Shown here in pieces: positions 1-64,000 of a stretch of 64,000 nucleotides of DNA (position 1 is the first letter of the stretch; each line of letters opens with the position of its first letter). The DNA comes from Pseudaquabacterium terrae (lineage in GTDB: Bacteria; Pseudomonadota; Gammaproteobacteria; Burkholderiales; Burkholderiaceae_C). The DNA lies in NCBI RefSeq assembly GCF_013266755.1, contig NZ_JABRWJ010000001.1:558001-622000 (forward strand). The letters are read 5' to 3'. The translations under genes were made by a program, and so were the position numbers. Below the pieces are notes generated by a model that saw only the letters and a list, made by a program, of their open reading frames with translations, made no database searches and was not told the origin of the DNA.

Positions 1-756
1 CAGCCTGGCCGTCTGGCCGGCATGGCCGTCCAGGTCGAGCGCCAGGTGCATGTCGCTGAACTGCAATCGCTCGACGCCGACGAGGCTGTCGGTGCCGGCG
101 GCCGCGGGCTTCTCGACCTGGTATTCGCCGGGCGCCGTCATGCGCAGCGTGTAGGCGATGCGCGCGAGCGGGTAGACGGCGGTGTCGATGCCGGTGCCGC
201 CGCTGATGCTGTCGTTGCCACTGCTGCCCAGCACGTAGTCGTTGCCGGCCAGGACGGCGATCGATTCGGAGTGCGGGCCGCCGGTCATGATGTCCTCGCC
301 CGCTGTGCCGGGGAGCTGTATCAGCGGCTCGGGCAGCGGGGCCGTCTCACCGGCGAAGTTCCTGGGCGAAGGCACCATCGCCGATCCGTCGCGCGAATGG
401 CTGTGCAGCGAATCGGCGGTCAACAGCACGGGATAGTCGATGATGTCCGCGTTCCCGAAGTTGAGGGTGCCGCCGAAGGTGAACAGGAACCCGTCCGGGA
501 TGATGAAGTCCGGGGTCACGCCGGCGCGATCGGCGAAGGATTGTGTCGCGAGCAGCACCGTCGTGTTCGCCGTCGCGTTGCTGGGCAGGTTGCTCGGGAA
601 AGTGAAGGTGTTCGTGATGCCGTGACGCGTGCTGCTGATCGTCACGCCGGCCCAGAGCGATTGCCCATCGGCATTGCCGACGCTCAACTCGATGAACTGG
701 GTTGTGCGGTACCCGTCGGAGTACAGCTCGTTGATTCGATAGAGCTGGAAGCTCAT
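1..756 (-). CDS. RTX-like calcium-binding repeat protein, C-terminus beyond the window
   Basis: The reading frame begins at an ATG (complement of 754-756) and stays open to the left edge, so only the first 252 residues are seen. The N-terminal ~130 residues start MSFQLYRINELYSDG and are rich in Thr/Asn with FIELSVG and TFPSNLPS. This resembles the N-terminal module of bacterial secreted proteins of unknown role. Around residues 165-190 is a glycine/aspartate stretch (GNDYVLGSSGNDSISGG) that fits the RTX nonapeptide GGxGxDxUx, a known Ca2+-binding beta-roll. Such proteins normally leave the cell by type I secretion through a C-terminal signal, which is not visible. The next gene upstream (862-1749) is a smaller RTX protein on the same strand. 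Secretion is inference. Confidence 0.7.
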   Translation of the reverse strand, partial: MSFQLYRINELYSDGYRTTQFIELSVGNADGQSLWAGVTISSTRHGITNTFTFPSNLPSNATANTTVLLATQSFADRAGVTPDFIIPDGFLFTFGGTLNFGNADIIDYPVLLTADSLHSHSRDGSAMVPSPRNFAGETAPLPEPLIQLPGTAGEDIMTGGPHSESIAVLAGNDYVLGSSGNDSISGGTGIDTAVYPLARIAYTLRMTAPGEYQVEKPAAAGTDSLVGVERLQFSDMHLALDLDGHAGQTARL

Positions 757-861
757 GCTGGCCTCACTTCAATCATGCATGCTTGATGGGATGATCGACA
801 ATGTTGATTATGTCTAATGATCTGGACCCGCCATGGCACTCGAGGCGGGCTGCTCGGGGAA

Positions 862-1749
862 TCACGATGCGTCGTAGACCCCGATCGTCCCGACACCGAC
901 CAACCGGATGGGTTCGACCCGGGTGTCGGTGCTGGCGGTGACGTAGGTGCCGTCGTCGTCGCTGCCGCCGGCGATGTTGCCCATGCCCATGGCGAAGTCT
1001 TTGAACTCGAACGGTGGCGGTGGCGGCGGCGGCGGCGCTTCGCGTGTCAGCGGCAATGCCTGCCACGGGGCGTCCGGTTCGCCCGCCGGCCGCGCTTTGC
1101 CGAGGCCTTCGAGGTAGGCGCTGAGTCGGATCGTCGTGTCCGCGAAGCGCAGCAGCTCGATCCCCGCCAGGTTGTCGGTCCCGTCGCGCCCGGCGACGCG
1201 GTCGGTCACGACGTACTTCCAGGTCACCGGGTCATAGGCGATGGTGTAGTCGGCCAGGGTGCCCCGCAGGATGGCCGTGTCCTGCCCCTTGCCGCCGTAC
1301 AGCGTGTCGTCGCCGCCGTTGCCTTGCAGCAGGTCGTCGCCGCCGTCGTTGCCCCAGGTCTCGTAGCCGACGTCGCTGCCCTGCCACACGCCGTTGCTGT
1401 CCGGCTGCTGGGGCGCCGGCATCGCCGCCGCGTCGGCCAGCGAGACGCGGGTGTCGTTGAACTGCAGGAATTCCACGCCGCGCATCGTGTCGGTGTCCTT
1501 GTGGGGCTCGCCGAGGTTGACGACCGTGTAGGTGTCGATGGCGGCGTCGTAGGTGACCCGGAAGCCTCTGAACGAGCCGCGCATCAGCGCGGTGTCGATG
1601 CCATCGCCGCCGTCGATCGCGTCGTTGCCCTTGCCGCCGTACAGGCGATCGTTGCCGGCCGTGCCGACGAGATGGTCGTCGGCGAGGTAGTCGGGGCCCT
1701 GGATGATGGTGTCGGCCGGTGCCGTCTCGTCGGGAAAAGTGGTTGTCAT
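862..1749 (-). CDS. RTX-like calcium-binding repeat protein
   Basis: A 295-residue protein starting at ATG 1747-1749 with AGAGGAA about 7 nt upstream; a longer in-frame extension to 2001 lacks such a site. Two separated RTX-type blocks are visible, GTAGNDRLYGGKGNDAIDGG near residue 30 and GNGGDDTLYGGKGQDTAIL near residue 150. Each is followed by a similar ~60-residue segment (TYTVVNLGEPHKDTDTMRGVEFLQF; KYVVTDRVAGRDGTDNLAGIELLRF), so the protein is an internal duplication. A run of eight prolines near residue 240 precedes a short C-terminal tail (FEFKDFAMGMGN). There is no Sec signal peptide. RTX repeats bind calcium and usually go with type I export, but no exporter genes are nearby. The function is unknown. 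Confidence 0.75.
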   Translation of the reverse strand: MTTTFPDETAPADTIIQGPDYLADDHLVGTAGNDRLYGGKGNDAIDGGDGIDTALMRGSFRGFRVTYDAAIDTYTVVNLGEPHKDTDTMRGVEFLQFNDTRVSLADAAAMPAPQQPDSNGVWQGSDVGYETWGNDGGDDLLQGNGGDDTLYGGKGQDTAILRGTLADYTIAYDPVTWKYVVTDRVAGRDGTDNLAGIELLRFADTTIRLSAYLEGLGKARPAGEPDAPWQALPLTREAPPPPPPPPFEFKDFAMGMGNIAGGSDDDGTYVTASTDTRVEPIRLVGVGTIGVYDAS

Positions 1750-1990
1750 CAAGTTCCTCTCTGGATGGGCCGCGTCATTTGGCGGCTGGGACGAATTGTG
1801 GGAAGCCGCCGCCCAGCGCGAGGTGACAGCCATCACACCGACCGGTTGGACATGTGACAGTCGATGACAGGCCGTGGCAGGCCTCCACGTCATAACGCCG
1901 ATAAACAGCGTGTCAGATCGGTGCGGTGCTCGAGCTCCGCAGGCGACGGAACCTGGCAAGCTCGGGGTCGCAGTCACGACCGACGCCCAC

Positions 1991-3061
1991 ATGCCCCGCA
2001 ATCCGTTCTACGATCCCACCCAGCCGCACCACCGCCCCGATGGCTTCCGCAACCCCGGCAGCGACGAGGTCGTCAAGTCGCTGGCCCAGGTGCTGCGATG
2101 GCGCCTGGATGCCCGGCGCGATGGCCTGCCGCGGCCGCCGAGCGATCCCATCCCGACCGCCCGGCCCGATCTGACGCGGCTGCAGGCCTACGCCGCCGCG
2201 CATGCCGCGGACCCGGCCGACCATGGGCCCAGCATCACCTGGGTCGGCCATGCGACGGTGCTCGCGCAGCTGGGCGGCTTGAGCGTGCTCACGGACCCGA
2301 TCTTCTCGGAGCGCGCCTCGCCGCTGCCCGGCTTCGGGCCTAAGCGGCACCAGGCACCCGGGCTGGCACCGCACGAGCTGCCGCACGTCGACCTGGTGCT
2401 GATCTCCCACAACCACTACGACCACCTCGACGACGCCTCGGTCCGGGCGCTGGCGTCGCAGGCGGGCGGAGCGCCGCTGTTCGTCGTGCCGCTGGGCTTG
2501 AAGGCCTGGCTCGCAGCACGTGGCATCACGCGCGTGGCCGAGCTCGACTGGTGGCAGTCGGTGGACGTTGGAGGCGGAACGGAGGTCGTGCTGCTGCCGG
2601 CGCAGCACTGGTCGGCACGCGGGCTCAACGATCGCATGCTCACGCTGTGGGGCGGTTATGCCGTGCTGGCCGGCGACTGCCACCTCTTCTATCCCGGCGA
2701 CACCGGCTACTCGCGCGACTTCGCCCGCGTGCGCGAGCATTTCGCGCCGCGCCAGCAGCAGGCCGCCGGTGGTGGATTCGACATGGCCTTGATACCGATC
2801 GGCGCCTACGCGCCGCGCTGGTTCATGTCGGCGCAGCACGTGGATGTCGACGAGGCGCTGAAGATCTGCGCCGACGTGGGCGCCAAGCGCATGGTCGGCG
2901 TGCACTGGGGAACCTTCGCGCTCAGCGACGAGGCGCTCGACGAGCCGCCCCGCGTGCTGCGCGCGTTGCGCGAAGAACGCGGACTCTCCGAGGATCAATG
3001 CTGGCTGATGGCGATCGGCGAGACGCGGCTGCTGCCGTCACGACGAGCCGAGCCGCGCTGA
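1991..3061 (+). CDS. Metallo-beta-lactamase-fold hydrolase, NAPE-PLD/RomA-like
   Basis: Starts at ATG 1991 (MPRNPFYDPTQPHHRPDGFRNP), the usual beginning of this family; the frame is open further upstream but without a good start. The 356 residues carry the metal-binding motif of the metallo-beta-lactamase fold, ISHNHYDHLD (HxHxDH-like) near residue 140. Further ligands are seen in WVGHATVL, LAGDCHLFYPGDTGY and VGVHWGTF. This arrangement is that of N-acyl-phosphatidylethanolamine phospholipase D, RomA and UlaG-like hydrolases, where a di-zinc site cleaves phosphodiester or lactone substrates. No signal peptide is visible, so it is probably cytoplasmic. It converges on the pseudokinase gene with an 19-bp gap. 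The substrate cannot be told from sequence. Confidence 0.85.
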   Translation: MPRNPFYDPTQPHHRPDGFRNPGSDEVVKSLAQVLRWRLDARRDGLPRPPSDPIPTARPDLTRLQAYAAAHAADPADHGPSITWVGHATVLAQLGGLSVLTDPIFSERASPLPGFGPKRHQAPGLAPHELPHVDLVLISHNHYDHLDDASVRALASQAGGAPLFVVPLGLKAWLAARGITRVAELDWWQSVDVGGGTEVVLLPAQHWSARGLNDRMLTLWGGYAVLAGDCHLFYPGDTGYSRDFARVREHFAPRQQQAAGGGFDMALIPIGAYAPRWFMSAQHVDVDEALKICADVGAKRMVGVHWGTFALSDEALDEPPRVLRALREERGLSEDQCWLMAIGETRLLPSRRAEPR

Positions 3062-3080
3062 CCGGGCACCACGTCGCGAT

Positions 3081-4850
3081 TCAGTCGACGCGGTCGTTGG
3101 CACCCAACTGCAGGCACTGCGGATGCCGCTTCCAGGCGGCACTGGCGCATTGCTGCTGCATGCAGCGGTAGAGGGAGAACTGCGTGCGTTCGCCGCAGGC
3201 CTGCCGCGGGTTGTCCGGGGCGGCGCGCGGCAACGGCCGGGCCGGCACGGGGTCGGCCGCCGTGTCGGCGGCCTGCGATGGCTGGGTCGGGCCGGCAGGC
3301 GATTCGGGGGCCGCCGCAGACGATGCGCCCGCATCGGCCGGCATCGCGCTCTCGGCCACCTCGACCGGTGCATCGGTCCGTGCCGCTGGCTGCACTGCCG
3401 TGGCAGGGGGAGCAGGGATCGCGGCCGACATCGCCACGACCGAGGCCTCTGGCGTGGCACCGCTCGATGGGGCAGGCTGCGCTGCGCCCCTCCCCTCGCC
3501 GCGCCGATCGAGCAGCCAGCGCGTTTGCGTCGCACCGTAGCCGATGGCCGCCAGCAGCAGCGCGCCGACCAGCCACCACCGGCCCGCGGAGGGTCGGCGG
3601 GGCCAGACGGTGGGCGCAAGCGCCGGCCGGATGTCGGCCTGAAACGGCCGGTCCGCAGGCGCGTCGGGCGGCAGCTCCGATGGGGGCAATGGCGCCGCTT
3701 CGCGCTCGGGGACGACTTCGATCACCCGACGGATGAGATCGACCGTGGCGGCATCCGGCGTCTGCTCCTTTCCCTCGGACGGCGCGACCGCGGAGGCCGC
3801 GGGGGCGGGCGCAGCGGCGCTGGCCACGGGCCCCGGAGACAGCAGGATCTCATCGATCGCCGGGTGCGGCTCGAGCGCTTGCGGTGCGGTCGCGGCGGGC
3901 GGCACGACGGGCACGCTGGCGGCATCCGCGGGTCGCGGTCCGTGGTCGAGCCAAGCCCTGAATTCGGCCGCCGTCCGGGGCCGCAGCCCGATGTGGGGTG
4001 ACGCCGCCGCATCGAGCGCATTCAACAGGTTCTCGGCGTAGCGAACATCAGGCGCATCGAAGTACAGCTGTTGAACCGTCTGCGCCAGCGGTTCGACCAC
4101 CGATGCGCCGGGCGCCGGCGGCAGCATGCCGGTGATGCAGAACCGGGCGACCTGGGCCAGCGCAAAGAAGTCGGACCACGGGCCGGTTGGCGCGTCGGCC
4201 GAAGGTTCCCGCATCTCCGGCGCCATGAAGCCGTCGGCCAGCGCGGCGGCGGGCGAATCGGCGGGCTCGTCTGCCACCCCCTGCCGAACCGCGCGCGGAC
4301 CCAGCAGCAGCGCCCGATCGTCATCGAGCAGCAGGATGCGGGCCGGGTTCACGCCGCCGTGTGCTCCCGCGACGCGATGCCATGATTCCAGCGCGCCCAG
4401 CAGCTCCAGCAGCAGCCGGCGCAGGGCCGACTCGTCCGGCGGGGCCGCCATCTCGCGACGCAGATCGTGCAACGGCCAGCCGCCGTACCACGGCATCACG
4501 CGGTACACCGTGCCGTGCGCGCGCACCAGGTGGCGCACACGCAGCAGCGAGGCATGGTCGCAACGCGCCAGCTGCCGCGCCTCATCGTGGAAAGCCTCGC
4601 GGCCGCCTTCGAAGGCGACCCCGGCGCCCACATCCAGCGCTTCCACGCCCAGCGTGGCGTTGCGCCGGATCAGGCGCCGCGGCAGGTACTCCTTGATCGC
4701 CACCGGGATGCCGAGCTCCAGATCCCACGCGCGGTACACCACATCGTTCTCGCCGGTCGCGACGACGCCGCGCAGTTCGAAGTGGCCCAGGCGATGGCCC
4801 GGCGGGGCTGCGCCATCGGCGGCTGGAGGCAGGGGATCGGGAGCGTTCAT
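3081..4850 (-). CDS. Membrane-anchored serine/threonine pseudokinase
   Basis: A 589-residue protein starting at ATG 4848-4850. Residues ~20-310 have a protein-kinase layout: a degenerate glycine loop (GVVATGENDVVY), the beta3 lysine in VAIKEYLP (K53), an alphaC glutamate in FHDEARQL, and MAPEM matching the APE motif. The catalytic loop reads AHGGVNPARILLL, so the HRD aspartate is glycine, and the DFG position reads LLLGPRA, so the metal-binding aspartate is also gone. It should therefore be a pseudokinase. A low-complexity Ala/Pro region follows, then one membrane helix (WWLVGALLLAAIGY) near residue 450. The C-terminal periplasmic tail contains CGERTQFSLYRCMQQQCA, with paired cysteines. A role as a nucleotide- or partner-binding scaffold is inference. 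Confidence 0.75.
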   Translation of the reverse strand: MNAPDPLPPAADGAAPPGHRLGHFELRGVVATGENDVVYRAWDLELGIPVAIKEYLPRRLIRRNATLGVEALDVGAGVAFEGGREAFHDEARQLARCDHASLLRVRHLVRAHGTVYRVMPWYGGWPLHDLRREMAAPPDESALRRLLLELLGALESWHRVAGAHGGVNPARILLLDDDRALLLGPRAVRQGVADEPADSPAAALADGFMAPEMREPSADAPTGPWSDFFALAQVARFCITGMLPPAPGASVVEPLAQTVQQLYFDAPDVRYAENLLNALDAAASPHIGLRPRTAAEFRAWLDHGPRPADAASVPVVPPAATAPQALEPHPAIDEILLSPGPVASAAAPAPAASAVAPSEGKEQTPDAATVDLIRRVIEVVPEREAAPLPPSELPPDAPADRPFQADIRPALAPTVWPRRPSAGRWWLVGALLLAAIGYGATQTRWLLDRRGEGRGAAQPAPSSGATPEASVVAMSAAIPAPPATAVQPAARTDAPVEVAESAMPADAGASSAAAPESPAGPTQPSQAADTAADPVPARPLPRAAPDNPRQACGERTQFSLYRCMQQQCASAAWKRHPQCLQLGANDRVD

Positions 4851-5015
4851 CGGGCGGCTGCGAGCGAAGCGACGCAGCACGCTAGCGCGCACGCAGTCGT
4901 GCCTGTTAGCCGATGTAGTGGGCGGACCCGCCCGGACTTACCTTCGCTTGCGATAAAGGTCAGCCTCGCCCGAAGGCCTTACGATGACTTCGACAAGAAC
5001 GGCAGGGACAAGACC

Positions 5016-5834
5016 TTGAACCCGAACGACCACGACGACAGCCGATCAGTCGCCCTGTATTGGGACTTCGAGAACCTGCACGCCGGCCTCATGGAGGCCA
5101 AGTACGGCGAAGGTGTCTACGCCAAGCAGGACAACCGCTTCAAGGTCCAGGAACCGCTCGTCGACGTGCAGGCCCTCGTCGAGCTGGGTGCGTCGTTCGG
5201 TCCCGTCGCCATCAACCGCGCCTACTGCAACTGGCAGTACTTCGGCCGCTACCGCGACGCCCTGCTGCAAAGCGCCGTCGAACTGATCCAGCTCTTCCCT
5301 CCCGGCGCATCCGCGAAGAACGGCGCCGACATCAAGCTCTGCCTCGATGCCACCGAGGACATCAGCCGCTTCGCCCACATCGGCACCGTCATCATCATCG
5401 GCGGGGACAGCGACTTCATGCCCGTCGCCCAGAAGATCAAGGCCGCGGGCCGCACGCTGATCGGCATCGGCAACCGCAAGAACACCAACAAACACTGGGC
5501 CAAGAGCTGCCACGAGTTCAGGTACTACGACACCCTGATCGAGGCACCCCGCCCCGAAGAGGCGGCCATGCCCAGCGAAGCGAAGGACGCGCCTCCCCCG
5601 CCGCCTGCCGACCCCGCGGCCGAGTTGCTCAAGCGCGCCGTGCGCCTGCTCGCCGAGACCCAGGGCGAGGCCTGGGTCAACAAGGGATCGGTCTGGCACA
5701 TGGTCAAGCGCCTCGATGCCACCTTCGACCCCAAGGACCATGGCCACGCCAACTTCGCCGAGATGGTCAAGGCCATGGACACCGTCGTCGAAATCAAGAA
5801 GGGCGAGACCGACCACCTGCTGCGCGCTCGCTGA
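5016..5834 (+). CDS. NYN-domain (PIN-like) protein with C-terminal LOTUS/OST-HTH domain
   Basis: The domain begins at once (VALYWDFENLHAG), so the start lies close upstream. The best candidate is TTG 5016, preceded by a GGCAGGGA stretch; no in-frame ATG is suitable. Residues ~10-170 form an NYN domain with the acidic active-site residues expected of PIN-like nucleases: D in YWDFEN, D in GADIKLCLDA, and DSD in IIIGGDSDFMP. The C-terminal ~75 residues (LLKRAVRLLAETQGEAWVNK onward) match the OST-HTH/LOTUS RNA-binding domain commonly fused to DUF88/LabA proteins. This suggests an RNA-binding or RNA-processing role in the cytoplasm. It is divergent from the pseudokinase gene and convergent with the MFS gene. 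The start codon is uncertain. Confidence 0.8.
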   Translation: MNPNDHDDSRSVALYWDFENLHAGLMEAKYGEGVYAKQDNRFKVQEPLVDVQALVELGASFGPVAINRAYCNWQYFGRYRDALLQSAVELIQLFPPGASAKNGADIKLCLDATEDISRFAHIGTVIIIGGDSDFMPVAQKIKAAGRTLIGIGNRKNTNKHWAKSCHEFRYYDTLIEAPRPEEAAMPSEAKDAPPPPPADPAAELLKRAVRLLAETQGEAWVNKGSVWHMVKRLDATFDPKDHGHANFAEMVKAMDTVVEIKKGETDHLLRAR

Positions 5835-5873
5835 GGGCTCGACGCCTTTCGCGGCCTGCCCTGAGCCAGGCCA

Positions 5874-7133
5874 TCAGGCGGGCTGCATCCGGCTCACGCC
5901 GCGCCCGCCGCGCCGCCAGCGCAGGAACAACCAGCCGACGATCGACAGGTTGATCAGATTCCACGCGATGCCGTGCACGAAGGCCATCGTGTACGAACCG
6001 GTCGCGTCGAAGATCACGCCGGACAGCCAGCCGCCGAGTGCCATGCCGATCAGCGTGCCCAGCACGATCTTGCCGGTGCGTGCGCCGGCCTCGCGCACCG
6101 CGAAGTGCTCGCGCACGATGATCGCGTAGGACGGCACGATGCCGCCCTGGAACAGCCCGAACAGCGCCGAGACGACGTACAACGATCCGAGGCCGTCGAA
6201 GGGCAGGAACAGCAGCAGCGCGATGCACTGCAGTGCCGACCCGAGCAGCAGGGTGCGCACGCCGCCGATGCGGTCGGCGACCCAGCCCGACGCCAGCCGG
6301 CTGACGATGCCGAAGCCGAGCATCAACGACAGCATCTGCGCGCCGCGCGCCGGGCCGTAGCCCAGGCCGGTGCAGTACGCGACGATGTGGACCTGCGGCA
6401 TCGCCATGGCGACGCAGCAGCCGATGCCGGCGATGAACAGCAGCGCCTGCGCATGGCCGGGCTGCAGGCCGAACGGTCGATCCGGCCGCTGCTCGCCCGC
6501 GGCCGCCGCGGCGGGTGGCGGCTGGATCGCCGGCGGCCGCTGCCGCAGCAGCAGGCTCAGCAGGGCCATCGCAACACCGGTGGCGATGCCGAAGACGACG
6601 TAGGTCGGCCGCCAGCCGAACGTCTCGATGCCGCTCTGGACCAAGGGCGGCCAGATCGCGCCGGCCAGGTAGTTGCCGCTGGCGCAGACGGCGACGGCGA
6701 TGCCGCGACGCTTGTGCCACCACAGCCCGGTGTCCGCGATCAGCGGCACGAAGGCGCAGGCAATGCCGAGGAAGCCCAGCAGCAGCGCATGCGCGAGCGT
6801 GAACAGCACGATGTGCGTCGAGATACTCGCCAGCAGGAAGCCGGCGATCACCGCGGCTGCGCCGATCTGCACGACGCGGGCGACGCCGTGCCGGTCCGCC
6901 CAGCGGCCGCAGACCACGCCGCCGAGGCCGAAGCCGATCATCGTCGCGGTGTACGGCAGCGACGCGTCCGAGCGCGAGACCTGGAACTCGCCCTGCACGA
7001 CGGTGAGCACGACGGGCAGCACGTACATCGCCGCGTTGCCGAGCGTCGCGACCGCCAGCGTCGCGAGCAGCCGCACGGCCGCCACGCGGGAATCGATCAG
7101 GCTCGGGTCGGCCGGCAGCGCATGCGGGTTCAC
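5874..7133 (-). CDS. Major facilitator superfamily transporter
   Basis: About 419 residues from a GTG at 7131-7133 (VNPHALPADPSLIDSR); the open frame upstream of it is not membrane-like. Twelve hydrophobic segments can be followed, with the MFS cytoplasmic-loop motif A after helix 2 (GLGGVVCGRWADRHG) and its half-repeat after helix 8 (GWVADRIGGVRTLL). A Pro/Ala-rich central loop (QRPPAIQPPPAAAAAGEQ) separates the two six-helix halves. It most resembles OFA/monocarboxylate-type MFS carriers, but the substrate is not evident. The gene stands alone, convergent with the NYN gene and divergent from the YdcF-like gene. Confidence 0.85.
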   Translation of the reverse strand: MNPHALPADPSLIDSRVAAVRLLATLAVATLGNAAMYVLPVVLTVVQGEFQVSRSDASLPYTATMIGFGLGGVVCGRWADRHGVARVVQIGAAAVIAGFLLASISTHIVLFTLAHALLLGFLGIACAFVPLIADTGLWWHKRRGIAVAVCASGNYLAGAIWPPLVQSGIETFGWRPTYVVFGIATGVAMALLSLLLRQRPPAIQPPPAAAAAGEQRPDRPFGLQPGHAQALLFIAGIGCCVAMAMPQVHIVAYCTGLGYGPARGAQMLSLMLGFGIVSRLASGWVADRIGGVRTLLLGSALQCIALLLFLPFDGLGSLYVVSALFGLFQGGIVPSYAIIVREHFAVREAGARTGKIVLGTLIGMALGGWLSGVIFDATGSYTMAFVHGIAWNLINLSIVGWLFLRWRRGGRGVSRMQPA

Positions 7134-7208
7134 CGGCGGCAGTCTAGGGCTTGGCGCATGCCACCATCGGCGCCCCGACGGCAGCCGCCCGTCGACCCCC
7201 TCTGCGCG

Positions 7209-8015
7209 ATGAACGATCTCTTCATGTCCCTCGGCATCGAGGGCTGGAAACCGGCCGTGTCGATGCTTGTTCTGCCGCCGCTGCCGCTGCTGCTGCTGCT
7301 CCTGCTGGGCGTCGTGCTGATGCCGCGACGCCGGCGCTGGGGCACGGCATTCATCGGGGCCGGCACGCTCGGCCTCTGGGCGCTGTCGACCCCGGTGGTC
7401 GGCGCGGCGCTCAAGCAGGCGCTGCTGCAGCCGCCGCCGGTGCTGCACGAAGCAGACCTGCGTCGGTTGTCGCAGGCGCGCGGCGCAGCGATCGTCGTGC
7501 TGGGCGCCGGGCGTCGGCTGCGTTCGCTCGACTACGGCGCGCCCGACGTCTCGATGCTCACGCTCGAACGCCTGCGCTACGGGCTCTGGCTGTCACACCG
7601 AACCGGCCTGCCGGTGGCCTACAGCGGCGGCATCGCCCATGCCAGCCCAGCCGGCGAATCGGAAGCCGAGATCGCCGTGCGGGTGGCCGAGCGCGACTTC
7701 GGACAGCGCCTGCGCTGGACCGAGGCGCAGTCGCGCGACACGAACGAGAACGCGCGGCGCACCGTGCCGCTGCTGGCCGCCGCCGGCATCCACCACGTCG
7801 TGCTGGTGACGCACGATTTCCATCAGCAGCGCGCGCTGGCCGCCTTCGCCCGTGCGGCGGCCCGTGAACGCGTGGCGCTGACCCTGACCGCGGCGCCGCT
7901 GGGCGTGACGCGGCCCGGCGACGGCGAGCTCGGCGACTACCTGCCGTCCGGGGAAGGGCTGCGCATGACGACCATCGTGCTGCACGAGTGGCTCGGCCGG
8001 TTGGCCGGGGCGTGA
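7209..8015 (+). CDS. YdcF/ElyC-like DUF218 membrane protein
   Basis: The start at ATG 7209 (MNDLFMSLGIEGWKPAVSML) gives 268 residues. Two hydrophobic segments at residues ~15-40 and 50-70 precede a DUF218 domain. Its features are AAIVVLGAGRRLRSLDYG, TGLPVAYSGG, GESEAEIAVRVAE, SRDTNENARRT and VLVTHDFHQQRA. The order matches the SanA/ElyC/YdcF family, whose members act in cell-envelope maintenance. The N-terminus anchors it in the inner membrane with the domain probably periplasmic. The promoter must lie in the 75-bp gap from the divergent MFS gene. The exact biochemical role in the family is not settled. Confidence 0.85.
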   Translation: MNDLFMSLGIEGWKPAVSMLVLPPLPLLLLLLLGVVLMPRRRRWGTAFIGAGTLGLWALSTPVVGAALKQALLQPPPVLHEADLRRLSQARGAAIVVLGAGRRLRSLDYGAPDVSMLTLERLRYGLWLSHRTGLPVAYSGGIAHASPAGESEAEIAVRVAERDFGQRLRWTEAQSRDTNENARRTVPLLAAAGIHHVVLVTHDFHQQRALAAFARAAARERVALTLTAAPLGVTRPGDGELGDYLPSGEGLRMTTIVLHEWLGRLAGA

Positions 8016-8166
8016 CGTGCCGGCCGGCGTGGGGACACAGATACCGATCTGTGGGCGAGCTCGCTGGCGGCGCACCGGGTGTCCGCCAGCACGGGCGGCA
8101 CCGCGCGCACAAGTCGGTCAGCATCCCGCCGGCTTGAGCTTGCGCGGCACGCGCACGACACGCGCT

Positions 8167-8300
8167 GCGCTGCATGTCAGCGCGCTGCTGCGCTGCCTGT
8201 TGCCGCACGGCCGGCACGAGGTGCTTGACGGCCTGCCGCACATGGCGCCGCTGACGCACCCGGCGCCCGTCAACGACAGACTGCTGCGCTTCCTGCATTT
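8167..8300 (+). pseudogene. C-terminal remnant of an alpha/beta-hydrolase
   Basis: About 45 codons read LHVSALLRCLLPHGR then HEVLDGLPHMAPLTHPAPVN and DRLLRFL. This is the characteristic last segment of alpha/beta-hydrolases: the strand before the catalytic His, the GxxHMAPLTHP histidine motif, and the last helix. Nothing upstream in this frame back to the end of the YdcF-like gene looks like the rest of a hydrolase, and there is no start codon with a ribosome site. It therefore appears to be the 3' end of a decayed gene. A hairpin at 8476-8502 could be its old terminator. Confidence 0.5.
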
Positions 8301-8436
8301 CGACGTGCCGTGCCGCGCGCTGCGCGCCGCGCCTGCACGGCAGGTCGAACCCGCCGAGACCTCCGCCTGATCGGTCGGCGAAGGCACTGTGCAGCGACTC
8401 GGGGTTTGTTCGTAGAAGCCGGCCCGGCCGGCCGGA

Positions 8437-8451
8437 CGGGACATCGTCCCG
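8437..8451. promoter_or_regulatory. Inverted repeat upstream of the aceE promoter
   Basis: CGGGAC-ATC-GTCCCG is a perfect 6+6 bp inverted repeat about 100 bp upstream of the sigma-54 promoter at 8544. That is the distance at which activators of sigma-54 promoters usually bind. Assignment as an upstream activating site is inference. Confidence 0.35.
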
Positions 8452-8475
8452 AAATCCGGATCTGCGGACGACCCA

Positions 8476-8502
8476 GCCTGCCGGGCTCACGGCAGGCCCT
8501 TT
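8476..8502 (+). terminator. Possible intrinsic terminator or hairpin upstream of aceE
   Basis: GCCTGCC and GGCAGGC form a 7-bp stem with an 8-nt loop, followed by CCTTT. The short T run makes it a weak terminator. It would separate the hydrolase remnant from the aceE promoter, or could be a second activator site. Confidence 0.35.
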
Positions 8503-8543
8503 GAAATCAACGACTTAGGGCCCATCCCGTTCCTGATGTCACA

Positions 8544-8558
8544 TGGCACGGGTGTTGC
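8544..8558 (+). promoter_or_regulatory. Sigma-54 promoter of the aceE operon
   Basis: TGGCACG-GGTG-TTGC matches the sigma-54 (RpoN) -24/-12 consensus TGGCACG-N4-TTGC at every core position, with the invariant GG and GC correctly spaced. It lies 60 bp upstream of the aceE ATG, which would give a leader of roughly 45-50 nt. Sigma-54 promoters need an AAA+ activator. An NtrC-type activator is encoded at 60892-62274, but nothing links it to this site. Confidence 0.75.
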
Positions 8559-8617
8559 GAAACATCCCCGCCAGCCGCATCGCCAGATGCGCGACAAGAC
8601 GACCACAGGAGACATGC

Positions 8618-11281
8618 ATGGGCGACCTCGACCCCACCGAAACGGGCGAATGGATCGACGCACTGAGCGCCGTTCATCAGCACCGCGGCGGTGAACGCAG
8701 CAACTACCTCATCAACCGCCTGGTCGACCAGGGCCGGCGCGATGGCGTGTACGTGCCGCGCTCGCTGACCACCGCCTACTGCAACACCATCCCGCCGGAG
8801 CGCGAGGACAAGAGCAGCGGCGACCGCGCGATCGAACATCGCCTGCGCTCGATCATTCGCTGGAACGCGATGGCGATCATCCTGCGCGCCAACAAGGACT
8901 CGTCGGAGCTCGGTGGCCACATCGCCAGCTTCCAATCGGCGGCCACGCTCTACGACATCGGCTTCGGCCACTTCTGGCACGCGCCCACCGACACGCACGG
9001 CGGCGACCTGCTGTTCATCCAGGGCCACAGCGCGCCGGGCATCTATGCGCGTGCCTTCCTCGAAGGCCGGCTCAGCGAAGCGCAGCTGCTGAACTACCGC
9101 CAGGAGACCGACGGCCAGGGCATCTCGTCGTACCCGCACCCCTGGCTGATGCCGGACTTCTGGCAGTTCCCGACCGTCTCGATGGGGCTCGGTCCGCTGA
9201 TGGCGATCTACCAGGCGCGCTTCCTGAAGTACCTGCACGGCCGCGGCCTGGCCGACACGGCCAAGCGCAAGGTCTGGGCCTTCATGGGCGACGGCGAGAT
9301 GGACGAGCCCGAATCGCTGGGCGCCATCTCGCTGGCCGGCCGCGAGAGCCTGGACAACCTGGTCTTCGTCATCAACTGCAACCTGCAGCGCCTGGATGGC
9401 CCCGTGCGCGGCAACGGCAAGATCGTGCAGGAGCTCGAGAGCGTGTTCCGCGGTGCCGGCTGGAACGTCATCAAGGTCTTGTGGGGCAGCGGCTGGGACG
9501 AGCTGCTGGCGCGCGACAAGAGCGGCAAGCTGCTGCAGCGCATGGAAGAGTGCGTCGACGGCGAGTACCAGGATTTCAAGAGCAAGAGCGGCGCCTACGT
9601 GCGCGAGCACTTCTTCGGCAAGTACGACGAGACCCGCGCCCTGGTCGCCGACATGAGCGACGACCAGATCTGGGGCCTGACGCGCGGCGGGCACGACCCG
9701 GTGAAGGTGTTCGCGGCCTATGCCGCCGCGGTGAAGCACACCGGGCAGCCGACGCTGATCCTGCCGAAGACGGTCAAGGGTTACGGCATGGGCGAATCGG
9801 GCGAAGGCCAGATGATTGCCCACCAGGCCAAGAAGATGACGCAGGACGCGCTGCGCGGCTTCCGCGACCGCTTCCAGATCCCCGTGTCCGACGACGAGCT
9901 GGCCAGCGTGCCCTTCGTCAAGCCGGCCGAAGACAGCCCGGAGATGAAGTACTTGCGCGAGCGGCGCGCGTCTTTGGGGGGTTATCTGCCGCAGCGCCGG
10001 CGCAAATCCGCATCGCTGGAGATTCCGCCGCTGGCCAGCTTCCAGCGCCTGCTGGACAGCAGCGGCGAGCGTGAGATCTCCACCACCATGGCCTTCGTGC
10101 AGATGCTCGGCACGCTGGTCCGGGACAAGGCCATCGGCAAGCACGTGGTGCCGATCGTGCCGGACGAGTCGCGCACCTTCGGCATGGAAGGCATGTTCCG
10201 GCAGCTCGGCATCTGGTCGTCGCTGGGGCAGCTGTACAAGCCGCAGGACGCCGACCAGCTGATGTACTACCGCGAGTCCAAGGACGGGCAGGTGCTGCAG
10301 GAGGGCATCAACGAAGGCGGCGCGATGTCGAGCTGGATCGTCGCGGCGACCTCGTACAGCACGAACAACGTGCCGATGATCCCGTTCTACATCTACTACT
10401 CGATGTTCGGGCTGCAGCGCGTGGGCGACCTGGCCTGGCTGGCCGGCGACATCCGCGCCCGCGGCTTCCTGCTCGGCGGCACCGCCGGCCGCACGACGCT
10501 GAACGGTGAAGGCCTGCAGCACGAGGACGGCCACAGCCACATCCTCGCCGGCACGATTCCGAACTGCATCAGCTACGACCCGACCTTCGCCTACGAGGTG
10601 GTCACCATCATTCGCGATGGCATGCGGCGCATGTACGCCGAGCAGGAGGACGTGTACTACTACGTCACGCTGATGAACGAGAACTACCCGCACCCCGGCA
10701 TGCCCGAGGGCAGCGAGGCGGGGATCCTGAAAGGGCTTTACCAGCTCAGCGACGGCGGCAAGACGCCGAAGAAGGGTCACCGCGTTCAGCTGATGGGCAG
10801 CGGCACCATCCTGCGCGAGGTGATGGCCGCGGCCGAACTGCTGAAGGCCGACTTCGGCATCGCGGCCGACGTGTGGAGCGCCACCAGCTACAACGAATTG
10901 CGCCGCGACGGCATGGCCGCCGAGCGCTGGAACCGGCTGCATCCGACCGAGCCGCCGCGCCCGAGTCACGTGCAGGCGTGCCTGGAAGGCCACGACGGCC
11001 CGGTGATCGCCGCCACCGACTACATGCGCAACTACGCCGACCAGGTGCGCGAGTACGTGCAGGCGGCCGGCCGCCGCTACACCGTGCTGGGCACGGACGG
11101 TTTCGGCCGCAGCGACTACCGGCGCAAGCTCCGCCGCTTCTTCGAGGTCGACCGCTGGCACGTGGCCGTGGCGGCGCTGAAGGCGCTGGCCGACGACGGC
11201 GTGATCAAGCCGGCCGTCGTGGCCGAGGCGATCACGCGTTATGGGCTCGACACCGAGCGCGCAGCCCCCTGGACGGTGTGA
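8618..11281 (+). CDS. aceE: Pyruvate dehydrogenase E1 component (homodimeric)
   Basis: Starts at ATG 8618 (MGDLDPTETGEWIDAL) with ACAGGAGA upstream; 887 residues, the usual length of gammaproteobacterial-type AceE. The thiamine-diphosphate motif is clear: GDGEMDEPESLGA through VFVINCNLQRLDGP (GDG...NCN). The active-site histidine region is GHSAPGIYARAF. AceE decarboxylates pyruvate and transfers the acetyl group to lipoyl groups of AceF. It is the first gene of an eight-gene run ending with the NADH dehydrogenase, and aceF follows after 7 bp. Expression is probably driven by the sigma-54 promoter at 8544. Confidence 0.97.
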   Translation: MGDLDPTETGEWIDALSAVHQHRGGERSNYLINRLVDQGRRDGVYVPRSLTTAYCNTIPPEREDKSSGDRAIEHRLRSIIRWNAMAIILRANKDSSELGGHIASFQSAATLYDIGFGHFWHAPTDTHGGDLLFIQGHSAPGIYARAFLEGRLSEAQLLNYRQETDGQGISSYPHPWLMPDFWQFPTVSMGLGPLMAIYQARFLKYLHGRGLADTAKRKVWAFMGDGEMDEPESLGAISLAGRESLDNLVFVINCNLQRLDGPVRGNGKIVQELESVFRGAGWNVIKVLWGSGWDELLARDKSGKLLQRMEECVDGEYQDFKSKSGAYVREHFFGKYDETRALVADMSDDQIWGLTRGGHDPVKVFAAYAAAVKHTGQPTLILPKTVKGYGMGESGEGQMIAHQAKKMTQDALRGFRDRFQIPVSDDELASVPFVKPAEDSPEMKYLRERRASLGGYLPQRRRKSASLEIPPLASFQRLLDSSGEREISTTMAFVQMLGTLVRDKAIGKHVVPIVPDESRTFGMEGMFRQLGIWSSLGQLYKPQDADQLMYYRESKDGQVLQEGINEGGAMSSWIVAATSYSTNNVPMIPFYIYYSMFGLQRVGDLAWLAGDIRARGFLLGGTAGRTTLNGEGLQHEDGHSHILAGTIPNCISYDPTFAYEVVTIIRDGMRRMYAEQEDVYYYVTLMNENYPHPGMPEGSEAGILKGLYQLSDGGKTPKKGHRVQLMGSGTILREVMAAAELLKADFGIAADVWSATSYNELRRDGMAAERWNRLHPTEPPRPSHVQACLEGHDGPVIAATDYMRNYADQVREYVQAAGRRYTVLGTDGFGRSDYRRKLRRFFEVDRWHVAVAALKALADDGVIKPAVVAEAITRYGLDTERAAPWTV

Positions 11282-11288
11282 GGCACCC

Positions 11289-12881
11289 ATGAGCAACATC
11301 GACATTCAAGTGCCCGACATCGGCGACTTCAGCGACGTGCCGGTGATCGAGATCTTCGTCAAGGTCGGCGACGTCGTGAAGGCCGAGGACCCGCTGGTCT
11401 CGCTGGAGTCCGACAAGGCGACGATGGACGTGCCGGCGCCGCGCGGCGGCACCGTGCGTTCCATCGCGGTGAAGGTCGGCGACAAGGTCAGCCAGGGCAC
11501 GGTGATCATGGCCTTCGACAACGGCGTGGCGGCAGGCCCGGCAGCGCCTGCCGCGGCCGCCAAGCCCAGCGTCAGCGCCCCGCCCTCGCCCGTCAACGCG
11601 CCGACCGGCCTGGCCGAGGTGCGCGTGCCCGACATCGGCGACTTCAAGGACGTGCCGGTGATCGAGATCTTCGTCAAGGTCGGCGATGCGGTGAAGGCCG
11701 AGGACCCGCTGGTCTCGCTGGAGTCCGACAAAGCGACGATGGACGTGCCGGCGCCGCTGTCGGGTGTCGTCAAGGCGATTCAGATCCAGGTCGGCGACAA
11801 GGTCAGCGAAGGCTCGGTGATCCTGACGCTGGCCACCGGTGATGCCACGGCGGCCACGGCGGCTGCGCCTGCCGCGGCCCCCACCGCCGCGGCTGCGCCT
11901 GCCGCTGCCGCAACGATTGGCCATGTGGGCAGCGGCGTCGACGAGGCTGCGTTCGCACTGGCCTACGCCGGCCCCGCAGTGCGCAAGCTGGCGCGTGAAA
12001 TGAGCGTCAATCTCGGGCAGATCAAGGGCAGCGGTGCGCACGGCCGCATCGTGCGTGAAGACGTGCTGGCGTTCGCCAAGGGCGGCGCTTCAGCGCCCGC
12101 CCCGGCGGCAGCCAAGCCGGCTTCCGCCCCGGCCGGCGGCGCCGGACTCGACCTGCTGCCGTGGCCGAAGGTCGACTTCGCCAAGTTCGGCCCGGTCGAG
12201 CGCAAGGAGCTGTCGCGCATCAAGAAGATCTCGGCCGCCAACCTGCACCGCAACTGGGTGGTGATTCCGCATGTCACGACGCACGACGAGGCCGACATCA
12301 CCGACCTCGAGGCCTTCCGCGTGCAGATGAACAAGGAGCTGGAGAAGTCGGGCGTCAAGATCAGCATGCTGCCCTTCATGATGAAGGCGGCGGTGGCGGC
12401 GCTGAAGAAGTTCCCCGAGTTCAACGCCAGCCTGGATGGTGACGCGCTGGTGCTGAAGAACTACTGGCACATCGGCTTCGCCGCCGACACGCCCAACGGC
12501 CTGATGGTGCCGGTGATCCGCGATGTCGACAAGAAAACCGTGCCCGACATCGCCAAGGAGATGGGCGAGCTGGCCAAGCTGGCGCGCGACGGCAAGCTGA
12601 AGCCCGACCAGATGCAGGGCGGCACGTTCACGATCTCGTCGCTGGGCGGCATCGGCGGCATCTACTTCACGCCGATCATCAATGCGCCCGAGGTCTCGAT
12701 CATGGGCGTGTGCAAGAGCTACTGGAAGCAGGTGTCCAGCGACGGCAAGCAGTACCAGTCGCGCCTGATCCTGCCGCTGTCGCTGTCCTGGGACCACCGG
12801 GTGATCGACGGTGCCGCGGCCGCTCGCTTCAACGTCCATTTCGCCAGCGTGCTCGCCGATCTGCGGCGCGTGCTGTTCTGA
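11289..12881 (+). CDS. aceF: Dihydrolipoamide acetyltransferase (PDH E2)
   Basis: 530 residues from ATG 11289. The order is two N-terminal lipoyl domains, each with the lipoylation lysine in ESDKATMDVPAP (residues ~45 and ~150), joined and followed by Ala/Pro linkers. Next comes a peripheral-subunit-binding domain (AGPAVRKLAREMSVNLGQIKGSG) near residue 225. The catalytic acetyltransferase domain follows, with the active-site SLSWDHRVIDGAAAARF near the end. It forms the core of the PDH complex and passes acetyl groups to CoA. The two lipoyl domains are almost identical even at DNA level (11310-11441 and 11625-11756), which implies recent duplication or gene conversion. Confidence 0.97.
   Translation: MSNIDIQVPDIGDFSDVPVIEIFVKVGDVVKAEDPLVSLESDKATMDVPAPRGGTVRSIAVKVGDKVSQGTVIMAFDNGVAAGPAAPAAAAKPSVSAPPSPVNAPTGLAEVRVPDIGDFKDVPVIEIFVKVGDAVKAEDPLVSLESDKATMDVPAPLSGVVKAIQIQVGDKVSEGSVILTLATGDATAATAAAPAAAPTAAAAPAAAATIGHVGSGVDEAAFALAYAGPAVRKLAREMSVNLGQIKGSGAHGRIVREDVLAFAKGGASAPAPAAAKPASAPAGGAGLDLLPWPKVDFAKFGPVERKELSRIKKISAANLHRNWVVIPHVTTHDEADITDLEAFRVQMNKELEKSGVKISMLPFMMKAAVAALKKFPEFNASLDGDALVLKNYWHIGFAADTPNGLMVPVIRDVDKKTVPDIAKEMGELAKLARDGKLKPDQMQGGTFTISSLGGIGGIYFTPIINAPEVSIMGVCKSYWKQVSSDGKQYQSRLILPLSLSWDHRVIDGAAAARFNVHFASVLADLRRVLF
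11310..11441 (+). repeat. Direct DNA repeat, copy 1 (first lipoyl domain of aceF)
   Basis: These 132 bp differ from 11625-11756 at only six positions by direct comparison (about 95% identity). The match covers codon third positions as well as the protein. It encodes the first lipoyl domain. Confidence 0.9.
11625..11756 (+). repeat. Direct DNA repeat, copy 2 (second lipoyl domain of aceF)
   Basis: Partner of 11310-11441, in the same orientation, 315 bp apart centre to centre. The third lipoyl domain, in lpdA at 12900, is clearly more diverged, so the similarity is specific to the two aceF copies. Confidence 0.9.
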
Positions 12882-12899
12882 ACCCCGAGGTCGCACGAC

Positions 12900-14660
12900 A
12901 TGACGCAATTGATCGAAGTGAAGGTCCCCGACATCGGCGACTTCAAGGATGTCGCGATCATCGAGCTGATGGTCAAGCCGGGCGAGGTGATCGCCGTCGA
13001 GACCGGCCTGATCATGGTCGAGTCCGACAAGGCCTCGATGGAGATTCCGTCGACGCACGCCGGCACCGTGAAGGCGCTGAAGGTCAAGCTAGGCGACAAG
13101 GTCAGCGAAGGCTCGGTGATCCTGGTGATCGAAGCGGCGGGTGCCGCGGCGGCTGCGCCGAGCCCGGCGCCGGCCCCCGCCGCAGCCGCATCAGCACCTG
13201 CTGCGGCCCTGCCCGCCCCGGCTGCCGGCAGCTACACCGGCAAGGCCGATGTCGAGTGCGAGGTGCTGGTGCTCGGCGCCGGCCCGGGCGGCTATTCGGC
13301 CGCCTTTCGCAGCGCCGACCTCGGCATGAAGACCGTGCTGGTCGAGCGTTATGCCACGCTCGGTGGCGTCTGCCTGAACGTCGGCTGCATCCCGTCGAAG
13401 GCGCTGCTGCACACCGCGGCAGTGATGGACGAGGTCAAGTCCCTCGGCCACCACGGCATCAAGTACGCGGCGCCGGAAGTCGACATCGACGGGCTGCGCG
13501 GCTTCAAGGACGGCGTCGTGAAGAAGCTCACCGGCGGCCTGGCCGGCATGGCCAAGGCGCGCAAGGTGGAGGTGCTCACGGGCGTCGGCAGCTTCGTCGA
13601 CCCGCATCACCTCGAGGTGCTGGCGAGCGACGGCAGCAAGCGCATCGTGAAGTTCGCGAGGGCCATCATCGCCGCCGGTTCGCAGGCGGTGAAGCTGCCC
13701 TTCATGCCCGACGATGAACGGGTTGTCGACTCCACCGGCGCGCTGCTGCTCAAGAGCATCCCGAAGCGCATGCTGGTGGTCGGCGGCGGCATCATCGGCC
13801 TGGAGATGGCCACCGTCTATTCGACGCTGGGCACGCGCGTCGACGTGGTCGAGATGCTCGATGGCCTGATGCAAGGCGCCGACCGCGACCTGGTCAAGGT
13901 GTGGGAGAAGGTCAACGCGCCGCGCTTCGACAAGGTGATGCTGAAGACCAAGACCGTCGGCGCGAAGGCGACGAAGTTCGGCATCGAGGTCAGCTTCGAA
14001 GGGGACAAGGCGCCGAAGGAAGCGCAGTTCTACGACCTGGTGCTGGTGGCGGTCGGCCGCAGCCCGAACGGCAAGAAGATCGCCGCCGACAAGGCCGGCG
14101 TGATCGTCACCGAGCGCGGCTTCATCGAGGTCGACCGGCAGATGCGCACCAACGTGCCGCACATCTTCGCCATCGGCGACATCGTCGGCCAGCCGATGCT
14201 GGCGCACAAGGCGGTGCACGAAGCGCACGTGGCGGCCGAGGTGGCGCATGGCGAAGCGGCCTTCTTCGACGCGCGGCAGATCCCGTCGGTGGCCTACACC
14301 GACCCCGAGGTGGCCTGGGCCGGCAAGACCGAGGAGCAGTGCAAGGCCGAGGGGCTGAAGGTCGGCAAGGCGGTGTTCCCCTGGGCCGCGTCGGGGCGCG
14401 CCATCGCCAATGGCCGCGACGAAGGCTTCACCAAGCTGCTGTTCGACGAGGCCACGCAGCGCATCGTCGGCGGCGGCATCGTCGGCACGCACGCCGGCGA
14501 CCTGATCGGCGAGGTGTGCCTGGCGATCGAGATGGGCTGCGAGCCGGCCGACATCGGCAAGACCATCCACCCGCACCCGACGCTGGGCGAATCGATCGGC
14601 ATGGCCGCCGAGGTCTTCGCGGGCCATTGCACCGACCTGCCGCCGCAGAAGAAGAAGTAA
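12900..14660 (+). CDS. lpdA: Dihydrolipoamide dehydrogenase with N-terminal lipoyl domain (PDH E3)
   Basis: 586 residues, about 110 longer than plain E3. Residues 1-85 are a lipoyl domain (lysine in ESDKASMEIPST) and an Ala/Pro linker follows. The flavoprotein begins near residue 117: CEVLVLGAGPGGYSAAF for FAD, then the redox disulfide GGVCLNVGCIPSKALL. NAD binding is at MLVVGGGIIGLEMA, a second FAD contact at HIFAIGDIVG, and the catalytic His-Glu pair at HPHPTLGE. It reoxidises dihydrolipoamide of AceF and makes NADH. The fused lipoyl domain is typical of betaproteobacterial PDH operons. It is 18 bp downstream of aceF. Confidence 0.96.
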   Translation: MTQLIEVKVPDIGDFKDVAIIELMVKPGEVIAVETGLIMVESDKASMEIPSTHAGTVKALKVKLGDKVSEGSVILVIEAAGAAAAAPSPAPAPAAAASAPAAALPAPAAGSYTGKADVECEVLVLGAGPGGYSAAFRSADLGMKTVLVERYATLGGVCLNVGCIPSKALLHTAAVMDEVKSLGHHGIKYAAPEVDIDGLRGFKDGVVKKLTGGLAGMAKARKVEVLTGVGSFVDPHHLEVLASDGSKRIVKFARAIIAAGSQAVKLPFMPDDERVVDSTGALLLKSIPKRMLVVGGGIIGLEMATVYSTLGTRVDVVEMLDGLMQGADRDLVKVWEKVNAPRFDKVMLKTKTVGAKATKFGIEVSFEGDKAPKEAQFYDLVLVAVGRSPNGKKIAADKAGVIVTERGFIEVDRQMRTNVPHIFAIGDIVGQPMLAHKAVHEAHVAAEVAHGEAAFFDARQIPSVAYTDPEVAWAGKTEEQCKAEGLKVGKAVFPWAASGRAIANGRDEGFTKLLFDEATQRIVGGGIVGTHAGDLIGEVCLAIEMGCEPADIGKTIHPHPTLGESIGMAAEVFAGHCTDLPPQKKK

Positions 14661-14671
14661 GGCGGCGCACC

Positions 14672-15484
14672 GTGGCACTCAACCTGGCCTTCGAGACGGT
14701 CGGCAGCGGGCCGCCGCTGCTGGTGCTGCATGGGCTGTTCGGCTCCGGCAGCAACTGGCGCAGCATCGCCCGCCACCTGGCTGCGACCCACACCGTGCAC
14801 AGCGTGGACCTGCGCAACCACGGCTCGTCGCCCTGGGCCGACACGATGGGCTACGGCGAGATGGCCGACGACGTGCTGCAGCTGATGGATCGCCTGGGTC
14901 TGATAGCGCCGATGGTGCTCGGCCACAGCATGGGCGGCAAGGTGGCGATGGCACTGGCGCTGCGGCAGCCGCAGCGCGTCGGCGGCCTGGTGGTCGTCGA
15001 CATCGCGCCGGTCTCGTATGCCGACACGCTGACGCCGTTCGCGCTGGCGATGAGCGGCGCCGACGTGATGGCCACAGCAAGCTTGGCCGAGGTGCAGCGG
15101 CGGCTGCAGCAGGCCGTTCCGGACCCCGGCGTCGTGCCCTTCCTGATGCAGAACCTGGTGCGGCACAACAACCACTTCGACTGGCGCATCAACCTGGTGG
15201 GCATCTGCGCGGCGATGCCGCAGCTGTGCAGCTTTCCGGGCGAGTTGCTGGGCGCGCGTTTCGAGCGGCCGCTGACGGTGATCGCCGGCGCGCATTCCGA
15301 CTATGTCGCGCCATCCGACGGCTCGCGCTTCGCACCGATGTTTACGCAGGTGCAGGTCGAGGTCATCGCCGACGCCGGCCACTGGGTGCACGCGGACCAG
15401 CCCGCGGCCTTCCTGGCGCGCGTGAAGCAGGCCCTGAAGTCACCCGCAGCGGCCCGGCGCGCGCCGGCGGCCAGCATCACCTGA
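14672..15484 (+). CDS. Alpha/beta-hydrolase (YbfF-like esterase)
   Basis: 270 residues from GTG 14672, 11 bp after lpdA. The fold signature is complete: HGLFGSGSNW (oxyanion region), the nucleophile elbow GHSMGG near residue 92, an acid residue around GAHSDYV, and the catalytic histidine in DAGHWVHADQP. VDLRNHGSSPW is typical of YbfF-type acyl-CoA/ester hydrolases. Its place inside the PDH-malic-enzyme operon suggests acyl-thioester or ester housekeeping, but the true substrate is unknown. There is no signal peptide. Confidence 0.88.
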   Translation: MALNLAFETVGSGPPLLVLHGLFGSGSNWRSIARHLAATHTVHSVDLRNHGSSPWADTMGYGEMADDVLQLMDRLGLIAPMVLGHSMGGKVAMALALRQPQRVGGLVVVDIAPVSYADTLTPFALAMSGADVMATASLAEVQRRLQQAVPDPGVVPFLMQNLVRHNNHFDWRINLVGICAAMPQLCSFPGELLGARFERPLTVIAGAHSDYVAPSDGSRFAPMFTQVQVEVIADAGHWVHADQPAAFLARVKQALKSPAAARRAPAASIT

Positions 15485-15520
15485 ATTCCGAACGACGAGA
15501 CAAGACAAGGAGAACCGGAC

Positions 15521-17818
<2,298 letters not shown>

Positions 17819-17825
17819 GGCAGCG

Positions 17826-18764
17826 ATGAGCGATCTCAACACCACCGCACAGCGCGGTGCGCTGAAGACTGCGCGCATCCCCATCAAGGTGGAGGTGGCG
17901 CCCGCCTTGCCCAAGCCCGGGTGGATCCGCGTGCCGCTGCCGCAGGGCGAGCGCTTCCGCGCCGTCAAGCAGCTGCTGCGCGAGGGCGGCCTGCACACCG
18001 TCTGCGAAGAAGCCTCGTGCCCGAACATAGGAGAGTGCTTCGGCAAGGGCACGGCCACCTTCATGGTGCTGGGCGACCTGTGCACGCGCCGCTGCCCGTT
18101 CTGCGACGTGGCCCATGGCCGGCCGAAGCCACCGGACCCGCTGGAGCCCCAGCACCTGGCCGACACGGTGGCGCGGCTGGGCCTGAAGTACGTCGTCATC
18201 ACCAGCGTCGACCGCGACGACCTGCGCGACGGTGGCGCGGCGCACTTCGCGGCCTGCATCCGCGCCGTGCGCGAGCGGTCGCCGGGCACGCGCATCGAAG
18301 TGCTGACGCCGGATTTCCGCGGCCGCGCGACGATCGCGCTGGACATCCTGGCGGCCGACCCGCCGGACGTGATGAACCACAACCTCGAGACCGTGCCACG
18401 GCTGTACGCGCAGGCGCGGCCCGGTGCGCTGTACGGCCATTCGCTGCAGCTGCTGCAGTCCTTCAAGCAGCGCTGCCCGCAGGTGCCGACCAAGTCCGGG
18501 CTGATGCTGGGCCTGGGCGAAACCGACGCCGAGGTGTTCGAGGTGCTGCAGGACATGCGCCTGCACGGCGTCGACATGCTGACGGTCGGCCAGTACCTGC
18601 AGCCACGGCCGGGCAACCTGAGCGTGCAGCGCTACGTCGAGCCGCCGGTGTTCGAAGCCCTCGCTGCACAAGCGCGGGCCATGGGATTTGCGCATGCGGC
18701 CTGCGGGCCGCTGGTGCGCTCGAGCTACCACGCCGACCAACAGGCCCACGCGGCCGGCGTCTGA
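17826..18764 (+). CDS. lipA: Lipoyl synthase
   Basis: 312 residues, starting 7 bp after maeB. Both iron-sulfur clusters of LipA are visible: the auxiliary cluster [12 protein letters not shown] (CX4CX5C) and the radical-SAM motif CTRRCPFC (CX3CX2C). The C-terminal serine ligand lies in RSSYHAD. LipA inserts two sulfurs into octanoyl groups on lipoyl domains. Here its clients are the lipoyl domains of AceF and LpdA encoded just upstream. No lipB is seen next to it, so octanoyl transfer must be encoded elsewhere. Confidence 0.96.
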
Positions 18765-18802
18765 ACCCTGACATCACTGCCCACATCGGAAGGAGACCCG
18801 CG

Positions 18803-20146
18803 ATGGACCACGATCCGCGACCCAAGCCCTTTTACCAGTCCCTGTATTTCCAGGTCATCACGGCGATCGTGATCGGCGTGCTGCTGGGCCATTTCTGGCC
18901 CCAGACCGGCGCGGCGATGAAGCCGCTGGGCGATGGCTTCATCAAGCTGATCAAGATGATCATCGCGCCGATCATCTTCTGCACCGTGGTGGTCGGCATT
19001 GCCGGCATGGAGGACATGAAGAAGGTCGGCAAGACCGGTGGCCTGGCGCTGCTGTACTTCGAGATCGTCAGCACCGTCGCGCTGGTGGTCGGCCTGCTGA
19101 TCATCAACATCGTCAAGCCGGGCGTCGGCATGAACATCGATGCCAGCTCGCTCGACACCAAGGGCATCGCCGCCTACACCGGCCCGGGCAAGATGGCCAG
19201 CACCACCGACTTCCTGCTCAACGTGATTCCGAGCACCGTGGTCGATGCCTTCGCCAAGGGCGAGATCCTGCAGGTGCTGCTGTTCGCGGTGATGTTCGGC
19301 TTCGCGCTGCACAAGTTCGGCGGCCGCGGCACGCTGGTGTTCGACTTCATCGAGAAGTTCTCGCACGTGCTGTTCGTGATCGTCGGCTACATCATGAAGG
19401 TGGCCCCGATCGGCGCGTTCGGCGCGATGGCCTTCACGATCGGCAAGTACGGCGTGGCCTCGCTGCTGCAGCTGGGCCAGCTGATGGCGACCTTCTACAT
19501 CACCTGCCTGCTGTTCATCTTCGTGATCCTCGGCGGCATTGCGCGCGCGCACGGCTTCTCGATCTGGAAGTTCATCAAGTACATCAAGGAAGAGCTGCTG
19601 ATCGTGCTCGGCACCTCGTCCAGCGAATCGGTGCTGCCGCGCATGATGGCCAAGCTCGAGAACCTGGGCGCCAAGAAGTCGGTGGTCGGCCTGGTGGTCC
19701 CGACGGGTTACTCGTTCAACCTCGATGGCACCTCGATCTACCTGACGATGGCCGCTGTCTTCATCGCCCAGGCCACCAACACGCCGATGTCGATCACGCA
19801 GCAGCTCACGCTGCTGCTGGTGCTGCTGCTGACCTCGAAGGGCGCGGCCGGCGTGACGGGCAGCGGCTTCATCGTGCTGGCGGCCACGCTGTCGGCGGTG
19901 GGCGACGTGCCGGTGGCCGGCCTGGCGCTGATCCTCGGCATCGACCGCTTCATGTCGGAGGCTCGCGCGCTGACCAACCTGATCGGCAACGGCGTGGCCA
20001 CCGTGGTGGTGGCGAAGTGGACCAACGACCTGGACAGCGTGCGCATGCAGCGGCTGCTGGACCAGGAGTCCGACGTGGTCGCCGAGGAGCCCGAGCAGGT
20101 GCTCGACGCGACCGAAGTGCAGATGCCCGCCCGCGCCACCCGCTGA
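18803..20146 (+). CDS. dctA: C4-dicarboxylate:cation symporter
   Basis: 447 residues from ATG 18803, with AAGGAGA upstream. It has the multi-helix layout of the dicarboxylate/amino-acid:cation symporter family. Features are [14 protein letters not shown] early, the serine-rich hairpin [26 protein letters not shown] (the sodium/substrate site) and [19 protein letters not shown] near the end. These are DctA signatures rather than those of glutamate carriers. It imports malate, succinate and fumarate, which the upstream malic enzyme can use. It lies 38 bp after lipA. Confidence 0.93.
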
Positions 20147-20180
20147 TGCCGACGCCGCCTTCGCTGACAGGAGCCGCCGC

Positions 20181-21515
20181 ATGAACAGCACCGCCACCAA
20201 GCACCGCATCGTCGTCGTCGGCGGCGGTGCCGGCGGGCTCGAGCTGGCCACGCGCCTGGGCGACACGCTGGGCCGGCGCGGCCGCGCCGAGATCACGCTG
20301 ATCGACAAGAACCGCACCCATGTCTGGAAGCCCAAGCTGCACGAGATCGCCGCCGGCAGCATGGACCTGAGTGCGCACGAGGTGGACTACCTGGCGCAGG
20401 CGCACTGGCATCACTTCCGCTTCCGCATCGGCGAGATGATCGCGCTGGACCGGCAGCGGCGCGAGGTGCGCGTCGCGCCCTACCGGGATGCCGAGGGCCG
20501 CGAGGTCACGCCCGATCGTGTGTTCGGTTATGACACGCTGGTGCTCGCGCTGGGCAGCCAGAGCAACGACTTCGGCACGCCGGGTGTTGGCGAGCACGCG
20601 TTGAAGCTCGAGTCGAAAGCCGATGCGCAGCGCTTCCATGCCCGCATGGTTAATGCCTGCATCCGCGCGCATGCCCAGGGCACGCCCTTGCGGCCCGAGC
20701 AGTTGCACGTGGCCATCATCGGCGCCGGCGCCACCGGCGTCGAGCTCGCCGCCGAGCTGCACCGCACCACGCGCGAGGTCGTCGCCTTCGGGCTCGACCG
20801 CGTCGATGCCGACAAGGACATCCAGGTCAACCTGATCGAGGCGGCCGACCGCGTGCTGCCGGCGCTGCCGCCTCGCATGTCGCAGGCCACCGAAGACCTG
20901 CTGCGCAAGCTGGGCGTGCTGGTGCATACCAGCGCGAAGGTGGCCGCGGTGCGGGCCGACGGCGTGCAGCTGGCCGATGGCCGCGTGCTGCCGGCCGAGC
21001 TGGTGGTGTGGGCGGCCGGCGTCAAGGCGGCCGACTTCCTGAAGGATCTCGCCGGCCTGGAGACCAACCGCAGCAACCAGCTGCTCGTCAAACCGAGCCT
21101 GCAGACCACGCGCGACGACGACATCTTCGTCATCGGCGACTGCGCGGCCTGCGCCTGGCCCGAGGCCAACGGCGGCAAGGGCGGCTTCGTGCCGCCACGC
21201 GCGCAGGCGGCGCACCAGCAGGCCTCGCATGTGGCCGCTCAGATCAAGCGTCGTCTGGCCAACAAGCCGATGAAGGCCTACCGCTACCGCGACTTCGGCT
21301 CGCTCGTCTCGCTGGGCGAATTCAGCACCGTCGGCAACATGATGGGCGGGCTGATCGGCGGCAGCCTGATGATCGAAGGCGCCTTCGCGCGATTGATGTA
21401 CGTGTCGCTCTACAAGATGCACGAGCTGGCGCTGCACGGCTTCCCGAAGATGGCGCTCGACACGCTGGCGCGCCTCATCACGCGGCGCACCGAGCCGCAC
21501 GTCAAGCTGCATTGA
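20181..21515 (+). CDS. Type II NADH dehydrogenase-like FAD oxidoreductase
   Basis: 444 residues from ATG 20181, 34 bp after dctA with AGGAG upstream. Two dinucleotide folds are visible: HRIVVVGGGAGGLELATRL for FAD at the N-terminus and LHVAIIGAGATGVELAAEL for NAD(P)H near residue 180. A third FAD contact is IFVIGDCAACAWP. FVPPRAQAAHQQASH and a hydrophobic C-terminal region (FARLMYVSLYKMHELALHGF) fit membrane-bound NDH-2. It would reoxidise NADH made by PDH and pass electrons to quinone. It is the last gene of the operon, and the structured element at 21577 begins 61 bp downstream. Confidence 0.88.
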   Translation: MNSTATKHRIVVVGGGAGGLELATRLGDTLGRRGRAEITLIDKNRTHVWKPKLHEIAAGSMDLSAHEVDYLAQAHWHHFRFRIGEMIALDRQRREVRVAPYRDAEGREVTPDRVFGYDTLVLALGSQSNDFGTPGVGEHALKLESKADAQRFHARMVNACIRAHAQGTPLRPEQLHVAIIGAGATGVELAAELHRTTREVVAFGLDRVDADKDIQVNLIEAADRVLPALPPRMSQATEDLLRKLGVLVHTSAKVAAVRADGVQLADGRVLPAELVVWAAGVKAADFLKDLAGLETNRSNQLLVKPSLQTTRDDDIFVIGDCAACAWPEANGGKGGFVPPRAQAAHQQASHVAAQIKRRLANKPMKAYRYRDFGSLVSLGEFSTVGNMMGGLIGGSLMIEGAFARLMYVSLYKMHELALHGFPKMALDTLARLITRRTEPHVKLH

Positions 21516-21576
21516 GGCGGGCGCCAGCATGAATCGACCTACAACGCTCGCTCTGCTCGCGGTGCCGGCCGGAGCG

Positions 21577-21801
21577 GCAAAGCCGGGCGCGGGCTGCACG
21601 GCCCGGGCGAGATGGCGGTCGGCCCTGGGGGGCCGACTGCTCTGCGCTGCTCGCAGACGCGGGATGGGTCCACAACTCGGGCCGGAGTACCGGCCCTCAG
21701 ACACGTGGACCCAGCTCCCTTCGGTCGCCGACCCGCGCCTGCTGCGCTGCTCGACGCTCATCTCTGAATGCCCGGGCCGCGCAGCCCGCGCCCGGCTTTG
21801 C
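21577..21801. repeat. Structured TIR element A1 (novel family)
   Basis: A 225-bp unit bounded by 32-bp terminal inverted repeats (21577-21608 and 21770-21801, one mismatch) that begin GCAAAGCCGGGC. Inside are nested hairpins. One is a GTCGGCC/GGCCGAC stem near 21618-21637. Another is an outer stem GGGTCCAC (21666-21673) with GTGGACCC (21705-21712). This encloses GGGCCGG-AGTA-CCGGCCC (21679-21696). No credible ORF lies across it. It is paired with A2 in opposite orientation 75 bp away. It resembles a MITE in layout, but no target duplication is evident to me. Confidence 0.8.
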
Positions 21802-21876
21802 ACAACCACCGAGGTGCGCGAAGGACTTCAAGACCGAGGCATGCGGCTGTTCAGTCCGCAGGCCATCACAGCCTCT

Positions 21877-22099
21877 GCAAAGCCGGCGGCGGGCACGCTG
21901 GCCGGGCAGTCAGGGGGCCGCGCCGAGCAGCGCAGCGGATGCGGGTCGGCGACCGAAGGGAGCTGGGCGGACGTGTCTGAGGCCCTGTACTCGGGGCCGA
22001 GTTGTCCGCCCATCCCGCGTCCGCGAGCAGCGCAGGGCAGTCGGCCCCCAGGGCCGACCGCGGTCTCCGCCCGGCCAGCGTGCCCGCCGTCGGCTTTGC
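21877..22099. repeat. Structured TIR element A2 (inverted copy of A1)
   Basis: A 223-bp unit with 31-bp terminal inverted repeats (21877-21907 and 22069-22099, one mismatch). Its body is the reverse complement of A1 with scattered changes. The outer stem is GGGCGGAC (21965-21972) with GTCCGCCC (22004-22011). It therefore differs from A1 at several bases yet still pairs perfectly, while the loop bases GAGTAC are kept. Its TIR also differs from A1's TIR on both sides in step. The right flank (22137-22154) resembles the right flank of element B2. Confidence 0.8.
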
Positions 22100-22225
22100 C
22101 GCTCCGCCCTCCGCAAGACTGCATTCAAGACAAGCCAACGACCGCTCAGGGCCGCAAGCTGTCGCTCGCGCCGCCCCACCACCGCATCCAACGCGGCGCA
22201 TGTCCAGAACGAGGAAGCCGCTGAG

Positions 22226-23353
22226 ATGGACTTCGATTTTTCGCCCGAACAGAAGGAGATCCAGCACCAGGCGCGGCGCATGCTGGTCGAGTGCTGCGAT
22301 CTGCGTGCCGTGCGCCGCGTGCTCGACGAGAGCCGCGGCTGGGATCCGGCGCTTTGGCAGCAGGTGGCCGAGCTCGGCTGGCTGGGGGCAGCGATCCCGG
22401 AGGCCTATGGCGGACTCGGGCTCGGTGGCGACACGCTGGCGGTGATCGCCGAGGAGCTCGGCCGCGCGCTCGCGCCGCTGCCGGTGAGCTCGTCGATCTA
22501 CCTCGCCGCGCCCTGCGTGCTGCATGCCGGCAGCGAGGTGCAGCGCAGCGAATGGCTGCCGGAGCTGGCGAGCGGCGAGCACATCGCGACGCTGGCCGCG
22601 GCCGAGGGGCTGGTCGGCGTCGACGAGCTCGCGCGCCATGCCGCGCGCGTGCGCGGCGGGCGCTTGAGCGGCATCAAGCTGCCGGTGCCCGATGGCCTGC
22701 TCGCGCATTGGGCCGTGGTGACGGCGCACGACGAGGCCGGCGTGCCGGGCCTGTACAGGGTCGACCTGGGCGGCCCCGGCGTCACGCGCACGGCACTCGA
22801 GAGCCTGGATCCCACCCGGCCGGTGGCGCGCATCGTGTTCGATGCCGCGCCAGCGCAGCGTCTGGGCGGTGATGCCGATCCAGCGCCAGACGCCCACGCG
22901 GTGCTGCAGCGCGTGCTCGACGAGGCCGCGGTGTGGATCGCGTTCGAGCAGGTCGGCGCGGCCGACGCGGCGCTTGCGATGAGCGTGGACTACGCCCGGC
23001 TGCGCCACGCGTTCGGGCGGCCGATCGGCTCGTTCCAGGGCATCAAGCACAAGCTCGCCGACATGTACGTGCGCAACCAGCTCGCGCGCGCCAATGCCTG
23101 CTGCGGCGCCTGGGCGCTGACGGCCGGCTCGGCCGAGCTGCCACTGGCGGCCGCCTCGGCCCGCATATCGGCCTCGGAGGCGGCCGAGTTCGCCGCCAAG
23201 GAAACGATCCAGACCCACGGCGGCATCGGCGCCACCTGGGAGGCCGATCCGCACCTGTTCTACCGCCGCGCCCGCGTGCTGCAGGGCGTGATCGGCGGGC
23301 CGGCGGTGTGGCGCGAACGCCTGGTCGAGGCGCTGCAGGCGGGCGTCCAGTGA
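22226..23353 (+). CDS. Acyl-CoA dehydrogenase (FadE-like, short type)
   Basis: 375 residues from ATG 22226. It has the ACAD start MDFDFSPEQKEIQ, the N-terminal helical domain through GWLGAAIPEAYGGLGLG, and the C-terminal helical domain with YARLRHAFGRPIGSFQGIKH and IQTHGGIGATWEADPHLFYRRA. The middle beta domain is short and poor in the usual flavin-contact motifs. That is common in the heteromeric ACADs of steroid and isoprenoid degradation. It dehydrogenates an acyl-CoA at C2-C3. It is the first gene of the catabolic cluster, immediately right of element pair A. Confidence 0.88.
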   Translation: MDFDFSPEQKEIQHQARRMLVECCDLRAVRRVLDESRGWDPALWQQVAELGWLGAAIPEAYGGLGLGGDTLAVIAEELGRALAPLPVSSSIYLAAPCVLHAGSEVQRSEWLPELASGEHIATLAAAEGLVGVDELARHAARVRGGRLSGIKLPVPDGLLAHWAVVTAHDEAGVPGLYRVDLGGPGVTRTALESLDPTRPVARIVFDAAPAQRLGGDADPAPDAHAVLQRVLDEAAVWIAFEQVGAADAALAMSVDYARLRHAFGRPIGSFQGIKHKLADMYVRNQLARANACCGAWALTAGSAELPLAAASARISASEAAEFAAKETIQTHGGIGATWEADPHLFYRRARVLQGVIGGPAVWRERLVEALQAGVQ

Positions 23354-23428
23354 TCGCGGTCGCCCCAGGGTCAACCCCGAGCGTGTTGAGCTTTACAGCC
23401 TCGGCCAAATCCCCTACGCTGTCTAACA

Positions 23429-23438
23429 TAGTTAACTA
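23429..23438. promoter_or_regulatory. TAGTTAACTA palindrome, putative GntR operator 1
   Basis: A perfect palindrome TAGTTAACTA in the 112-bp gap before the amidohydrolase gene, in an unusually AT-rich patch. The same GTTAAC core recurs at the gntR start (30541) and between the thiolase and maoC genes (31791). FadR-type GntR proteins bind GT-Nx-AC palindromes, so the regulator encoded at 29722-30537 is the likely binder. This is inference from position and symmetry. Confidence 0.5.
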
Positions 23439-23465
23439 CGTAAGCGAACAAACGGAGTCCCCTCG

Positions 23466-24554
23466 ATGAGCCGCTACGTCTTCAGCATGGATTCGCACGT
23501 CGTCGAGCCGCGACAACTCTGGCAGGACAAGCTGCCGCCGCACCTGCGCGACCGCGCGCTGCGCGCCGAGCGGCGCGACGGATACCTCGTGATGGTGGCC
23601 GACGGCCGCGACCTGCACCGCATGCAGGTCGGCGACGGCAACTCCGACAACCCGCGCATCGGCGGCACCAGCCCCGAGTTGCGCTTCCAGGACATGCTCA
23701 AGGACGGCATCGACGCCGAGCTGCTGTTCCCGAACCTCGGCATGATGTGTTACGCCATCGACGACGCCGAGTTGAGCCTGGCTTGCATGCAGGTCTACAA
23801 CGACTGGCTGATGCAGCAGTTCGGCGCCCACCGCGATGCGCTGGTGCCCTGCGCCGTGCTGCCGATGCGCGACGTCGCCGAGACGCTGGACGAATTCCGG
23901 CGCGTCGTCGCGCTCGGCTACCGCGCGGTGATGCTGCCGACGCTGCCGCCGGCCGGCCTGCGCTACAACAACAAGGACTTCGATCCGGTATGGGCCTATG
24001 CGCAGGAGCAGGGCATTCCGCTCGCGTTCCACGTCGCCTCGGGGCTGACGCCGATCACCGAGCGCGGGCCCGGCGCGGCGATCATCAACTACATGCGGCT
24101 GGGCTTCGCCACCGAGGAGCTGGTGACCTACATGGTCGCCGGCGGCGCGCTCGACCGCCACCCGGGGCTGACGATGGTGGTCATCGAAGCCGGCGCGTCG
24201 TGGATGGTGGCGCTGGGCGAGCGGCTCGACGAGGTGCATGAGGCGCACCAGTACTACGTGAAGCCGAAGCTGAGCCGCAAGCCCAGCGAGATCCTCTATG
24301 CCCAGGTCAAGGCGACGTTCCAGTTCGACCGCGCGTGCCTCAGCACGATCCCGATGACCGGCCACCAATGCCTGCTCTGGGCCTCGGACTATCCGCACAT
24401 GGAAGGCACCTTCCCGCGCTCGCGCCAGGTCATCGACGAGGTGTTCGGCGGCGCCGGGCTCGCGCCCGAGGTGCAGGCCGATATCCTGGGCGGCACCGCG
24501 GCCCGGCTGTACGGGCTCGAGCCACGGCCGCTGGCGGCCAAGCTCGGGGCTTGA
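23466..24554 (+). CDS. Amidohydrolase-family (ACMSD-like) TIM-barrel enzyme
   Basis: 362 residues from ATG 23466 with ACGGAGT upstream. The N-terminal SMDSHVVEP matches the first metal-binding element (DxH) of the amidohydrolase-2/ACMSD family. A histidine in LAFHVASGLTP and an aspartate in LWASDYPHMEGTFPRS give the remaining ligands. Members hydrolyse or decarboxylate ring-cleavage and related acids. The gene follows operator 1 and is 33 bp ahead of the PhyH-like gene, so it probably starts the operon 23466-28961. The substrate is unknown but is presumably an intermediate of the same pathway. Confidence 0.85.
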   Translation: MSRYVFSMDSHVVEPRQLWQDKLPPHLRDRALRAERRDGYLVMVADGRDLHRMQVGDGNSDNPRIGGTSPELRFQDMLKDGIDAELLFPNLGMMCYAIDDAELSLACMQVYNDWLMQQFGAHRDALVPCAVLPMRDVAETLDEFRRVVALGYRAVMLPTLPPAGLRYNNKDFDPVWAYAQEQGIPLAFHVASGLTPITERGPGAAIINYMRLGFATEELVTYMVAGGALDRHPGLTMVVIEAGASWMVALGERLDEVHEAHQYYVKPKLSRKPSEILYAQVKATFQFDRACLSTIPMTGHQCLLWASDYPHMEGTFPRSRQVIDEVFGGAGLAPEVQADILGGTAARLYGLEPRPLAAKLGA

Positions 24555-24586
24555 GCCCGGCGCCGAGAGACCCAAGGAGACAAGCG

Positions 24587-25573
24587 ATGAGCAAGTTGAA
24601 ACTGCCCGCAGCGACGCGCGATCCGGCGCAAGGCAAGCGTGACCTCGACGAATTCGGCCTGTGCGTGCACGAGGGCTTCGTCGAAGGCGAACAGCTGAAG
24701 TTGATCCGCGAGCGCCTGGTCGAACAGGCCGACCTGGAGTGCGAATACGGCGTGGCGCTGCTGTCCGGCCAGAGCCGCGGCGGCAAGACCTGGTACGGCC
24801 ATCCGGAGCCCGGCGCAATGCCCGGCTGGCAGGGCATCGCCGGCCTCTACAACAAGGGCCGCGTCTTCATCGACTACCTGAAGCACCCGCTGTTCGCCGA
24901 GTACAACGCGCACCTCTTCCGCGGTGCGTCCTGGCACCTGTCGGCGATGACCGGGCTGATCGTGCGCCGCGGCGCCGAGCCGATGGTGGTGCACGTCGAC
25001 CAGCAGTTCATGCCGCGCACGGAGGTGCCGGCCTACCTGAACTGCATGCTCTGCCTGACGGACTTCGAGGAGGTGATGGGTGCCACCCGCGTGGTGCCGA
25101 AGAGCCACCTCGGCGGCTACCCGCCGCAGGCCTACAGCGCCGAGCGCGGCGCCTACAACCCGGAGCCGATCGACACCGTCGCCGTCGAGGCGCCGGCCGG
25201 CTCGGTGATCTTCTTCGAGAGCCGCACCTGGCACCAGTCGGGCATCTCGACCTCCGACAAGACCCGCTACTCGCTGACCACGCTGTGGCAGCAGCACTGG
25301 GTCAAGCCGATGGACAACATCGCGCTGAACCTGCAGCGCGGCGTGTACGAGGCTTTGAGCGAAGCCGAGCTGCAACTGCTGGGCTTCAAGGCCGAGCCGA
25401 GCGGGCGCATCGAGTGCAACAGCCCCGCGGGTGTCCAGAACACCAACCGCAAGACGCCGTACGTGCCCGAGCTGCGGCAGGGCAGCGCGGCGCGGCCGGT
25501 GGCGCTGGACGGCATGGGCGACCGCAAGGGCGCCGACGACGAAGCCAAGGCGATGGGCCTGCAGGCGCGCTGA
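24587..25573 (+). CDS. Phytanoyl-CoA dioxygenase (PhyH)-like Fe(II)/2-oxoglutarate enzyme
   Basis: 328 residues from ATG 24587 with AAGGAGA upstream. The double-stranded beta-helix iron ligands are the HxD in VVHVDQQFMP near residue 143 and a distal histidine in FESRTWHQSGIS near residue 213. An arginine shortly after (KTRYSLTTLW) could bind 2-oxoglutarate. The family hydroxylates branched or terpenoid acyl chains next to a carboxyl or CoA group. Its place among acyl-CoA dehydrogenases suggests hydroxylation of a branched-chain acyl-CoA or a terpenoid acid. Confidence 0.85.
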   Translation: MSKLKLPAATRDPAQGKRDLDEFGLCVHEGFVEGEQLKLIRERLVEQADLECEYGVALLSGQSRGGKTWYGHPEPGAMPGWQGIAGLYNKGRVFIDYLKHPLFAEYNAHLFRGASWHLSAMTGLIVRRGAEPMVVHVDQQFMPRTEVPAYLNCMLCLTDFEEVMGATRVVPKSHLGGYPPQAYSAERGAYNPEPIDTVAVEAPAGSVIFFESRTWHQSGISTSDKTRYSLTTLWQQHWVKPMDNIALNLQRGVYEALSEAELQLLGFKAEPSGRIECNSPAGVQNTNRKTPYVPELRQGSAARPVALDGMGDRKGADDEAKAMGLQAR

Positions 25574-25591
25574 TCACATCGATCCACAAAA

Positions 25592-26734
25592 ATGAACCTG
25601 GGCTTCACTGCGGAACACGAGTCGCTGCGCAGCGAGCTGCGCAAGCTGCTCGCACGCGCCGAACATCACCTGCCGCCGGGCGCCGGCGCGGCCGAGCCGG
25701 CCGACGCCGCGCTGTGGCAGGCGTTGACCGACAGCGGCTGGCTCGGCACTGCCGTGCCCGAAGCCCACGGCGGCAGCGGCCTCGACGGCGCCGCGCTGTG
25801 CGTGCTGGCCGAGGAGGCCGGGCGCGCGCTCGCGGCCGTGCCGCTGGTGGCGTCGGCCTGCGCATTCGTGCACGCGCTGCGTGCGGTGGCGGAGGTGGTG
25901 CCGGCGGCGTTGTGGCAGGGTCTGGCGGCGGGCAGCGCGCGCGGCGTGCTGCTCGCCGACGACGGCTGGATCATGACGCCTGAAATAAGCGTCCAGGCGA
26001 ACGGCGAAATCCGCGTTGCCGGCCGTGCGCAGTTCGTGCCCGATGGCCCGTCGGCTACCCACGCGCTCCTGCTGGCCGGCAGCGGCGACGCTGCGGCACT
26101 GGTGCTGGCCACGCTGGCGCCGGCCAACCAGCCTGAGCCGGCGGCGCAGCCGCTCGACCTGCTGCACCCCTGCTGCGACATCGATCTGGCCGGCGCCGCC
26201 GTGCAGTTGCTCGCCCGTGGGCGCGCCGCGCAGGCGCTGTGGAGCCGCGCCGTCGATGCGCAGGCGCTCTTCGTCGCCTTCGAGCAGCTCGGCGGCGCCG
26301 ATGCGGCGCTCGATGCTGCGCGCCGCTACAGCCTGCAGCGCTACGCCTTCGGGCGGCCGGTCGGCTCGTTCCAGGCGCTCAAGCACTTGATGGCCGACAT
26401 GCTGGTAGCCATCGATCTGGCGCGTTCGAACTGCCTGTTCGGCCTGGCGGCACTGGCCGCCGGCGACGACGCGCTCGGCGAGGCGGCTGCAGTAGCCCGC
26501 ATCTCGGCCACCGAGGCGTTCCGCATCGCTGCCGCCGGCAGTACCCAGGTGCATGGTGCGTTAGGCGTCACCTGGGAGGCCGACTGCCATCTCTTCTACC
26601 GCCGCGCGCAGGCGCTGGCCGGCAGCCCCGGCGCGCAATGGCGCTGGAAGGACCGGCTCGTGCAGCTGCTGCAGCAACGCGCCGCGTTGGCGCCCGTGCT
26701 CACCGCGCCGGAACCGACTGCGATCAACGGATGA
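25592..26734 (+). CDS. Acyl-CoA dehydrogenase, short subunit
   Basis: 380 residues from ATG 25592. Family features are MNLGFTAEHESLRSELRKLL, GWLGTAVPEAHGGSGLDG, YSLQRYAFGRPVGSFQALKHLMADM and VHGALGVTWEADCHLFYRRA. The central region is short and Ala-rich. Its stop overlaps the start of the next ACAD gene (ATGA). This is the arrangement seen for subunit pairs of alpha2-beta2 ACADs such as mycobacterial FadE28-FadE29, so heteromer formation with the product of 26731-27972 is likely. No ribosome site stands out. Confidence 0.87.
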   Translation: MNLGFTAEHESLRSELRKLLARAEHHLPPGAGAAEPADAALWQALTDSGWLGTAVPEAHGGSGLDGAALCVLAEEAGRALAAVPLVASACAFVHALRAVAEVVPAALWQGLAAGSARGVLLADDGWIMTPEISVQANGEIRVAGRAQFVPDGPSATHALLLAGSGDAAALVLATLAPANQPEPAAQPLDLLHPCCDIDLAGAAVQLLARGRAAQALWSRAVDAQALFVAFEQLGGADAALDAARRYSLQRYAFGRPVGSFQALKHLMADMLVAIDLARSNCLFGLAALAAGDDALGEAAAVARISATEAFRIAAAGSTQVHGALGVTWEADCHLFYRRAQALAGSPGAQWRWKDRLVQLLQQRAALAPVLTAPEPTAING

Positions 26735-27972
26735 ACCTGACCGATCTGCCCCGTCACGCCGCGTTCCGCCTCGAAGCGCGCGCGTGGATCCGGCGCCACG
26801 CCCCCTGGGACGAGCTCGCCCGCATCCGCCGCATGCGCTTCGCCGGCCAGCCCTTCGAGACCGAGCATCGATGGCTGGAGGTCGCGCGGCAGTGGCAGGC
26901 GGCCAAGTTCGAAGCCGGCTGGGCCTGCCTGGTCTGGCCGGTCGCCTACGGCGGCCGCGGCTTGAGCGCCACCGAGAACGTGATCTTCCAGGAAGAGGAA
27001 GGGCCGTTCGCCGAGCTGTTCGGCCCGTTCATGATCGGCCAGGGCTTCGTCGCGCCGACGCTGATGGCCTATGCCAGCGAAGCGCACAAGCGCCGCTTCC
27101 TGCCGCCGCTGGCCAGCGGTGCATCGATCTGGTGCCAGCTGTTCAGCGAACCCGGCGCCGGCTCGGACCTGGCGGGCGTGCGCCTGCGCGCCACGCCCTG
27201 CGAGGGCGGCTGGCGCCTCAACGGCCAGAAGGTCTGGACCTCGGGCGCGCACCACAGCAGCCACGGCATCGTGTTGACGCGCAGCGACCCCGATGCGCCC
27301 AAGCACCGCGGCCTGACGATGTTCTTCGTCGACATGAAGAGCCCCGGCATCACGGTGCGGCCGATCCGCCAGCTCTCGGGCATCAGCCATTTCAACGAGG
27401 TCTTCTTCGACGACGTGTTCGTGCCCGACGACCAGCGCCTGGGCGAGGTCGGCGGCGGCTGGCAGGTGGCGCTGACGACGCTGTCGAACGAGCGCATGAC
27501 GCTGGGCGCGAGCACGCCGGTGGGCTTCGACGAGCTGTTCGAGCTGGCGCGCAAGCCCGGCGCCGACGGCGCGGCGCCGATCGACGAGCGCGGCGTGCGC
27601 GAGCGCATTGCCGAGTGGTACGCCAAGGTCACCGGGTTGCGCTACGGCGTCTACCGCATCCTGGCCACGCTGGAGCGCGGCGAGCGCCCCGGCCCGGAGG
27701 TGGCTGTCGGCAAGCTGGTGGGTGCGCGCACGACGCAGGACATCGCCGCCTTCGGCCTGGACCTGCTCGGTGCCCGCGGCCGCGCCGCCGCCGGCGACGA
27801 CGAAGTCAGCCAGTTCCACGAGATGTTCTGCTTCGGCGCGATCCACCGCATCGAAGGCGGCACCGATGAGGTGCTGCGCAACATCCTGGCCGAGCGTGCG
27901 CTCGGCCTGCCGCCGGAACCGCGTGCGGACAAGGGACCGTTCCGCGACATCCCCATGGCGCCTAACGCATGA
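26731..27972 (+). CDS. Acyl-CoA dehydrogenase, full-length subunit
   Basis: 413 residues from ATG 26731, overlapping the previous stop by 4 bp. All three ACAD domains are recognisable. FAD/substrate motifs are CQLFSEPGAGSDLAGVRL and NGQKVWTSGAHHSSHGIVL in the beta domain, with FNEVFFDDVFVPDDQRLGE after it. The C-terminal helical domain ends IHRIEGGTDEVLRNILAERALG. It has the conserved flavin contacts that its neighbour lacks, consistent with a complementary pair. Its stop in turn overlaps the flavin reductase start (ATGA), so the three genes are probably translationally coupled. Confidence 0.9.
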   Translation: MNLTDLPRHAAFRLEARAWIRRHAPWDELARIRRMRFAGQPFETEHRWLEVARQWQAAKFEAGWACLVWPVAYGGRGLSATENVIFQEEEGPFAELFGPFMIGQGFVAPTLMAYASEAHKRRFLPPLASGASIWCQLFSEPGAGSDLAGVRLRATPCEGGWRLNGQKVWTSGAHHSSHGIVLTRSDPDAPKHRGLTMFFVDMKSPGITVRPIRQLSGISHFNEVFFDDVFVPDDQRLGEVGGGWQVALTTLSNERMTLGASTPVGFDELFELARKPGADGAAPIDERGVRERIAEWYAKVTGLRYGVYRILATLERGERPGPEVAVGKLVGARTTQDIAAFGLDLLGARGRAAAGDDEVSQFHEMFCFGAIHRIEGGTDEVLRNILAERALGLPPEPRADKGPFRDIPMAPNA

Positions 27973-28961
27973 ATACAGCGGCAGCATCCATCGACAAACG
28001 CGCCTTTCGCAATGCGCTCGGCGCCTTCACGACCGGTGTCACCGTGGTCACCACGTGCGATGCCGCAGGCCGCGACGTCGGTCTGACGGTCAATAGCTTC
28101 AATTCGGTGTCGCTCGAGCCGCCGCTGGTGCTGTGGAGCCTGGCGCGCAGCTCCGGCAGCCTGCCGGCCTTCGTCGAGGCCGAGCACTTCGCGGTGCACA
28201 TCCTGGCGGCGGACCAGGAGCCGATGTCGAACCGCTTCGCGCAGCGCGGCGCCGACAAGTTCGCCGGCATCGAGCTCGCGCGCGGTGAGGGCGGCGTGCC
28301 GCTGCTGCCCGGCTGCGCGGCGCGATTTCGCTGCCGCACCGCGTTCCGTCACGAAGGCGGCGACCACGAGATCTTCGTCGGCGAGGTGCTCGGCTTCGAG
28401 GCCTTCGAGCGCGCGCCCTTGGTCTTTCACAAGGGCGGCTACGCGGTGGCGGTGAAGAAGCGCCAGCCGCCGCCCACGGCCGCTGCGCCGCTGCCGAACG
28501 AGTCGCCCGAGGCCAGCATCAGCCGCGACGCACTGGTCTACCTGCTCGGCAGCGCGCACGCGATGCTGCTGGCCGCGATGCGCCCGGCGCTGGCCGCGCG
28601 CGGGCTGTCGGACGACGACTATTTCGTGCTGAACATCCTGAGCGTCGGCCTGCCGCGCACCGTCGAGCAGCTCGACGCGCTGATGGGCCTGGCCGGACGC
28701 CGCGTCACCCTGCAGCAGCTGGCCGCGATGGCGCAGCGCGCGCTGGTGCGCCCGGCCGCCGCGCTGGCCGGCGGCTGGCAGCTTGCCGAGGCGGGCACGC
28801 GCGCGATGCTCGAAATGGCGGCGATCTCCAAAGCCACCGAGGAAGACGCGCTGCAGCAGATCGACTATTCCGAGGCCCACCTGCTGAAGCACCTGCTGCG
28901 GCGTGTGATCCGCAATACCTGGCGCGGCGAGCAGCCGGCGCTGTGGCCCGTGGCTGGGTGA
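27969..28961 (+). CDS. Flavin reductase with C-terminal MarR-like domain
   Basis: 330 residues from ATG 27969. Residues ~8-165 are a flavin reductase/FMN-binding split-barrel domain: FRNALGAFTTGVTVVTTCD, LTVNSFNSVSLEPPLVLWSL and FAVHILAADQEPMSNRFA. It supplies reduced flavin to a partner monooxygenase. After a Pro/Ala linker, residues ~185-320 form a helical domain with a MarR-like helix-turn-helix look (DDDYFVLNILSVGLPRTVEQ, GLAGRRVTLQQLAAMAQRAL). The reductase C1 of p-hydroxyphenylacetate hydroxylase of Acinetobacter has the same fusion, where the tail is autoinhibitory. No partner oxygenase is present in this cluster. Confidence 0.85.
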   Translation: MNTAAASIDKRAFRNALGAFTTGVTVVTTCDAAGRDVGLTVNSFNSVSLEPPLVLWSLARSSGSLPAFVEAEHFAVHILAADQEPMSNRFAQRGADKFAGIELARGEGGVPLLPGCAARFRCRTAFRHEGGDHEIFVGEVLGFEAFERAPLVFHKGGYAVAVKKRQPPPTAAAPLPNESPEASISRDALVYLLGSAHAMLLAAMRPALAARGLSDDDYFVLNILSVGLPRTVEQLDALMGLAGRRVTLQQLAAMAQRALVRPAAALAGGWQLAEAGTRAMLEMAAISKATEEDALQQIDYSEAHLLKHLLRRVIRNTWRGEQPALWPVAG

Positions 28962-28979
28962 GGAGGCCCGCGTGACCGT

Positions 28980-29336
28980 TCAGGCGGCCGCGCGCAGCTC
29001 CATGTCGATGTGAACGGTCGCGAAGGGGCACATCACGCCGCCATCTTCGCCCCGTTCGACGAGGCCGAGCTCGAGCAGCACCTGCATGTCCTCGTGAACG
29101 CGCTTCACATCTCGCTCGACGCGGCGCGCCAACTCGCGCAGCGAGATCTCTCCCTGCCCCTGCAGGGCGCGAACAAGCGCCCATCGGCGCTCGGTCATGC
29201 GCCCGAAAAACGCCCCCGGGCTCTCGAAATTCAACACCTCGCCCTGGTACGAGCGCGCGTTGGCGCGCCGGCCAGCGTCGCGTAGCGCGGCTTTCCAGTC
29301 CGGCTGCAGCGTGATCGTCAGTGTCCGTTTGCTCAT
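28980..29336 (-). CDS. Antitoxin/HTH protein of a TumE-type toxin-antitoxin pair
   Basis: 118 residues from ATG 29334-29336 (MSKRTLTITLQPDWKAALRD); a longer frame upstream belongs to the toxin gene in another phase. The middle (RMTERRWALVRALQGQGEIS, LRELARRVERDVKRVHEDMQ) is a winged helix-turn-helix of the HVO_A0114-like family often paired with TumE. It ends with VMCPFATVHIDMEL. It overlaps the toxin stop by 4 bp (ATGA). It probably neutralises the toxin and represses the operon at the palindromes upstream. The order toxin then antitoxin is usual for this family. Assignment rests on family resemblance and partner. Confidence 0.75.
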   Translation of the reverse strand: MSKRTLTITLQPDWKAALRDAGRRANARSYQGEVLNFESPGAFFGRMTERRWALVRALQGQGEISLRELARRVERDVKRVHEDMQVLLELGLVERGEDGGVMCPFATVHIDMELRAAA

Positions 29337-29620
29337 TGGCCTCTCCGTGCGGCGTCGACCGCCGCGATGAAGTCTTCCACCAACTGCTCGACGGACACGA
29401 ACGCGTAGTCGCGCTCGCGGCCGTCGACGTGGCAATGGTCGCCCTTGCCGCGCTCGTTGTCGAACCCGACGATGCGCACGCCCTTCATGGCGAATGCCGC
29501 GCGGTACTTGAAGTGGTGAGTACACGGCGGCACCGGCTGCGGAACGCGCCACACGACCAGCTCGATCACGCCGCCTTCGGATGTGACGTCCTTGAAGCGG
29601 GTGATGAGCTCAGCCTTCAT
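29333..29620 (-). CDS. TumE/DUF6516-family toxin
   Basis: 95 residues from ATG 29618-29620. Signature segments are GGVIELVVWRVPQPVPPCTH, HHFKYRAAFAMKGVRIVGFD, NERGKGDHCHVDGRE and YAFVSVEQLVEDFIAAVDAA. These match the small DUF6516/TumE toxins of type II systems; the conserved NERGKGDH segment is likely catalytic. Its start codon lies inside a 9+9 bp inverted repeat, so repressor binding would directly cover translation and transcription start signals. The pair runs against the flanking catabolic operon and lies between the flavin reductase and gntR genes, suggesting later insertion. Confidence 0.78.
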   Translation of the reverse strand: MKAELITRFKDVTSEGGVIELVVWRVPQPVPPCTHHFKYRAAFAMKGVRIVGFDNERGKGDHCHVDGRERDYAFVSVEQLVEDFIAAVDAARRGQ

Positions 29621-29641
29621 GTTGGCGAGTGTGCCAACATG
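29618..29641. promoter_or_regulatory. Palindromic operator over the toxin start codon
   Basis: CATGTTGGC-N6-GCCAACATG is a perfect 9+9 bp inverted repeat whose left end contains the toxin start codon (minus strand). Its inner part GTTGGC-N6-GCCAAC has the same geometry as the second repeat at 29649. Autorepression by the antitoxin is inference. Confidence 0.6.
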
Positions 29642-29648
29642 GCGGTGT

Positions 29649-29666
29649 GTTGTCAAACGCGACAAC
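29649..29666. promoter_or_regulatory. Second palindrome upstream of the toxin-antitoxin operon
   Basis: GTTGTC-AAACGC-GACAAC is a perfect inverted repeat with the same arm length and 6-nt spacer as the core of the repeat over the toxin start, centred 28 bp away. Together they look like tandem operator copies. Confidence 0.5.
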
Positions 29667-29721
29667 GAGTCTCAGCGTACTCTTGAATCGCGGGGCGGAA
29701 CGTGCCCGGAATGCTGTGGCG

Positions 29722-30537
29722 CTACTCCAGCACGTCGATCGCCCGATCCACCGCGAAGCTCTCGCGGATCAGCTTGTCGATCGACTCCAGGTGCTTGCGC
29801 CAGTAGGCTTCTGCGCCGTCGGCATCGCCGGCCTCGATCAGGGCCACCAGCTTCTCGTGGGCCTTCAGGCCGCGCTGGCGTGCGCCGGTGTCGAAGCGCT
29901 GCACGTTGGCCGCCAGCGCCGCGGTGGCGATGTGGCTCTCGTAGATGTGGGTCAGCATGTTCATCAGCAGGATCAGCGGCATGTTGCCGGTGAGCTCGAT
30001 CAGCGCGCGGTGAAAGCGCGCCGATGCGCGTGAATGCTGGCCGTCGTCCTTCGCGGCGATCGCGGCGCGCTGCTGCTCGATGTGCTGGTTCAACACCGGC
30101 ACCGCGGCCTTGCGCGCGGTGCTGGCGACCAGGTGCACGCACGAGGGCTCGATCAGCACCCGCGCGCCGAAGATGTCGGCCAGCGTGGTGCCGCGGTTCT
30201 GCAGCACCAGGCCGAAGTGGCGTGCCGCCAGGCGCGGGTCGGGCGGGTGAACGCGCGGGCCGCCGCGCGAGCCGCGCGTGACGGTGAGCAGCGCCTCGGA
30301 CTCGAGGATGCGCAGCGCCTCGCGCAGCGTCGGTCGCGAGACCGAATAACGCTCGACCAGCTCGCCCTCGGCCGGCAGCGTGTCGCCTTCCTTCAGCTCG
30401 CCGCGCACGATCTTGCCGCGCAGGTCGCGCGCCACCAGTTCGGCGGTCTTGGGCACGCGGAACGGCTGGTCGCCGTCGTCGCGCATCTCGAGCGATCGGC
30501 CTGCGGCCCCCGCGGCTCCTGCCAAGTCTTGGGTCAT
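29722..30537 (-). CDS. GntR-family transcriptional regulator (FadR/FCD type)
   Basis: 271 residues from ATG 30535-30537; a TTG seven codons earlier is also possible. Residues ~28-90 form the GntR winged helix (KTAELVARDLRGKIVRGELK, DTLPAEGELVERYSVSRPTL, REALRILESEALLTV). The FCD all-helical effector domain follows, with metal/ligand residues in FGARVLIEPSCVHL, RFHRALIELTGNMPLI and EAYWRKHLE. It probably senses an acyl-CoA or acid and represses the catabolic genes. A GTTAAC palindrome touches its own start, implying autoregulation. The thiolase gene lies 30 bp upstream on the same strand. Confidence 0.88.
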   Translation of the reverse strand: MTQDLAGAAGAAGRSLEMRDDGDQPFRVPKTAELVARDLRGKIVRGELKEGDTLPAEGELVERYSVSRPTLREALRILESEALLTVTRGSRGGPRVHPPDPRLAARHFGLVLQNRGTTLADIFGARVLIEPSCVHLVASTARKAAVPVLNQHIEQQRAAIAAKDDGQHSRASARFHRALIELTGNMPLILLMNMLTHIYESHIATAALAANVQRFDTGARQRGLKAHEKLVALIEAGDADGAEAYWRKHLESIDKLIRESFAVDRAIDVLE

Positions 30538-30552
30538 ATCGTTAACTTGGAT
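30535..30552. promoter_or_regulatory. GTTAAC site at the gntR start, putative GntR operator 2
   Basis: The core GTTAAC at 30541-30546 sits 4 bp upstream of the gntR ATG, in the short thiolase-gntR gap. Its flanks (ATATC-GTTAAC-TTGGAT) match the other two sites less well than those match each other. It is the predicted autoregulatory site. Confidence 0.4.
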
Positions 30553-30567
30553 AGACAATATGACGCA

Positions 30568-31752
30568 TTATTGCGCCAGCACCGTCACGACGCACGCACC
30601 GCCGATGCCGACGTTGTGCTGCAGCCCCAGCCGCGCGCCGGGCACCTGGCGCTCGCCGGCCTCGCCGCGCAGCTGCCAGACGATCTCGGCCGTCTGCGCC
30701 AGCCCGGTGGCGCCCAGCGGGTGGCCCTTGGACAGTAAACCGCCCGACGGGTTGGTGACGATCCGCCCGCCGTAGGTGTTGTCGCCGTCGCGGATGAATT
30801 TCTCGGCGCCACCCTCGGGGCACAGGCCGAGCGCCTCGTAGCTGATCACCTCGTTGGGCGTGAAGCAGTCGTGCAACTCGACGACGTCGAGCTCGTCGGG
30901 CGCGATGCCGGCCTGCGCGCAGGCTGCGCGGGCGGCGCGGCGCGTCATGTCGGCCCCGACACCGTCGATCATGTTGAGGCCGTCGAAGCTGGCCGCGCCG
31001 TCGGTCGTCAGCGCCTGGCCGGCGATCATCACGCTGCGTGCCAGCAGCCCGTGGCGGCGCGCATAGTCGTGCGAGACGATCACTGCCGCCGCGGCGCCGC
31101 AGGTCGGCGGGCAGCATTGCAGCTTTGTCAGGCCGCCGAAGATCGGCGTCGAGGCCAGCACCTCTTCGACTGTCACCGGCTCGCGGAACACCGCCAGCGG
31201 GTTGCGCGCCGCATGTCGCCGCGACTTGACCGAGATCATCGCGAAGACCTCGTCCGGCATGCCGTGGCGGCGCTGGTATTCACGCTGCGCGCCGCCGAAG
31301 TACTGCGCCGCGATCGGCGCCTTCGCATCCCAGCCCTGCACGCGCTCGACCATCGCGTTCAGCCTGCCGTTGACCGCGGGCCGGTCGTTGAACGGCGAGG
31401 CCAGCGGGCCGGACAGCATCTGCTCGAAGCCGACCGCCAGCGCCACGTCGACGAGACCCGAGGCCACCGCCTGGTGCGCCAGAAACAGCGCGGTCGAGCC
31501 GGTGGCACAGGCGTTGTTGACGTTGACGATCGGGATGCCCGACAGCCCCAGCGGGTACAGCGCCTGCTGGCCCGAGGTGGTGTCGCCGATCACGAAGCCG
31601 ACGTAGGCCTGCTGCACCGCACCGTAGTCGAGGCCGGCATCGGCCAGCGCCTGACGCGCGGCGTCGGCGGCCATCGCGTCGTAGGGCGCGCTGCGGCCGG
31701 CCTTCGTGAACGGCAGCATGCCGACACCGGCGATGCGCGCTTTGTCCTTCAT
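30568..31752 (-). CDS. SCP-x/lipid-transfer-type thiolase
   Basis: 394 residues from ATG 31750-31752. The acyl-binding cysteine is in VNVNNACATGSTALFLAHQA near residue 85. The second active-site region reads VELHDCFTPNEVISYEALGL, and GGLLSKGHPLGATGLAQ carries the catalytic histidine. The HDCFTxNE sequence marks the SCP-x/Ltp group, which cleaves branched 3-ketoacyl-CoA (peroxisomal SCP-x, mycobacterial sterol side chain), rather than FadA. Transcribed away from maoC across a 91-bp gap holding operator 3, and probably co-transcribed with gntR. Confidence 0.88.
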   Translation of the reverse strand: MKDKARIAGVGMLPFTKAGRSAPYDAMAADAARQALADAGLDYGAVQQAYVGFVIGDTTSGQQALYPLGLSGIPIVNVNNACATGSTALFLAHQAVASGLVDVALAVGFEQMLSGPLASPFNDRPAVNGRLNAMVERVQGWDAKAPIAAQYFGGAQREYQRRHGMPDEVFAMISVKSRRHAARNPLAVFREPVTVEEVLASTPIFGGLTKLQCCPPTCGAAAAVIVSHDYARRHGLLARSVMIAGQALTTDGAASFDGLNMIDGVGADMTRRAARAACAQAGIAPDELDVVELHDCFTPNEVISYEALGLCPEGGAEKFIRDGDNTYGGRIVTNPSGGLLSKGHPLGATGLAQTAEIVWQLRGEAGERQVPGARLGLQHNVGIGGACVVTVLAQ

Positions 31753-31790
31753 GGATTTCCCGGGGGTGTGGCTGAAAGAGGTGTTCAGTA

Positions 31791-31816
31791 TAGTTAACTA
31801 AGTTGACTAGGTAAAG
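31791..31816. promoter_or_regulatory. TAGTTAACTA palindrome plus half-repeat, putative GntR operator 3
   Basis: TAGTTAACTA (31791-31800) is identical to the site at 23429. It is followed at once by AGTTGACTAGGT, which looks like a second, imperfect copy. The site lies midway between the divergent thiolase and maoC genes, so one regulator could control both arms. Confidence 0.55.
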
Positions 31817-31843
31817 CATCTCAGGAACAGGACGCCGACCCGC

Positions 31844-32731
31844 ATGATCGATCCCGAACGCCTGCTGCGCTGGCCGCTGCCGCCGGTGACGCAGACCTAC
31901 ACCGAGCGTGACAGCGCGCTGTACGCGCTGGGCCTCGGCCTCGTGCGCACGAACCCCGCGCCGGCTGCGGCGCTGCGCCATGTCTACGAAGCCGGCGACG
32001 GCGGCTTGGTTGCGCTGCCGACGATGGCCTCGGTGCTCGCCACCGGCCCGTTCTGGATGCAGGACCCCGCCACCGGCATCGACTGGCAGCGTGTGCTGCA
32101 CGCCGAGCAGCGGCTGCAGATCCACCGGCCGCTGCCGGCCGCGGCCACGGTGGTCGGCGAGCACCGCGTCGACGCGATCTTCGACAAGGGGGCAGACAAG
32201 GGCGCGCTGATGCTGCTGAGCCGGCGGCTCTACGACCAGGGCAGCGGCGAGCTGCTGGCCACCGTCGGCAGCACCGCGTTCCTGCGCGGCAATGGTGGCT
32301 TCGGTGGCAGCGGCGAGGGCGCGCCATGGCCGCAGCCGGTGCCCACCGACCGCCCGCCGGACCACGAGGTCGCGCACGACATCCGCCCCGAGCAGGCCCT
32401 GCTGTACCGCCTGAGCGGCGACCTGAACCCGCTGCATGCCGACCCGGCCGTCGCGCGCGCCGCAGGGTTCGCACAGCCGATCCTGCACGGCCTGTGCAGC
32501 TACGGCATCGCGGGCCTGGCGCTGGCGTCGACGGTGTGCGGCCATGACGCGACGCGCCTGAAGCGGCTGGACCTGCGTTTCGCGAACCCGGTGTTCCCGG
32601 GCGAGACGCTGCTGACCGAGATCTGGCTCACCGGCCCCGGCCGCGCCGCGCTGCGGATGCGCGTGCCGGCCCGCGACGATCCGAAGCGCCGCATCGTGCT
32701 CGACCACGGCGTGGCCGAGTTCGCGACCTGA
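31844..32731 (+). CDS. MaoC-family 2-enoyl-CoA hydratase 2
   Basis: 295 residues from ATG 31844, a double hot-dog protein of the length of the MFE-2 hydratase-2 domain. The hydratase-2 motif is YRLSGDLNPLHADPAVARAA with the catalytic Asp and His near residues 190-195, followed by GFAQPILHGLCSYGIAG. The N-terminal half is the non-catalytic hot dog. It hydrates trans-2-enoyl-CoA to the (3R)-hydroxyacyl-CoA, the stereoisomer used by the SDR encoded next. It is first in the operon maoC-SDR-hydratase-aldehyde dehydrogenase. Confidence 0.9.
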   Translation: MIDPERLLRWPLPPVTQTYTERDSALYALGLGLVRTNPAPAAALRHVYEAGDGGLVALPTMASVLATGPFWMQDPATGIDWQRVLHAEQRLQIHRPLPAAATVVGEHRVDAIFDKGADKGALMLLSRRLYDQGSGELLATVGSTAFLRGNGGFGGSGEGAPWPQPVPTDRPPDHEVAHDIRPEQALLYRLSGDLNPLHADPAVARAAGFAQPILHGLCSYGIAGLALASTVCGHDATRLKRLDLRFANPVFPGETLLTEIWLTGPGRAALRMRVPARDDPKRRIVLDHGVAEFAT

Positions 32732-32753
32732 ACATCACTCCTGGGAGATCTGC

Positions 32754-33587
32754 ATGGGCTTGCTCGACGGCCAGGTGGCCATCATCACCGGCGCCGGCGG
32801 CGGCCTCGGCCGCGCCTACAGCCTGCTGCTGGCGCGCGAGGGCGCGGCAATCGTCGTCAACGACATGAATGCCGACGCGGCGCACGGCGTCGTCGCCGAG
32901 ATCACGGCAGCCGGCGGGCGCGCAGTGGCGAGCATCGGCGACGTCGCAAGCCCCAGCGCCGGCGCGGCGATCCTGCAGTCCGCGCTGGACGCGTTCGGCG
33001 CGGTGACCATCCTCGTCAACAACGCCGGCATCCTGCGCGACAAGAGCTTCGCGAACCTGAGTGAAGCGCAGTGGGACGCGGTGATCCAGGTTCACCTGAA
33101 GGGCGCCTTCTGCGTCACGCAGCCGGTGTTCCGCTGGATGAAGGAGAACGGCCGCGGCGGCGTGATCGTCAACACCGCGTCGTCGTCCGGGCTCGGCGGC
33201 AGCTTCGGCCAGACCAACTACGGCGCGGCCAAGGCGGGTCTCTGGGGCTTCTCGAACTGCCTCGCGCTGGAAGGCCTCAAGTACGGCATCCGCGTCTGGA
33301 CGCTGTGCCCGGCCGCCGCGACGCCGATGACCGAAGGCCTGATGACGCCCGAGATGCGCGCGCAGTGGTCACCCGAGCGCGTGGCGCCGGTGCTGCTGTA
33401 CATGGTGAGCGGCCTGTCGGGCGACCGCACGAACCGCACGCTGTTCGCGTCCGGCAGCAAGGTGATGGAGGTGAAGATGGTGTCCGGCACGCCGCTGCCC
33501 AACCACGCCGGCTTCAGCGCGCAGGACATCGCGGCCGCCGCCGACCGCCTGTTCCTGCCCGACACGCCGCTCGACTTCAACAGCTGA
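32754..33587 (+). CDS. SDR (3R)-hydroxyacyl-CoA dehydrogenase, MFE-2-like
   Basis: 277 residues from ATG 32754, with CTGGGAGA upstream. SDR motifs are TGAGGGLGRAYSLLLAREGA for NAD binding, NNAGILRDKSF, and the catalytic NTASSSGLGGSFGQTNYGAAK (Ser, Tyr, Lys). The NNAGILRDxSF segment and the C-terminal part (TLCPAAATPMTEGLM) are typical of the dehydrogenase domain of peroxisomal multifunctional enzyme 2. It oxidises (3R)-hydroxyacyl-CoA to the 3-keto form for the thiolase. It lies 22 bp after maoC. Confidence 0.88.
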   Translation: MGLLDGQVAIITGAGGGLGRAYSLLLAREGAAIVVNDMNADAAHGVVAEITAAGGRAVASIGDVASPSAGAAILQSALDAFGAVTILVNNAGILRDKSFANLSEAQWDAVIQVHLKGAFCVTQPVFRWMKENGRGGVIVNTASSSGLGGSFGQTNYGAAKAGLWGFSNCLALEGLKYGIRVWTLCPAAATPMTEGLMTPEMRAQWSPERVAPVLLYMVSGLSGDRTNRTLFASGSKVMEVKMVSGTPLPNHAGFSAQDIAAAADRLFLPDTPLDFNS

Positions 33588-33599
33588 CAGCGCCGCCCG

Positions 33600-34904
33600 A
33601 TGGCGATCGTCACGACCACGGTGGACGCCGACGGCGTCGCGCTGATCACGCTGGACGACCCGGCGCGGCCGGCCAACGTCACCACGCCCGAGCTGACGGC
33701 CGAGCTGCTGGCCGCGGTCGACCGCGTCGCCACGGAGCCAACGATCCGCGGCGCGGTGATCGCTTCGGGCAAGCCGGGCCGCTTCGTCGCCGGTGGTGAC
33801 ATCTTGGACTTCGTCGGGGCCTGGGAACGCGGCATGAGCGAGGCGGAGGCCTTCGAGATCAGCCACCGCTGGAACCGCGAGTTGCGCCGCATCGAGCGCT
33901 GCGGCAAGCCCTTCGCGGCGGCGATCAACGGCGCGGCGCTGGGCGGCGGCTTCGAGCTGGCGCTGCTGTGCCAGCACCGCGTGCTGGTCGACGATCCGCG
34001 AGCCGTCGTCGGCCTGGTCGAGGTCGGCCTCGGCCTGCTGCCGGCGGGCGGCGGCAGCCAGCGCCTGCCGAGGCTGATCGGCATCGATGCGGCGCTGCGG
34101 CTGATGCTCGATGCGCGCCGGCTCGCGCCGCCCGAGGCGCTGGCCGCCGGCTTGGTCGATGCCGTGGTGCCGGCAGAGCGGCTGCTCGCGGTCGCGCGGG
34201 CGTGGGTGCTCGAAGGGCATCCACCGCGGCAGCCGTGGGATGAGCGCGCAGCGCCCGATGCGGCGCAGCTCGAGGCGTCGCGTGAACATTGGCAGCAACT
34301 CGTGGACGCTCAATTCGGACGTCACTACCCCGCTCCGCATGCACTGCTGCGCGCGGTGTTCGACGGCTTGCCGCTGCCGCTCGACGACGGCCTGCGGGTC
34401 GAATCCACCTGCTTCGCGCCGCTGCTGGCCGGCGTGGTCGCGCGCAATTTGATGCGCACCGGCTTCGTCTACCGCGGCGAGGCCGACAAGCGCGCCCGCC
34501 AGGCGGCGGCGCGCCTGGGGGAGTCCGCGGTGGTGCTGCCCGAATACGACGGCGCGGCCGCACCGCCCCCGCGCGGCAGCGCCTGCCTGTGGCTATGGCC
34601 CGACGCCGCGCAGGCGCGCCTGGCCGAGATCGCCGTGGCCGCCGACGCACCTCCGAGCCGCGTCGATATCGCGTTATCACAGGCCGCCGCGCGCGGCGTG
34701 ACACCGGTGGTGCTGCCACCGGGCCGTCCCTCGTTCGTCGCGCGCCTGCTCGAGCACCGCGGCAGCCTGCAGGCGCTGGCCGCCGAGGGGCGGCGCGCGC
34801 TGGCCGAAGGCGCGATCGCTTCACCCGCCGATGCCGACTTGGCGTCGGTGCTCGGCGGCCTCTGCCCGCCGTGGACTGGCGGCGTCATCAGCTGCACCGA
34901 CTAA
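33600..34904 (+). CDS. Enoyl-CoA hydratase/isomerase: FadJ-like protein lacking the dehydrogenase core
   Basis: 434 residues from ATG 33600. Residues 1-~190 are a crotonase domain: oxyanion hole elements SGKPGRFVAGGDI and INGAALGGGFELALLC, with the glutamates of VGLVEVGLGLLPAGGGSQRL. Next comes the linker found in FadB/FadJ (VRNLMRTGFV-like: GVVARNLMRTGFVYRG). The NAD-binding Rossmann motif GAGxMG expected next is absent. About 100 Ala-rich residues lead straight to DLASVLGGLCPPWTGGVISC, which matches the last helical domain of FadB/FadJ. So the bifunctional enzyme appears internally deleted. Dehydrogenation is presumably done by the upstream SDR. Confidence 0.82.
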   Translation: MAIVTTTVDADGVALITLDDPARPANVTTPELTAELLAAVDRVATEPTIRGAVIASGKPGRFVAGGDILDFVGAWERGMSEAEAFEISHRWNRELRRIERCGKPFAAAINGAALGGGFELALLCQHRVLVDDPRAVVGLVEVGLGLLPAGGGSQRLPRLIGIDAALRLMLDARRLAPPEALAAGLVDAVVPAERLLAVARAWVLEGHPPRQPWDERAAPDAAQLEASREHWQQLVDAQFGRHYPAPHALLRAVFDGLPLPLDDGLRVESTCFAPLLAGVVARNLMRTGFVYRGEADKRARQAAARLGESAVVLPEYDGAAAPPPRGSACLWLWPDAAQARLAEIAVAADAPPSRVDIALSQAAARGVTPVVLPPGRPSFVARLLEHRGSLQALAAEGRRALAEGAIASPADADLASVLGGLCPPWTGGVISCTD

Positions 34905-34916
34905 GGAACCCACACC

Positions 34917-36395
34917 ATGAACATCGTCGACCTCCACCGCCACGCCGAAGCGGCCCGCCAGTTGCCGGCAGAGACGCTGCTGATCGGCGGCGAACGCTTG
35001 CGCCATGGCAGCGGCGCCGCGTTCAACCACATCAATCCGGCCACGGGCCAGGTCCAGCACGAGATGCGCCTGGCCGGCGCCGCCGACGTCGACCGCGCGG
35101 TGAAGGTGGCCCGCGCCGCGTTCACCGGCTGGCGCCTGACCAAGCCGTCGCGCCGCGCCGAGATCCTGACGCGCCTGTGCGACCTGGTCGCCCGCGACAA
35201 GGACCGGCTCGCGCTGCTGTCGTCGCTGGAGAACGGCATGCCGTCGCGGCAGTTCACCGGGCGCCAGCTCGGCATCGTGCAGGCCTGGCTGCGCTACTAC
35301 GCCGGCATGGCCGACAAGCTCGAAGGCCACGTCACGGCGGCCTGGCCGGCCGAGAACCTGGAGTACACGCTGCCCGAACCGCTGGGCGTCGTGGCGGCCA
35401 TCATCCCGTGGAACGCGCCGGTGATCTCGCTGGCGATGAAGCTGCCCGCGGCGCTGGCCGCGGGCAATTGCGTGATCGTCAAGCCGGCCGAGTTCACGCC
35501 CTTCACCAGCGCGCACTTCGCGCAGCTGGCGCTCGAGGCCGGCCTGCCCGAAGGTGTGCTCCAAGTGCTGCCCGGCGCGGCCGAGGCCGGCGAGGCGCTG
35601 GTGCGCCATCCCGATGTCGCCAAGGTCTCGTTCACCGGCGGGCCGCTGGCCGCGCGGCGCGTGATGGCCGCCTGCGCCGAGACGCTGAAGCCCGCGCTGT
35701 TCGAGCTGGGCGGCAAGTCGGCCAACATCCTGTTCGACGACGCGGATCTGAAGCAGGCGATTCCCTACTGCGCCGCATTCCCGATGAACAACGCCGGCCA
35801 GGGCTGCCAGCTGCCGACGCGGTTGCTGGTGCACGCGCCGATCTACGACGCCGTCGTCGAAGGCGTGCGCCAGACCATTGCTCACCTGTTGGTCGGCGAC
35901 CCGCTCGCCGAGGACACCTTCATGGGCCCGGTGGTCAACGAGGCCGCGATGGGCCGCATCCTGGCCGACATCGCCCGCGCGAAGGACGATCGCGCCGGCC
36001 GCCTGCTGTGCGGCGGCGGCCGCCTCGAGGCGCCGGGCTGGTTCGTCGAGCCGACGGTGTTCGCCGACGTCGACCCGGCCAGCGCGCTGGCGCAGACCGA
36101 GCTGTTCGGCCCGGTGCTGTCGATCATCCGCTTCGAGGACGAGGACGAGGCTGTCGCCATCGCCAACGGCACGCCCTGGGGCCTGGCCGGCTACGTGCAG
36201 ACGCGCGACCTCGGCCGCGCTCACCGCGTGGCTGCTCGGCTGGTCTGCGGCAACGTCTACATCAACGGCGCGATGAACGTGCACCCGGCCGCGCCCTTCG
36301 GCGGCGTCGGATTGTCGGGTTTCGGCAAGGAGGGTGGGCGCGCCGGCATTGAGGAGTTCGTGCGGCACAAGGGCGTGGCGGTGGCGTTGGGATAA
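34917..36395 (+). CDS. NAD(P)-dependent aldehyde dehydrogenase
   Basis: 492 residues from ATG 34917. Class motifs are IIPWNAPVISLAMKLPAALA and VKPAEFTPF near the nucleotide site, KVSFTGGPLAARRVM, the general-base glutamate in FELGGKSANILFDDA, and the nucleophile in MNNAGQGCQLPTRLLV. The end (NVYINGAMNVHPAAPFGGVG, LSGFGKEGG) is standard. It oxidises an aldehyde to the acid. In this cluster it may act on an aldehyde released by the PhyH-like/hydroxyacyl steps. It is the last gene before element pair B. Confidence 0.9.
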   Translation: MNIVDLHRHAEAARQLPAETLLIGGERLRHGSGAAFNHINPATGQVQHEMRLAGAADVDRAVKVARAAFTGWRLTKPSRRAEILTRLCDLVARDKDRLALLSSLENGMPSRQFTGRQLGIVQAWLRYYAGMADKLEGHVTAAWPAENLEYTLPEPLGVVAAIIPWNAPVISLAMKLPAALAAGNCVIVKPAEFTPFTSAHFAQLALEAGLPEGVLQVLPGAAEAGEALVRHPDVAKVSFTGGPLAARRVMAACAETLKPALFELGGKSANILFDDADLKQAIPYCAAFPMNNAGQGCQLPTRLLVHAPIYDAVVEGVRQTIAHLLVGDPLAEDTFMGPVVNEAAMGRILADIARAKDDRAGRLLCGGGRLEAPGWFVEPTVFADVDPASALAQTELFGPVLSIIRFEDEDEAVAIANGTPWGLAGYVQTRDLGRAHRVAARLVCGNVYINGAMNVHPAAPFGGVGLSGFGKEGGRAGIEEFVRHKGVAVALG

Positions 36396-36428
36396 CTCAC
36401 GTTCGGAGCGTGCCGGCGCGGCGGCTCA

Positions 36429-36446
36429 CGGCCCGTTGCGGTCGTT
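36429..36446 (+). repeat. Outer inverted repeat of composite B, left
   Basis: CGGCCCGTTGCGGTCGTT is the exact reverse complement of 37121-37138. The two 18-bp sequences enclose elements B1 and B2 and their spacer. Confidence 0.7.
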
Positions 36447-36488
36447 GGTGTGGGTGGTCGTTTGGGACTTGTTTCGTGTTGAGCGCCC

Positions 36489-36718
36489 GAGCGGCTCGGG
36501 GTGCGGGCACGGCGGGCCGAATCCGGCGGTCGGCCCTGGGGGGCCGACTGCGTTCCGGTCCTCAGCCCGGGGGCGCGCCGTCCATTTAGCTTCGTTCGCT
36601 GCGCTCACTGCGCACAGCGCCGGCGAGTCAGTCTACGAAGCTCGCTGCGCTCGCCGCCCCCGGGCTTCCGGTCCTCACCGCCTCCCACGGCCCGCCATGC
36701 CCGCACCCCGAGCCGCTC
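36489..36718. repeat. Structured TIR element B1 (novel family)
   Basis: A 230-bp unit with 30-bp terminal inverted repeats (36489-36518 and 36689-36718, one mismatch) starting GAGCGGCTCGGGGTGCGGGC. Directly inside the left TIR is the same GTCGGCC/GGCCGAC hairpin as in A1, which ties the two pairs into one family although the rest of the core differs. A strong internal stem pairs AGCCCGGGGGCG with CGCCCCCGGGCT. The centre is rich in AGCTTCG/CGAAGCT and GCTGCGCTC motifs. No ORF in it looks coding. Confidence 0.78.
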
Positions 36719-36848
36719 TCCTGCAATTGCGGTGGCGTGCGGTCCTTCGAATTCCTAGACGCTTTCCGCGGCCCACCGTGCCTGCACTCCGACTTGCCCA
36801 TCAGCGACTGCGGTGGCGTGCGTCCTTCTGAAGTCCTCGGTGACTCGC

Positions 36849-37078
36849 AAAGGCGCGGGCGGGCAGGCCGCAGCGCGCGTGGGAGGCGCCGGGCTTGGGC
36901 GCTTCGGGGGCGGCGAGCGAAGCGAGCTTCGTAGGCTGACTCGCCGGCGCTGTGCGCAGTGAGCGCAGCGAACGAAGCTAAATGGACGGCGCGTCCCCGA
37001 GGCGCTCAAGCCCGGGAAGTCGGCCCCCCAGGGCCGACCGCCGGATTCGCGCGCTGCGGCCTGCCCGCCCGTGCCTTT
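36849..37078. repeat. Structured TIR element B2 (inverted copy of B1)
   Basis: A 230-bp unit with 31-bp terminal inverted repeats (36849-36879 and 37048-37078, one mismatch), inverted relative to B1. The core around GCTTCGTTCGCTGCGCTCAC is nearly identical to B1. The TIR and the long inner stem have changed on both sides together, again keeping pairing. The 130-bp spacer between B1 and B2 holds two imperfect direct repeats beginning GCGGTGGCGTGCG (about 36730 and 36810). Confidence 0.78.
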
Positions 37079-37120
37079 GTCGCTCCACACGCCGCAAGCC
37101 AACGACGAACACGCGCACCG

Positions 37121-37138
37121 AACGACCGCAACGGGCCG
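37121..37138 (-). repeat. Outer inverted repeat of composite B, right
   Basis: AACGACCGCAACGGGCCG is an exact inverted match of 36429-36446. A similar sequence (AACGACCGC-TCA-GGGCCG) lies at 22137-22154, just right of element A2, so this flank belongs to the repeated unit. Confidence 0.65.
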
Positions 37139-37191
37139 GTCGCGTGAGGTCGCCTTTGAAAAGCGGGCAGTCGCACTACGGCAAGGGCGCG

Positions 37192-38721
37192 TCAAGCCGC
37201 GACCGCGACCCCCAGCTGCTCCGGTGACAGGTACTGCTGCCGGAATTCCTCGAACGGCAGCGTGTCGGCGGCTTCGTGCTGCTTCTGCGTGTCGATCGAT
37301 TCCGCGGCCAGGCGCTGGAAGCGCTCGTCGAGCGCCGGGCTGTACGGCAGCGCGAGGATCTGCTCGCGCGTGGCGCGCGAGCGGGCGACGGTGAAGCCGG
37401 TGTGCGAGCCGCCGTGCGCGTCGCGCATCGCGGCGAGCACGCGGGCCGAGGGCGTGCTGTCGGGGGCGTCGAGCCGCTCCATCGCCACGGCCAGCGCATC
37501 GCGGTGCGCACTGCCGCCGCCGGCTGCATCGAGCGCGGCGGCGATCGGCACGCACTCGTCGAGCAGCTGCCGGCCCCATTCGGCCAGGCTCACGTCGTGG
37601 CCGTTGCGTTCGAGTGTTATGCCCGGTTGGCGGCCGCTCTCGGCGGTGCGGTGCTGGTTGCGCCCCAGCGCGGCGATCTCGTCCGGGCTGTCCGGCGGGC
37701 TGTCCGACAGCAGGCAGTGCAGCAGGAAGATGTCGAGGAAGCGCGCGGTCGGCGCGCCGATGCCCACCGGCTCGAAGGGATCGAGGTCCATGCAGCGCAC
37801 CTCGACGTACTCGACGCCGCGATCGCGCAGCGCGTGCAGCGGGCGCTCGCCGGTGTCGATCACGCGCTTCGGCCGGATGGTGCCGTAGAACTCGTTCTCG
37901 ATCTGCAGCAGGCTGGTGGCGAGCTGGTTGTATTCGCCGCCGGGGTTGCGCACGCCGAGCGCCTCGTAGGCCGGATAGGGCCGCGTCATCGCGTCGTGCA
38001 GCGACGCGGCGTAACTGTCCAGGCTGTTGTAGCTGACCGAGAGCGAGGCCTGCGCATCGCTCTGGTAGCCCAGCCGCCCCATGCGCAGCGAGGTGGCATG
38101 CGGCCGGTACAGCGTGTGGTTGGCCAGCGGCTGCAACGGATGTGCTCGGCCGTCGACGAAACTCGAACACACCGCCGGCGAGGCGCCGAACAGGTACAGC
38201 AGCAGGAACGAATGGCGGCGGAAGTTGCGGATCAGCGCGAAATACTGTTCGCTGGAAACCTCCGGCAGCGACCAGTTGTAGTGGATGCCGGAGATCGTCT
38301 GCATGCGCCGGCCGTAGCGGTGGCCGAGGCCCATGCGGTAGATGCTCTTCGCCCGGCCGACGTTCGAGGTGCCGTAGCGGCCGATCGGAATCGTCTCGTC
38401 GGTCGGCAGCCCGCAGGGCATGCTGGCCACCCACAGCAGCTCGTCGCCGATCGCGCGGTAGCTGAACTGGTGGATCTCGGTCAGCTCGGCGATGCAGCTT
38501 TCGACGCCGGCGTGCACGCCGGTGATGAATTCGAGCTGCGATTCGCTGAAGTCAGTGGTGATGTGCGGATGCGTCAGCGCCGAGCCGAGCAGGATCGGAT
38601 GCGGCGTGGCCGCCAGCTGGCCGTTCGCATCGGCGCGCAGGCTCTCCTTTTCGATGCCGCGACGCATGCCGCGCAGCCGTTCCATCGACAAGCCGCGCAG
38701 GCGTTCCTGCAGTCTGCTCAT
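37192..38721 (-). CDS. gshA: Glutamate-cysteine ligase
   Basis: 509 residues from ATG 38719-38721, with GGAGAAC upstream. The N-terminal GMRRGIEKESLRADANGQLA and THPHITTDFSESQLEFITG are diagnostic of the gammaproteobacterial-type GshA. MQTISGIHYNWSLP carries active-site residues, and YVEVRCMDLDPFEPVGIGA is the usual metal/substrate segment. It makes gamma-glutamylcysteine, the first step of glutathione synthesis, in the cytoplasm. It converges on element pair B, and no gshB is nearby. Confidence 0.95.
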   Translation of the reverse strand: MSRLQERLRGLSMERLRGMRRGIEKESLRADANGQLAATPHPILLGSALTHPHITTDFSESQLEFITGVHAGVESCIAELTEIHQFSYRAIGDELLWVASMPCGLPTDETIPIGRYGTSNVGRAKSIYRMGLGHRYGRRMQTISGIHYNWSLPEVSSEQYFALIRNFRRHSFLLLYLFGASPAVCSSFVDGRAHPLQPLANHTLYRPHATSLRMGRLGYQSDAQASLSVSYNSLDSYAASLHDAMTRPYPAYEALGVRNPGGEYNQLATSLLQIENEFYGTIRPKRVIDTGERPLHALRDRGVEYVEVRCMDLDPFEPVGIGAPTARFLDIFLLHCLLSDSPPDSPDEIAALGRNQHRTAESGRQPGITLERNGHDVSLAEWGRQLLDECVPIAAALDAAGGGSAHRDALAVAMERLDAPDSTPSARVLAAMRDAHGGSHTGFTVARSRATREQILALPYSPALDERFQRLAAESIDTQKQHEAADTLPFEEFRQQYLSPEQLGVAVAA

Positions 38722-38856
38722 GGCCTGTTCTCCTCGGATTCGGCTTGGAAGGGGGCGAACGGTAGCACGCCCATCATGACCGCCTTGAGCGTGCCGGCAA
38801 GCCCCCAATGGCGCGGGGTACTCGCCCGGAACCCCTGCCGGCGATCGGGATTTCGG

Positions 38857-39069
38857 CTACGCCGGCGGCGGCGCGGGGGGCGTCAAGCCAAGGTCGCCGG
38901 CGCCCGCTTGCCGGCGGTCGCGCCAGGCCCGCATCTCGCGCTGCCAGCGCTGGTGTGCCTGGGCATGCAGATCGAAGATGCAGGGCTCGCAGCCGTTGCC
39001 GCAGCATTCGTAGTCGTCGGGGCGCGCGGGCTCGAGCGGCGGCGGATCGGGATCGGGGGCCAGGGTCAT
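38857..39069 (-). CDS. Small oxidoreductase-like (PF09791-type) protein
   Basis: 70 residues from ATG 39067-39069. The core PDDYECCGNGCEPCIFDLHA, with five cysteines, is the signature of the 'oxidoreductase-like' family also found at the N-terminus of some mitochondrial proteins. It is followed by basic helix (QRWQREMRAWRDRRQ) and a Pro/Ala tail. The cysteines probably bind a metal. It lies upstream of gshA on the same strand with a 135-bp gap. The function is not known. Confidence 0.75.
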   Translation of the reverse strand: MTLAPDPDPPPLEPARPDDYECCGNGCEPCIFDLHAQAHQRWQREMRAWRDRRQAGAGDLGLTPPAPPPA

Positions 39070-39175
39070 CGGGCAGGCAGCATAGCGCCCCGCCGCGGCG
39101 GCGCGGCGGCGCTGGGCGACACTCGGGCGCGCAAGGGGGCCGCCGGCCGCCGCGCTGACAGGGAGACACCGAACG

Positions 39176-39607
39176 ATGATCAGCAACCCGCTGAACCCGC
39201 TGGCCTGGGCCTTCGGCGCGCCCGTGCCCTGGGCCTGGCCCGGTGCGGCCAAGCTCGCGCCCGATCAGGTGTCGCAGGCGATCAATCCCGGCTGGACGCT
39301 GGCCGGCGTGGTCGTCAACGCGCAGAACTCGTCGGCGCCGTCGGTCGAGCAAAGCGTGGTGAGCCGGCACAGCTACGGCCGCCAGCTCGGCCGGGTGATG
39401 GATGCCGTGGGCGCGCTGCTCGATGCCGCGCCGAAGCTGGCCGGCGACGAGCGCGTGCGCGACTTTCGCGAGCTCGCCCAGCAGGTCGAGGAGATCAAGC
39501 GCGCGGCCGCCGGCGACCGCATCGAGCGCCTGGCCGACGAGCTGGCGCTGGTGCGCGCGAGCGATCCGGAAGGTTGGCAGCGCCTGCAGGCAGCGCTCGG
39601 CCGCTGA
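39176..39607 (+). CDS. Conserved hypothetical protein, 143 aa
   Basis: Starts at ATG 39176 with AGGGAGACA upstream. An N-terminal Pro/Trp-rich part (NPLAWAFGAPVPWAWPG) leads to a polar segment. A long helical region follows (GRQLGRVMDAVGALLDAA, FRELAQQVEEIKRAAAGD, ERLADELALVR). It has neither signal peptide nor membrane helix. It looks like a small soluble coiled protein of the phasin-like kind, but I do not recognise the family. The WYL regulator gene follows after 12 bp, so they may be co-transcribed. Confidence 0.6.
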   Translation: MISNPLNPLAWAFGAPVPWAWPGAAKLAPDQVSQAINPGWTLAGVVVNAQNSSAPSVEQSVVSRHSYGRQLGRVMDAVGALLDAAPKLAGDERVRDFRELAQQVEEIKRAAAGDRIERLADELALVRASDPEGWQRLQAALGR

Positions 39608-39619
39608 GGCCTGCTCCGC

Positions 39620-40606
39620 ATGCTGCCGCCAGCCCGCTTGCTGCGCCTGCTGGCGCTGCTGCAGGCGCAGCCGAGCTGGCCGGGCCCCGAGCTCGCGCAG
39701 CGGCTGGCGATCACCGACCGCACGCTGCGGCGCGATGTCGACAAGCTGCGCAGCCTGGGCTACGCGGTCGAGGCCTCGGCCGGCACGGCCGGCGGCTACC
39801 GGCTCGCGCCCGGCGCGAAGCTGCCGCCGCTGGCGATCGAGGAGGACGAAGCGCTGGCCATCGCGCTCGGCCTGTCGAGCCTGGCCGGCAGCGCGGTCGC
39901 CGACCTGGGCGACGCCGGCACGCGCGCGCTGGCCAAGATCGAGCAGGTGCTGCCGGCGCCGCTGCGCCAGCGCCTGGCGCACGTGCGGCGCGCGTTGGTC
40001 GTGCAGGCCAGCGATGTCGCGACCGCGGTGACGCCCGAGCGCCTGGCCGCGCTGGCCGATGCCTGCGCCGAGCGCCACACGCTGACCCTCGCCTACGCCG
40101 ACCATGCGGGCCGAACGACCCGGCGCCGTGTCGAACCGCAGCGGCTGGTCTTCGGCGACGGCCGCTGGTACCTCGTCGCCTGGGACCTCGAGCGCGCCGA
40201 CTGGCGCACGTTTCGCATCGACCGCATCGGCACGCTCGAAGCCGGGCCGCCCTTTGCCGCGCGGCGGCCACCGGCCGAGGACATCGGCAGTTATGTCGCG
40301 CAAGGCGTCGCGACCGCCGCGTACCGACACGCGGCCGTGGTGCTGTTCGACGCCCCGCCCGAACGCCTGCAGCCGAGCCTCGAATGGATGCACGCAGTGG
40401 TCGAGCCGCTGGCCGAAGGCCGCACGCGCGTGCGCACCGGCACGCAGTCGCTCGACGCGCTGGCCGTCTGGCTGGCCTGCACCGCGCTGCCCTTCACGGT
40501 CGAATCGCCGCCCGCGCTGGCCAGGCACCTGGCGCGGCTGGCGACCCGCCTGCGCGATGCGGCGGCCCGTTCACCGCGGACAGGATCTGTCCGCAAGAGC
40601 CGCTAG
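39620..40606 (+). CDS. WYL-domain transcriptional regulator
   Basis: 328 residues from ATG 39620. The N-terminal HTH_11 winged helix is RLLRLLALLQAQPSWPGPEL, AQRLAITDRTLRRDVDKLRS and GYAVEASAGTAGGYRL. The WYL domain follows, with GDGRWYLVAWDLERADWRTF and RIDRI near residue 190, and a WCX-like C-terminal part ends the protein. Such regulators sense nucleic acid or small ligands and often control DNA-damage or defence genes. No target is evident here beyond the following GFA gene, 32 bp downstream. Confidence 0.88.
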   Translation: MLPPARLLRLLALLQAQPSWPGPELAQRLAITDRTLRRDVDKLRSLGYAVEASAGTAGGYRLAPGAKLPPLAIEEDEALAIALGLSSLAGSAVADLGDAGTRALAKIEQVLPAPLRQRLAHVRRALVVQASDVATAVTPERLAALADACAERHTLTLAYADHAGRTTRRRVEPQRLVFGDGRWYLVAWDLERADWRTFRIDRIGTLEAGPPFAARRPPAEDIGSYVAQGVATAAYRHAAVVLFDAPPERLQPSLEWMHAVVEPLAEGRTRVRTGTQSLDALAVWLACTALPFTVESPPALARHLARLATRLRDAAARSPRTGSVRKSR

Positions 40607-40638
40607 GCTGCGCCCTTCCCTTTCAGGAGCTATTCGAC

Positions 40639-41040
40639 ATGCAGAAGACCTACCAGGGCAGCTGCCATTGCGGCGCGGTGCGCTTCCAGGCGCTGATCGA
40701 CCTGTCTGCCGGCACCACGCGCTGCAACTGCTCGCTCTGCCGCAGGACGCGCTACTGGGGCACCTCGGTCAAGCCGGAGGCGTTCACGCTGCTCGGGGGC
40801 GCCGACGCGATCGCCGCCTACAGCTTCGCCTCGAAGAGCCTGCGCCACGAGTTCTGCCGCCATTGCGGCGTGCGCCCGTTCGGCCACGGCAGCGGCGAGT
40901 GGGCCGGCGGCGAGTTCGTGTCGATCAACATCGGAACGCTCGACGCCAGCGACGAGGAACTGGCCGCGGCGCCGATCCAGTACTGCGACGGCCGCAACGA
41001 CAACTGGATGGAAAAGCCGAAGTTCACGCAGCACATGTGA
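40639..41040 (+). CDS. GFA/CENP-V-family zinc protein
   Basis: 133 residues from ATG 40639, with CAGGAGC upstream. Zinc ligands are the CHCGAV, CNCSLCRR and CRHCGVRPFG clusters, the order of the glutathione-dependent formaldehyde-activating (GFA) fold. The biochemical activity of most members is not established. It is probably co-transcribed with the WYL regulator. Confidence 0.85.
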   Translation: MQKTYQGSCHCGAVRFQALIDLSAGTTRCNCSLCRRTRYWGTSVKPEAFTLLGGADAIAAYSFASKSLRHEFCRHCGVRPFGHGSGEWAGGEFVSINIGTLDASDEELAAAPIQYCDGRNDNWMEKPKFTQHM

Positions 41041-41249
41041 CGGGTCGGTCCGGACGGCGGCGACGAAACGCCGATTCGATGGGATCAAACGCGCGACGAT
41101 CGGGCAGAACAGGCCGGCTTCGAGATTAAGCTTGCGGCCCCGGGTCCGCGCAAGCGGCGCCCTCGGGGCCCCTGGCGGCCAAACCCACAGCGGCCGCCGT
41201 CGTGACGAAGCCAAGAGCTTCATCCCACAAGAATCAGGAGATCCGTCCG

Positions 41250-42479
41250 ATGTCGCGCCGTCGTCTGCCCGCCATTCCACGCGCCCTTGCGCTCGCCGCC
41301 GCCCTCGCTGCCAGCGTGTGGCTGCTCGGCGCCTGCGGCAAACCCGGCGGCGACGCCGCCGCGGCCAAGGCCGCCGCAGCGAGCGCCGCGCTGCCACCGC
41401 TGCTGCTGGCCGCCGAGGACCTGCGCAGCGTCGGCGAAGGCACGCTCTCGCAAGGGCCGGTGATCACCGGCTCGATCCAGCCCGAGCGCCGCGCCGACCT
41501 GCGCGCCGAGGTCTCGGCAATCGTCACGCAGGTGCTGAAGGACAACGGCGAGCCGGTCAAGCGCGGCGACCTGCTGGTGCGCCTGGACGACACCGCGATC
41601 CGCGACAGCCTGGCCTCGGCTGAGGAAGCCTTGCGCGCATCGAGCCAGGGGCTGGAGCAGTCGGAGCGCCAATACCAGCGCCTGAAGACGCTGCAGGCCC
41701 AGGGCATGAGCTCGATCCAGGCGATGGAAGACGCCGAGATGCGGCGCAACAACGTGCAGAGCGACCAGGTCGCCGCGAAGTCCCGCGTGGCCACCGCGCG
41801 CCAGCAGCTGCAGCGCACGGAGGTGCGCGCGCCGTTCGACGGCGTGGTCAGCGACCGCAAGGTTTCGGCCGGCGACACGGCGCAGGTCGGCAAGGAGCTG
41901 GTCAAGGTGATCGACCCGGCCAGCATGCGTTTCGAGGGCCTGGTGTCGGCCGACCGCATGCACGAGATCAAGCTCGGCCAGCCGGTCAACTTCCGCGTCA
42001 ACGGTTTTCCGCAGACCGAGTTCGTCGGTCGCATCAAGCGCATCGACGCGTCGGCGAATGCGACGACGCGCCAGGTCGAGGTGCTGGTGGCCTTCGGCGA
42101 GCAGCAGCCGCCGCGCGTCGCCGGGCTGTATGCCGAAGGCCGAATCGAAGCCGGCACGACGACCGCGCTGATGCTGCCCGAGGCCTCTGTCGTGCGTGCG
42201 GGCGATGCGACGCACGTCTGGCGCGTGCAGGGCAACGCGCTGAAGAAGGTCGCCGTCAAGCTCGGCGAGCGCGATGCGCGCCGCGGCGAGTACCCGGTGC
42301 TCGACGGCCTGGCCGCCGGCGACCGCGTGCTGCGCAATCCGGGCAGCACGGTCAGCGACGGGCAGCGCGTCGAGTTCGCCGCCGCGGCGGCGAAGGCGCC
42401 CGCAGCCAGCGCAGCCCCTGCGGTATCGGCCCCCGCCGCCTCCGCCGCCCAAGTCTCGTCTTCCGCTCCGAGGAGCTGA
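41250..42479 (+). CDS. RND efflux periplasmic adaptor (membrane fusion protein), lipoprotein
   Basis: 409 residues from ATG 41250 with CAGGAG upstream. The signal peptide ends in the lipobox LLGACGK, so Cys is lipidated. HlyD/AcrA-type order: barrel-sandwich start RRADLRAEVSAIVTQVLKDN, VKRGDLLVRLDD, a helical hairpin (SSQGLEQSERQYQRLKTLQA), TEVRAPFDGVVSDRKVSAGD, then beta-barrel and membrane-proximal domains. It bridges the RND permease encoded 1 bp downstream to an outer-membrane channel. No TolC-like gene is in the window. Confidence 0.93.
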   Translation: MSRRRLPAIPRALALAAALAASVWLLGACGKPGGDAAAAKAAAASAALPPLLLAAEDLRSVGEGTLSQGPVITGSIQPERRADLRAEVSAIVTQVLKDNGEPVKRGDLLVRLDDTAIRDSLASAEEALRASSQGLEQSERQYQRLKTLQAQGMSSIQAMEDAEMRRNNVQSDQVAAKSRVATARQQLQRTEVRAPFDGVVSDRKVSAGDTAQVGKELVKVIDPASMRFEGLVSADRMHEIKLGQPVNFRVNGFPQTEFVGRIKRIDASANATTRQVEVLVAFGEQQPPRVAGLYAEGRIEAGTTTALMLPEASVVRAGDATHVWRVQGNALKKVAVKLGERDARRGEYPVLDGLAAGDRVLRNPGSTVSDGQRVEFAAAAAKAPAASAAPAVSAPAASAAQVSSSAPRS

Positions 42480-42480
42480 C

Positions 42481-45400
42481 ATGTTCCTGTCGGACTTCAG
42501 CATCAAGCGACCGATTGCCACGGTCATGATCATCATCGCGCTGATGTGCCTGGGCCTGATCGCCCTGAGCAAGCTGCGCGTCAACCAGATTCCCGACGTC
42601 GAGCAGCCGGTGCTCGTCGTCAACATCGCCTACCCCGGCGCGTCGCCGGACACGGTCGAGCGCGAGATCGTCAACCGCGTCGAGAAGTCGCTGCAGAGCA
42701 TCTCGGGCATGGACGACGTGCGCTCGACCGCCGCCGAGGGCAACGCGCGCGTCGTGCTGATCTTCAAGTTCGGCAAGAACATGATCGAGGCGGCCGACGA
42801 GGTGCGCAACGCGATCGGCACCGTGCGCCACAAGCTGCCGGTCGAGATGCGCGAGCCGGTGCTGCAGCGGCTGGACCCGGCCGCGCAGCCGATCATGCAG
42901 CTGGCGCTGTCGTCGCAAGCGCTGTCGCATGCCGAGATCTCGCGCCTGGCGGAGGACCACCTGGCCGACCGCTTCCGCGCGATCGCCGGCGTCGCGGTGG
43001 TCAACGTCAACGGGGCGCTGCGGCGCGAGCTGTCGGTGCTGCTGCGCGCCGAGAAGCTGCGTGAATTCGGCGTCTCCGTCAGCGAGGTCGTCAATGCGGT
43101 GCGCACGCAGAACGCCACCGCGCCGGTCGGCAAAGTGCGCGGCACGCTGGAAGACCAGAGCATCCGGCTGGTCGGGCGCATCGAATCGCCGGCGCAGTTC
43201 GAGCAGATCGTGATCCGCCGCCGCGGCGACGAGATCGTGCGCCTGGGGCAGGTCGCGCAGGTGCGCGACGGCTTCGCCGAGCTTTCCGGCTTCTCGGTGC
43301 GCAACGGCCATCCGAACGTCGGCCTGTCGGTCACGCGCACGCGGGACGCCAGCACCGTCGGCGTCGCCGATCAGATCCGCAAGGAGGTCGCCGACATCAA
43401 CAAGACGCTGCCCAAGGGCACCAAGCTCGAGGTGACGCAGGACGGCGGCGAGAGCGCGCAGAACAGCCTGAACAACGTGGTGCACGCGCTGCTCTTCGGC
43501 GCCGGGCTGACGATCTTCGTCGTCTACGTGTTCCTGAACTCGTGGCGCTCGACGCTGATCACCGCCTTGAGCCTGCCGACCTCGGTGATCGCGGCCTTCA
43601 TCGCGGTCTGGCTGTGCGGGTTCTCGTTGAACTTCATGAGCCTGCTCGGGCTGTCGCTGGCGATCGGCGTGCTGATCGACGATGCGATCGTCGTGCGCGA
43701 GAACATCGTGCGGCACATGGAGATGGGCGAGGACCGGCGCACCGCCGCGCTGAACGGCACCGCCGAGATCGGCCTGGCGGTGGCGGCGACGACCTTCTCG
43801 ATCGTCGCGGTGTTCGTGCCGGTGGCCTTCATGCCCGGCGTCTCCGGCGAGTGGTTCCGGCCCTTCGGGCTGACGGTGGTCGCCTCGGTGATGGTCAGCC
43901 TGTTCATCAGCTTCACGCTCGACCCGATGCTGTCGGCCAACTGGGGTGACCCGCCCGGGCACCACGAGACGCAGAAGGCCGGCATCAGCCGCTTGCTGCA
44001 GCGCTTCAACCACTGGTTCGACCACCAGGCCGAGCGCTACGGCCGGGTCATCGAGTGGGCGCTGCACCACCGGGCGTGGATGTTCTTCTTCGCCATCGCC
44101 AGCCTGGTCGGCGCGTTCGGGCTGCAGGCCAAGTACGGCGAATCGAGCTTCCTGCCGTCGTCGGACTTCGGCACCATCGCGGTCGAGGTGCGCACGCCGT
44201 CCTCCGGCAGCCTCGAATACGTGCGGCTGAAGATGGAGAGCGCCGCGGCGCTGGCGCGCACGATTCCCGAGACGCGCGCGACCAACAGCGTGGTCGGCGT
44301 CGGCGGCGGCCGCATCTACGTGGACATCGGCAAGAGCACGCAGCGCAAGCGCACGGCCATCGCCGTGGCGCAGGAGCTGCGCGAGAAGGTCAAGCGCCTG
44401 GTCGGCGCCGAGTACGTGGTGCTCGACGACCTGAACAACGGCGCGCAGAAGCCGGTGCAGATCCGCTTCTCGGGCACCGATTCGCGCCGGCTGCTGGCGA
44501 TCACCAGCGACTTCATGGAGCAGCTGCGCAAGGTGCCGGGCGCGGTCGACGTCGGCCTGTCGGAGCTGGAGCCGCAGAACGAGCTGAAGATCGAGCTCGA
44601 CCGCGGGCTGGCCAACAACATGGGCATCTCGGTCAACGATGCCGCGCAGGCGCTGCGCGTGGCCTTCGCCGGCGTCGAGGTCGGTGACTGGGTCGACCCG
44701 GCCGGCGAGACGCGTGATGTCGCGGTGCGGCTGCACCCGGCCGACCGCGTCGATGCCAGCAACATCGAGCGGCTGCCGATCGCCGTGTCGGGCAGCAACG
44801 GGATGATGGTGCCGCTGGAGCAGATCGCCACCGTGACGATGGGCAAGGGGCCGTCGCAGATCCAGCACGCCGACGGCAAGCGAATGATTGCCGTCTCGGC
44901 CAACGCGCAGGGCCGCTCGGCCGGCAACGTGACGGCCGATGCGCTGAAGCTGGCCAAGGCGATGGAGTTCCCGCCCGGCTACGGGCTGGAGCTGGCCGGC
45001 GCGTCGAAGGACCAGCAGGAGGTGTTCCGCGAGATGGGCATCGCGCTGCTCAGCGGCATCGTGCTGATGTACATGATCCTGGTCGTGCAGTTCGGCTCGT
45101 TCACCGCGCCCCTGCCGGTGATGATCTCGCTGCTGTTCACGCCGATCGGCGTCGTGCTGGCGCTGCTGCTGACCAAGAACACGCTGAACCTGATGAGCTT
45201 CATCGGCATCATCATGCTGGTCGGCCTGGTGGCGAAGAACGCGATCCTGCTGCTCGACGCGGCGCGCGTGCGCGAGAAGGAAGGCATGGACCGCGAGGCG
45301 GCGCTGGTCGCCGCGGGGCAGCGCCGGCTGCGGCCGATCCTGATGACCACCTTCGCGCTGATCGCCGGCATGCTGCCGGTGGCCATCGGCGTCGGCGAAG

Positions 45401-45699
45401 GCGGCGAGTTCTATCGCCCGATGGCCGTGGCCATCATCGGCGGCACGATCACGTCGACGCTGCTGACCCTGCTGGTGATCCCGAGCTTCTACGACTCGAT
45501 CGAGATCAAGCGCGACAGCCTGGTCAACAAGTTCCACGCCCGCTCGGCGCGCTGGAATCCCTTCGTCGCCTTCGTGGTCACCTTCGTCGAGGTGCTGCTG
45601 TTCCTGACGCTCATCCGCTTCGTCTACCGGGTGGTGGTCGGCACGGCGCGCTGGCTGTGGCAGCGCACCGCCGGGCGGCGGCCGGTGCAGCCGGCTTGA
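42481..45699 (+). CDS. RND-family efflux permease (HAE1-like)
   Basis: 1072 residues from ATG 42481, 1 bp after the adaptor gene. It starts MFLSDFSIKRPIATVMIIIA, the typical first RND helix. The proton-relay aspartates lie in LAIGVLIDDAIVVRENIVRH (helix 4). The second half repeats the layout, with VVQFGSFTAPLPVMISLLFT and GIIMLVGLVAKNAILLLDAA. An additional hydrophobic segment near the C-terminus (FVAFVVTFVEVLLFLTLIRF) goes beyond the usual twelve helices. It exports drugs or other amphiphiles. A terminator follows at 45722. Confidence 0.94.
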   Translation: MFLSDFSIKRPIATVMIIIALMCLGLIALSKLRVNQIPDVEQPVLVVNIAYPGASPDTVEREIVNRVEKSLQSISGMDDVRSTAAEGNARVVLIFKFGKNMIEAADEVRNAIGTVRHKLPVEMREPVLQRLDPAAQPIMQLALSSQALSHAEISRLAEDHLADRFRAIAGVAVVNVNGALRRELSVLLRAEKLREFGVSVSEVVNAVRTQNATAPVGKVRGTLEDQSIRLVGRIESPAQFEQIVIRRRGDEIVRLGQVAQVRDGFAELSGFSVRNGHPNVGLSVTRTRDASTVGVADQIRKEVADINKTLPKGTKLEVTQDGGESAQNSLNNVVHALLFGAGLTIFVVYVFLNSWRSTLITALSLPTSVIAAFIAVWLCGFSLNFMSLLGLSLAIGVLIDDAIVVRENIVRHMEMGEDRRTAALNGTAEIGLAVAATTFSIVAVFVPVAFMPGVSGEWFRPFGLTVVASVMVSLFISFTLDPMLSANWGDPPGHHETQKAGISRLLQRFNHWFDHQAERYGRVIEWALHHRAWMFFFAIASLVGAFGLQAKYGESSFLPSSDFGTIAVEVRTPSSGSLEYVRLKMESAAALARTIPETRATNSVVGVGGGRIYVDIGKSTQRKRTAIAVAQELREKVKRLVGAEYVVLDDLNNGAQKPVQIRFSGTDSRRLLAITSDFMEQLRKVPGAVDVGLSELEPQNELKIELDRGLANNMGISVNDAAQALRVAFAGVEVGDWVDPAGETRDVAVRLHPADRVDASNIERLPIAVSGSNGMMVPLEQIATVTMGKGPSQIQHADGKRMIAVSANAQGRSAGNVTADALKLAKAMEFPPGYGLELAGASKDQQEVFREMGIALLSGIVLMYMILVVQFGSFTAPLPVMISLLFTPIGVVLALLLTKNTLNLMSFIGIIMLVGLVAKNAILLLDAARVREKEGMDREAALVAAGQRRLRPILMTTFALIAGMLPVAIGVGEGGEFYRPMAVAIIGGTITSTLLTLLVIPSFYDSIEIKRDSLVNKFHARSARWNPFVAFVVTFVEVLLFLTLIRFVYRVVVGTARWLWQRTAGRRPVQPA

Positions 45700-45721
45700 C
45701 GCTGACCCCTGGATGAAGAAC

Positions 45722-45749
45722 AGGCCCCGACATGTCGGGGCTCGTTTTC
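45722..45749 (+). terminator. Intrinsic terminator after the RND operon
   Basis: A perfect GCCCCGACATGTCGGGGC stem (45724-45741) is followed by TCGTTTTC. It lies between the RND permease stop and the convergent glucanotransferase stop, and can serve mainly the plus strand. Confidence 0.75.
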
Positions 45750-45761
45750 ATTCAGCGTCGA

Positions 45762-47927
45762 TCAGTTCTGCCAGTTCACGAACACCGTCCCCGTGCCGCT
45801 CGCCGGCGTCGTGTAGGTGTGGTTGCCGCCGCCTTCCCACACGGTGCCGCCGGGGCCCTTCTTCAGGAACTTGAACTGGATCGCGGTCGAAGCCGGCAGG
45901 CTGACATCGGTGTACCAGCTCGGATAGGCGTGCACCACCTGGTTGAACAGCGCGCCCAGCGGCGCCGATGCGCTCCAGTTCGTCAGCTCGAACTTGTCGC
46001 CGGTGAGGTAGATGTTCTCGCCCGAGGTGGTGAACGCGTTGCTGACGACGAAGCGCACGGTCACCTGCGGGCCCGACAGCACCTGCATCGCGTTGTAGGT
46101 GTTGCTGGTGACGTTGCCCGAGGTCTTGATGCTGACGCCGTGGGTACCGGGCGTCACCGCCGGCACCTTGACCTTGATCTGCGTCGCTTCCCACGACGTG
46201 ATGTTGGTGCCGGTGACCGCGGTGGTGCCGAAGTACACCGTGCCCTTGGTGGCGCCGAACGCGCGGCCGTCGATCGTCACCGTGTTGCCGGCCTTGCCGA
46301 GCACCGGGCCGACGTGGGCGACGATCGGCGTGCTGATCGCCGGCGTCGCGGTCCACACCGCCACCGCGCCGGCGGCGAGCGAGAAGGTCGGCACCGCGCC
46401 ACCCGCGCCGACGGTGAGGTTGTTGCCGTTCAGCGTGCCGGTGTAGCTGCCAGCCGGCAGCGCGGTGACCAGGCCGCTGATGTTCGCCGCGTTCGACAGG
46501 TCGCGGTTGATCGCCACCAGCGCGACGTTGCTGCCGAAGTTGCGCTCGTAGATGTAGACGTTGCCGTTGAGCCAGCGCTGCTGCGTCGAGCCGTAGGCGA
46601 TCGCCGGGTTCGACTTGCGCAGCGGCGCGAGCTTGCCGATCACCTGGTAGGCGGTGGTGCCGGTGCCGAGCGAGGTGATCCTGGCGCGGTTCGCCGGGTC
46701 GCCGGTGCCGGTCATGTAGTGCTCGCTGCCGTAGTAGATCGCCGGCACGCCGCGCGAGGTCAGCGTGAAGGCCAGTGCCTGCTCGAGCCTGCGCTGGTTC
46801 GCGCCGCTGACATGGAAGCGCGGCATGTCGTGGTTGTCGATGAAGGTCACCTGGTCGTGCACCTGCGCGTACTGGGCCGCGGTGTCGGTGATCATCTGGT
46901 TCAGGCTCACCATGTCGGGCGTGCCGTCCTTGAAGACCTGCCGCACCTTCTGCGCGAACTGGAAGTCGAGCAGGCTCATGCCGCTCTTGTTCGCGAAGTA
47001 GTGGTTCGCCGGGTCGACCTCGTTGGCGCTCAGGAACCACTCGCCGAACGTGAACACGGGCTTGTAGCCGTGGATCCACGACATCAGGCTCTGCTGCCAG
47101 CCGAAGGGCATGTGCTTGACGGCGTCCATGCGGATGCCGTCGACGCCCAGATCGAGCCACAGCTTGATCGCGTCCTTGAAGTAGCTGTCGATCGGCGCCT
47201 TGTTGTGGTCGAGGTCGGCCAGGTCGAACAGGTTGCGGTAGATGCCGTCCTCGAGGTTCGCGAAGGTCGAGCCGCCGTGGTGGTGGAAGTAGTTGCTCGG
47301 GTCGCTGCCGTAGCCGGCGACCAGCGCGCCGTTGTCGTAGAGCCGCCCGTTCTCGGCGAAGCTCGCGTTGGCCGCGTCGGCCGGCGAGCTGTGGTTCGGC
47401 GCGAAGTCGATGATCACCTTCATGTTCGCGGCGTGCGCCGCGGCGATCATGTTGCTGAAGTCGGTCAGGTTGCCGAAGGCGGCGTTGCTGCGCTTGAAGT
47501 CGCGCGCCCAGTAGCCGTGATAGGCGGTGCTGTTGGTGCCGGAGTAGTCGATCACCGCGGTGATGTTCTCCACCGGTTGCGAGATCCAGATCGCGGTGAT
47601 GCCCATGCCGCCGAGGTAACCGTCCTCGATCTTGTTCTGCAGCCCGCGCCAGTCGCCGCCGCAATACAGCTTCAGCTGCGTGCAGCCGGCGCTGAAGGCG
47701 GCGCCGGTGGGGTTGTTCGCCGCGTTGCCGTCGACGAAGCGGTCGGTGACGACCTGGTAGATGACGTCGGTGTTGTAACCCTGCTTGTTCGACACATGGG
47801 TGTCGGGCATGGCCAGCGCCGGACCGGCGGCGCTGGCGAGCGCCAGCCAGACGCTCAGGGCCAGGCCGCGACACCATGCGGCGGCGGGCCGGCTGCGTTG
47901 GCTCGCAGCCTGCATGCTTCGGATCAT
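45762..47927 (-). CDS. Secreted cyclodextrin glucanotransferase-like alpha-amylase
   Basis: 721 residues from ATG 47925-47927, the usual CGTase length. A signal peptide ([18 protein letters not shown]) ends near residue 39. GH13 catalytic residues: nucleophile in [17 protein letters not shown], acid/base in [12 protein letters not shown], third acid in [12 protein letters not shown] tyrosine in [18 protein letters not shown] occupies the central aromatic position that separates CGTases from plain amylases. After the barrel come domain C, an IPT/TIG domain ([20 protein letters not shown]) and a C-terminal CBM20 starch-binding domain ([20 protein letters not shown]). It should convert starch to cyclodextrins outside the cell. 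Confidence 0.9.
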
Positions 47928-47998
47928 CGGTAGCTCCTCTGGGACCCGGGCCGATGGCCGGGTCGAGTTGTTGGAACAGTCGAGACGTGCACCGCGGT

Positions 47999-48017
47999 GA
48001 AGTAGTTGTACTACTTC
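47999..48017. promoter_or_regulatory. Palindromic operator-like site upstream of the glucanotransferase gene
   Basis: GAAGTAGT-TGT-ACTACTTC is a perfect 8+8 bp inverted repeat, 71 bp upstream of the ATG. A related imperfect sequence (GTTGTACTTTGACTAC) follows near 48066. Both sit between divergent genes in a locally AT-rich stretch. It probably binds a starch/maltose-responsive repressor or activator that is not encoded here. Confidence 0.5.
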
Positions 48018-48163
48018 AGATGAGCAATTCGCAAGCAGGGTGATTCCCTGTTTGCGCTCGGTTACGTTGTACTTTGACTACTTTGCAGCAGCAGCACCCG
48101 CTCCGGCAGAATCGACGCCCAGCCGCTCGCCACCAAAGCGGCACCCCAGCGTTGGAGAGCTCC

Positions 48164-49048
48164 GTGTCCCTGTTCAAGTCCGTTTCGCGGCTGGTCGCCG
48201 CCGGTTTCGTCGCCGCCGCAGCGGCGCTGCTGACCCCGGCCCAGGCCAGCATGGTGCGCCTGCACACCGCCTACGGGCCGATCGACGTGGAGCTGTACGA
48301 CCAGGCCGCGCCGATCACCGTCGCCAATTTCCTGGGCTACGTGCGCTCCGGCGCCTACTTCGATTCGTTCCTCCATCGCAGCGTCGCGAATTTCGTGCTG
48401 CAAGGCGGCGGCTACAACTTTCCCGTCGGCAACTCGGCCGGCTACGTGCCGAGCAATCCGCCGATCGTCAACGAATACAGCGCGCAGCGGCCCAACGTGC
48501 GCGGCACGATCGCGATGGCCAAGCTCGGCGGCAATCCGAACAGCGCGACGAACCAGTGGTTCTTCAACCTGATCGACAACACGACGACGCTGGGGCCGAC
48601 GAACAATGGCGGCTTCACCGCCTTCGGCAAGGCCACGGTGCCGAGCATGGCGGTGGTCGATGCGATCGCCAGGCTGCAAGTCGTCAACGCCGGCGGCGTC
48701 TTCAGTGCCCTGCCGGTGCGCAAGCCCTGGGCCAACCCGCAGCCGATGACGCGCGAGCATGTCGTGCTGATCACCTGGGCGGCCGAGATGCCCGACAAGG
48801 CAAGCCTCGCCTCCTCCGACCGCATCTTCAATTACCTCGAAGCCGCCTACCCGCAGTACGCCGCGCCGGCCAGCGCGCCTTCAGCGTCGGCCGAGGGCTA
48901 CTATTACCGATATTACGCGGCCACGAACGCGTATGTCGGCACCAAGGACGGTCAGCTGTATTACCTCGTGCCGGCGCTCGGCAGCCAGATCCAGTCGCTC
49001 GGCGCGGTCGCCGACTGGCTGGCCATCGCTCAGGCTGCCGGCTACTGA
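48164..49048 (+). CDS. Exported peptidyl-prolyl cis-trans isomerase (cyclophilin)
   Basis: 294 residues from GTG 48164, with TTGGAGAG upstream. A signal peptide (LVAAGFVAAAAALLTPAQA) is followed by a cyclophilin domain: VELYDQAAPITVANFLGYV, FHR-like LHRSVANFVLQGGGYNF, GTIAMAKLGGNPNSATNQWF and FTAFGKA. The C-terminal ~70 residues (YYYRYYAATNAYVGTKDGQL onward) are a repeat-like extension common in Burkholderiales exported proteins. It should assist folding in the periplasm. A strong terminator lies 20 bp after the stop. Confidence 0.88.
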   Translation: MSLFKSVSRLVAAGFVAAAAALLTPAQASMVRLHTAYGPIDVELYDQAAPITVANFLGYVRSGAYFDSFLHRSVANFVLQGGGYNFPVGNSAGYVPSNPPIVNEYSAQRPNVRGTIAMAKLGGNPNSATNQWFFNLIDNTTTLGPTNNGGFTAFGKATVPSMAVVDAIARLQVVNAGGVFSALPVRKPWANPQPMTREHVVLITWAAEMPDKASLASSDRIFNYLEAAYPQYAAPASAPSASAEGYYYRYYAATNAYVGTKDGQLYYLVPALGSQIQSLGAVADWLAIAQAAGY

Positions 49049-49069
49049 ACAGTCCGGCTGGCGCGGGTG

Positions 49070-49091
49070 AAAGCGGCAAATGCCGCTTTTT
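49070..49091 (+). terminator. Intrinsic terminator after the cyclophilin gene
   Basis: AAAGCGGCA-AA-TGCCGCTTTTT: a 9-bp stem running into five T residues. It is well placed 21 bp downstream of the stop codon. Confidence 0.8.
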
Positions 49092-49181
49092 CGCAGTGCA
49101 GTGAACTAGTGCCCTGACCCGATGACAGCCGGGCCCGGAAGTTGGACAGTAGCGCTTAGTCGTCACGAAGGAGGTCCGACC

Positions 49182-50030
49182 ATGCCAGCTGCCGTCCGCC
49201 CCGACCCGAGCACCGACACGTTGCCGCCGCCGCTGTCGCCGGCGCGCCAGGCCCTCGAACGCGCGCTGCCCGATGCATTGCCGTCGCTGGCGTCGCGGCC
49301 GCAGCCGCTGCCGGTGACCGTCGACACGCCGGGGCAGATCGAAGGCGGCTGGCCGCAGCCGGAAGCCACCGGCCTGCTGACCGGCCGCTGCACGCTGGTC
49401 GAGCCGCCGCAGGGCTGGCGCCGCGAGGACATCGTCGGCGCGGTGCTGAAGGTGTCGTTCGAGGATTGGCAAGGCGGCATGCCGCTGGCCACCAGCCGCC
49501 AGGTCAGCGACTACAAGCGCCTGACCAGCGGCCCGACCGGCGATGGCGAGCACACCGGCGTCGTCTATCAGCGCGACGAGATCGATTGCCTGACCGGCAA
49601 GCCGCACAGCGCGTCGCTGGCGGTCGGCGGCCAGCGCGCCGGCGGCATGGCGCCGCGCCTGGCGTCGCTGCAGACCCAGGGCATCGTGATCGACCGCAAC
49701 GAATCGATCGATTCCGGCGCCGGCAGCCTGCGCTACGAGACCTACCAGACGCGTCGGCTGGTGCGACGCGAATACCACGCCGGTGTCTTCGAATTGGTCC
49801 TCGCGCTGAATGCCGAGACGCTGCAGCGCCTGCGCGCCGACGGCACGGTGGTGTTCTTCACCGGTGCCGAGGATCAGGGCTACCCGCTGGCGCTGCGCCG
49901 CGCGACACTGTCGGTCACCTACGGCGCGCGCCGCGCAGCCGAGACCCAAGAAGGCGACACCGCGATCCAGGGCGGCCTGGCCAGCATGGCCGGCCGCTGG
50001 CGCGCGCCGGACGACACCACCGGCGCTTGA
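49182..50030 (+). CDS. Conserved hypothetical protein, 282 aa
   Basis: Starts at ATG 49182 behind a strong AAGGAGG site. There is no signal peptide or membrane segment. A Pro/Ala-rich N-terminus is followed by a mixed alpha/beta part, with TGLLTGRCTLVEPPQGWRRE, GAVLKVSFEDWQGGMPLATS and FELVLALNAETLQRLRADG. The last segment reads GYPLALRRATLSVTYGARRA. I do not recognise the family. It is followed convergently by the ClpP-like gene, 31 bp away. Confidence 0.6.
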   Translation: MPAAVRPDPSTDTLPPPLSPARQALERALPDALPSLASRPQPLPVTVDTPGQIEGGWPQPEATGLLTGRCTLVEPPQGWRREDIVGAVLKVSFEDWQGGMPLATSRQVSDYKRLTSGPTGDGEHTGVVYQRDEIDCLTGKPHSASLAVGGQRAGGMAPRLASLQTQGIVIDRNESIDSGAGSLRYETYQTRRLVRREYHAGVFELVLALNAETLQRLRADGTVVFFTGAEDQGYPLALRRATLSVTYGARRAAETQEGDTAIQGGLASMAGRWRAPDDTTGA

Positions 50031-50061
50031 GCCGCCCGCCGGGCGGCCGGCTACAACACGC

Positions 50062-50658
50062 TCAGCCGAGCTCTTTCTGGCGTTCGACGATGCGCGAGAC
50101 GATGCCGTAGGCGATCGCCTCGTCGGCGCTCATCCAGAAATCGCGCTCCATGTCGGCCAGCACCGACTCGAAGGCGCGGCCGGTCTGGCGCGCGATCACG
50201 CGGGCGATGCGCTCGCGCGTGCGCAGGATCTCCTTGGCCTGGATGGCGATGTCGCTGGCCTGGCCGCCGGCACCGCCGGCCGGCTGGTGGATCATGAAGC
50301 GCGTGTTCGGCAGGCACAGGCGCCGCTCCTTCGGCGGCGCGAGGAAGATGTGCGCGCCGGCGCTGGCGACCCAGCCGGTGCCCACGGTCGTCACCGGCGC
50401 GCGCACGAAGTTGATCATGTCGTGGATCGCATCGCCCGATTCGACGTGACCGCCGGGCGAGGACACCAGCATCGTGATCGGCGCATCGGATTGCTCCGAC
50501 AGCGCGAGCAGCCGGCGGCAGGTGGCGTGGGCGAGCTTGTCGTCGACCTCGCCGAAGACCAGCACGAAGCGCGAGCGGAACGAGAGCTGGTCTTCGATGC
50601 GGTCGGTGGCCGCGGCGGGGGTGGCGACGGGCTTGTCGTCGGCGAGTCGGTTCGGCAT
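50062..50658 (-). CDS. ClpP-like serine protease
   Basis: 198 residues from ATG 50656-50658 with CAGGGGA upstream. It has the ClpP fold order: FVLVFGEVDDKLAHATCRRL, ITMLVSSPGGHVESGDAIHD, the nucleophile in TVGTGWVASAGAHIFLA, the histidine in LPNTRFMIHQPAGGAGGQAS, and ERDFWMSADEAIAYGIVSRI for the third residue. The triad looks intact. Unlike canonical ClpP, SMGA is SAGA and the N-terminal axial-loop region differs. It is not next to clpX or tig. It is therefore probably an accessory ClpP paralogue. Confidence 0.85.
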   Translation of the reverse strand: MPNRLADDKPVATPAAATDRIEDQLSFRSRFVLVFGEVDDKLAHATCRRLLALSEQSDAPITMLVSSPGGHVESGDAIHDMINFVRAPVTTVGTGWVASAGAHIFLAPPKERRLCLPNTRFMIHQPAGGAGGQASDIAIQAKEILRTRERIARVIARQTGRAFESVLADMERDFWMSADEAIAYGIVSRIVERQKELG

Positions 50659-50815
50659 GGCAGTCCCCTGGGAATAAGGTGTTGCCGCGCATTGTTGCGC
50701 AGCGCAGCGCGGCCGCACTGACACGCCTTCGACATGCCCGCGTCACGCGGGTCCTTCAACCTTCCGCCGCCGCGCCGGAAGGTCGGCATCCACCACAGCC
50801 GAGAAGAGGGACCCG

Positions 50816-52357
50816 ATGACTACCGATGCACTGCACTCGCCGCCACGACGGCAACTCCTGAAAGGTGGCTCGGCCGCCATCGCCGCCGCATTCGGCGGCC
50901 CGATCGCCGCGATGGCCAGCCGCGTGGCCGAAGCCGCCTGCGCGGGCGCCACGGCCTCGGTGCTGCTCGACAGCCCCTACGGCGCGCCGGCGCCCGTCAA
51001 CGACCTGACGACCGGCCTGCCGCTGATCGAGCTGCCGCCCGGTTTCAGCTACAAGTCCACCGGCTGGCGCGGTGACCTGATGACCGACGGGCTGCCGACG
51101 CCGCCGAACCACGACGGCATGGGCGTCGCGCTGGCACGCAAGGTCGGCCGCAGCAACGAGATCGTGCTGGTGCGCAACCACGAGCGCTCCAATGGCAGCA
51201 ATGCGGCGGACATCCTCGGCGCCGGCCGCGCGTCGGTCGCCAAGTACGACACCGGCCGCACCGCCTCGGGCATCACCGGCTACCAGCACGGCGGCACGAC
51301 CAACCTGGTGTTCCGCGACGGCCAGTGGACGCAGAGCTTCGCGTCCTTCGGCGGCACCTACCGCAATTGCGCCGGCGGCGTCTCCACCTGGGGCTCGTGG
51401 CTGACCAATGAAGAAGTGCGCTCGAACACCGTCAGCGACACCGGCAAGCGCCACGGCTACATCTTCGAGGTGCCCGCCGACACCAGCCTGAACGCCGCCA
51501 ATCCGAACCCGATCATCGGCATGGGCCGCATGGCGCACGAAGCCTGCGCGATCGACCCGGCCACCGGCGACTGGTATCTGACCGAGGACCAGGGCAACGC
51601 CAACACGCTGTACCGCTTCCGTCCGGACAACCTGCAAGGCGGCCTGCACTCGCTGCACGCCGGCGGCCAGCTGCAGGGCCTGAAGGTCAAGGGCGTGATG
51701 AACGCCGACCTGCGCATGCCGACGCTGTGCCAGGAGTTCGAGATCGAGTGGGTCGACATCGCCAACCCGGACCTCGACGCGGGCACCCTCGCCAGCGCGC
51801 TCGGCAACGTCTCCGCGAGCGGCCCGTACCTGCAGGCCTACGCCGGCGGCGCCGCGATCTTCGGCGCCAACGAAGGCTGCTGGGTCGCCAATGGCGTCGT
51901 CTTCTTCACCGACAAGCAGGTGACGACGAACCCCGCGCGCGCCGGCCGCATCTGGGCGCTGGACCTGCAGTCGAACATCCTGAAGGCGATCTTCGTCAGC
52001 AACGACATCACGGTCGGCAACTCGCCGGACAACGTCTGCATCAGCCCGCGCGGCGGCGTGCTGTTCTGCGAAGACGGCGGCAGCGGCGGCCCGAACACCG
52101 GCGCGCCGGTCACGCAGCAGCGGCTGATGGTGGTGCTGCCGAACGGCGGTTCGACCATCTTCGCGCGCAACAACTTCAACTTCACGTCGGCGCAGCTGGC
52201 GGCGGTCGGCAAATCCGCCGCGTCGGCCGGCAACCACAAGAACAGCGAATGGTGCGGCGCCTGCTTCAGCCCCGACGGCCGCGTGCTGTTCGCCAACCTG
52301 CAGGGCCCCGGCCTCACGCTGGCCATCACCGGCCCGTGGGCCCGCGGCACCCTCTGA
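50816..52357 (+). CDS. Tat-exported PhoX-like (DUF839) phosphatase
   Basis: 513 residues from ATG 50816. The N-terminus carries a twin-arginine signal (PPRRQLLKGGSAAIAAAFGG) with cleavage after SRVAEAA. The rest is a PhoX/DUF839 beta-propeller: PPNHDGMGV, VRNHERSN, YQHGGTTNLVF, CAGGVSTWGSWLTNEE, HGYIFEVP, YLTEDQGNANTLYRF and ending with PDNVCISPRGGVLFCEDGGS. PhoX enzymes are calcium/iron-dependent periplasmic phosphatases. The PEP-CTERM gene follows 25 bp later, so both may be exported together. Confidence 0.85.
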   Translation: MTTDALHSPPRRQLLKGGSAAIAAAFGGPIAAMASRVAEAACAGATASVLLDSPYGAPAPVNDLTTGLPLIELPPGFSYKSTGWRGDLMTDGLPTPPNHDGMGVALARKVGRSNEIVLVRNHERSNGSNAADILGAGRASVAKYDTGRTASGITGYQHGGTTNLVFRDGQWTQSFASFGGTYRNCAGGVSTWGSWLTNEEVRSNTVSDTGKRHGYIFEVPADTSLNAANPNPIIGMGRMAHEACAIDPATGDWYLTEDQGNANTLYRFRPDNLQGGLHSLHAGGQLQGLKVKGVMNADLRMPTLCQEFEIEWVDIANPDLDAGTLASALGNVSASGPYLQAYAGGAAIFGANEGCWVANGVVFFTDKQVTTNPARAGRIWALDLQSNILKAIFVSNDITVGNSPDNVCISPRGGVLFCEDGGSGGPNTGAPVTQQRLMVVLPNGGSTIFARNNFNFTSAQLAAVGKSAASAGNHKNSEWCGACFSPDGRVLFANLQGPGLTLAITGPWARGTL

Positions 52358-52382
52358 TCAACCCCCTCTGGCACACCCCACC

Positions 52383-52949
52383 ATGAAACAGCTTCTTGCC
52401 ACGGCCGCACTCGTGCTGGCCGCCCACCTGCCGGCCAGCGCCGCCGTGCTCGTCGGTGCAACGCCCGGCCCCAACACGGTCACCGACTACAGCGCCGATG
52501 GCCTGGTCTCGTTCGACCTCGACCTGGCCAACGGCGGCCCGGTGCGGCTCGACTTCGCGCTCTCCGCCGCCGACGTCGGCGCGACGATCGACTTCGACGC
52601 GATCGTGCGCAACTTCATCGGCAGCGGCCTGTCGCGCCTGTTCATCTCGCTCGGCATCGCGGACTTCGATGCGATCGGCACGGTGACGCGCACTTTCGGC
52701 GGCAGCACGCTGGTCGAGCTGAATGGCTCGACCGCCTACCTGCAGTTCGACAGCCCCGAGTTCCTCGACGTCTTCATCGGCGACCCGCTGGGCAGCGCCG
52801 GCGCGACCGACTGGCGCATCGACACCGGCGCGCTGAACGCCGGCGACGTGCTGAGCATCACGATCGGCATTCCGGAACCCGACAGCCGCGCGCTGCTGCT
52901 GGCGGCACTGCTGGCACTCGGCTGGACCGCGCGCCGCCGGCACCGCTGA
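52383..52949 (+). CDS. PEP-CTERM sorting-domain protein
   Basis: 188 residues from ATG 52383. A Sec signal peptide (LLATAALVLAAHLPASA) is followed by a Gly/Asp-rich beta-type body. A classical PEP-CTERM tail ends the protein: IPEPDSRALLLAALLALGW then ARRRHR, i.e. the PEP motif, a membrane helix and basic residues. Such proteins are processed by exosortase (EpsH/XrtA) and go with exopolysaccharide-producing Gram-negatives. The exosortase is not in the window. The role of the body is unknown. Confidence 0.85.
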   Translation: MKQLLATAALVLAAHLPASAAVLVGATPGPNTVTDYSADGLVSFDLDLANGGPVRLDFALSAADVGATIDFDAIVRNFIGSGLSRLFISLGIADFDAIGTVTRTFGGSTLVELNGSTAYLQFDSPEFLDVFIGDPLGSAGATDWRIDTGALNAGDVLSITIGIPEPDSRALLLAALLALGWTARRRHR

Positions 52950-53002
52950 AGCGGGTGGGTGGTAGGCTCGACGGCCCACTGCCCCTCCCCGGAGACCCCG
53001 CC

Positions 53003-54160
53003 ATGCCCGGCCTGCTGCCCGACGTCGATCCCGACGGCCTGCTCGAATATTCGGTGGTCTACACCGACCGCGCGCTGAACCACATGTCGCGCAAGTTCCA
53101 GCAGGCCCTGCGCGACATCGGCGGCGTGCTGAAGGAGGCCTACCACGCGCGCTCGGCGATCATCGTGCCGGGCAGCGGCACCTTCGGCATGGAGGCGGTC
53201 GCGCGCCAGTTCGCGACGGACCAGCCGGTGCTGGTGCTGCGCAACGGCTGGTTCAGCTTCCGCTGGACGCAGATCCTCGAGATGGGCCGCATCGCCGGCG
53301 AGCAGCAGGTGCTGAAGGCTCGGCCGGTGGCGCCGGGCCGCCAGCAGCCCTTCGCGCCGGCGCCGCTCGACGAAGTGATCGCGGCGGTCCGCGCGCAGCG
53401 ACCGGGCGTCGTCTTCGCGCCGCACGTCGAGACAGCGTCGGGCATCGTGCTGCCCGACGCCTACCTGCGCGCAGTGGCCGATGCGGTGCACGAGGTCGGC
53501 GGCCTGTTCGTGCTCGACTGCATCGCCTCCGGCGCCCTGTGGGTCGACATGCGGGCCACCGGCGTCGACGTGCTGGTCAGCGCGCCGCAGAAGGGCTGGA
53601 GCGGCTCGCCCTGCTGCGCCTTCGTGATGCTGAGCGAACGCGCGCGCACGGCGATCGACGACACCACCAGCACCAGCTTCGCAGCCGACCTGAAGAAGTG
53701 GCTGCAGATCATCGAGGCCTACGAAGGCGGCGCCTTCGCCTACCACGCGACGATGCCCACCGACGCGCTGCTGCGCACGCGCGACGCGATGCTGCAGACG
53801 CGCGCCTGCGGCTTCGAGAAGCTGCGCGCCGAACAATGGGCGCTCGGCCGGCGCGTGCGGGCGCTGCTCGCCGCGCGCGGGCTGCCCAGCGTGGCCGCCG
53901 AGGGCTTCGAAGCGCCGGGCGTCGTCGTCAGCTACACCGAGGACGACGGGCTGCACACCGGCAAGGCCTTCGCGGCCCAGGGCCTGCAAAGCGCCGCCGG
54001 CGTGCCGCTGCAATGCGACGAGCCGGCCGACTTCAAGACCTTCCGCCTCGGCCTGTTCGGCATCGAGAAGCTGCAGCATCCGGACCGCACCGTCGCCCGC
54101 CTCGACGCGGCGCTGACTGCTATCCTCGGCCCGGCCGCGGCGCAGCGCGCCGCCGCCTGA
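53003..54160 (+). CDS. Class V aminotransferase
   Basis: 385 residues from ATG 53003, with CCGGAGA upstream. Features of the alanine-glyoxylate/serine-type class V fold are SAIIVPGSGTFGMEAVARQF, LRNGWFSFRW, VFAPHVETASGIVLPD and GLFVLDCIASGALWVDM (PLP-ring aspartate). The Schiff-base lysine is in LVSAPQKGWSG. It transfers an amino group to a keto acid. The exact pair is not determinable, but alanine/serine with glyoxylate or pyruvate is likely. It stands alone between the PEP-CTERM gene and two lipoprotein genes. Confidence 0.85.
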   Translation: MPGLLPDVDPDGLLEYSVVYTDRALNHMSRKFQQALRDIGGVLKEAYHARSAIIVPGSGTFGMEAVARQFATDQPVLVLRNGWFSFRWTQILEMGRIAGEQQVLKARPVAPGRQQPFAPAPLDEVIAAVRAQRPGVVFAPHVETASGIVLPDAYLRAVADAVHEVGGLFVLDCIASGALWVDMRATGVDVLVSAPQKGWSGSPCCAFVMLSERARTAIDDTTSTSFAADLKKWLQIIEAYEGGAFAYHATMPTDALLRTRDAMLQTRACGFEKLRAEQWALGRRVRALLAARGLPSVAAEGFEAPGVVVSYTEDDGLHTGKAFAAQGLQSAAGVPLQCDEPADFKTFRLGLFGIEKLQHPDRTVARLDAALTAILGPAAAQRAAA

Positions 54161-54186
54161 GCCCCCCACGAACCGATGTTGTAAGA

Positions 54187-54222
54187 CCGCCGACGGCCCG
54201 GCCGTCGCGCGGCCGACGGCGG
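54187..54222. other. GC-rich stem-loop downstream of the aminotransferase gene
   Basis: CCGCCGACGGCC (54187-54198) pairs with GGCCGACGGCGG (54211-54222) with one mismatch. There is no T tract. It may slow polymerase or act as a Rho-assisted terminator between the aminotransferase and lipoprotein genes. Confidence 0.4.
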
Positions 54223-54269
54223 ATATGCTGCTCGCGCTGACCGACAAGAGTCCACCGAGGGAGCTTCCA

Positions 54270-54668
54270 ATGCCGAATTCGAACGCCGCGTGCGCGGCGC
54301 TGATCACGTTTGCGCTCGCGTTGTTGAGCGCGTGCGCGACGTCCATCGACACCACGCCGGTGAGCTTCCGGCCCGCCCCAGGCGCATCGGCCCCCGAGCT
54401 GACCCTCGACCGCGCCGTCGAGATCCGCCTGCCCACCGGCTACACCCGCACGCTCGCGAGCGGCAGCCGCTGGCGCCATGTCGGCGATGTCGCGCAGGGT
54501 CGCGTCTTCCGTCCGATCGATGCCGTTTTCAGCATCGAAGGGCGCCAGGTGCACGAGGCCTACCTCGTCATCGCCGACCGCTCGCTGGTCGGCTTCTACC
54601 TGCCGGGGGAGTCGGCCTACTCGCCCCTCGGCGCTCCCATCCCACTGTCCTCAGGAGGATCCCGATGA
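54270..54668 (+). CDS. Small lipoprotein of unknown function
   Basis: 132 residues from ATG 54270, with CGAGGGAG upstream. The signal peptide ends in the lipobox LLSACAT. The mature part is beta-rich: ELTLDRAVEIRLPTGYTRTL, RVFRPIDAVFSIEGRQVHEA and DRSLVGFYLPGESAYSPLG. Its stop codon overlaps the start of the next lipoprotein gene (ATGA), so the two are translated together. The family is not recognised. Confidence 0.7.
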   Translation: MPNSNAACAALITFALALLSACATSIDTTPVSFRPAPGASAPELTLDRAVEIRLPTGYTRTLASGSRWRHVGDVAQGRVFRPIDAVFSIEGRQVHEAYLVIADRSLVGFYLPGESAYSPLGAPIPLSSGGSR

Positions 54669-55108
54669 AAAGACGCCTTGCCCTCGCCGCCACGCTGGCC
54701 GCCGCCGCCCTGTTCGCCGGTTGTGCGAGCGGACCGAAGTACGCGGAGGTCGCCAAGTCGATCCCGACGCTGAAGGCCGGCGAAGGCCGCATCTACTTCT
54801 TCCGCTCGAGCTCGATGTTCGGCGCCGCGATCCAGCCCGAGATCAAGCTCAATGACCAGGTCGTCGGCAGCTCGCAGCCCGGTGGCTTCTTCTACGTCGA
54901 CCGCCCGGCCGGCAAGCACGTGGCCTCGGCGTCGACCGAAACCGAGAAGACCGCCAGCTTCCAGCTCGACGCCGGCGAGACCAAGTACCTGCGCACCTCG
55001 CCGAGCTTCGGCGTCCTGGTCGGCCGCATCGTCATCGAGATCGAAGAGCCGGCCAAGGCCAAGGCGGAGATCGAAGGCCTGAGCCTGACCACCCTGACGA
55101 AGAAGTGA
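54665..55108 (+). CDS. DUF2846-like lipoprotein
   Basis: 147 residues from ATG 54665, with TCAGGAGGA upstream and a 4-bp overlap with the previous gene. The signal peptide ends at the lipobox LFAGCASG. GEGRIYFFRSSSMFGAAIQP, KLNDQVVGSSQPGGFFYVDR and AGKHVASAS match the DUF2846 family of small envelope lipoproteins. The function is unknown. The dehydratase gene converges 4 bp downstream. Confidence 0.78.
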   Translation: MKRRLALAATLAAAALFAGCASGPKYAEVAKSIPTLKAGEGRIYFFRSSSMFGAAIQPEIKLNDQVVGSSQPGGFFYVDRPAGKHVASASTETEKTASFQLDAGETKYLRTSPSFGVLVGRIVIEIEEPAKAKAEIEGLSLTTLTKK

Positions 55109-55112
55109 GCCA

Positions 55113-56834
55113 CTAGTAGATGTCCGGCTCCGGCACCTCGCCGGCGCGCGCCAGCAGCGTGAAGTCGCAGCCCTCGTCGGCCTGCGTCACCTGCTGCGCG
55201 TAAAGGGCGCCGAAGCCGCGCACGTAGCGCGGCTCGGGCGGGCGCCAGTACTCGCGCCGGCGCGCGAGCTCCTCGTCACCGACGTCCAGGTGCAGGCGCC
55301 GCGCGGCGACGTCGATCTCGATCCAGTCGCCGCTGTGCACCAAAGCGAGCGGCCCGCCGACGAAGGCTTCGGGCGCGACGTGCAGCACGCAGGCGCCGAA
55401 GCTGGTGCCGCTCATGCGGCAATCGCTGATGCGCAGCATGTCGCGCACGCCTTGCGCGAGCAGCTTCTTCGGGATCGGCAGCTGACCCCACTCCGGCATG
55501 CCGGGGCCACCGAGCGGGCCGGCGTTCTGCAGCACCAGCACGCTGTCGGCATCGACCTCGAGGTCCGGCGCATCGATGCGGGCTTGCAGGTCGGCGTAGT
55601 CCTTGAAGACGACCGCGCGGCCGCGGTGCCGCATGAAGCGCGGCTCGGCCGCCGCCGGCTTGATCACCGCGCCATTGGGTGCCAGGTTGCCGCGCAGCAC
55701 CGCCAGGCTGCCCTCGGCGACCAGCGGCCGGTCCAGCGGCAGGATCACGTCGTCGTCGAACACCCGCGCCTCGGCGATGTTGTCGCCGAGCGTGCGGCCG
55801 TTGATCGTCGGCGCGCCGGTGTGCAGCAGGCCGCGCAGCCGCTGCAGCAGCGCGGGCAGGCCGCCGGCGTAGAAGAAGTCCTCCATCAGGTACTTGCCGG
55901 CCGGGCGCAGGTTGGCAATCAGCGGCGTGCGGCGGGCCAGCATGTCGAAGCGGTCGAGGTCGAGCATGACGCCGGCGCGGCGCGCCATCGCGATCAGGTG
56001 CACCAGCGCGTTCGTCGAGCCGCCGAGCGCGAGCACCGTGGTCACCGCGTTGTCGAAGGCCTCGGCGCCGAGGATGCGCGCCGGCCGCAGGTCGTCCCAG
56101 ACCATCTCGACGATGCGGCGGCCCGTCGCCACCGCCATCAGCGCGTGGCGCGAGTCGGGCGCCGGGATGCTGGCAGCACCGGGCAAGGTCAGCCCCAGCG
56201 CCTCGGCGGCGCTGGTCATCGTCGATGCGGTGCCCATCGTCATGCAGTGGCCCGGCGAGCGTGCGATGCCCGACAGCACGCCCTCCCACTGCTCGGTCGA
56301 CAAGGTGCCGGCGCGCACTTCGGCCCAGTGCTTGAACATGTCCGAGCCCGAGCCCAGCGTCTGGCCTTCGAAGCTGCCGCGCAGCATCGGGCCGGCCGGC
56401 ATGAAGGCGAAAGGCAGGCCCATCGAGGTCGCGCCCATGATCAGACCCGGCGTCGTCTTGTCGCAGCCGCCCATCAGCACGGCGCCGTCGATCGGATGGC
56501 AGCGCAGCAGCTCCTCGGCTTCCATCGCCAGCAGATTGCGGTACAGCAGCGGACTCGGCTTGACGAAGGGCTCGGCGATGGACATCGCCGGCAGCTCGAG
56601 CGGAAAACCGCCGGCGCGGATCACGCCGCGCTTGATCTCCTCGACCCGCTGTTTGAAGTGAGAGTGGCAGGGATTGATGTCGCTCCAGGTGTTGAGGATC
56701 GCGATCACCGGCTTGCCGGCGTAGTCGCTGCGCTCGTAGCCCAGCTGCGCCATGCGCGAGCGATGGTTGTAGGTGCGCATGGCCTCGCGACCGAACCAGC
56801 GGTGGCTGCGCAGGTCCTCGGGCTTCAGCGGCAT
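55113..56834 (-). CDS. IlvD/Edd-family dehydratase, probably a sugar-acid dehydratase
   Basis: 573 residues from ATG 56832-56834, with CCGGAG upstream. The three iron-sulfur cysteines are in [30 protein letters not shown] and [29 protein letters not shown] and the C-terminal swivelling domain ([17 protein letters not shown]) follow. Sequence details ([18 protein letters not shown]) fit arabinonate/other aldonate dehydratases better than IlvD itself. It removes water from a 2,3-dihydroxy acid to give a 2-keto-3-deoxy acid. No sugar-acid operon surrounds it. Confidence 0.85.
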
Positions 56835-56964
56835 GGCGGGCTCCGGCAGTGGCAACGAGCGAGCCGCCGAGCTTAGGCCGGATCGAGGCGCCGGCGGGGC
56901 CGGCTTCGACCGCGTCAGCTCGCCAGCGGGATCTACGCCACTGTTCTCCCTGAGCCTCCCGTGT

Positions 56965-58194
<1,230 letters not shown>

Positions 58195-58346
58195 CTTCGT
58201 TCCTCGATGCCGCGCGGATCGAGTTGCTTCTACTGCACTTCGAGCGGCTGCGCGGTGAGTGAAGGTTCCGGTGACGGGTTCCGGAGCCGCCCTATCGTTG
58301 CGGCCGATTTCCGCCTGAGCAAAATGTGGCCTTGCCCCTTTGCTCA

Positions 58347-58383
58347 TCCCCCTCGGGGGGCGGCGGCGACGCCGCCTGGGGGC
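58347..58383. other. Tandem GC-rich hairpins upstream of rtcB
   Basis: CCCCC-TC-GGGGG followed by GGCGGC-GGCGAC-GCCGCC and CTGGGGG can form two adjacent or one larger hairpin. I see nothing coding in 58195-58604; the overlapping open frames have no ribosome site or recognisable sequence. Confidence 0.4.
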
Positions 58384-58604
58384 GTTGTCAAGCGTGAGCT
58401 CGACAGAGGCTTCGGTGAAATCTCATCGCGGTTGTGCTCCAGCGCGAGGGCGGAAGGTCCGCTCAGCGCTGTCTCGCTGCACGACGCGGGCGTCCCCGCG
58501 GCGCACATCCGGGCCACCCCGACGCTGCTGGGGTGAAATTCGGCCGTTGTGCCGAAGCACACCCGCCATGAGATTACGGATCAGATTGCAGACCAGAAAG
58601 CGAC

Positions 58605-58635
58605 GAGGCCCGGATCCTTTCGGATTCCGGGCCTC
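58605..58635 (-). terminator. Hairpin terminator of the small transcription unit
   Basis: A 13-bp GAGGCCCGGA-type stem with a 4-nt loop and a single bulged mismatch lies 29 bp past the stop of the 37-codon ORF on the minus strand. The T tract after it is weak (GTCGCTTTCT). An imperfect copy lies in the opposite orientation near 59566-59590. Confidence 0.6.
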
Positions 58636-58663
58636 GACGTGAATCGAGTGGAAGGCAGCGCGC

Positions 58664-58777
58664 CTATGCGCTTCCTTCGCCCGGAGGCAAGCGATCGCCG
58701 GAACCTTCGGCACGCGCGCCCATGCCTGCGCCCGATGCGGGCAGCAAGCAGATGGTGGCGAGGCCTGGGTTCAACAC
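58664..58777 (-). CDS. 37-residue small protein, unannotated type
   Basis: Begins at GTG 58775-58777, with an ideal AAGGAG 8 nt upstream, and ends at TAG 58664-58666. The product starts MLNPGLATICLLPASGAGMG, is followed by ARAEGSGDRLPPGEG and ends SA. It is a short hydrophobic stretch with one Cys, then a Gly-rich polar tail. A sigma-70-like promoter (58844-58872) and a hairpin (58605-58635) enclose it, making a complete ~240-nt transcription unit. It could be a small membrane-active peptide, a leader peptide for rtcB, or the coding part of a dual-function sRNA. No family is recognised. Confidence 0.55.
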   Translation of the reverse strand: MLNPGLATICLLPASGAGMGARAEGSGDRLPPGEGSA

Positions 58778-58843
58778 GTTCGAGACTCCTTGGAGGTTCA
58801 GTGGCTGTTCGGTGCTGCAGTCTTGGCCGCAGCGAAGTGGCGC

Positions 58844-58872
58844 ACTGTAAATAGTCTTCACCTGGTCGTCAA
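58844..58872 (-). promoter_or_regulatory. Sigma-70 promoter of the small transcription unit
   Basis: TTGACG (58867-58872) and TACAGT (58844-58849) are separated by exactly 17 bp on the minus strand. The same TTGACG/TACAGT pair, with a 14-bp spacer, begins the degenerate copy near 59320 on the plus strand. The promoter lies 52 bp from the divergent HTH gene. Confidence 0.6.
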
Positions 58873-58923
58873 GCGGATGCGAGAATCTTTCGTCCCCCTA
58901 TTGCAGTACGCGCCCCACGCCCC

Positions 58924-59292
58924 GTGCCGGACCCGAATCCCGCCCATCGCCGACAGAACGTCCTGAATCTCTTTCAGCACTACGCCGAAGAACAGATGCG
59001 CGCCGGCGTGCCGCCCAAGGGCCTGGAGCAAGCCTTCGCCCGCAAGTTGCAGATCAGCCCCAGCATGTGGAGCCAGATCAAGAGCAGCCGGTCGATCGGC
59101 GACAAGCTGGCGCGGCAGATCGAGGCGGCGTGCGGTTACGCCGCCGGTTGGCTCGACGAAGCGCGCGAGGTCTCCGGCCCGACGGCCGCCGAGCTGCAAT
59201 TCCTGGCGCTCGCGTCGAAAGCCTGGCGGGCGACGAATGCCGATGGGCGCAAGCGCATGAAGTTGCTGCTGAAGGAAATCGCCAGCCATTGA
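58924..59292 (+). CDS. Helix-turn-helix DNA-binding protein
   Basis: 122 residues from GTG 58924; ATG 58996 inside is an alternative. FARKLQISPSMWSQIKSSRS through IGDKLARQIEAACGYAAGWL is a compact HTH of the phage-repressor/Cro-like type. A C-terminal part (LQFLALASKAWRATNADGRK) is helical. It is divergent from the small transcription unit and followed by that unit's decayed copy, so it may regulate the promoter at 58844. No ribosome site is obvious. Confidence 0.7.
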   Translation: MPDPNPAHRRQNVLNLFQHYAEEQMRAGVPPKGLEQAFARKLQISPSMWSQIKSSRSIGDKLARQIEAACGYAAGWLDEAREVSGPTAAELQFLALASKAWRATNADGRKRMKLLLKEIASH

Positions 59293-59317
59293 GTCGGCGC
59301 GCCGACGTGCGATTCCG

Positions 59318-59600
59318 CGCTTGACGCCGAGGAAGAGTCTTACAGTCCGCCACCTCGCTGCAGCCCCCGGCTGCAGATGCGCATTCACACAGCATCCATT
59401 CGAAGCATTCAGCGTGACAGCTCAAGGCCATTCCGTCGCTCTGCTCGCTGCCCTTGCAGGGCCGCCGTGCGTTCGTGCGTTGGCTTGGTGCTGACGAGGA
59501 CTGTTCGATTCCGGGCAAGGGAAGCGCATAGACGCGCACCCGCTCCACTCGATTCATCTCGAGGGCCCGGATTCCGCAAGGATCCGGGACAAGGCGCTGG
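59318..59600 (+). repeat. Degenerate inverted copy of the small transcription unit
   Basis: Matches the minus-strand sequence 58605-58875 in blocks. These are CGCTTGACG at the start, then TACAGT-CCGCCAC-TCGCTGC, then GGAAGCGCATAG with TCCACTCGATTCA, and finally the hairpin GGCCCGGATTCC-GCAA-GGATCCGGG. The middle, including the ribosome site and the first codons of the small ORF, is not conserved. The two copies flank the HTH gene in inverted orientation. Confidence 0.55.
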
Positions 59601-59692
59601 AGTCGCTGGAACGCATCGCCGAGCGCATCGACAAGATCTCGGTCTTCGGTGGGCTCGACAGCGTGCTCAACGGACTGGTCAAGCCGCGATAG
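59495..59692 (+). pseudogene. Open frame without start codon, 66 codons
   Basis: The frame ends RIRDKALESLERIAERIDK then ISVFGGLDSVLNGLVKPR and stop. This looks like real protein (amphipathic helix, balanced composition), but no ATG/GTG/TTG precedes it before the in-frame TGA at 59492. Its upstream part overlaps the decayed repeat. It may be the 3' end of a gene truncated by that repeat. A terminator 95 bp downstream supports former transcription. Confidence 0.35.
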
Positions 59693-59787
59693 CCGCCAGT
59701 CCGGACGCAAGGTGCGACGGGCGCACCGCATGCGAGGTCCGGCGCCTCAGGGCGCGGCGTTTGCGCGTCGCCTGAAGCTGTCCGGTT

Positions 59788-59813
59788 GGGGCGCCTGCGG
59801 GCGCCCCTTTTTT
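59788..59813 (+). terminator. Intrinsic terminator, plus strand
   Basis: GGGGCGC-CTGCGG-GCGCCCC followed by TTTTTT: a strong classical terminator. It ends plus-strand transcription from the HTH gene and/or the start-less frame, ahead of the convergent RRM gene. Confidence 0.8.
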
Positions 59814-59851
59814 CTTGTTGCCGGCGGACGCAGCCCGCCGGTCAGCGAGGA

Positions 59852-60223
59852 TCAGTAGCCGCGACCGCCGCCGTAGCCACCACCACCGCCGCCGCCGTAG
59901 CCGCCACCGCCGCCGCCGCCACGACGGCCACCACCGCCGCCACCGCCGAAGCCGCCACCGCCGCCCGGCCGGTCTTCCTTGGGACGCGCCTCGTTGACAA
60001 CGAGGGCGCGGCCGTCGACCGACTTGCCGTTCATGCCGCGGATCGCGGCCTGGGCTTCCGCATCGGAGCCCATCTCGACGAAGCCGAAGCCTTTCGAGCG
60101 GCCGGTATCGCGGTCCATCATGACCTTCGCCGAAGCGACGGTGCCGAACGCGGCGAACTGTTGTTGAAGGTTGTCGTCGCGAACCGAGTACGCGAGGTTG
60201 CCGACGTAGAGTTTGTTGCCCAC
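59852..60223 (-). CDS. Glycine-rich RRM RNA-binding protein
   Basis: 123 residues from GTG 60221-60223, with AAAGG about 10 nt upstream. Residues 1-80 are a single RRM with RNP2 (LYVGNL) and RNP1 (KGFGFVEM). The C-terminal ~40 residues are a Gly/Arg/Tyr tail (GGGGGYGGG repeats). This is the cold-inducible RNA-chaperone type common in betaproteobacteria and cyanobacteria. It binds RNA in the cytoplasm. The infA gene lies 86 bp upstream on the same strand. Confidence 0.92.
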   Translation of the reverse strand: MGNKLYVGNLAYSVRDDNLQQQFAAFGTVASAKVMMDRDTGRSKGFGFVEMGSDAEAQAAIRGMNGKSVDGRALVVNEARPKEDRPGGGGGFGGGGGGGRRGGGGGGGYGGGGGGGYGGGRGY

Positions 60224-60309
60224 GGTGGGGTGCCTTTCAGAGAAGCATCGTCGATGCGAAGAGGTTGTCGACGACGCGGGGGTGAAACAGTATCGCTGAC
60301 CGGCCCGGC

Positions 60310-60576
60310 TCAGCGGAAGCTGCGCTGTGCCGGACGAGGCGCGGAACTGGGCCGCGTTTCGATATGCCGGAACGTGATGCGGCCCTTGGTCAGATCGTAG
60401 GGCGACAGCTCCAACGACACGTTGTCGCCGGCCAGGATCCGAATGTGGTGCTTGCGCATCTTGCCGGAGGTGTAGGCGACGAGGCTATGCCCGTTATCCA
60501 GCGTGACACGGTAACGCGAGTCGGGTAGCACTTCCTCGACCTTGCCGCGCATTTCGATCAGTTCTTCCTTAGCCAA
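60310..60576 (-). CDS. infA: Translation initiation factor IF-1 (extended)
   Basis: 88 residues. The start codon is TTG (60574-60576), preceded by AAGGAG at a 5-nt spacing; there is no ATG nearby. Residues 2-72 match IF-1 throughout ([60 protein letters not shown]). A 16-residue basic tail ([18 protein letters not shown]) exceeds the usual 72. Betaproteobacteria often carry a second, stand-alone infA, and this one is not in a ribosomal-protein operon. Confidence 0.92.
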
Positions 60577-60891
60577 CGAGGCTCCTTGCGGGTAAATATG
60601 GAGATAGCAGCCCCGTGCGGCGGCGTCTGCCGGGGCACGGATGGCTTGTTCGAACGAGTAACGTCAGGATCTCCCGTGCGGGGACTCACGGTCGGGGAGG
60701 CTGACGATCCGCGGGAAACCGGCGAGGCCGGTCAGAGGGGTGCGGCGGGCGGCTGGGTTGGGTGCCGTCGGCCGTGTCAGGCGACGATGCCGCGTCGGTG
60801 AGCGAGGCGCGGCAACCCGAGGATTGTACGGCGGAGCGCGGCTTGCAGCACGCCGGTCTCGTGTACCCATGCCAGAAGCCCGAAACCGTGC
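60577..60891. other. Intergenic region between the response regulator gene and infA
   Basis: 315 bp on the minus-strand path from the sigma-54 activator stop to infA. It contains the infA ribosome site and should contain its promoter. Open frames here have no supporting start or family. I see no clear terminator or repeat. Confidence 0.4.
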
Positions 60892-62274
60892 TCAGCGCAA
60901 GCCCAGCCGCGTCAACTTCTTGATCAGCCCCACCCGCGAGATCCCCAGCCGCCGCGCGGCTTCCGACTGGTTGCCGTCGGCGGCGGTCATCGCGTCGCGC
61001 ACGAGGCGGCGTTCCAGCTCGCTCAGCGCCGCATCGAGCGGGCCGGCACCCTCGGGCGTCGATGCCGGCTCGGGACGTGACGGATCGGCCGGATCGCCGC
61101 TCGCGAGCCGCAGCAGCTCGGCGTCGACCTCGCGCTGATCGGGCGGCAGCAGCGCGCCCGCCGACTCGATCACCGCCTTCAGCTCGCGCACGTTGCCGGG
61201 CCACTCGCGGGCGGCGAGCCAGGCCAGCGCACCGGCCGACAACCCGGCGCGCGGGGCGGTGCGGTGCAGGAAGCGCGTGGCGAGCAGCGGCACGTCGCCC
61301 GCGCGTTCGGCGAGCGCCGGCGTGCGCAGCACCACGCCTTTCAGGCGATAGAAGAGATCCTCGCGGAACGTGCCTTCGCGCACCATGGCTTCGAGGTCGC
61401 GGTGCGTCGCGGCGACGATGCGCGCCTGGGCATGCTTCTGCACGCGGCCACCGACCGGCACGAACGTGCCTTCCTGCAGGAAGCGCAGCAGCTTGACCTG
61501 CATCGGCGGCGGCATCTCGCCGACCTCGTCGAGAAACAGCGTGCCGCCGTGCGCCGCTTCGACGAGGCCCGGCTGGTCGCGGTAGGCGCCGGTGAAGCTG
61601 CCCTTGATGTGGCCGAAGAGCTCGCTTTCCAGCAGCTCGGCCGACAGCGCGCCGCAGTGGATCGCGACGAAAGGCCCGCCGCTGCGCGTGCTGCAGCCGT
61701 GCAATGCGCGCGCCACGAGCTCCTTGCCGGTGCCGGTGGGCCCGAGCACCAGCACGCTGACGGCCGTCTGCGCCACCCGCCGCACCATCGCGCGCAACTG
61801 CGTCATCGCCGGTGCCTGGCCGACCAGACCGAGGTCGTCCGCCGCCTGGCCCGCGCGCAGCGACATCAGCTCGGCATCGAGCCGCGCCTTGCGCAGCGCC
61901 CGCGCGACGACGAAGCGCAGCATGTCGGGATCGATCGGCTTGGTCAGGAAGTCCCAGGCGCCGAGCGCGGTCGCGCGCAGCGCCAGCTCGTGCTCGCCAT
62001 GGCCGGTCAGCACGACCACCGGAATCCGCGCCAGCAACGGGATCAGGTCGAGCCCGATCTCCGGGTCCATGTGCGGCGGCATCGCGAGGTCCAGCAGCAC
62101 CAACTCGGGCCGCTGGCGCTCGAAGGCGGCCAAGGCCTGCTGGCCATCGCCGGCGATCGTGACCTCGTGGCCCAGGCCGCGCAGGAACGATCCGCCGAGG
62201 CGCTGGAATGCGGGCTCGTCGTCGACCAGCAGCACGCGGCCGGTTTCGGCAGCTTCAGGCGCGGCGGCACTCAT
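60892..62274 (-). CDS. NtrC-family sigma-54-dependent response regulator
   Basis: 460 residues from ATG 62272-62274, overlapping the kinase stop by 4 bp (ATGA). The receiver domain has DDEP and the phospho-acceptor in LVLLDLAMPPHMD, with a slightly unusual insertion after it (DPEIGLDLIPLL), then VLTGHG and FLTKPID. The AAA+ domain has Walker A GPTGTGKE, the GAFTGA loop as GSFTGAYRDQ, Walker B GTLFLDEVGEM, and WPGNVRELK. The C-terminal Fis-type HTH is NQSEAARRLGISRVGLIKKL. It should activate sigma-54 promoters when phosphorylated by the adjacent kinase. Confidence 0.92.
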   Translation of the reverse strand: MSAAAPEAAETGRVLLVDDEPAFQRLGGSFLRGLGHEVTIAGDGQQALAAFERQRPELVLLDLAMPPHMDPEIGLDLIPLLARIPVVVLTGHGEHELALRATALGAWDFLTKPIDPDMLRFVVARALRKARLDAELMSLRAGQAADDLGLVGQAPAMTQLRAMVRRVAQTAVSVLVLGPTGTGKELVARALHGCSTRSGGPFVAIHCGALSAELLESELFGHIKGSFTGAYRDQPGLVEAAHGGTLFLDEVGEMPPPMQVKLLRFLQEGTFVPVGGRVQKHAQARIVAATHRDLEAMVREGTFREDLFYRLKGVVLRTPALAERAGDVPLLATRFLHRTAPRAGLSAGALAWLAAREWPGNVRELKAVIESAGALLPPDQREVDAELLRLASGDPADPSRPEPASTPEGAGPLDAALSELERRLVRDAMTAADGNQSEAARRLGISRVGLIKKLTRLGLR

Positions 62275-64000
62275 GGCGGTGTCCTCGGAAAACTCAGCGT
62301 GAAGCAGGTGCGCCACGGCGGCCGCTCGGTCAGGGCGACCGCGCCGCCATGCGCGCTCATGATGCGGGCGACGATCGCCAGCCCGAGACCGGTGCCACCG
62401 GGGCTGCGCGACGCGAAGGGCTCGAACAGGCGCTCGCGGATCTCGGGCGGTACGCCGGGACCGTCGTCGCAGACGTGCAGCAGCACGGCACCATCGGCCG
62501 CCTCGGCATCCACCTGCACCTGGGTGCCGGCGGCCCGCGCGTTCTCGAACAGGTTGGTCAGTGCCTGGTCGATCCGGCGCGGGTCGGCGTCGACGATCAA
62601 TTCGTCATCGAGCCCGGCGCCCAGACGCACCGAGGGCATCCGCAGCGCCGTGGTGCGCACCTGCGCGGCCAGGTCCAGCGGCGTGCTCGACAACTTCCAC
62701 GGCTTGGCGTAGTCGAGCAGGTCGCGCGTCAGGTGCGAGATGCGCGCCACCTGATCGGCCACCTCGCGGCGCGTCTCGCCGGGTGCGCCGGCCACGGCCA
62801 TCGAGATGATGTTCAGCGGATTGCGGATGTCGTGCGCGACGGTGGCGGCCAGCGATCCGAGCTCGGCCAGCCGCGCCTGCAACTGACGCTCGCGCTCGCG
62901 CGCGGCGATCTGCTGCGCCTGCTCGACGCGGGCGGCGGCCTCGGCGACGACGGTGCCGAACAGCTCCGCCGCATGGCGTGGACCCGGCGGCGCGGCATCC
63001 CAGCCGTGCAGCGCGCAGTCCCAGCCATCGCTGCCGCGCGCGCAAACCAGCCGCGGCGTCTGGGTGTCAGACAGGAGCGCCGCTTCGCCGATGGACACGT
63101 CCACCCGCGTGCCGATGCGCCGGCTGATCAGATCGGCCGCCGCGTGCGCCAGCGCCTGCGGGGTCTCGCTCGATTGCAGCGCGCGGCGCCAGGCCGCGAG
63201 GTCGGCCACCGACACCTCGCCGCCCGGGTACACCAGCCGTTCGGCGAAGCGCCGCACCGGTCCGTTCAGCGCCAGGCAGCTCGCCGCGACCGCCAGCCCG
63301 CCGATCCAGCGCGATTCGATCGGCAGCAGCGGCGTCAGCGCGACGACCGCCGCGCCCACCGCCAGCAGCAGCGTCCAGACCAGCGCGCGCCGCGCCCAGG
63401 CGTTGGCGACGAAGACGCCGTAGCGCAGGATGCCGTAGACCAGGATCACCGGGTACAGCGGCAGCGCGAGCAGCGGGAACGGGTACAGCGGCAGGTCGAG
63501 CACCGCGATGCCGTAGCCGCTCAAGCACAGCAGGCCCCACAAGCACGAGGCGGTGACCGCGGCGATCTGGCTGAAGGCGGGCCGCTGCGCGCGCGCCAGC
63601 GCCCACAGCAGCACCGAGATGCCGCCGATGCCCAGGATCACCCAGGCCAGGCTGGCGATCCAGCCGATGTTGTTGGCGATCGCGATCCAGCCGACGTGCT
63701 GCTGCCAGACGATGCGCCCGGGCACGACCAGCAAGGCCAGCAGCGACGCGCCGGCGCCGAGCGTGTAGGCCGCCGCCACGCCGGCGCGGCCGATCCGAAC
63801 GCGGCAGAAGACGACGCAGAAGTGGAAGAAGAACGACGAGGTCAGCGGCGCCGTCGACAGCAGCGCCAGCGTCAGGCGCTCGGTGGCGGGCCCGAGCCAG
63901 TTCGGCAGCTCGTTGCCGGCGATCCAGATCGCGATGCCCGTCAGGAACGCGGCGAGCAGCCGCGCGCCGGCCACGCGGTCGGCCCACCACAGCAGCACGC
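62271..64000 (-). CDS. Membrane sensor histidine kinase, N-terminus beyond the window
   Basis: The frame is open to the right edge, so about 576 residues are visible. Seven or so membrane helices come first (SSFFFHFCVVFCRV, LGAGASLLALLVV, ASCLWGLLCLSGYGIAVL and others), then a GAF-like region. The kinase core has the H-box LAATVAHDIRNPLNIISM, N-box ALTNLFENARAAG, DDGPGVPPEIRERLFEPF and GGTGLGLAIVARIMS. It is translationally coupled to the response regulator. The multi-helix N-terminus suggests sensing of a membrane or membrane-permeant signal. Confidence 0.9.
   Translation of the reverse strand, partial: VLLWWADRVAGARLLAAFLTGIAIWIAGNELPNWLGPATERLTLALLSTAPLTSSFFFHFCVVFCRVRIGRAGVAAAYTLGAGASLLALLVVPGRIVWQQHVGWIAIANNIGWIASLAWVILGIGGISVLLWALARAQRPAFSQIAAVTASCLWGLLCLSGYGIAVLDLPLYPFPLLALPLYPVILVYGILRYGVFVANAWARRALVWTLLLAVGAAVVALTPLLPIESRWIGGLAVAASCLALNGPVRRFAERLVYPGGEVSVADLAAWRRALQSSETPQALAHAAADLISRRIGTRVDVSIGEAALLSDTQTPRLVCARGSDGWDCALHGWDAAPPGPRHAAELFGTVVAEAAARVEQAQQIAARERERQLQARLAELGSLAATVAHDIRNPLNIISMAVAGAPGETRREVADQVARISHLTRDLLDYAKPWKLSSTPLDLAAQVRTTALRMPSVRLGAGLDDELIVDADPRRIDQALTNLFENARAAGTQVQVDAEAADGAVLLHVCDDGPGVPPEIRERLFEPFASRSPGGTGLGLAIVARIMSAHGGAVALTERPPWRTCFTLSFPRTPP

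Follow-up and report, generated by a model that had tools for sequence, protein, structure and literature searches.

The 64,000-nt stretch of Pseudaquabacterium terrae DNA analysed here (the window) contains a pair of inverted, strongly structured units in a gap between two genes, which raises the question of whether such a pair is a mobile element and, if so, of what kind. The initial annotation, made from the letters alone, had described two ~225-bp units in mutual inversion within 710 bp free of genes, each with near-perfect terminal inverted repeats and nested hairpins of its own. Our analysis agrees with this anatomy: the gap is free of genes over the said length, the two units are inverted relative to each other, both have near-perfect terminal repeats, and an inverted-repeat search recovered the hairpins nested inside them. 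In our reading, to which we assign a probability of roughly 0.7, the locus (hereafter E1) is a non-autonomous dispersed DNA element, mobile or once mobile, that is composed of two large self-complementary units, which differ from each other and keep a fixed head-to-head order, with a short spacer between them and short outer arms.

Architecture of the composite element

The features of E1 and of a second element in the window are listed in Table 1. E1 has inverted arms of 165 nt that are 82% complementary and outer arms of 65 nt at 78%, and it is slightly larger than first described, with inverted homology out to 21567 and 22109 (composite arms 21567-21631/22045-22109, 78%). Only the right side of E1 shows a recognisable outer arm, which includes AACGACCGCTCAGGGCC (22137-22153). 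The second element belongs to a diverged family, E2, and this copy carries both outer arms.

Table 1 Coordinates of the elements and neighbouring genes in the window
Feature	Position	Strand	Basis or remark
E1 unit A, long branched hairpin	21577..21801	+	inverted repeats, fold, unit HMM
Unit A closing stem, outer arm	21577..21608	+	31/32 complementary to 21770-21801
Unit A closing stem, inner arm	21770..21801	+	pairs with 21577-21608
Unit A side hairpin, GTCGGCCC..GGGCCGAC	21618..21637	+	present in E2-type units too
Unit A central hairpin	21656..21722	+	inverted repeat and fold
E1 inter-unit spacer	21802..21876	.	CACCG..GGTG and GCATGC motifs, in other copies too (by eye)
E1 unit B, head-to-head with unit A	21877..22099	-	
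Unit B closing stem, outer arm	22069..22099	-	30/31 complementary to 21877-21907
E1 left outer extension, GGCCGGAGCG	21567..21576	.	rest of left outer arm not recognised
E1 right outer arm	22100..22155	.	minus strand: GGCCCTGAGCGGTCGTT ... CTTGCGG ... GGAGCG
Upstream gene, putative oxidoreductase	20181..21515	+	translation, by eye; 3′ end 55 bp from E1
Downstream gene, putative acyl-CoA dehydrogenase-like	22226..23353	+	translation, by eye
Second element, E2 family, diverged	36430..37137	.	between convergent genes
E2 outer arm	36430..36446		
E2 unit A	36489..36718	+	
E2 unit B	36848..37079	-	
E2 outer arm	37121..37137		

The head-to-head order is a constant feature of the element. A unit HMM was applied to 30 loci (L266-L295, one per genome from the family-wide search described below, the E2 copy of the window included) and found two units in 22 of them, all 22 head-to-head with their outer ends pointing outward, as well as a single unit in the other eight, in one of which (L272) the sequence ends at the unit. 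Conservation runs through the interior of the element and not through its ends alone. What is dispersed is the head-to-head pair with its outer arms, not two separate ~225-bp elements.

A third family, E3, consists of paired palindromes of ~100 bp (L238 at about 1718-2110, L247 at about 1080-1500, and L219:2190-2520), whose shorter units were missed by the unit HMM. E1, E2, and E3 have an outer arm in common, and the two E3 copies in the window’s genome share the arm GGCCCGTTGCGGTCGTT with E2. We considered whether the outer arm could be a separate host repeat, an idea that is weakened by the finding that all eight exact outer-arm motifs in this genome adjoin elements (six at E1/E2 and two at E3); GGAGCGRCAAAG occurs 11 times in the draft, ten times at elements and once at C12:92200 (L056). 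In genome G003, a relative of E3 (L219) fills the gap downstream of the oxidoreductase gene that carries E1 in the window.

Dispersed copies and empty sites

The initial annotation had suggested looking for further copies, empty sites, and target duplications, and the first two were found. Unit A matches about ten separate places in the window’s genome (G000, an 8.0-Mb draft in 56 contigs): two intact E1 pairs (in the window and on C54), one half-element (C34:552 kb), three short remnants (C34:182 kb, C55:64 kb, and C2:114 kb), and four places truncated by contig ends (C2, C17, C8, and C6), where two such ends may in some cases belong to a single copy. The flanks of the repeated copies are unrelated. 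Between the window and C54 pairs the match is 91% over 535 bp, spacer included, and since this match spans the spacer, the pairs have been copied as pairs; within the window pair, unit A and unit B are 82% alike. Four further E2 places lie at contig ends (C55, C10, C45, and C8). The element breaks draft assemblies, with eight G000 contig ends falling inside elements (C2, C6, both ends of C8, C10, C17, C45, and C55), and copy numbers from draft genomes are therefore uncertain.

Comparison between genomes showed that some copies are inserted between genes, at sites that are empty in relatives. The window’s genome has a shortened E1 copy between glgB and glgX (identified by Pfam). The same junction in G003 is without ~370 bp, and the two genes there overlap at ATGA in our own reading, while in G018, G004, G013, and G016 the matched ends lie 44-134 bp apart, with no element in the stretch read. 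An intact pair is present between xdhA and xdhB (Pfam domains) in both G225 and G121, and short gaps are found at this site in G023, G024, G025, G008, G027, G032, G060, and G064, where the matched ends are 28-133 bp apart, their positions in the query being separated by 801 or more. G025, empty here, has copies elsewhere. As the xdhA-xdhB copy is common to G225 and G121, it is no proof of present activity. Regarding target duplications, there is one imperfect 10-bp repeat (CCTGAGATGA/CCTGACATGA) at glgB-glgX and no clean case, and none was evident by eye at the E2 copy of the window; the 10-bp repeat, a single case and the sole hint of duplication, may possibly be a target repeat.

Distribution among genomes

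E1-like matches (E ≤ 1e-10) were found in 2 of the 21 genomes of the genus, and E2-like matches in 6, one of these having a lone short match. In the bacterial family, an E2 query (E ≤ 1e-8) recovered 38 of the 299 genomes, spread over 23 of 141 genera; these are lower bounds, as scoring was limited to two candidates in each genome. Among the carriers with a name are Rubrivivax sp. A210 and Methylibium sp. NZG, together with two further Rubrivivax records. Nothing in the plasmid or phage collections matched the element. A degenerate pattern matched at least 112 genome stretches and 25 viral stretches, and blastn (E ≤ 1e-5) placed the element in 17 among the 112 genome stretches listed and in none of the 25 viral ones. 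The remaining pattern matches were taken as chance.

Folding and compensatory change

Folded as DNA, unit A reaches −101.5 kcal/mol against a shuffled mean of −59.6 (z = −11.7, with 0 of 200 shuffles as good), and as RNA its two strands give z = −10.1 and −12.3. Our alignments showed that each unit’s own fold is conserved by compensatory change. In 33 aligned E2-type units, 87.9% of 2843 cells are paired and changes on both sides are seen at 54 of 87 pairs. Their covariation score, obtained for E2-type units only, from related sequences and with a structure derived from the same alignment, is 0.288, against 0.113 ± 0.006 for shuffled controls and 0.044-0.080 for slid ones, the latter being far below the observed score despite the alignment-derived structure. 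The helix of the side hairpin is 98.5% paired in the same 33 units, with both sides changed at 4 of 8 pairs, and in a wider alignment, in which six of the 38 units are E1, 25 of 33 predicted pairs have changes on both sides.

The closing stems allow the arms of one unit to be compared with those of its partner. A unit’s own arms match at 30/31 and 31/32 positions in E2 and at 31/32 and 30/31 in E1, whereas the closing stems of the two units of one element are alike at only 21/33 (E2) and 24/32 (E1). Since the units diverge in the closing stem and yet their own arms match, it is the self-closed hairpin of each unit that is kept. When the whole element is folded, the lower model energy is that of the halves paired with each other (−278 kcal/mol for E1 vs. 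−220 for separate halves), so that energy alone lends no support to the self-closed reading, which is supported by the arm comparison. An earlier comparison of pairing within (1029/1261) and between (763/1253) units, in which 69/87 and 68/85 E1 pairs were kept in the partner unit and 139/175 and 142/172 columns were alike, was dropped because one unit’s structure had been forced onto the other, and it is superseded by the direct comparison of arms.

G-U pairs (85) and A-C mismatches (73) are about equally common among the 2843 cells, in a test where the structure comes from the same alignment and A-type units are out of register, which inflates mismatches. As G-U pairs are not clearly in excess, there is no sign of one RNA strand as the selected molecule, and these counts leave that candidate unsupported. 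We regard the fold as relevant either in the DNA or in RNA from both strands.

Gene context and transcription

Elements sit in gaps with the 3′ end of a gene on at least one side. We assessed 49 elements, remnants included, and called their nearest genes by a codon-usage model, with eight window genes as the training set. Among the 47 elements with both neighbours, 33 lie between tandem genes, 14 between convergent genes, and 0 between divergent genes, compared with 37, 5, and 13, respectively, of 55 background gaps of 50-1500 bp (Fisher P = 0.00017 for divergent and 0.010 for convergent), figures that depend on a simple gene model and on elements that are partly non-independent (L271 and L289, from two genera, occupy gene pairs of one kind). 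The background came from twelve sequences, namely the window plus eleven loci of 8 kb from element carriers; the two element gaps of the window were excluded and those of the eleven other sequences were kept, which biases against the difference found. The median distance to the facing gene 3′ end is 83 bp. In a first run with a cruder gene caller and 30 elements, L033 and L233 were the two that came out as divergent. The second run placed L033 between tandem genes and excluded L233, whose units are 1.3 kb apart; with L233 included the divergent count would be 1/48. Also excluded were L023, L026, L120, L183, L098 (at the site of L231), and the copies of E3. Either the element avoids promoter gaps or inserts there do not survive, and the avoidance could reflect selection rather than targeting.

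The position beside gene ends bears on an alternative that we consider unlikely, namely that these are host 3′-end elements, i.e., structured RNAs that end transcription or stabilise mRNA, are kept by selection, and owe their spread mainly to recombination or gene conversion and not to transposition. The lack of divergent sites, the 14 convergent ones, and the short distance to the facing 3′ end would fit such a role, but no intrinsic-terminator pattern (a GC stem-loop followed by a T run) was found in the E1 region scanned (21450-22250), and several elements lie between likely co-transcribed genes (glgB-glgX, xdhA-xdhB, and permease-amidohydrolase), where a strong terminator would be harmful, which argues against one. 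The 3′ side of the alanyl-tRNA synthetase gene (identified by Pfam) also speaks in favour of this role, as G003 has a hairpin with a T run there (by eye), at the place where the window’s genome has an E1 pair; G018 has a GC hairpin at this place (L239 and L241 against L031:2731-2787). Both the near-equality of G-U and A-C counts and the patchy distribution within the genus (E2-like matches in 6 of 21 genomes) count against it.

Comparison with known systems

No Rfam family matched the window above its curated gathering score. Below that score were c4-a1b1 (E = 0.56) and MIR839 (65.4 bits of the 200 needed, E = 1.3e-12), the latter taken as a generic match to a long hairpin. No title or abstract opening in open-access PubMed Central described the element, among the matches listed, in line with the initial annotation, which had recognised no known family. 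Its comparison of the plan to a MITE or a large REP-like element held in part: the element is multi-copy, intergenic, and palindromic with empty sites, but no cognate transposase, clear target duplication, or GTAG-type tag was found.

Short palindromic repeats are common in bacteria, and integron attC sites are imperfect palindromes that are processed as folded single strands; neither an attC-like core site nor a cassette array was noticed by eye at the element. Bacterial MITEs of the Correia/NEMIS, ERIC, and RUP type are short, non-coding, and intergenic, with terminal inverted repeats and empty counterparts. Our element resembles them in being non-coding and intergenic and in its terminal inverted repeats and empty counterparts, and differs in its bipartite build of two internally folded halves, with no clear target duplication and no cognate IS identified. 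A MITE that is the internally deleted derivative of one specific insertion sequence surviving in some genomes appears quite improbable. Terminal inverted arms and deletion derivatives of about 113 and 120 bp (L034 and L033) would agree with such an origin, but the interior is conserved as well as the ends, and no copy with a transposase between its units was noticed in the loci read. One locus (L233:168-1972) has two units 1.3 kb apart that enclose a 220-aa open frame, which would also suit a deleted insertion sequence, but the frame has no Pfam match and a single sub-threshold NCBIfam match (E = 0.063); it is possibly captured cargo.

In the portions of the literature cited here, the best known mover of short palindromic repeats is the RAYT family, and REPINs/BIMEs are, like our element, extragenic and palindromic, with a conserved inverted pair, many copies, and no gene inside (PMC3116915, PMC2817692, PMC8266576). 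As characterised in the same portions, REP units measure 20-60 bp, whereas the element has units of 225-257 bp, two of them and different, each a branched hairpin closed on itself, with no GTAG tag and no RAYT found in the window’s genome. A GTAG-type tetranucleotide ahead of a 20-60 nt palindrome is absent, the closing stem alone taking up 31-32 bp of a ~225-nt unit. That the element is itself a REPIN or BIME, two inverted REPs moved by a RAYT (TnpA_REP) tyrosine transposase, is hardly credible: a palindromic, extragenic inverted pair spreads by a logic such as PMC3116915 outlines, in the portion cited, for REP doublets, and some outer ends read GGAG, but these ends vary (GGAG, GGCG, and GTGC) with no GTAG head, the units far exceed REPs in size and close on themselves better than on their partner, and Y1_Tnp (PF01797) has 0 matches in the 56-contig draft of the window’s genome, with 5 of 14 control genomes positive.

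The Betaproteobacterial repeat element, or BRE, is likewise a GC-rich, mostly intergenic repeat of Betaproteobacteria including Comamonadaceae, with a length of ~90 bp and often tandem arrays of varying number, according to the part of PMC3110155 cited here, and it is by this description only (~90 bp, tandem arrays) that our element is set apart from it. By analogy, the element would work like a REPIN/BIME or a MITE, that is, as a non-autonomous palindromic element moved in trans.

Proposed mechanism and implications

With no gene in the element, a host- or IS-encoded enzyme would have to act in trans. The paired hairpins may be recognised either in cruciform shape or on folded single strands, such as those at a replication fork, and the enzyme would copy or move the whole pair. 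Inserts in promoter gaps would be avoided or lost, so that survivors would be those after stop codons and between co-directional genes, and the hairpins, once transcribed, would probably affect the 3′ ends or the stability of the mRNA without bringing transcription to a complete stop.

We propose tentatively, as a possibility still some way short of even odds, that the element represents a bipartite class of mobile DNA not described before and widespread in the bacterial family, in which two non-identical self-folding hairpins, set head-to-head, would be the substrate of a putative trans enzyme acting on folded DNA. Such a class would be a counterpart of REPINs without RAYT (one genome tested) and would comprise several sequence families. 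A large, bipartite, covarying, family-wide element, with no RAYT found in the window’s genome, points to another mover, and it offers a direct co-occurrence test for finding that mover. The element also alters the gaps between adjacent genes of shared pathways (glgB-glgX and xdhA-xdhB), which may change their expression between species. In different genomes, elements are found within gene pairs suggestive of purine use (L271, L289, L274, and L294): a xanthine/uracil-type permease with an amidohydrolase twice, xdhA/xdhB, and a Bmp-type ABC transporter.
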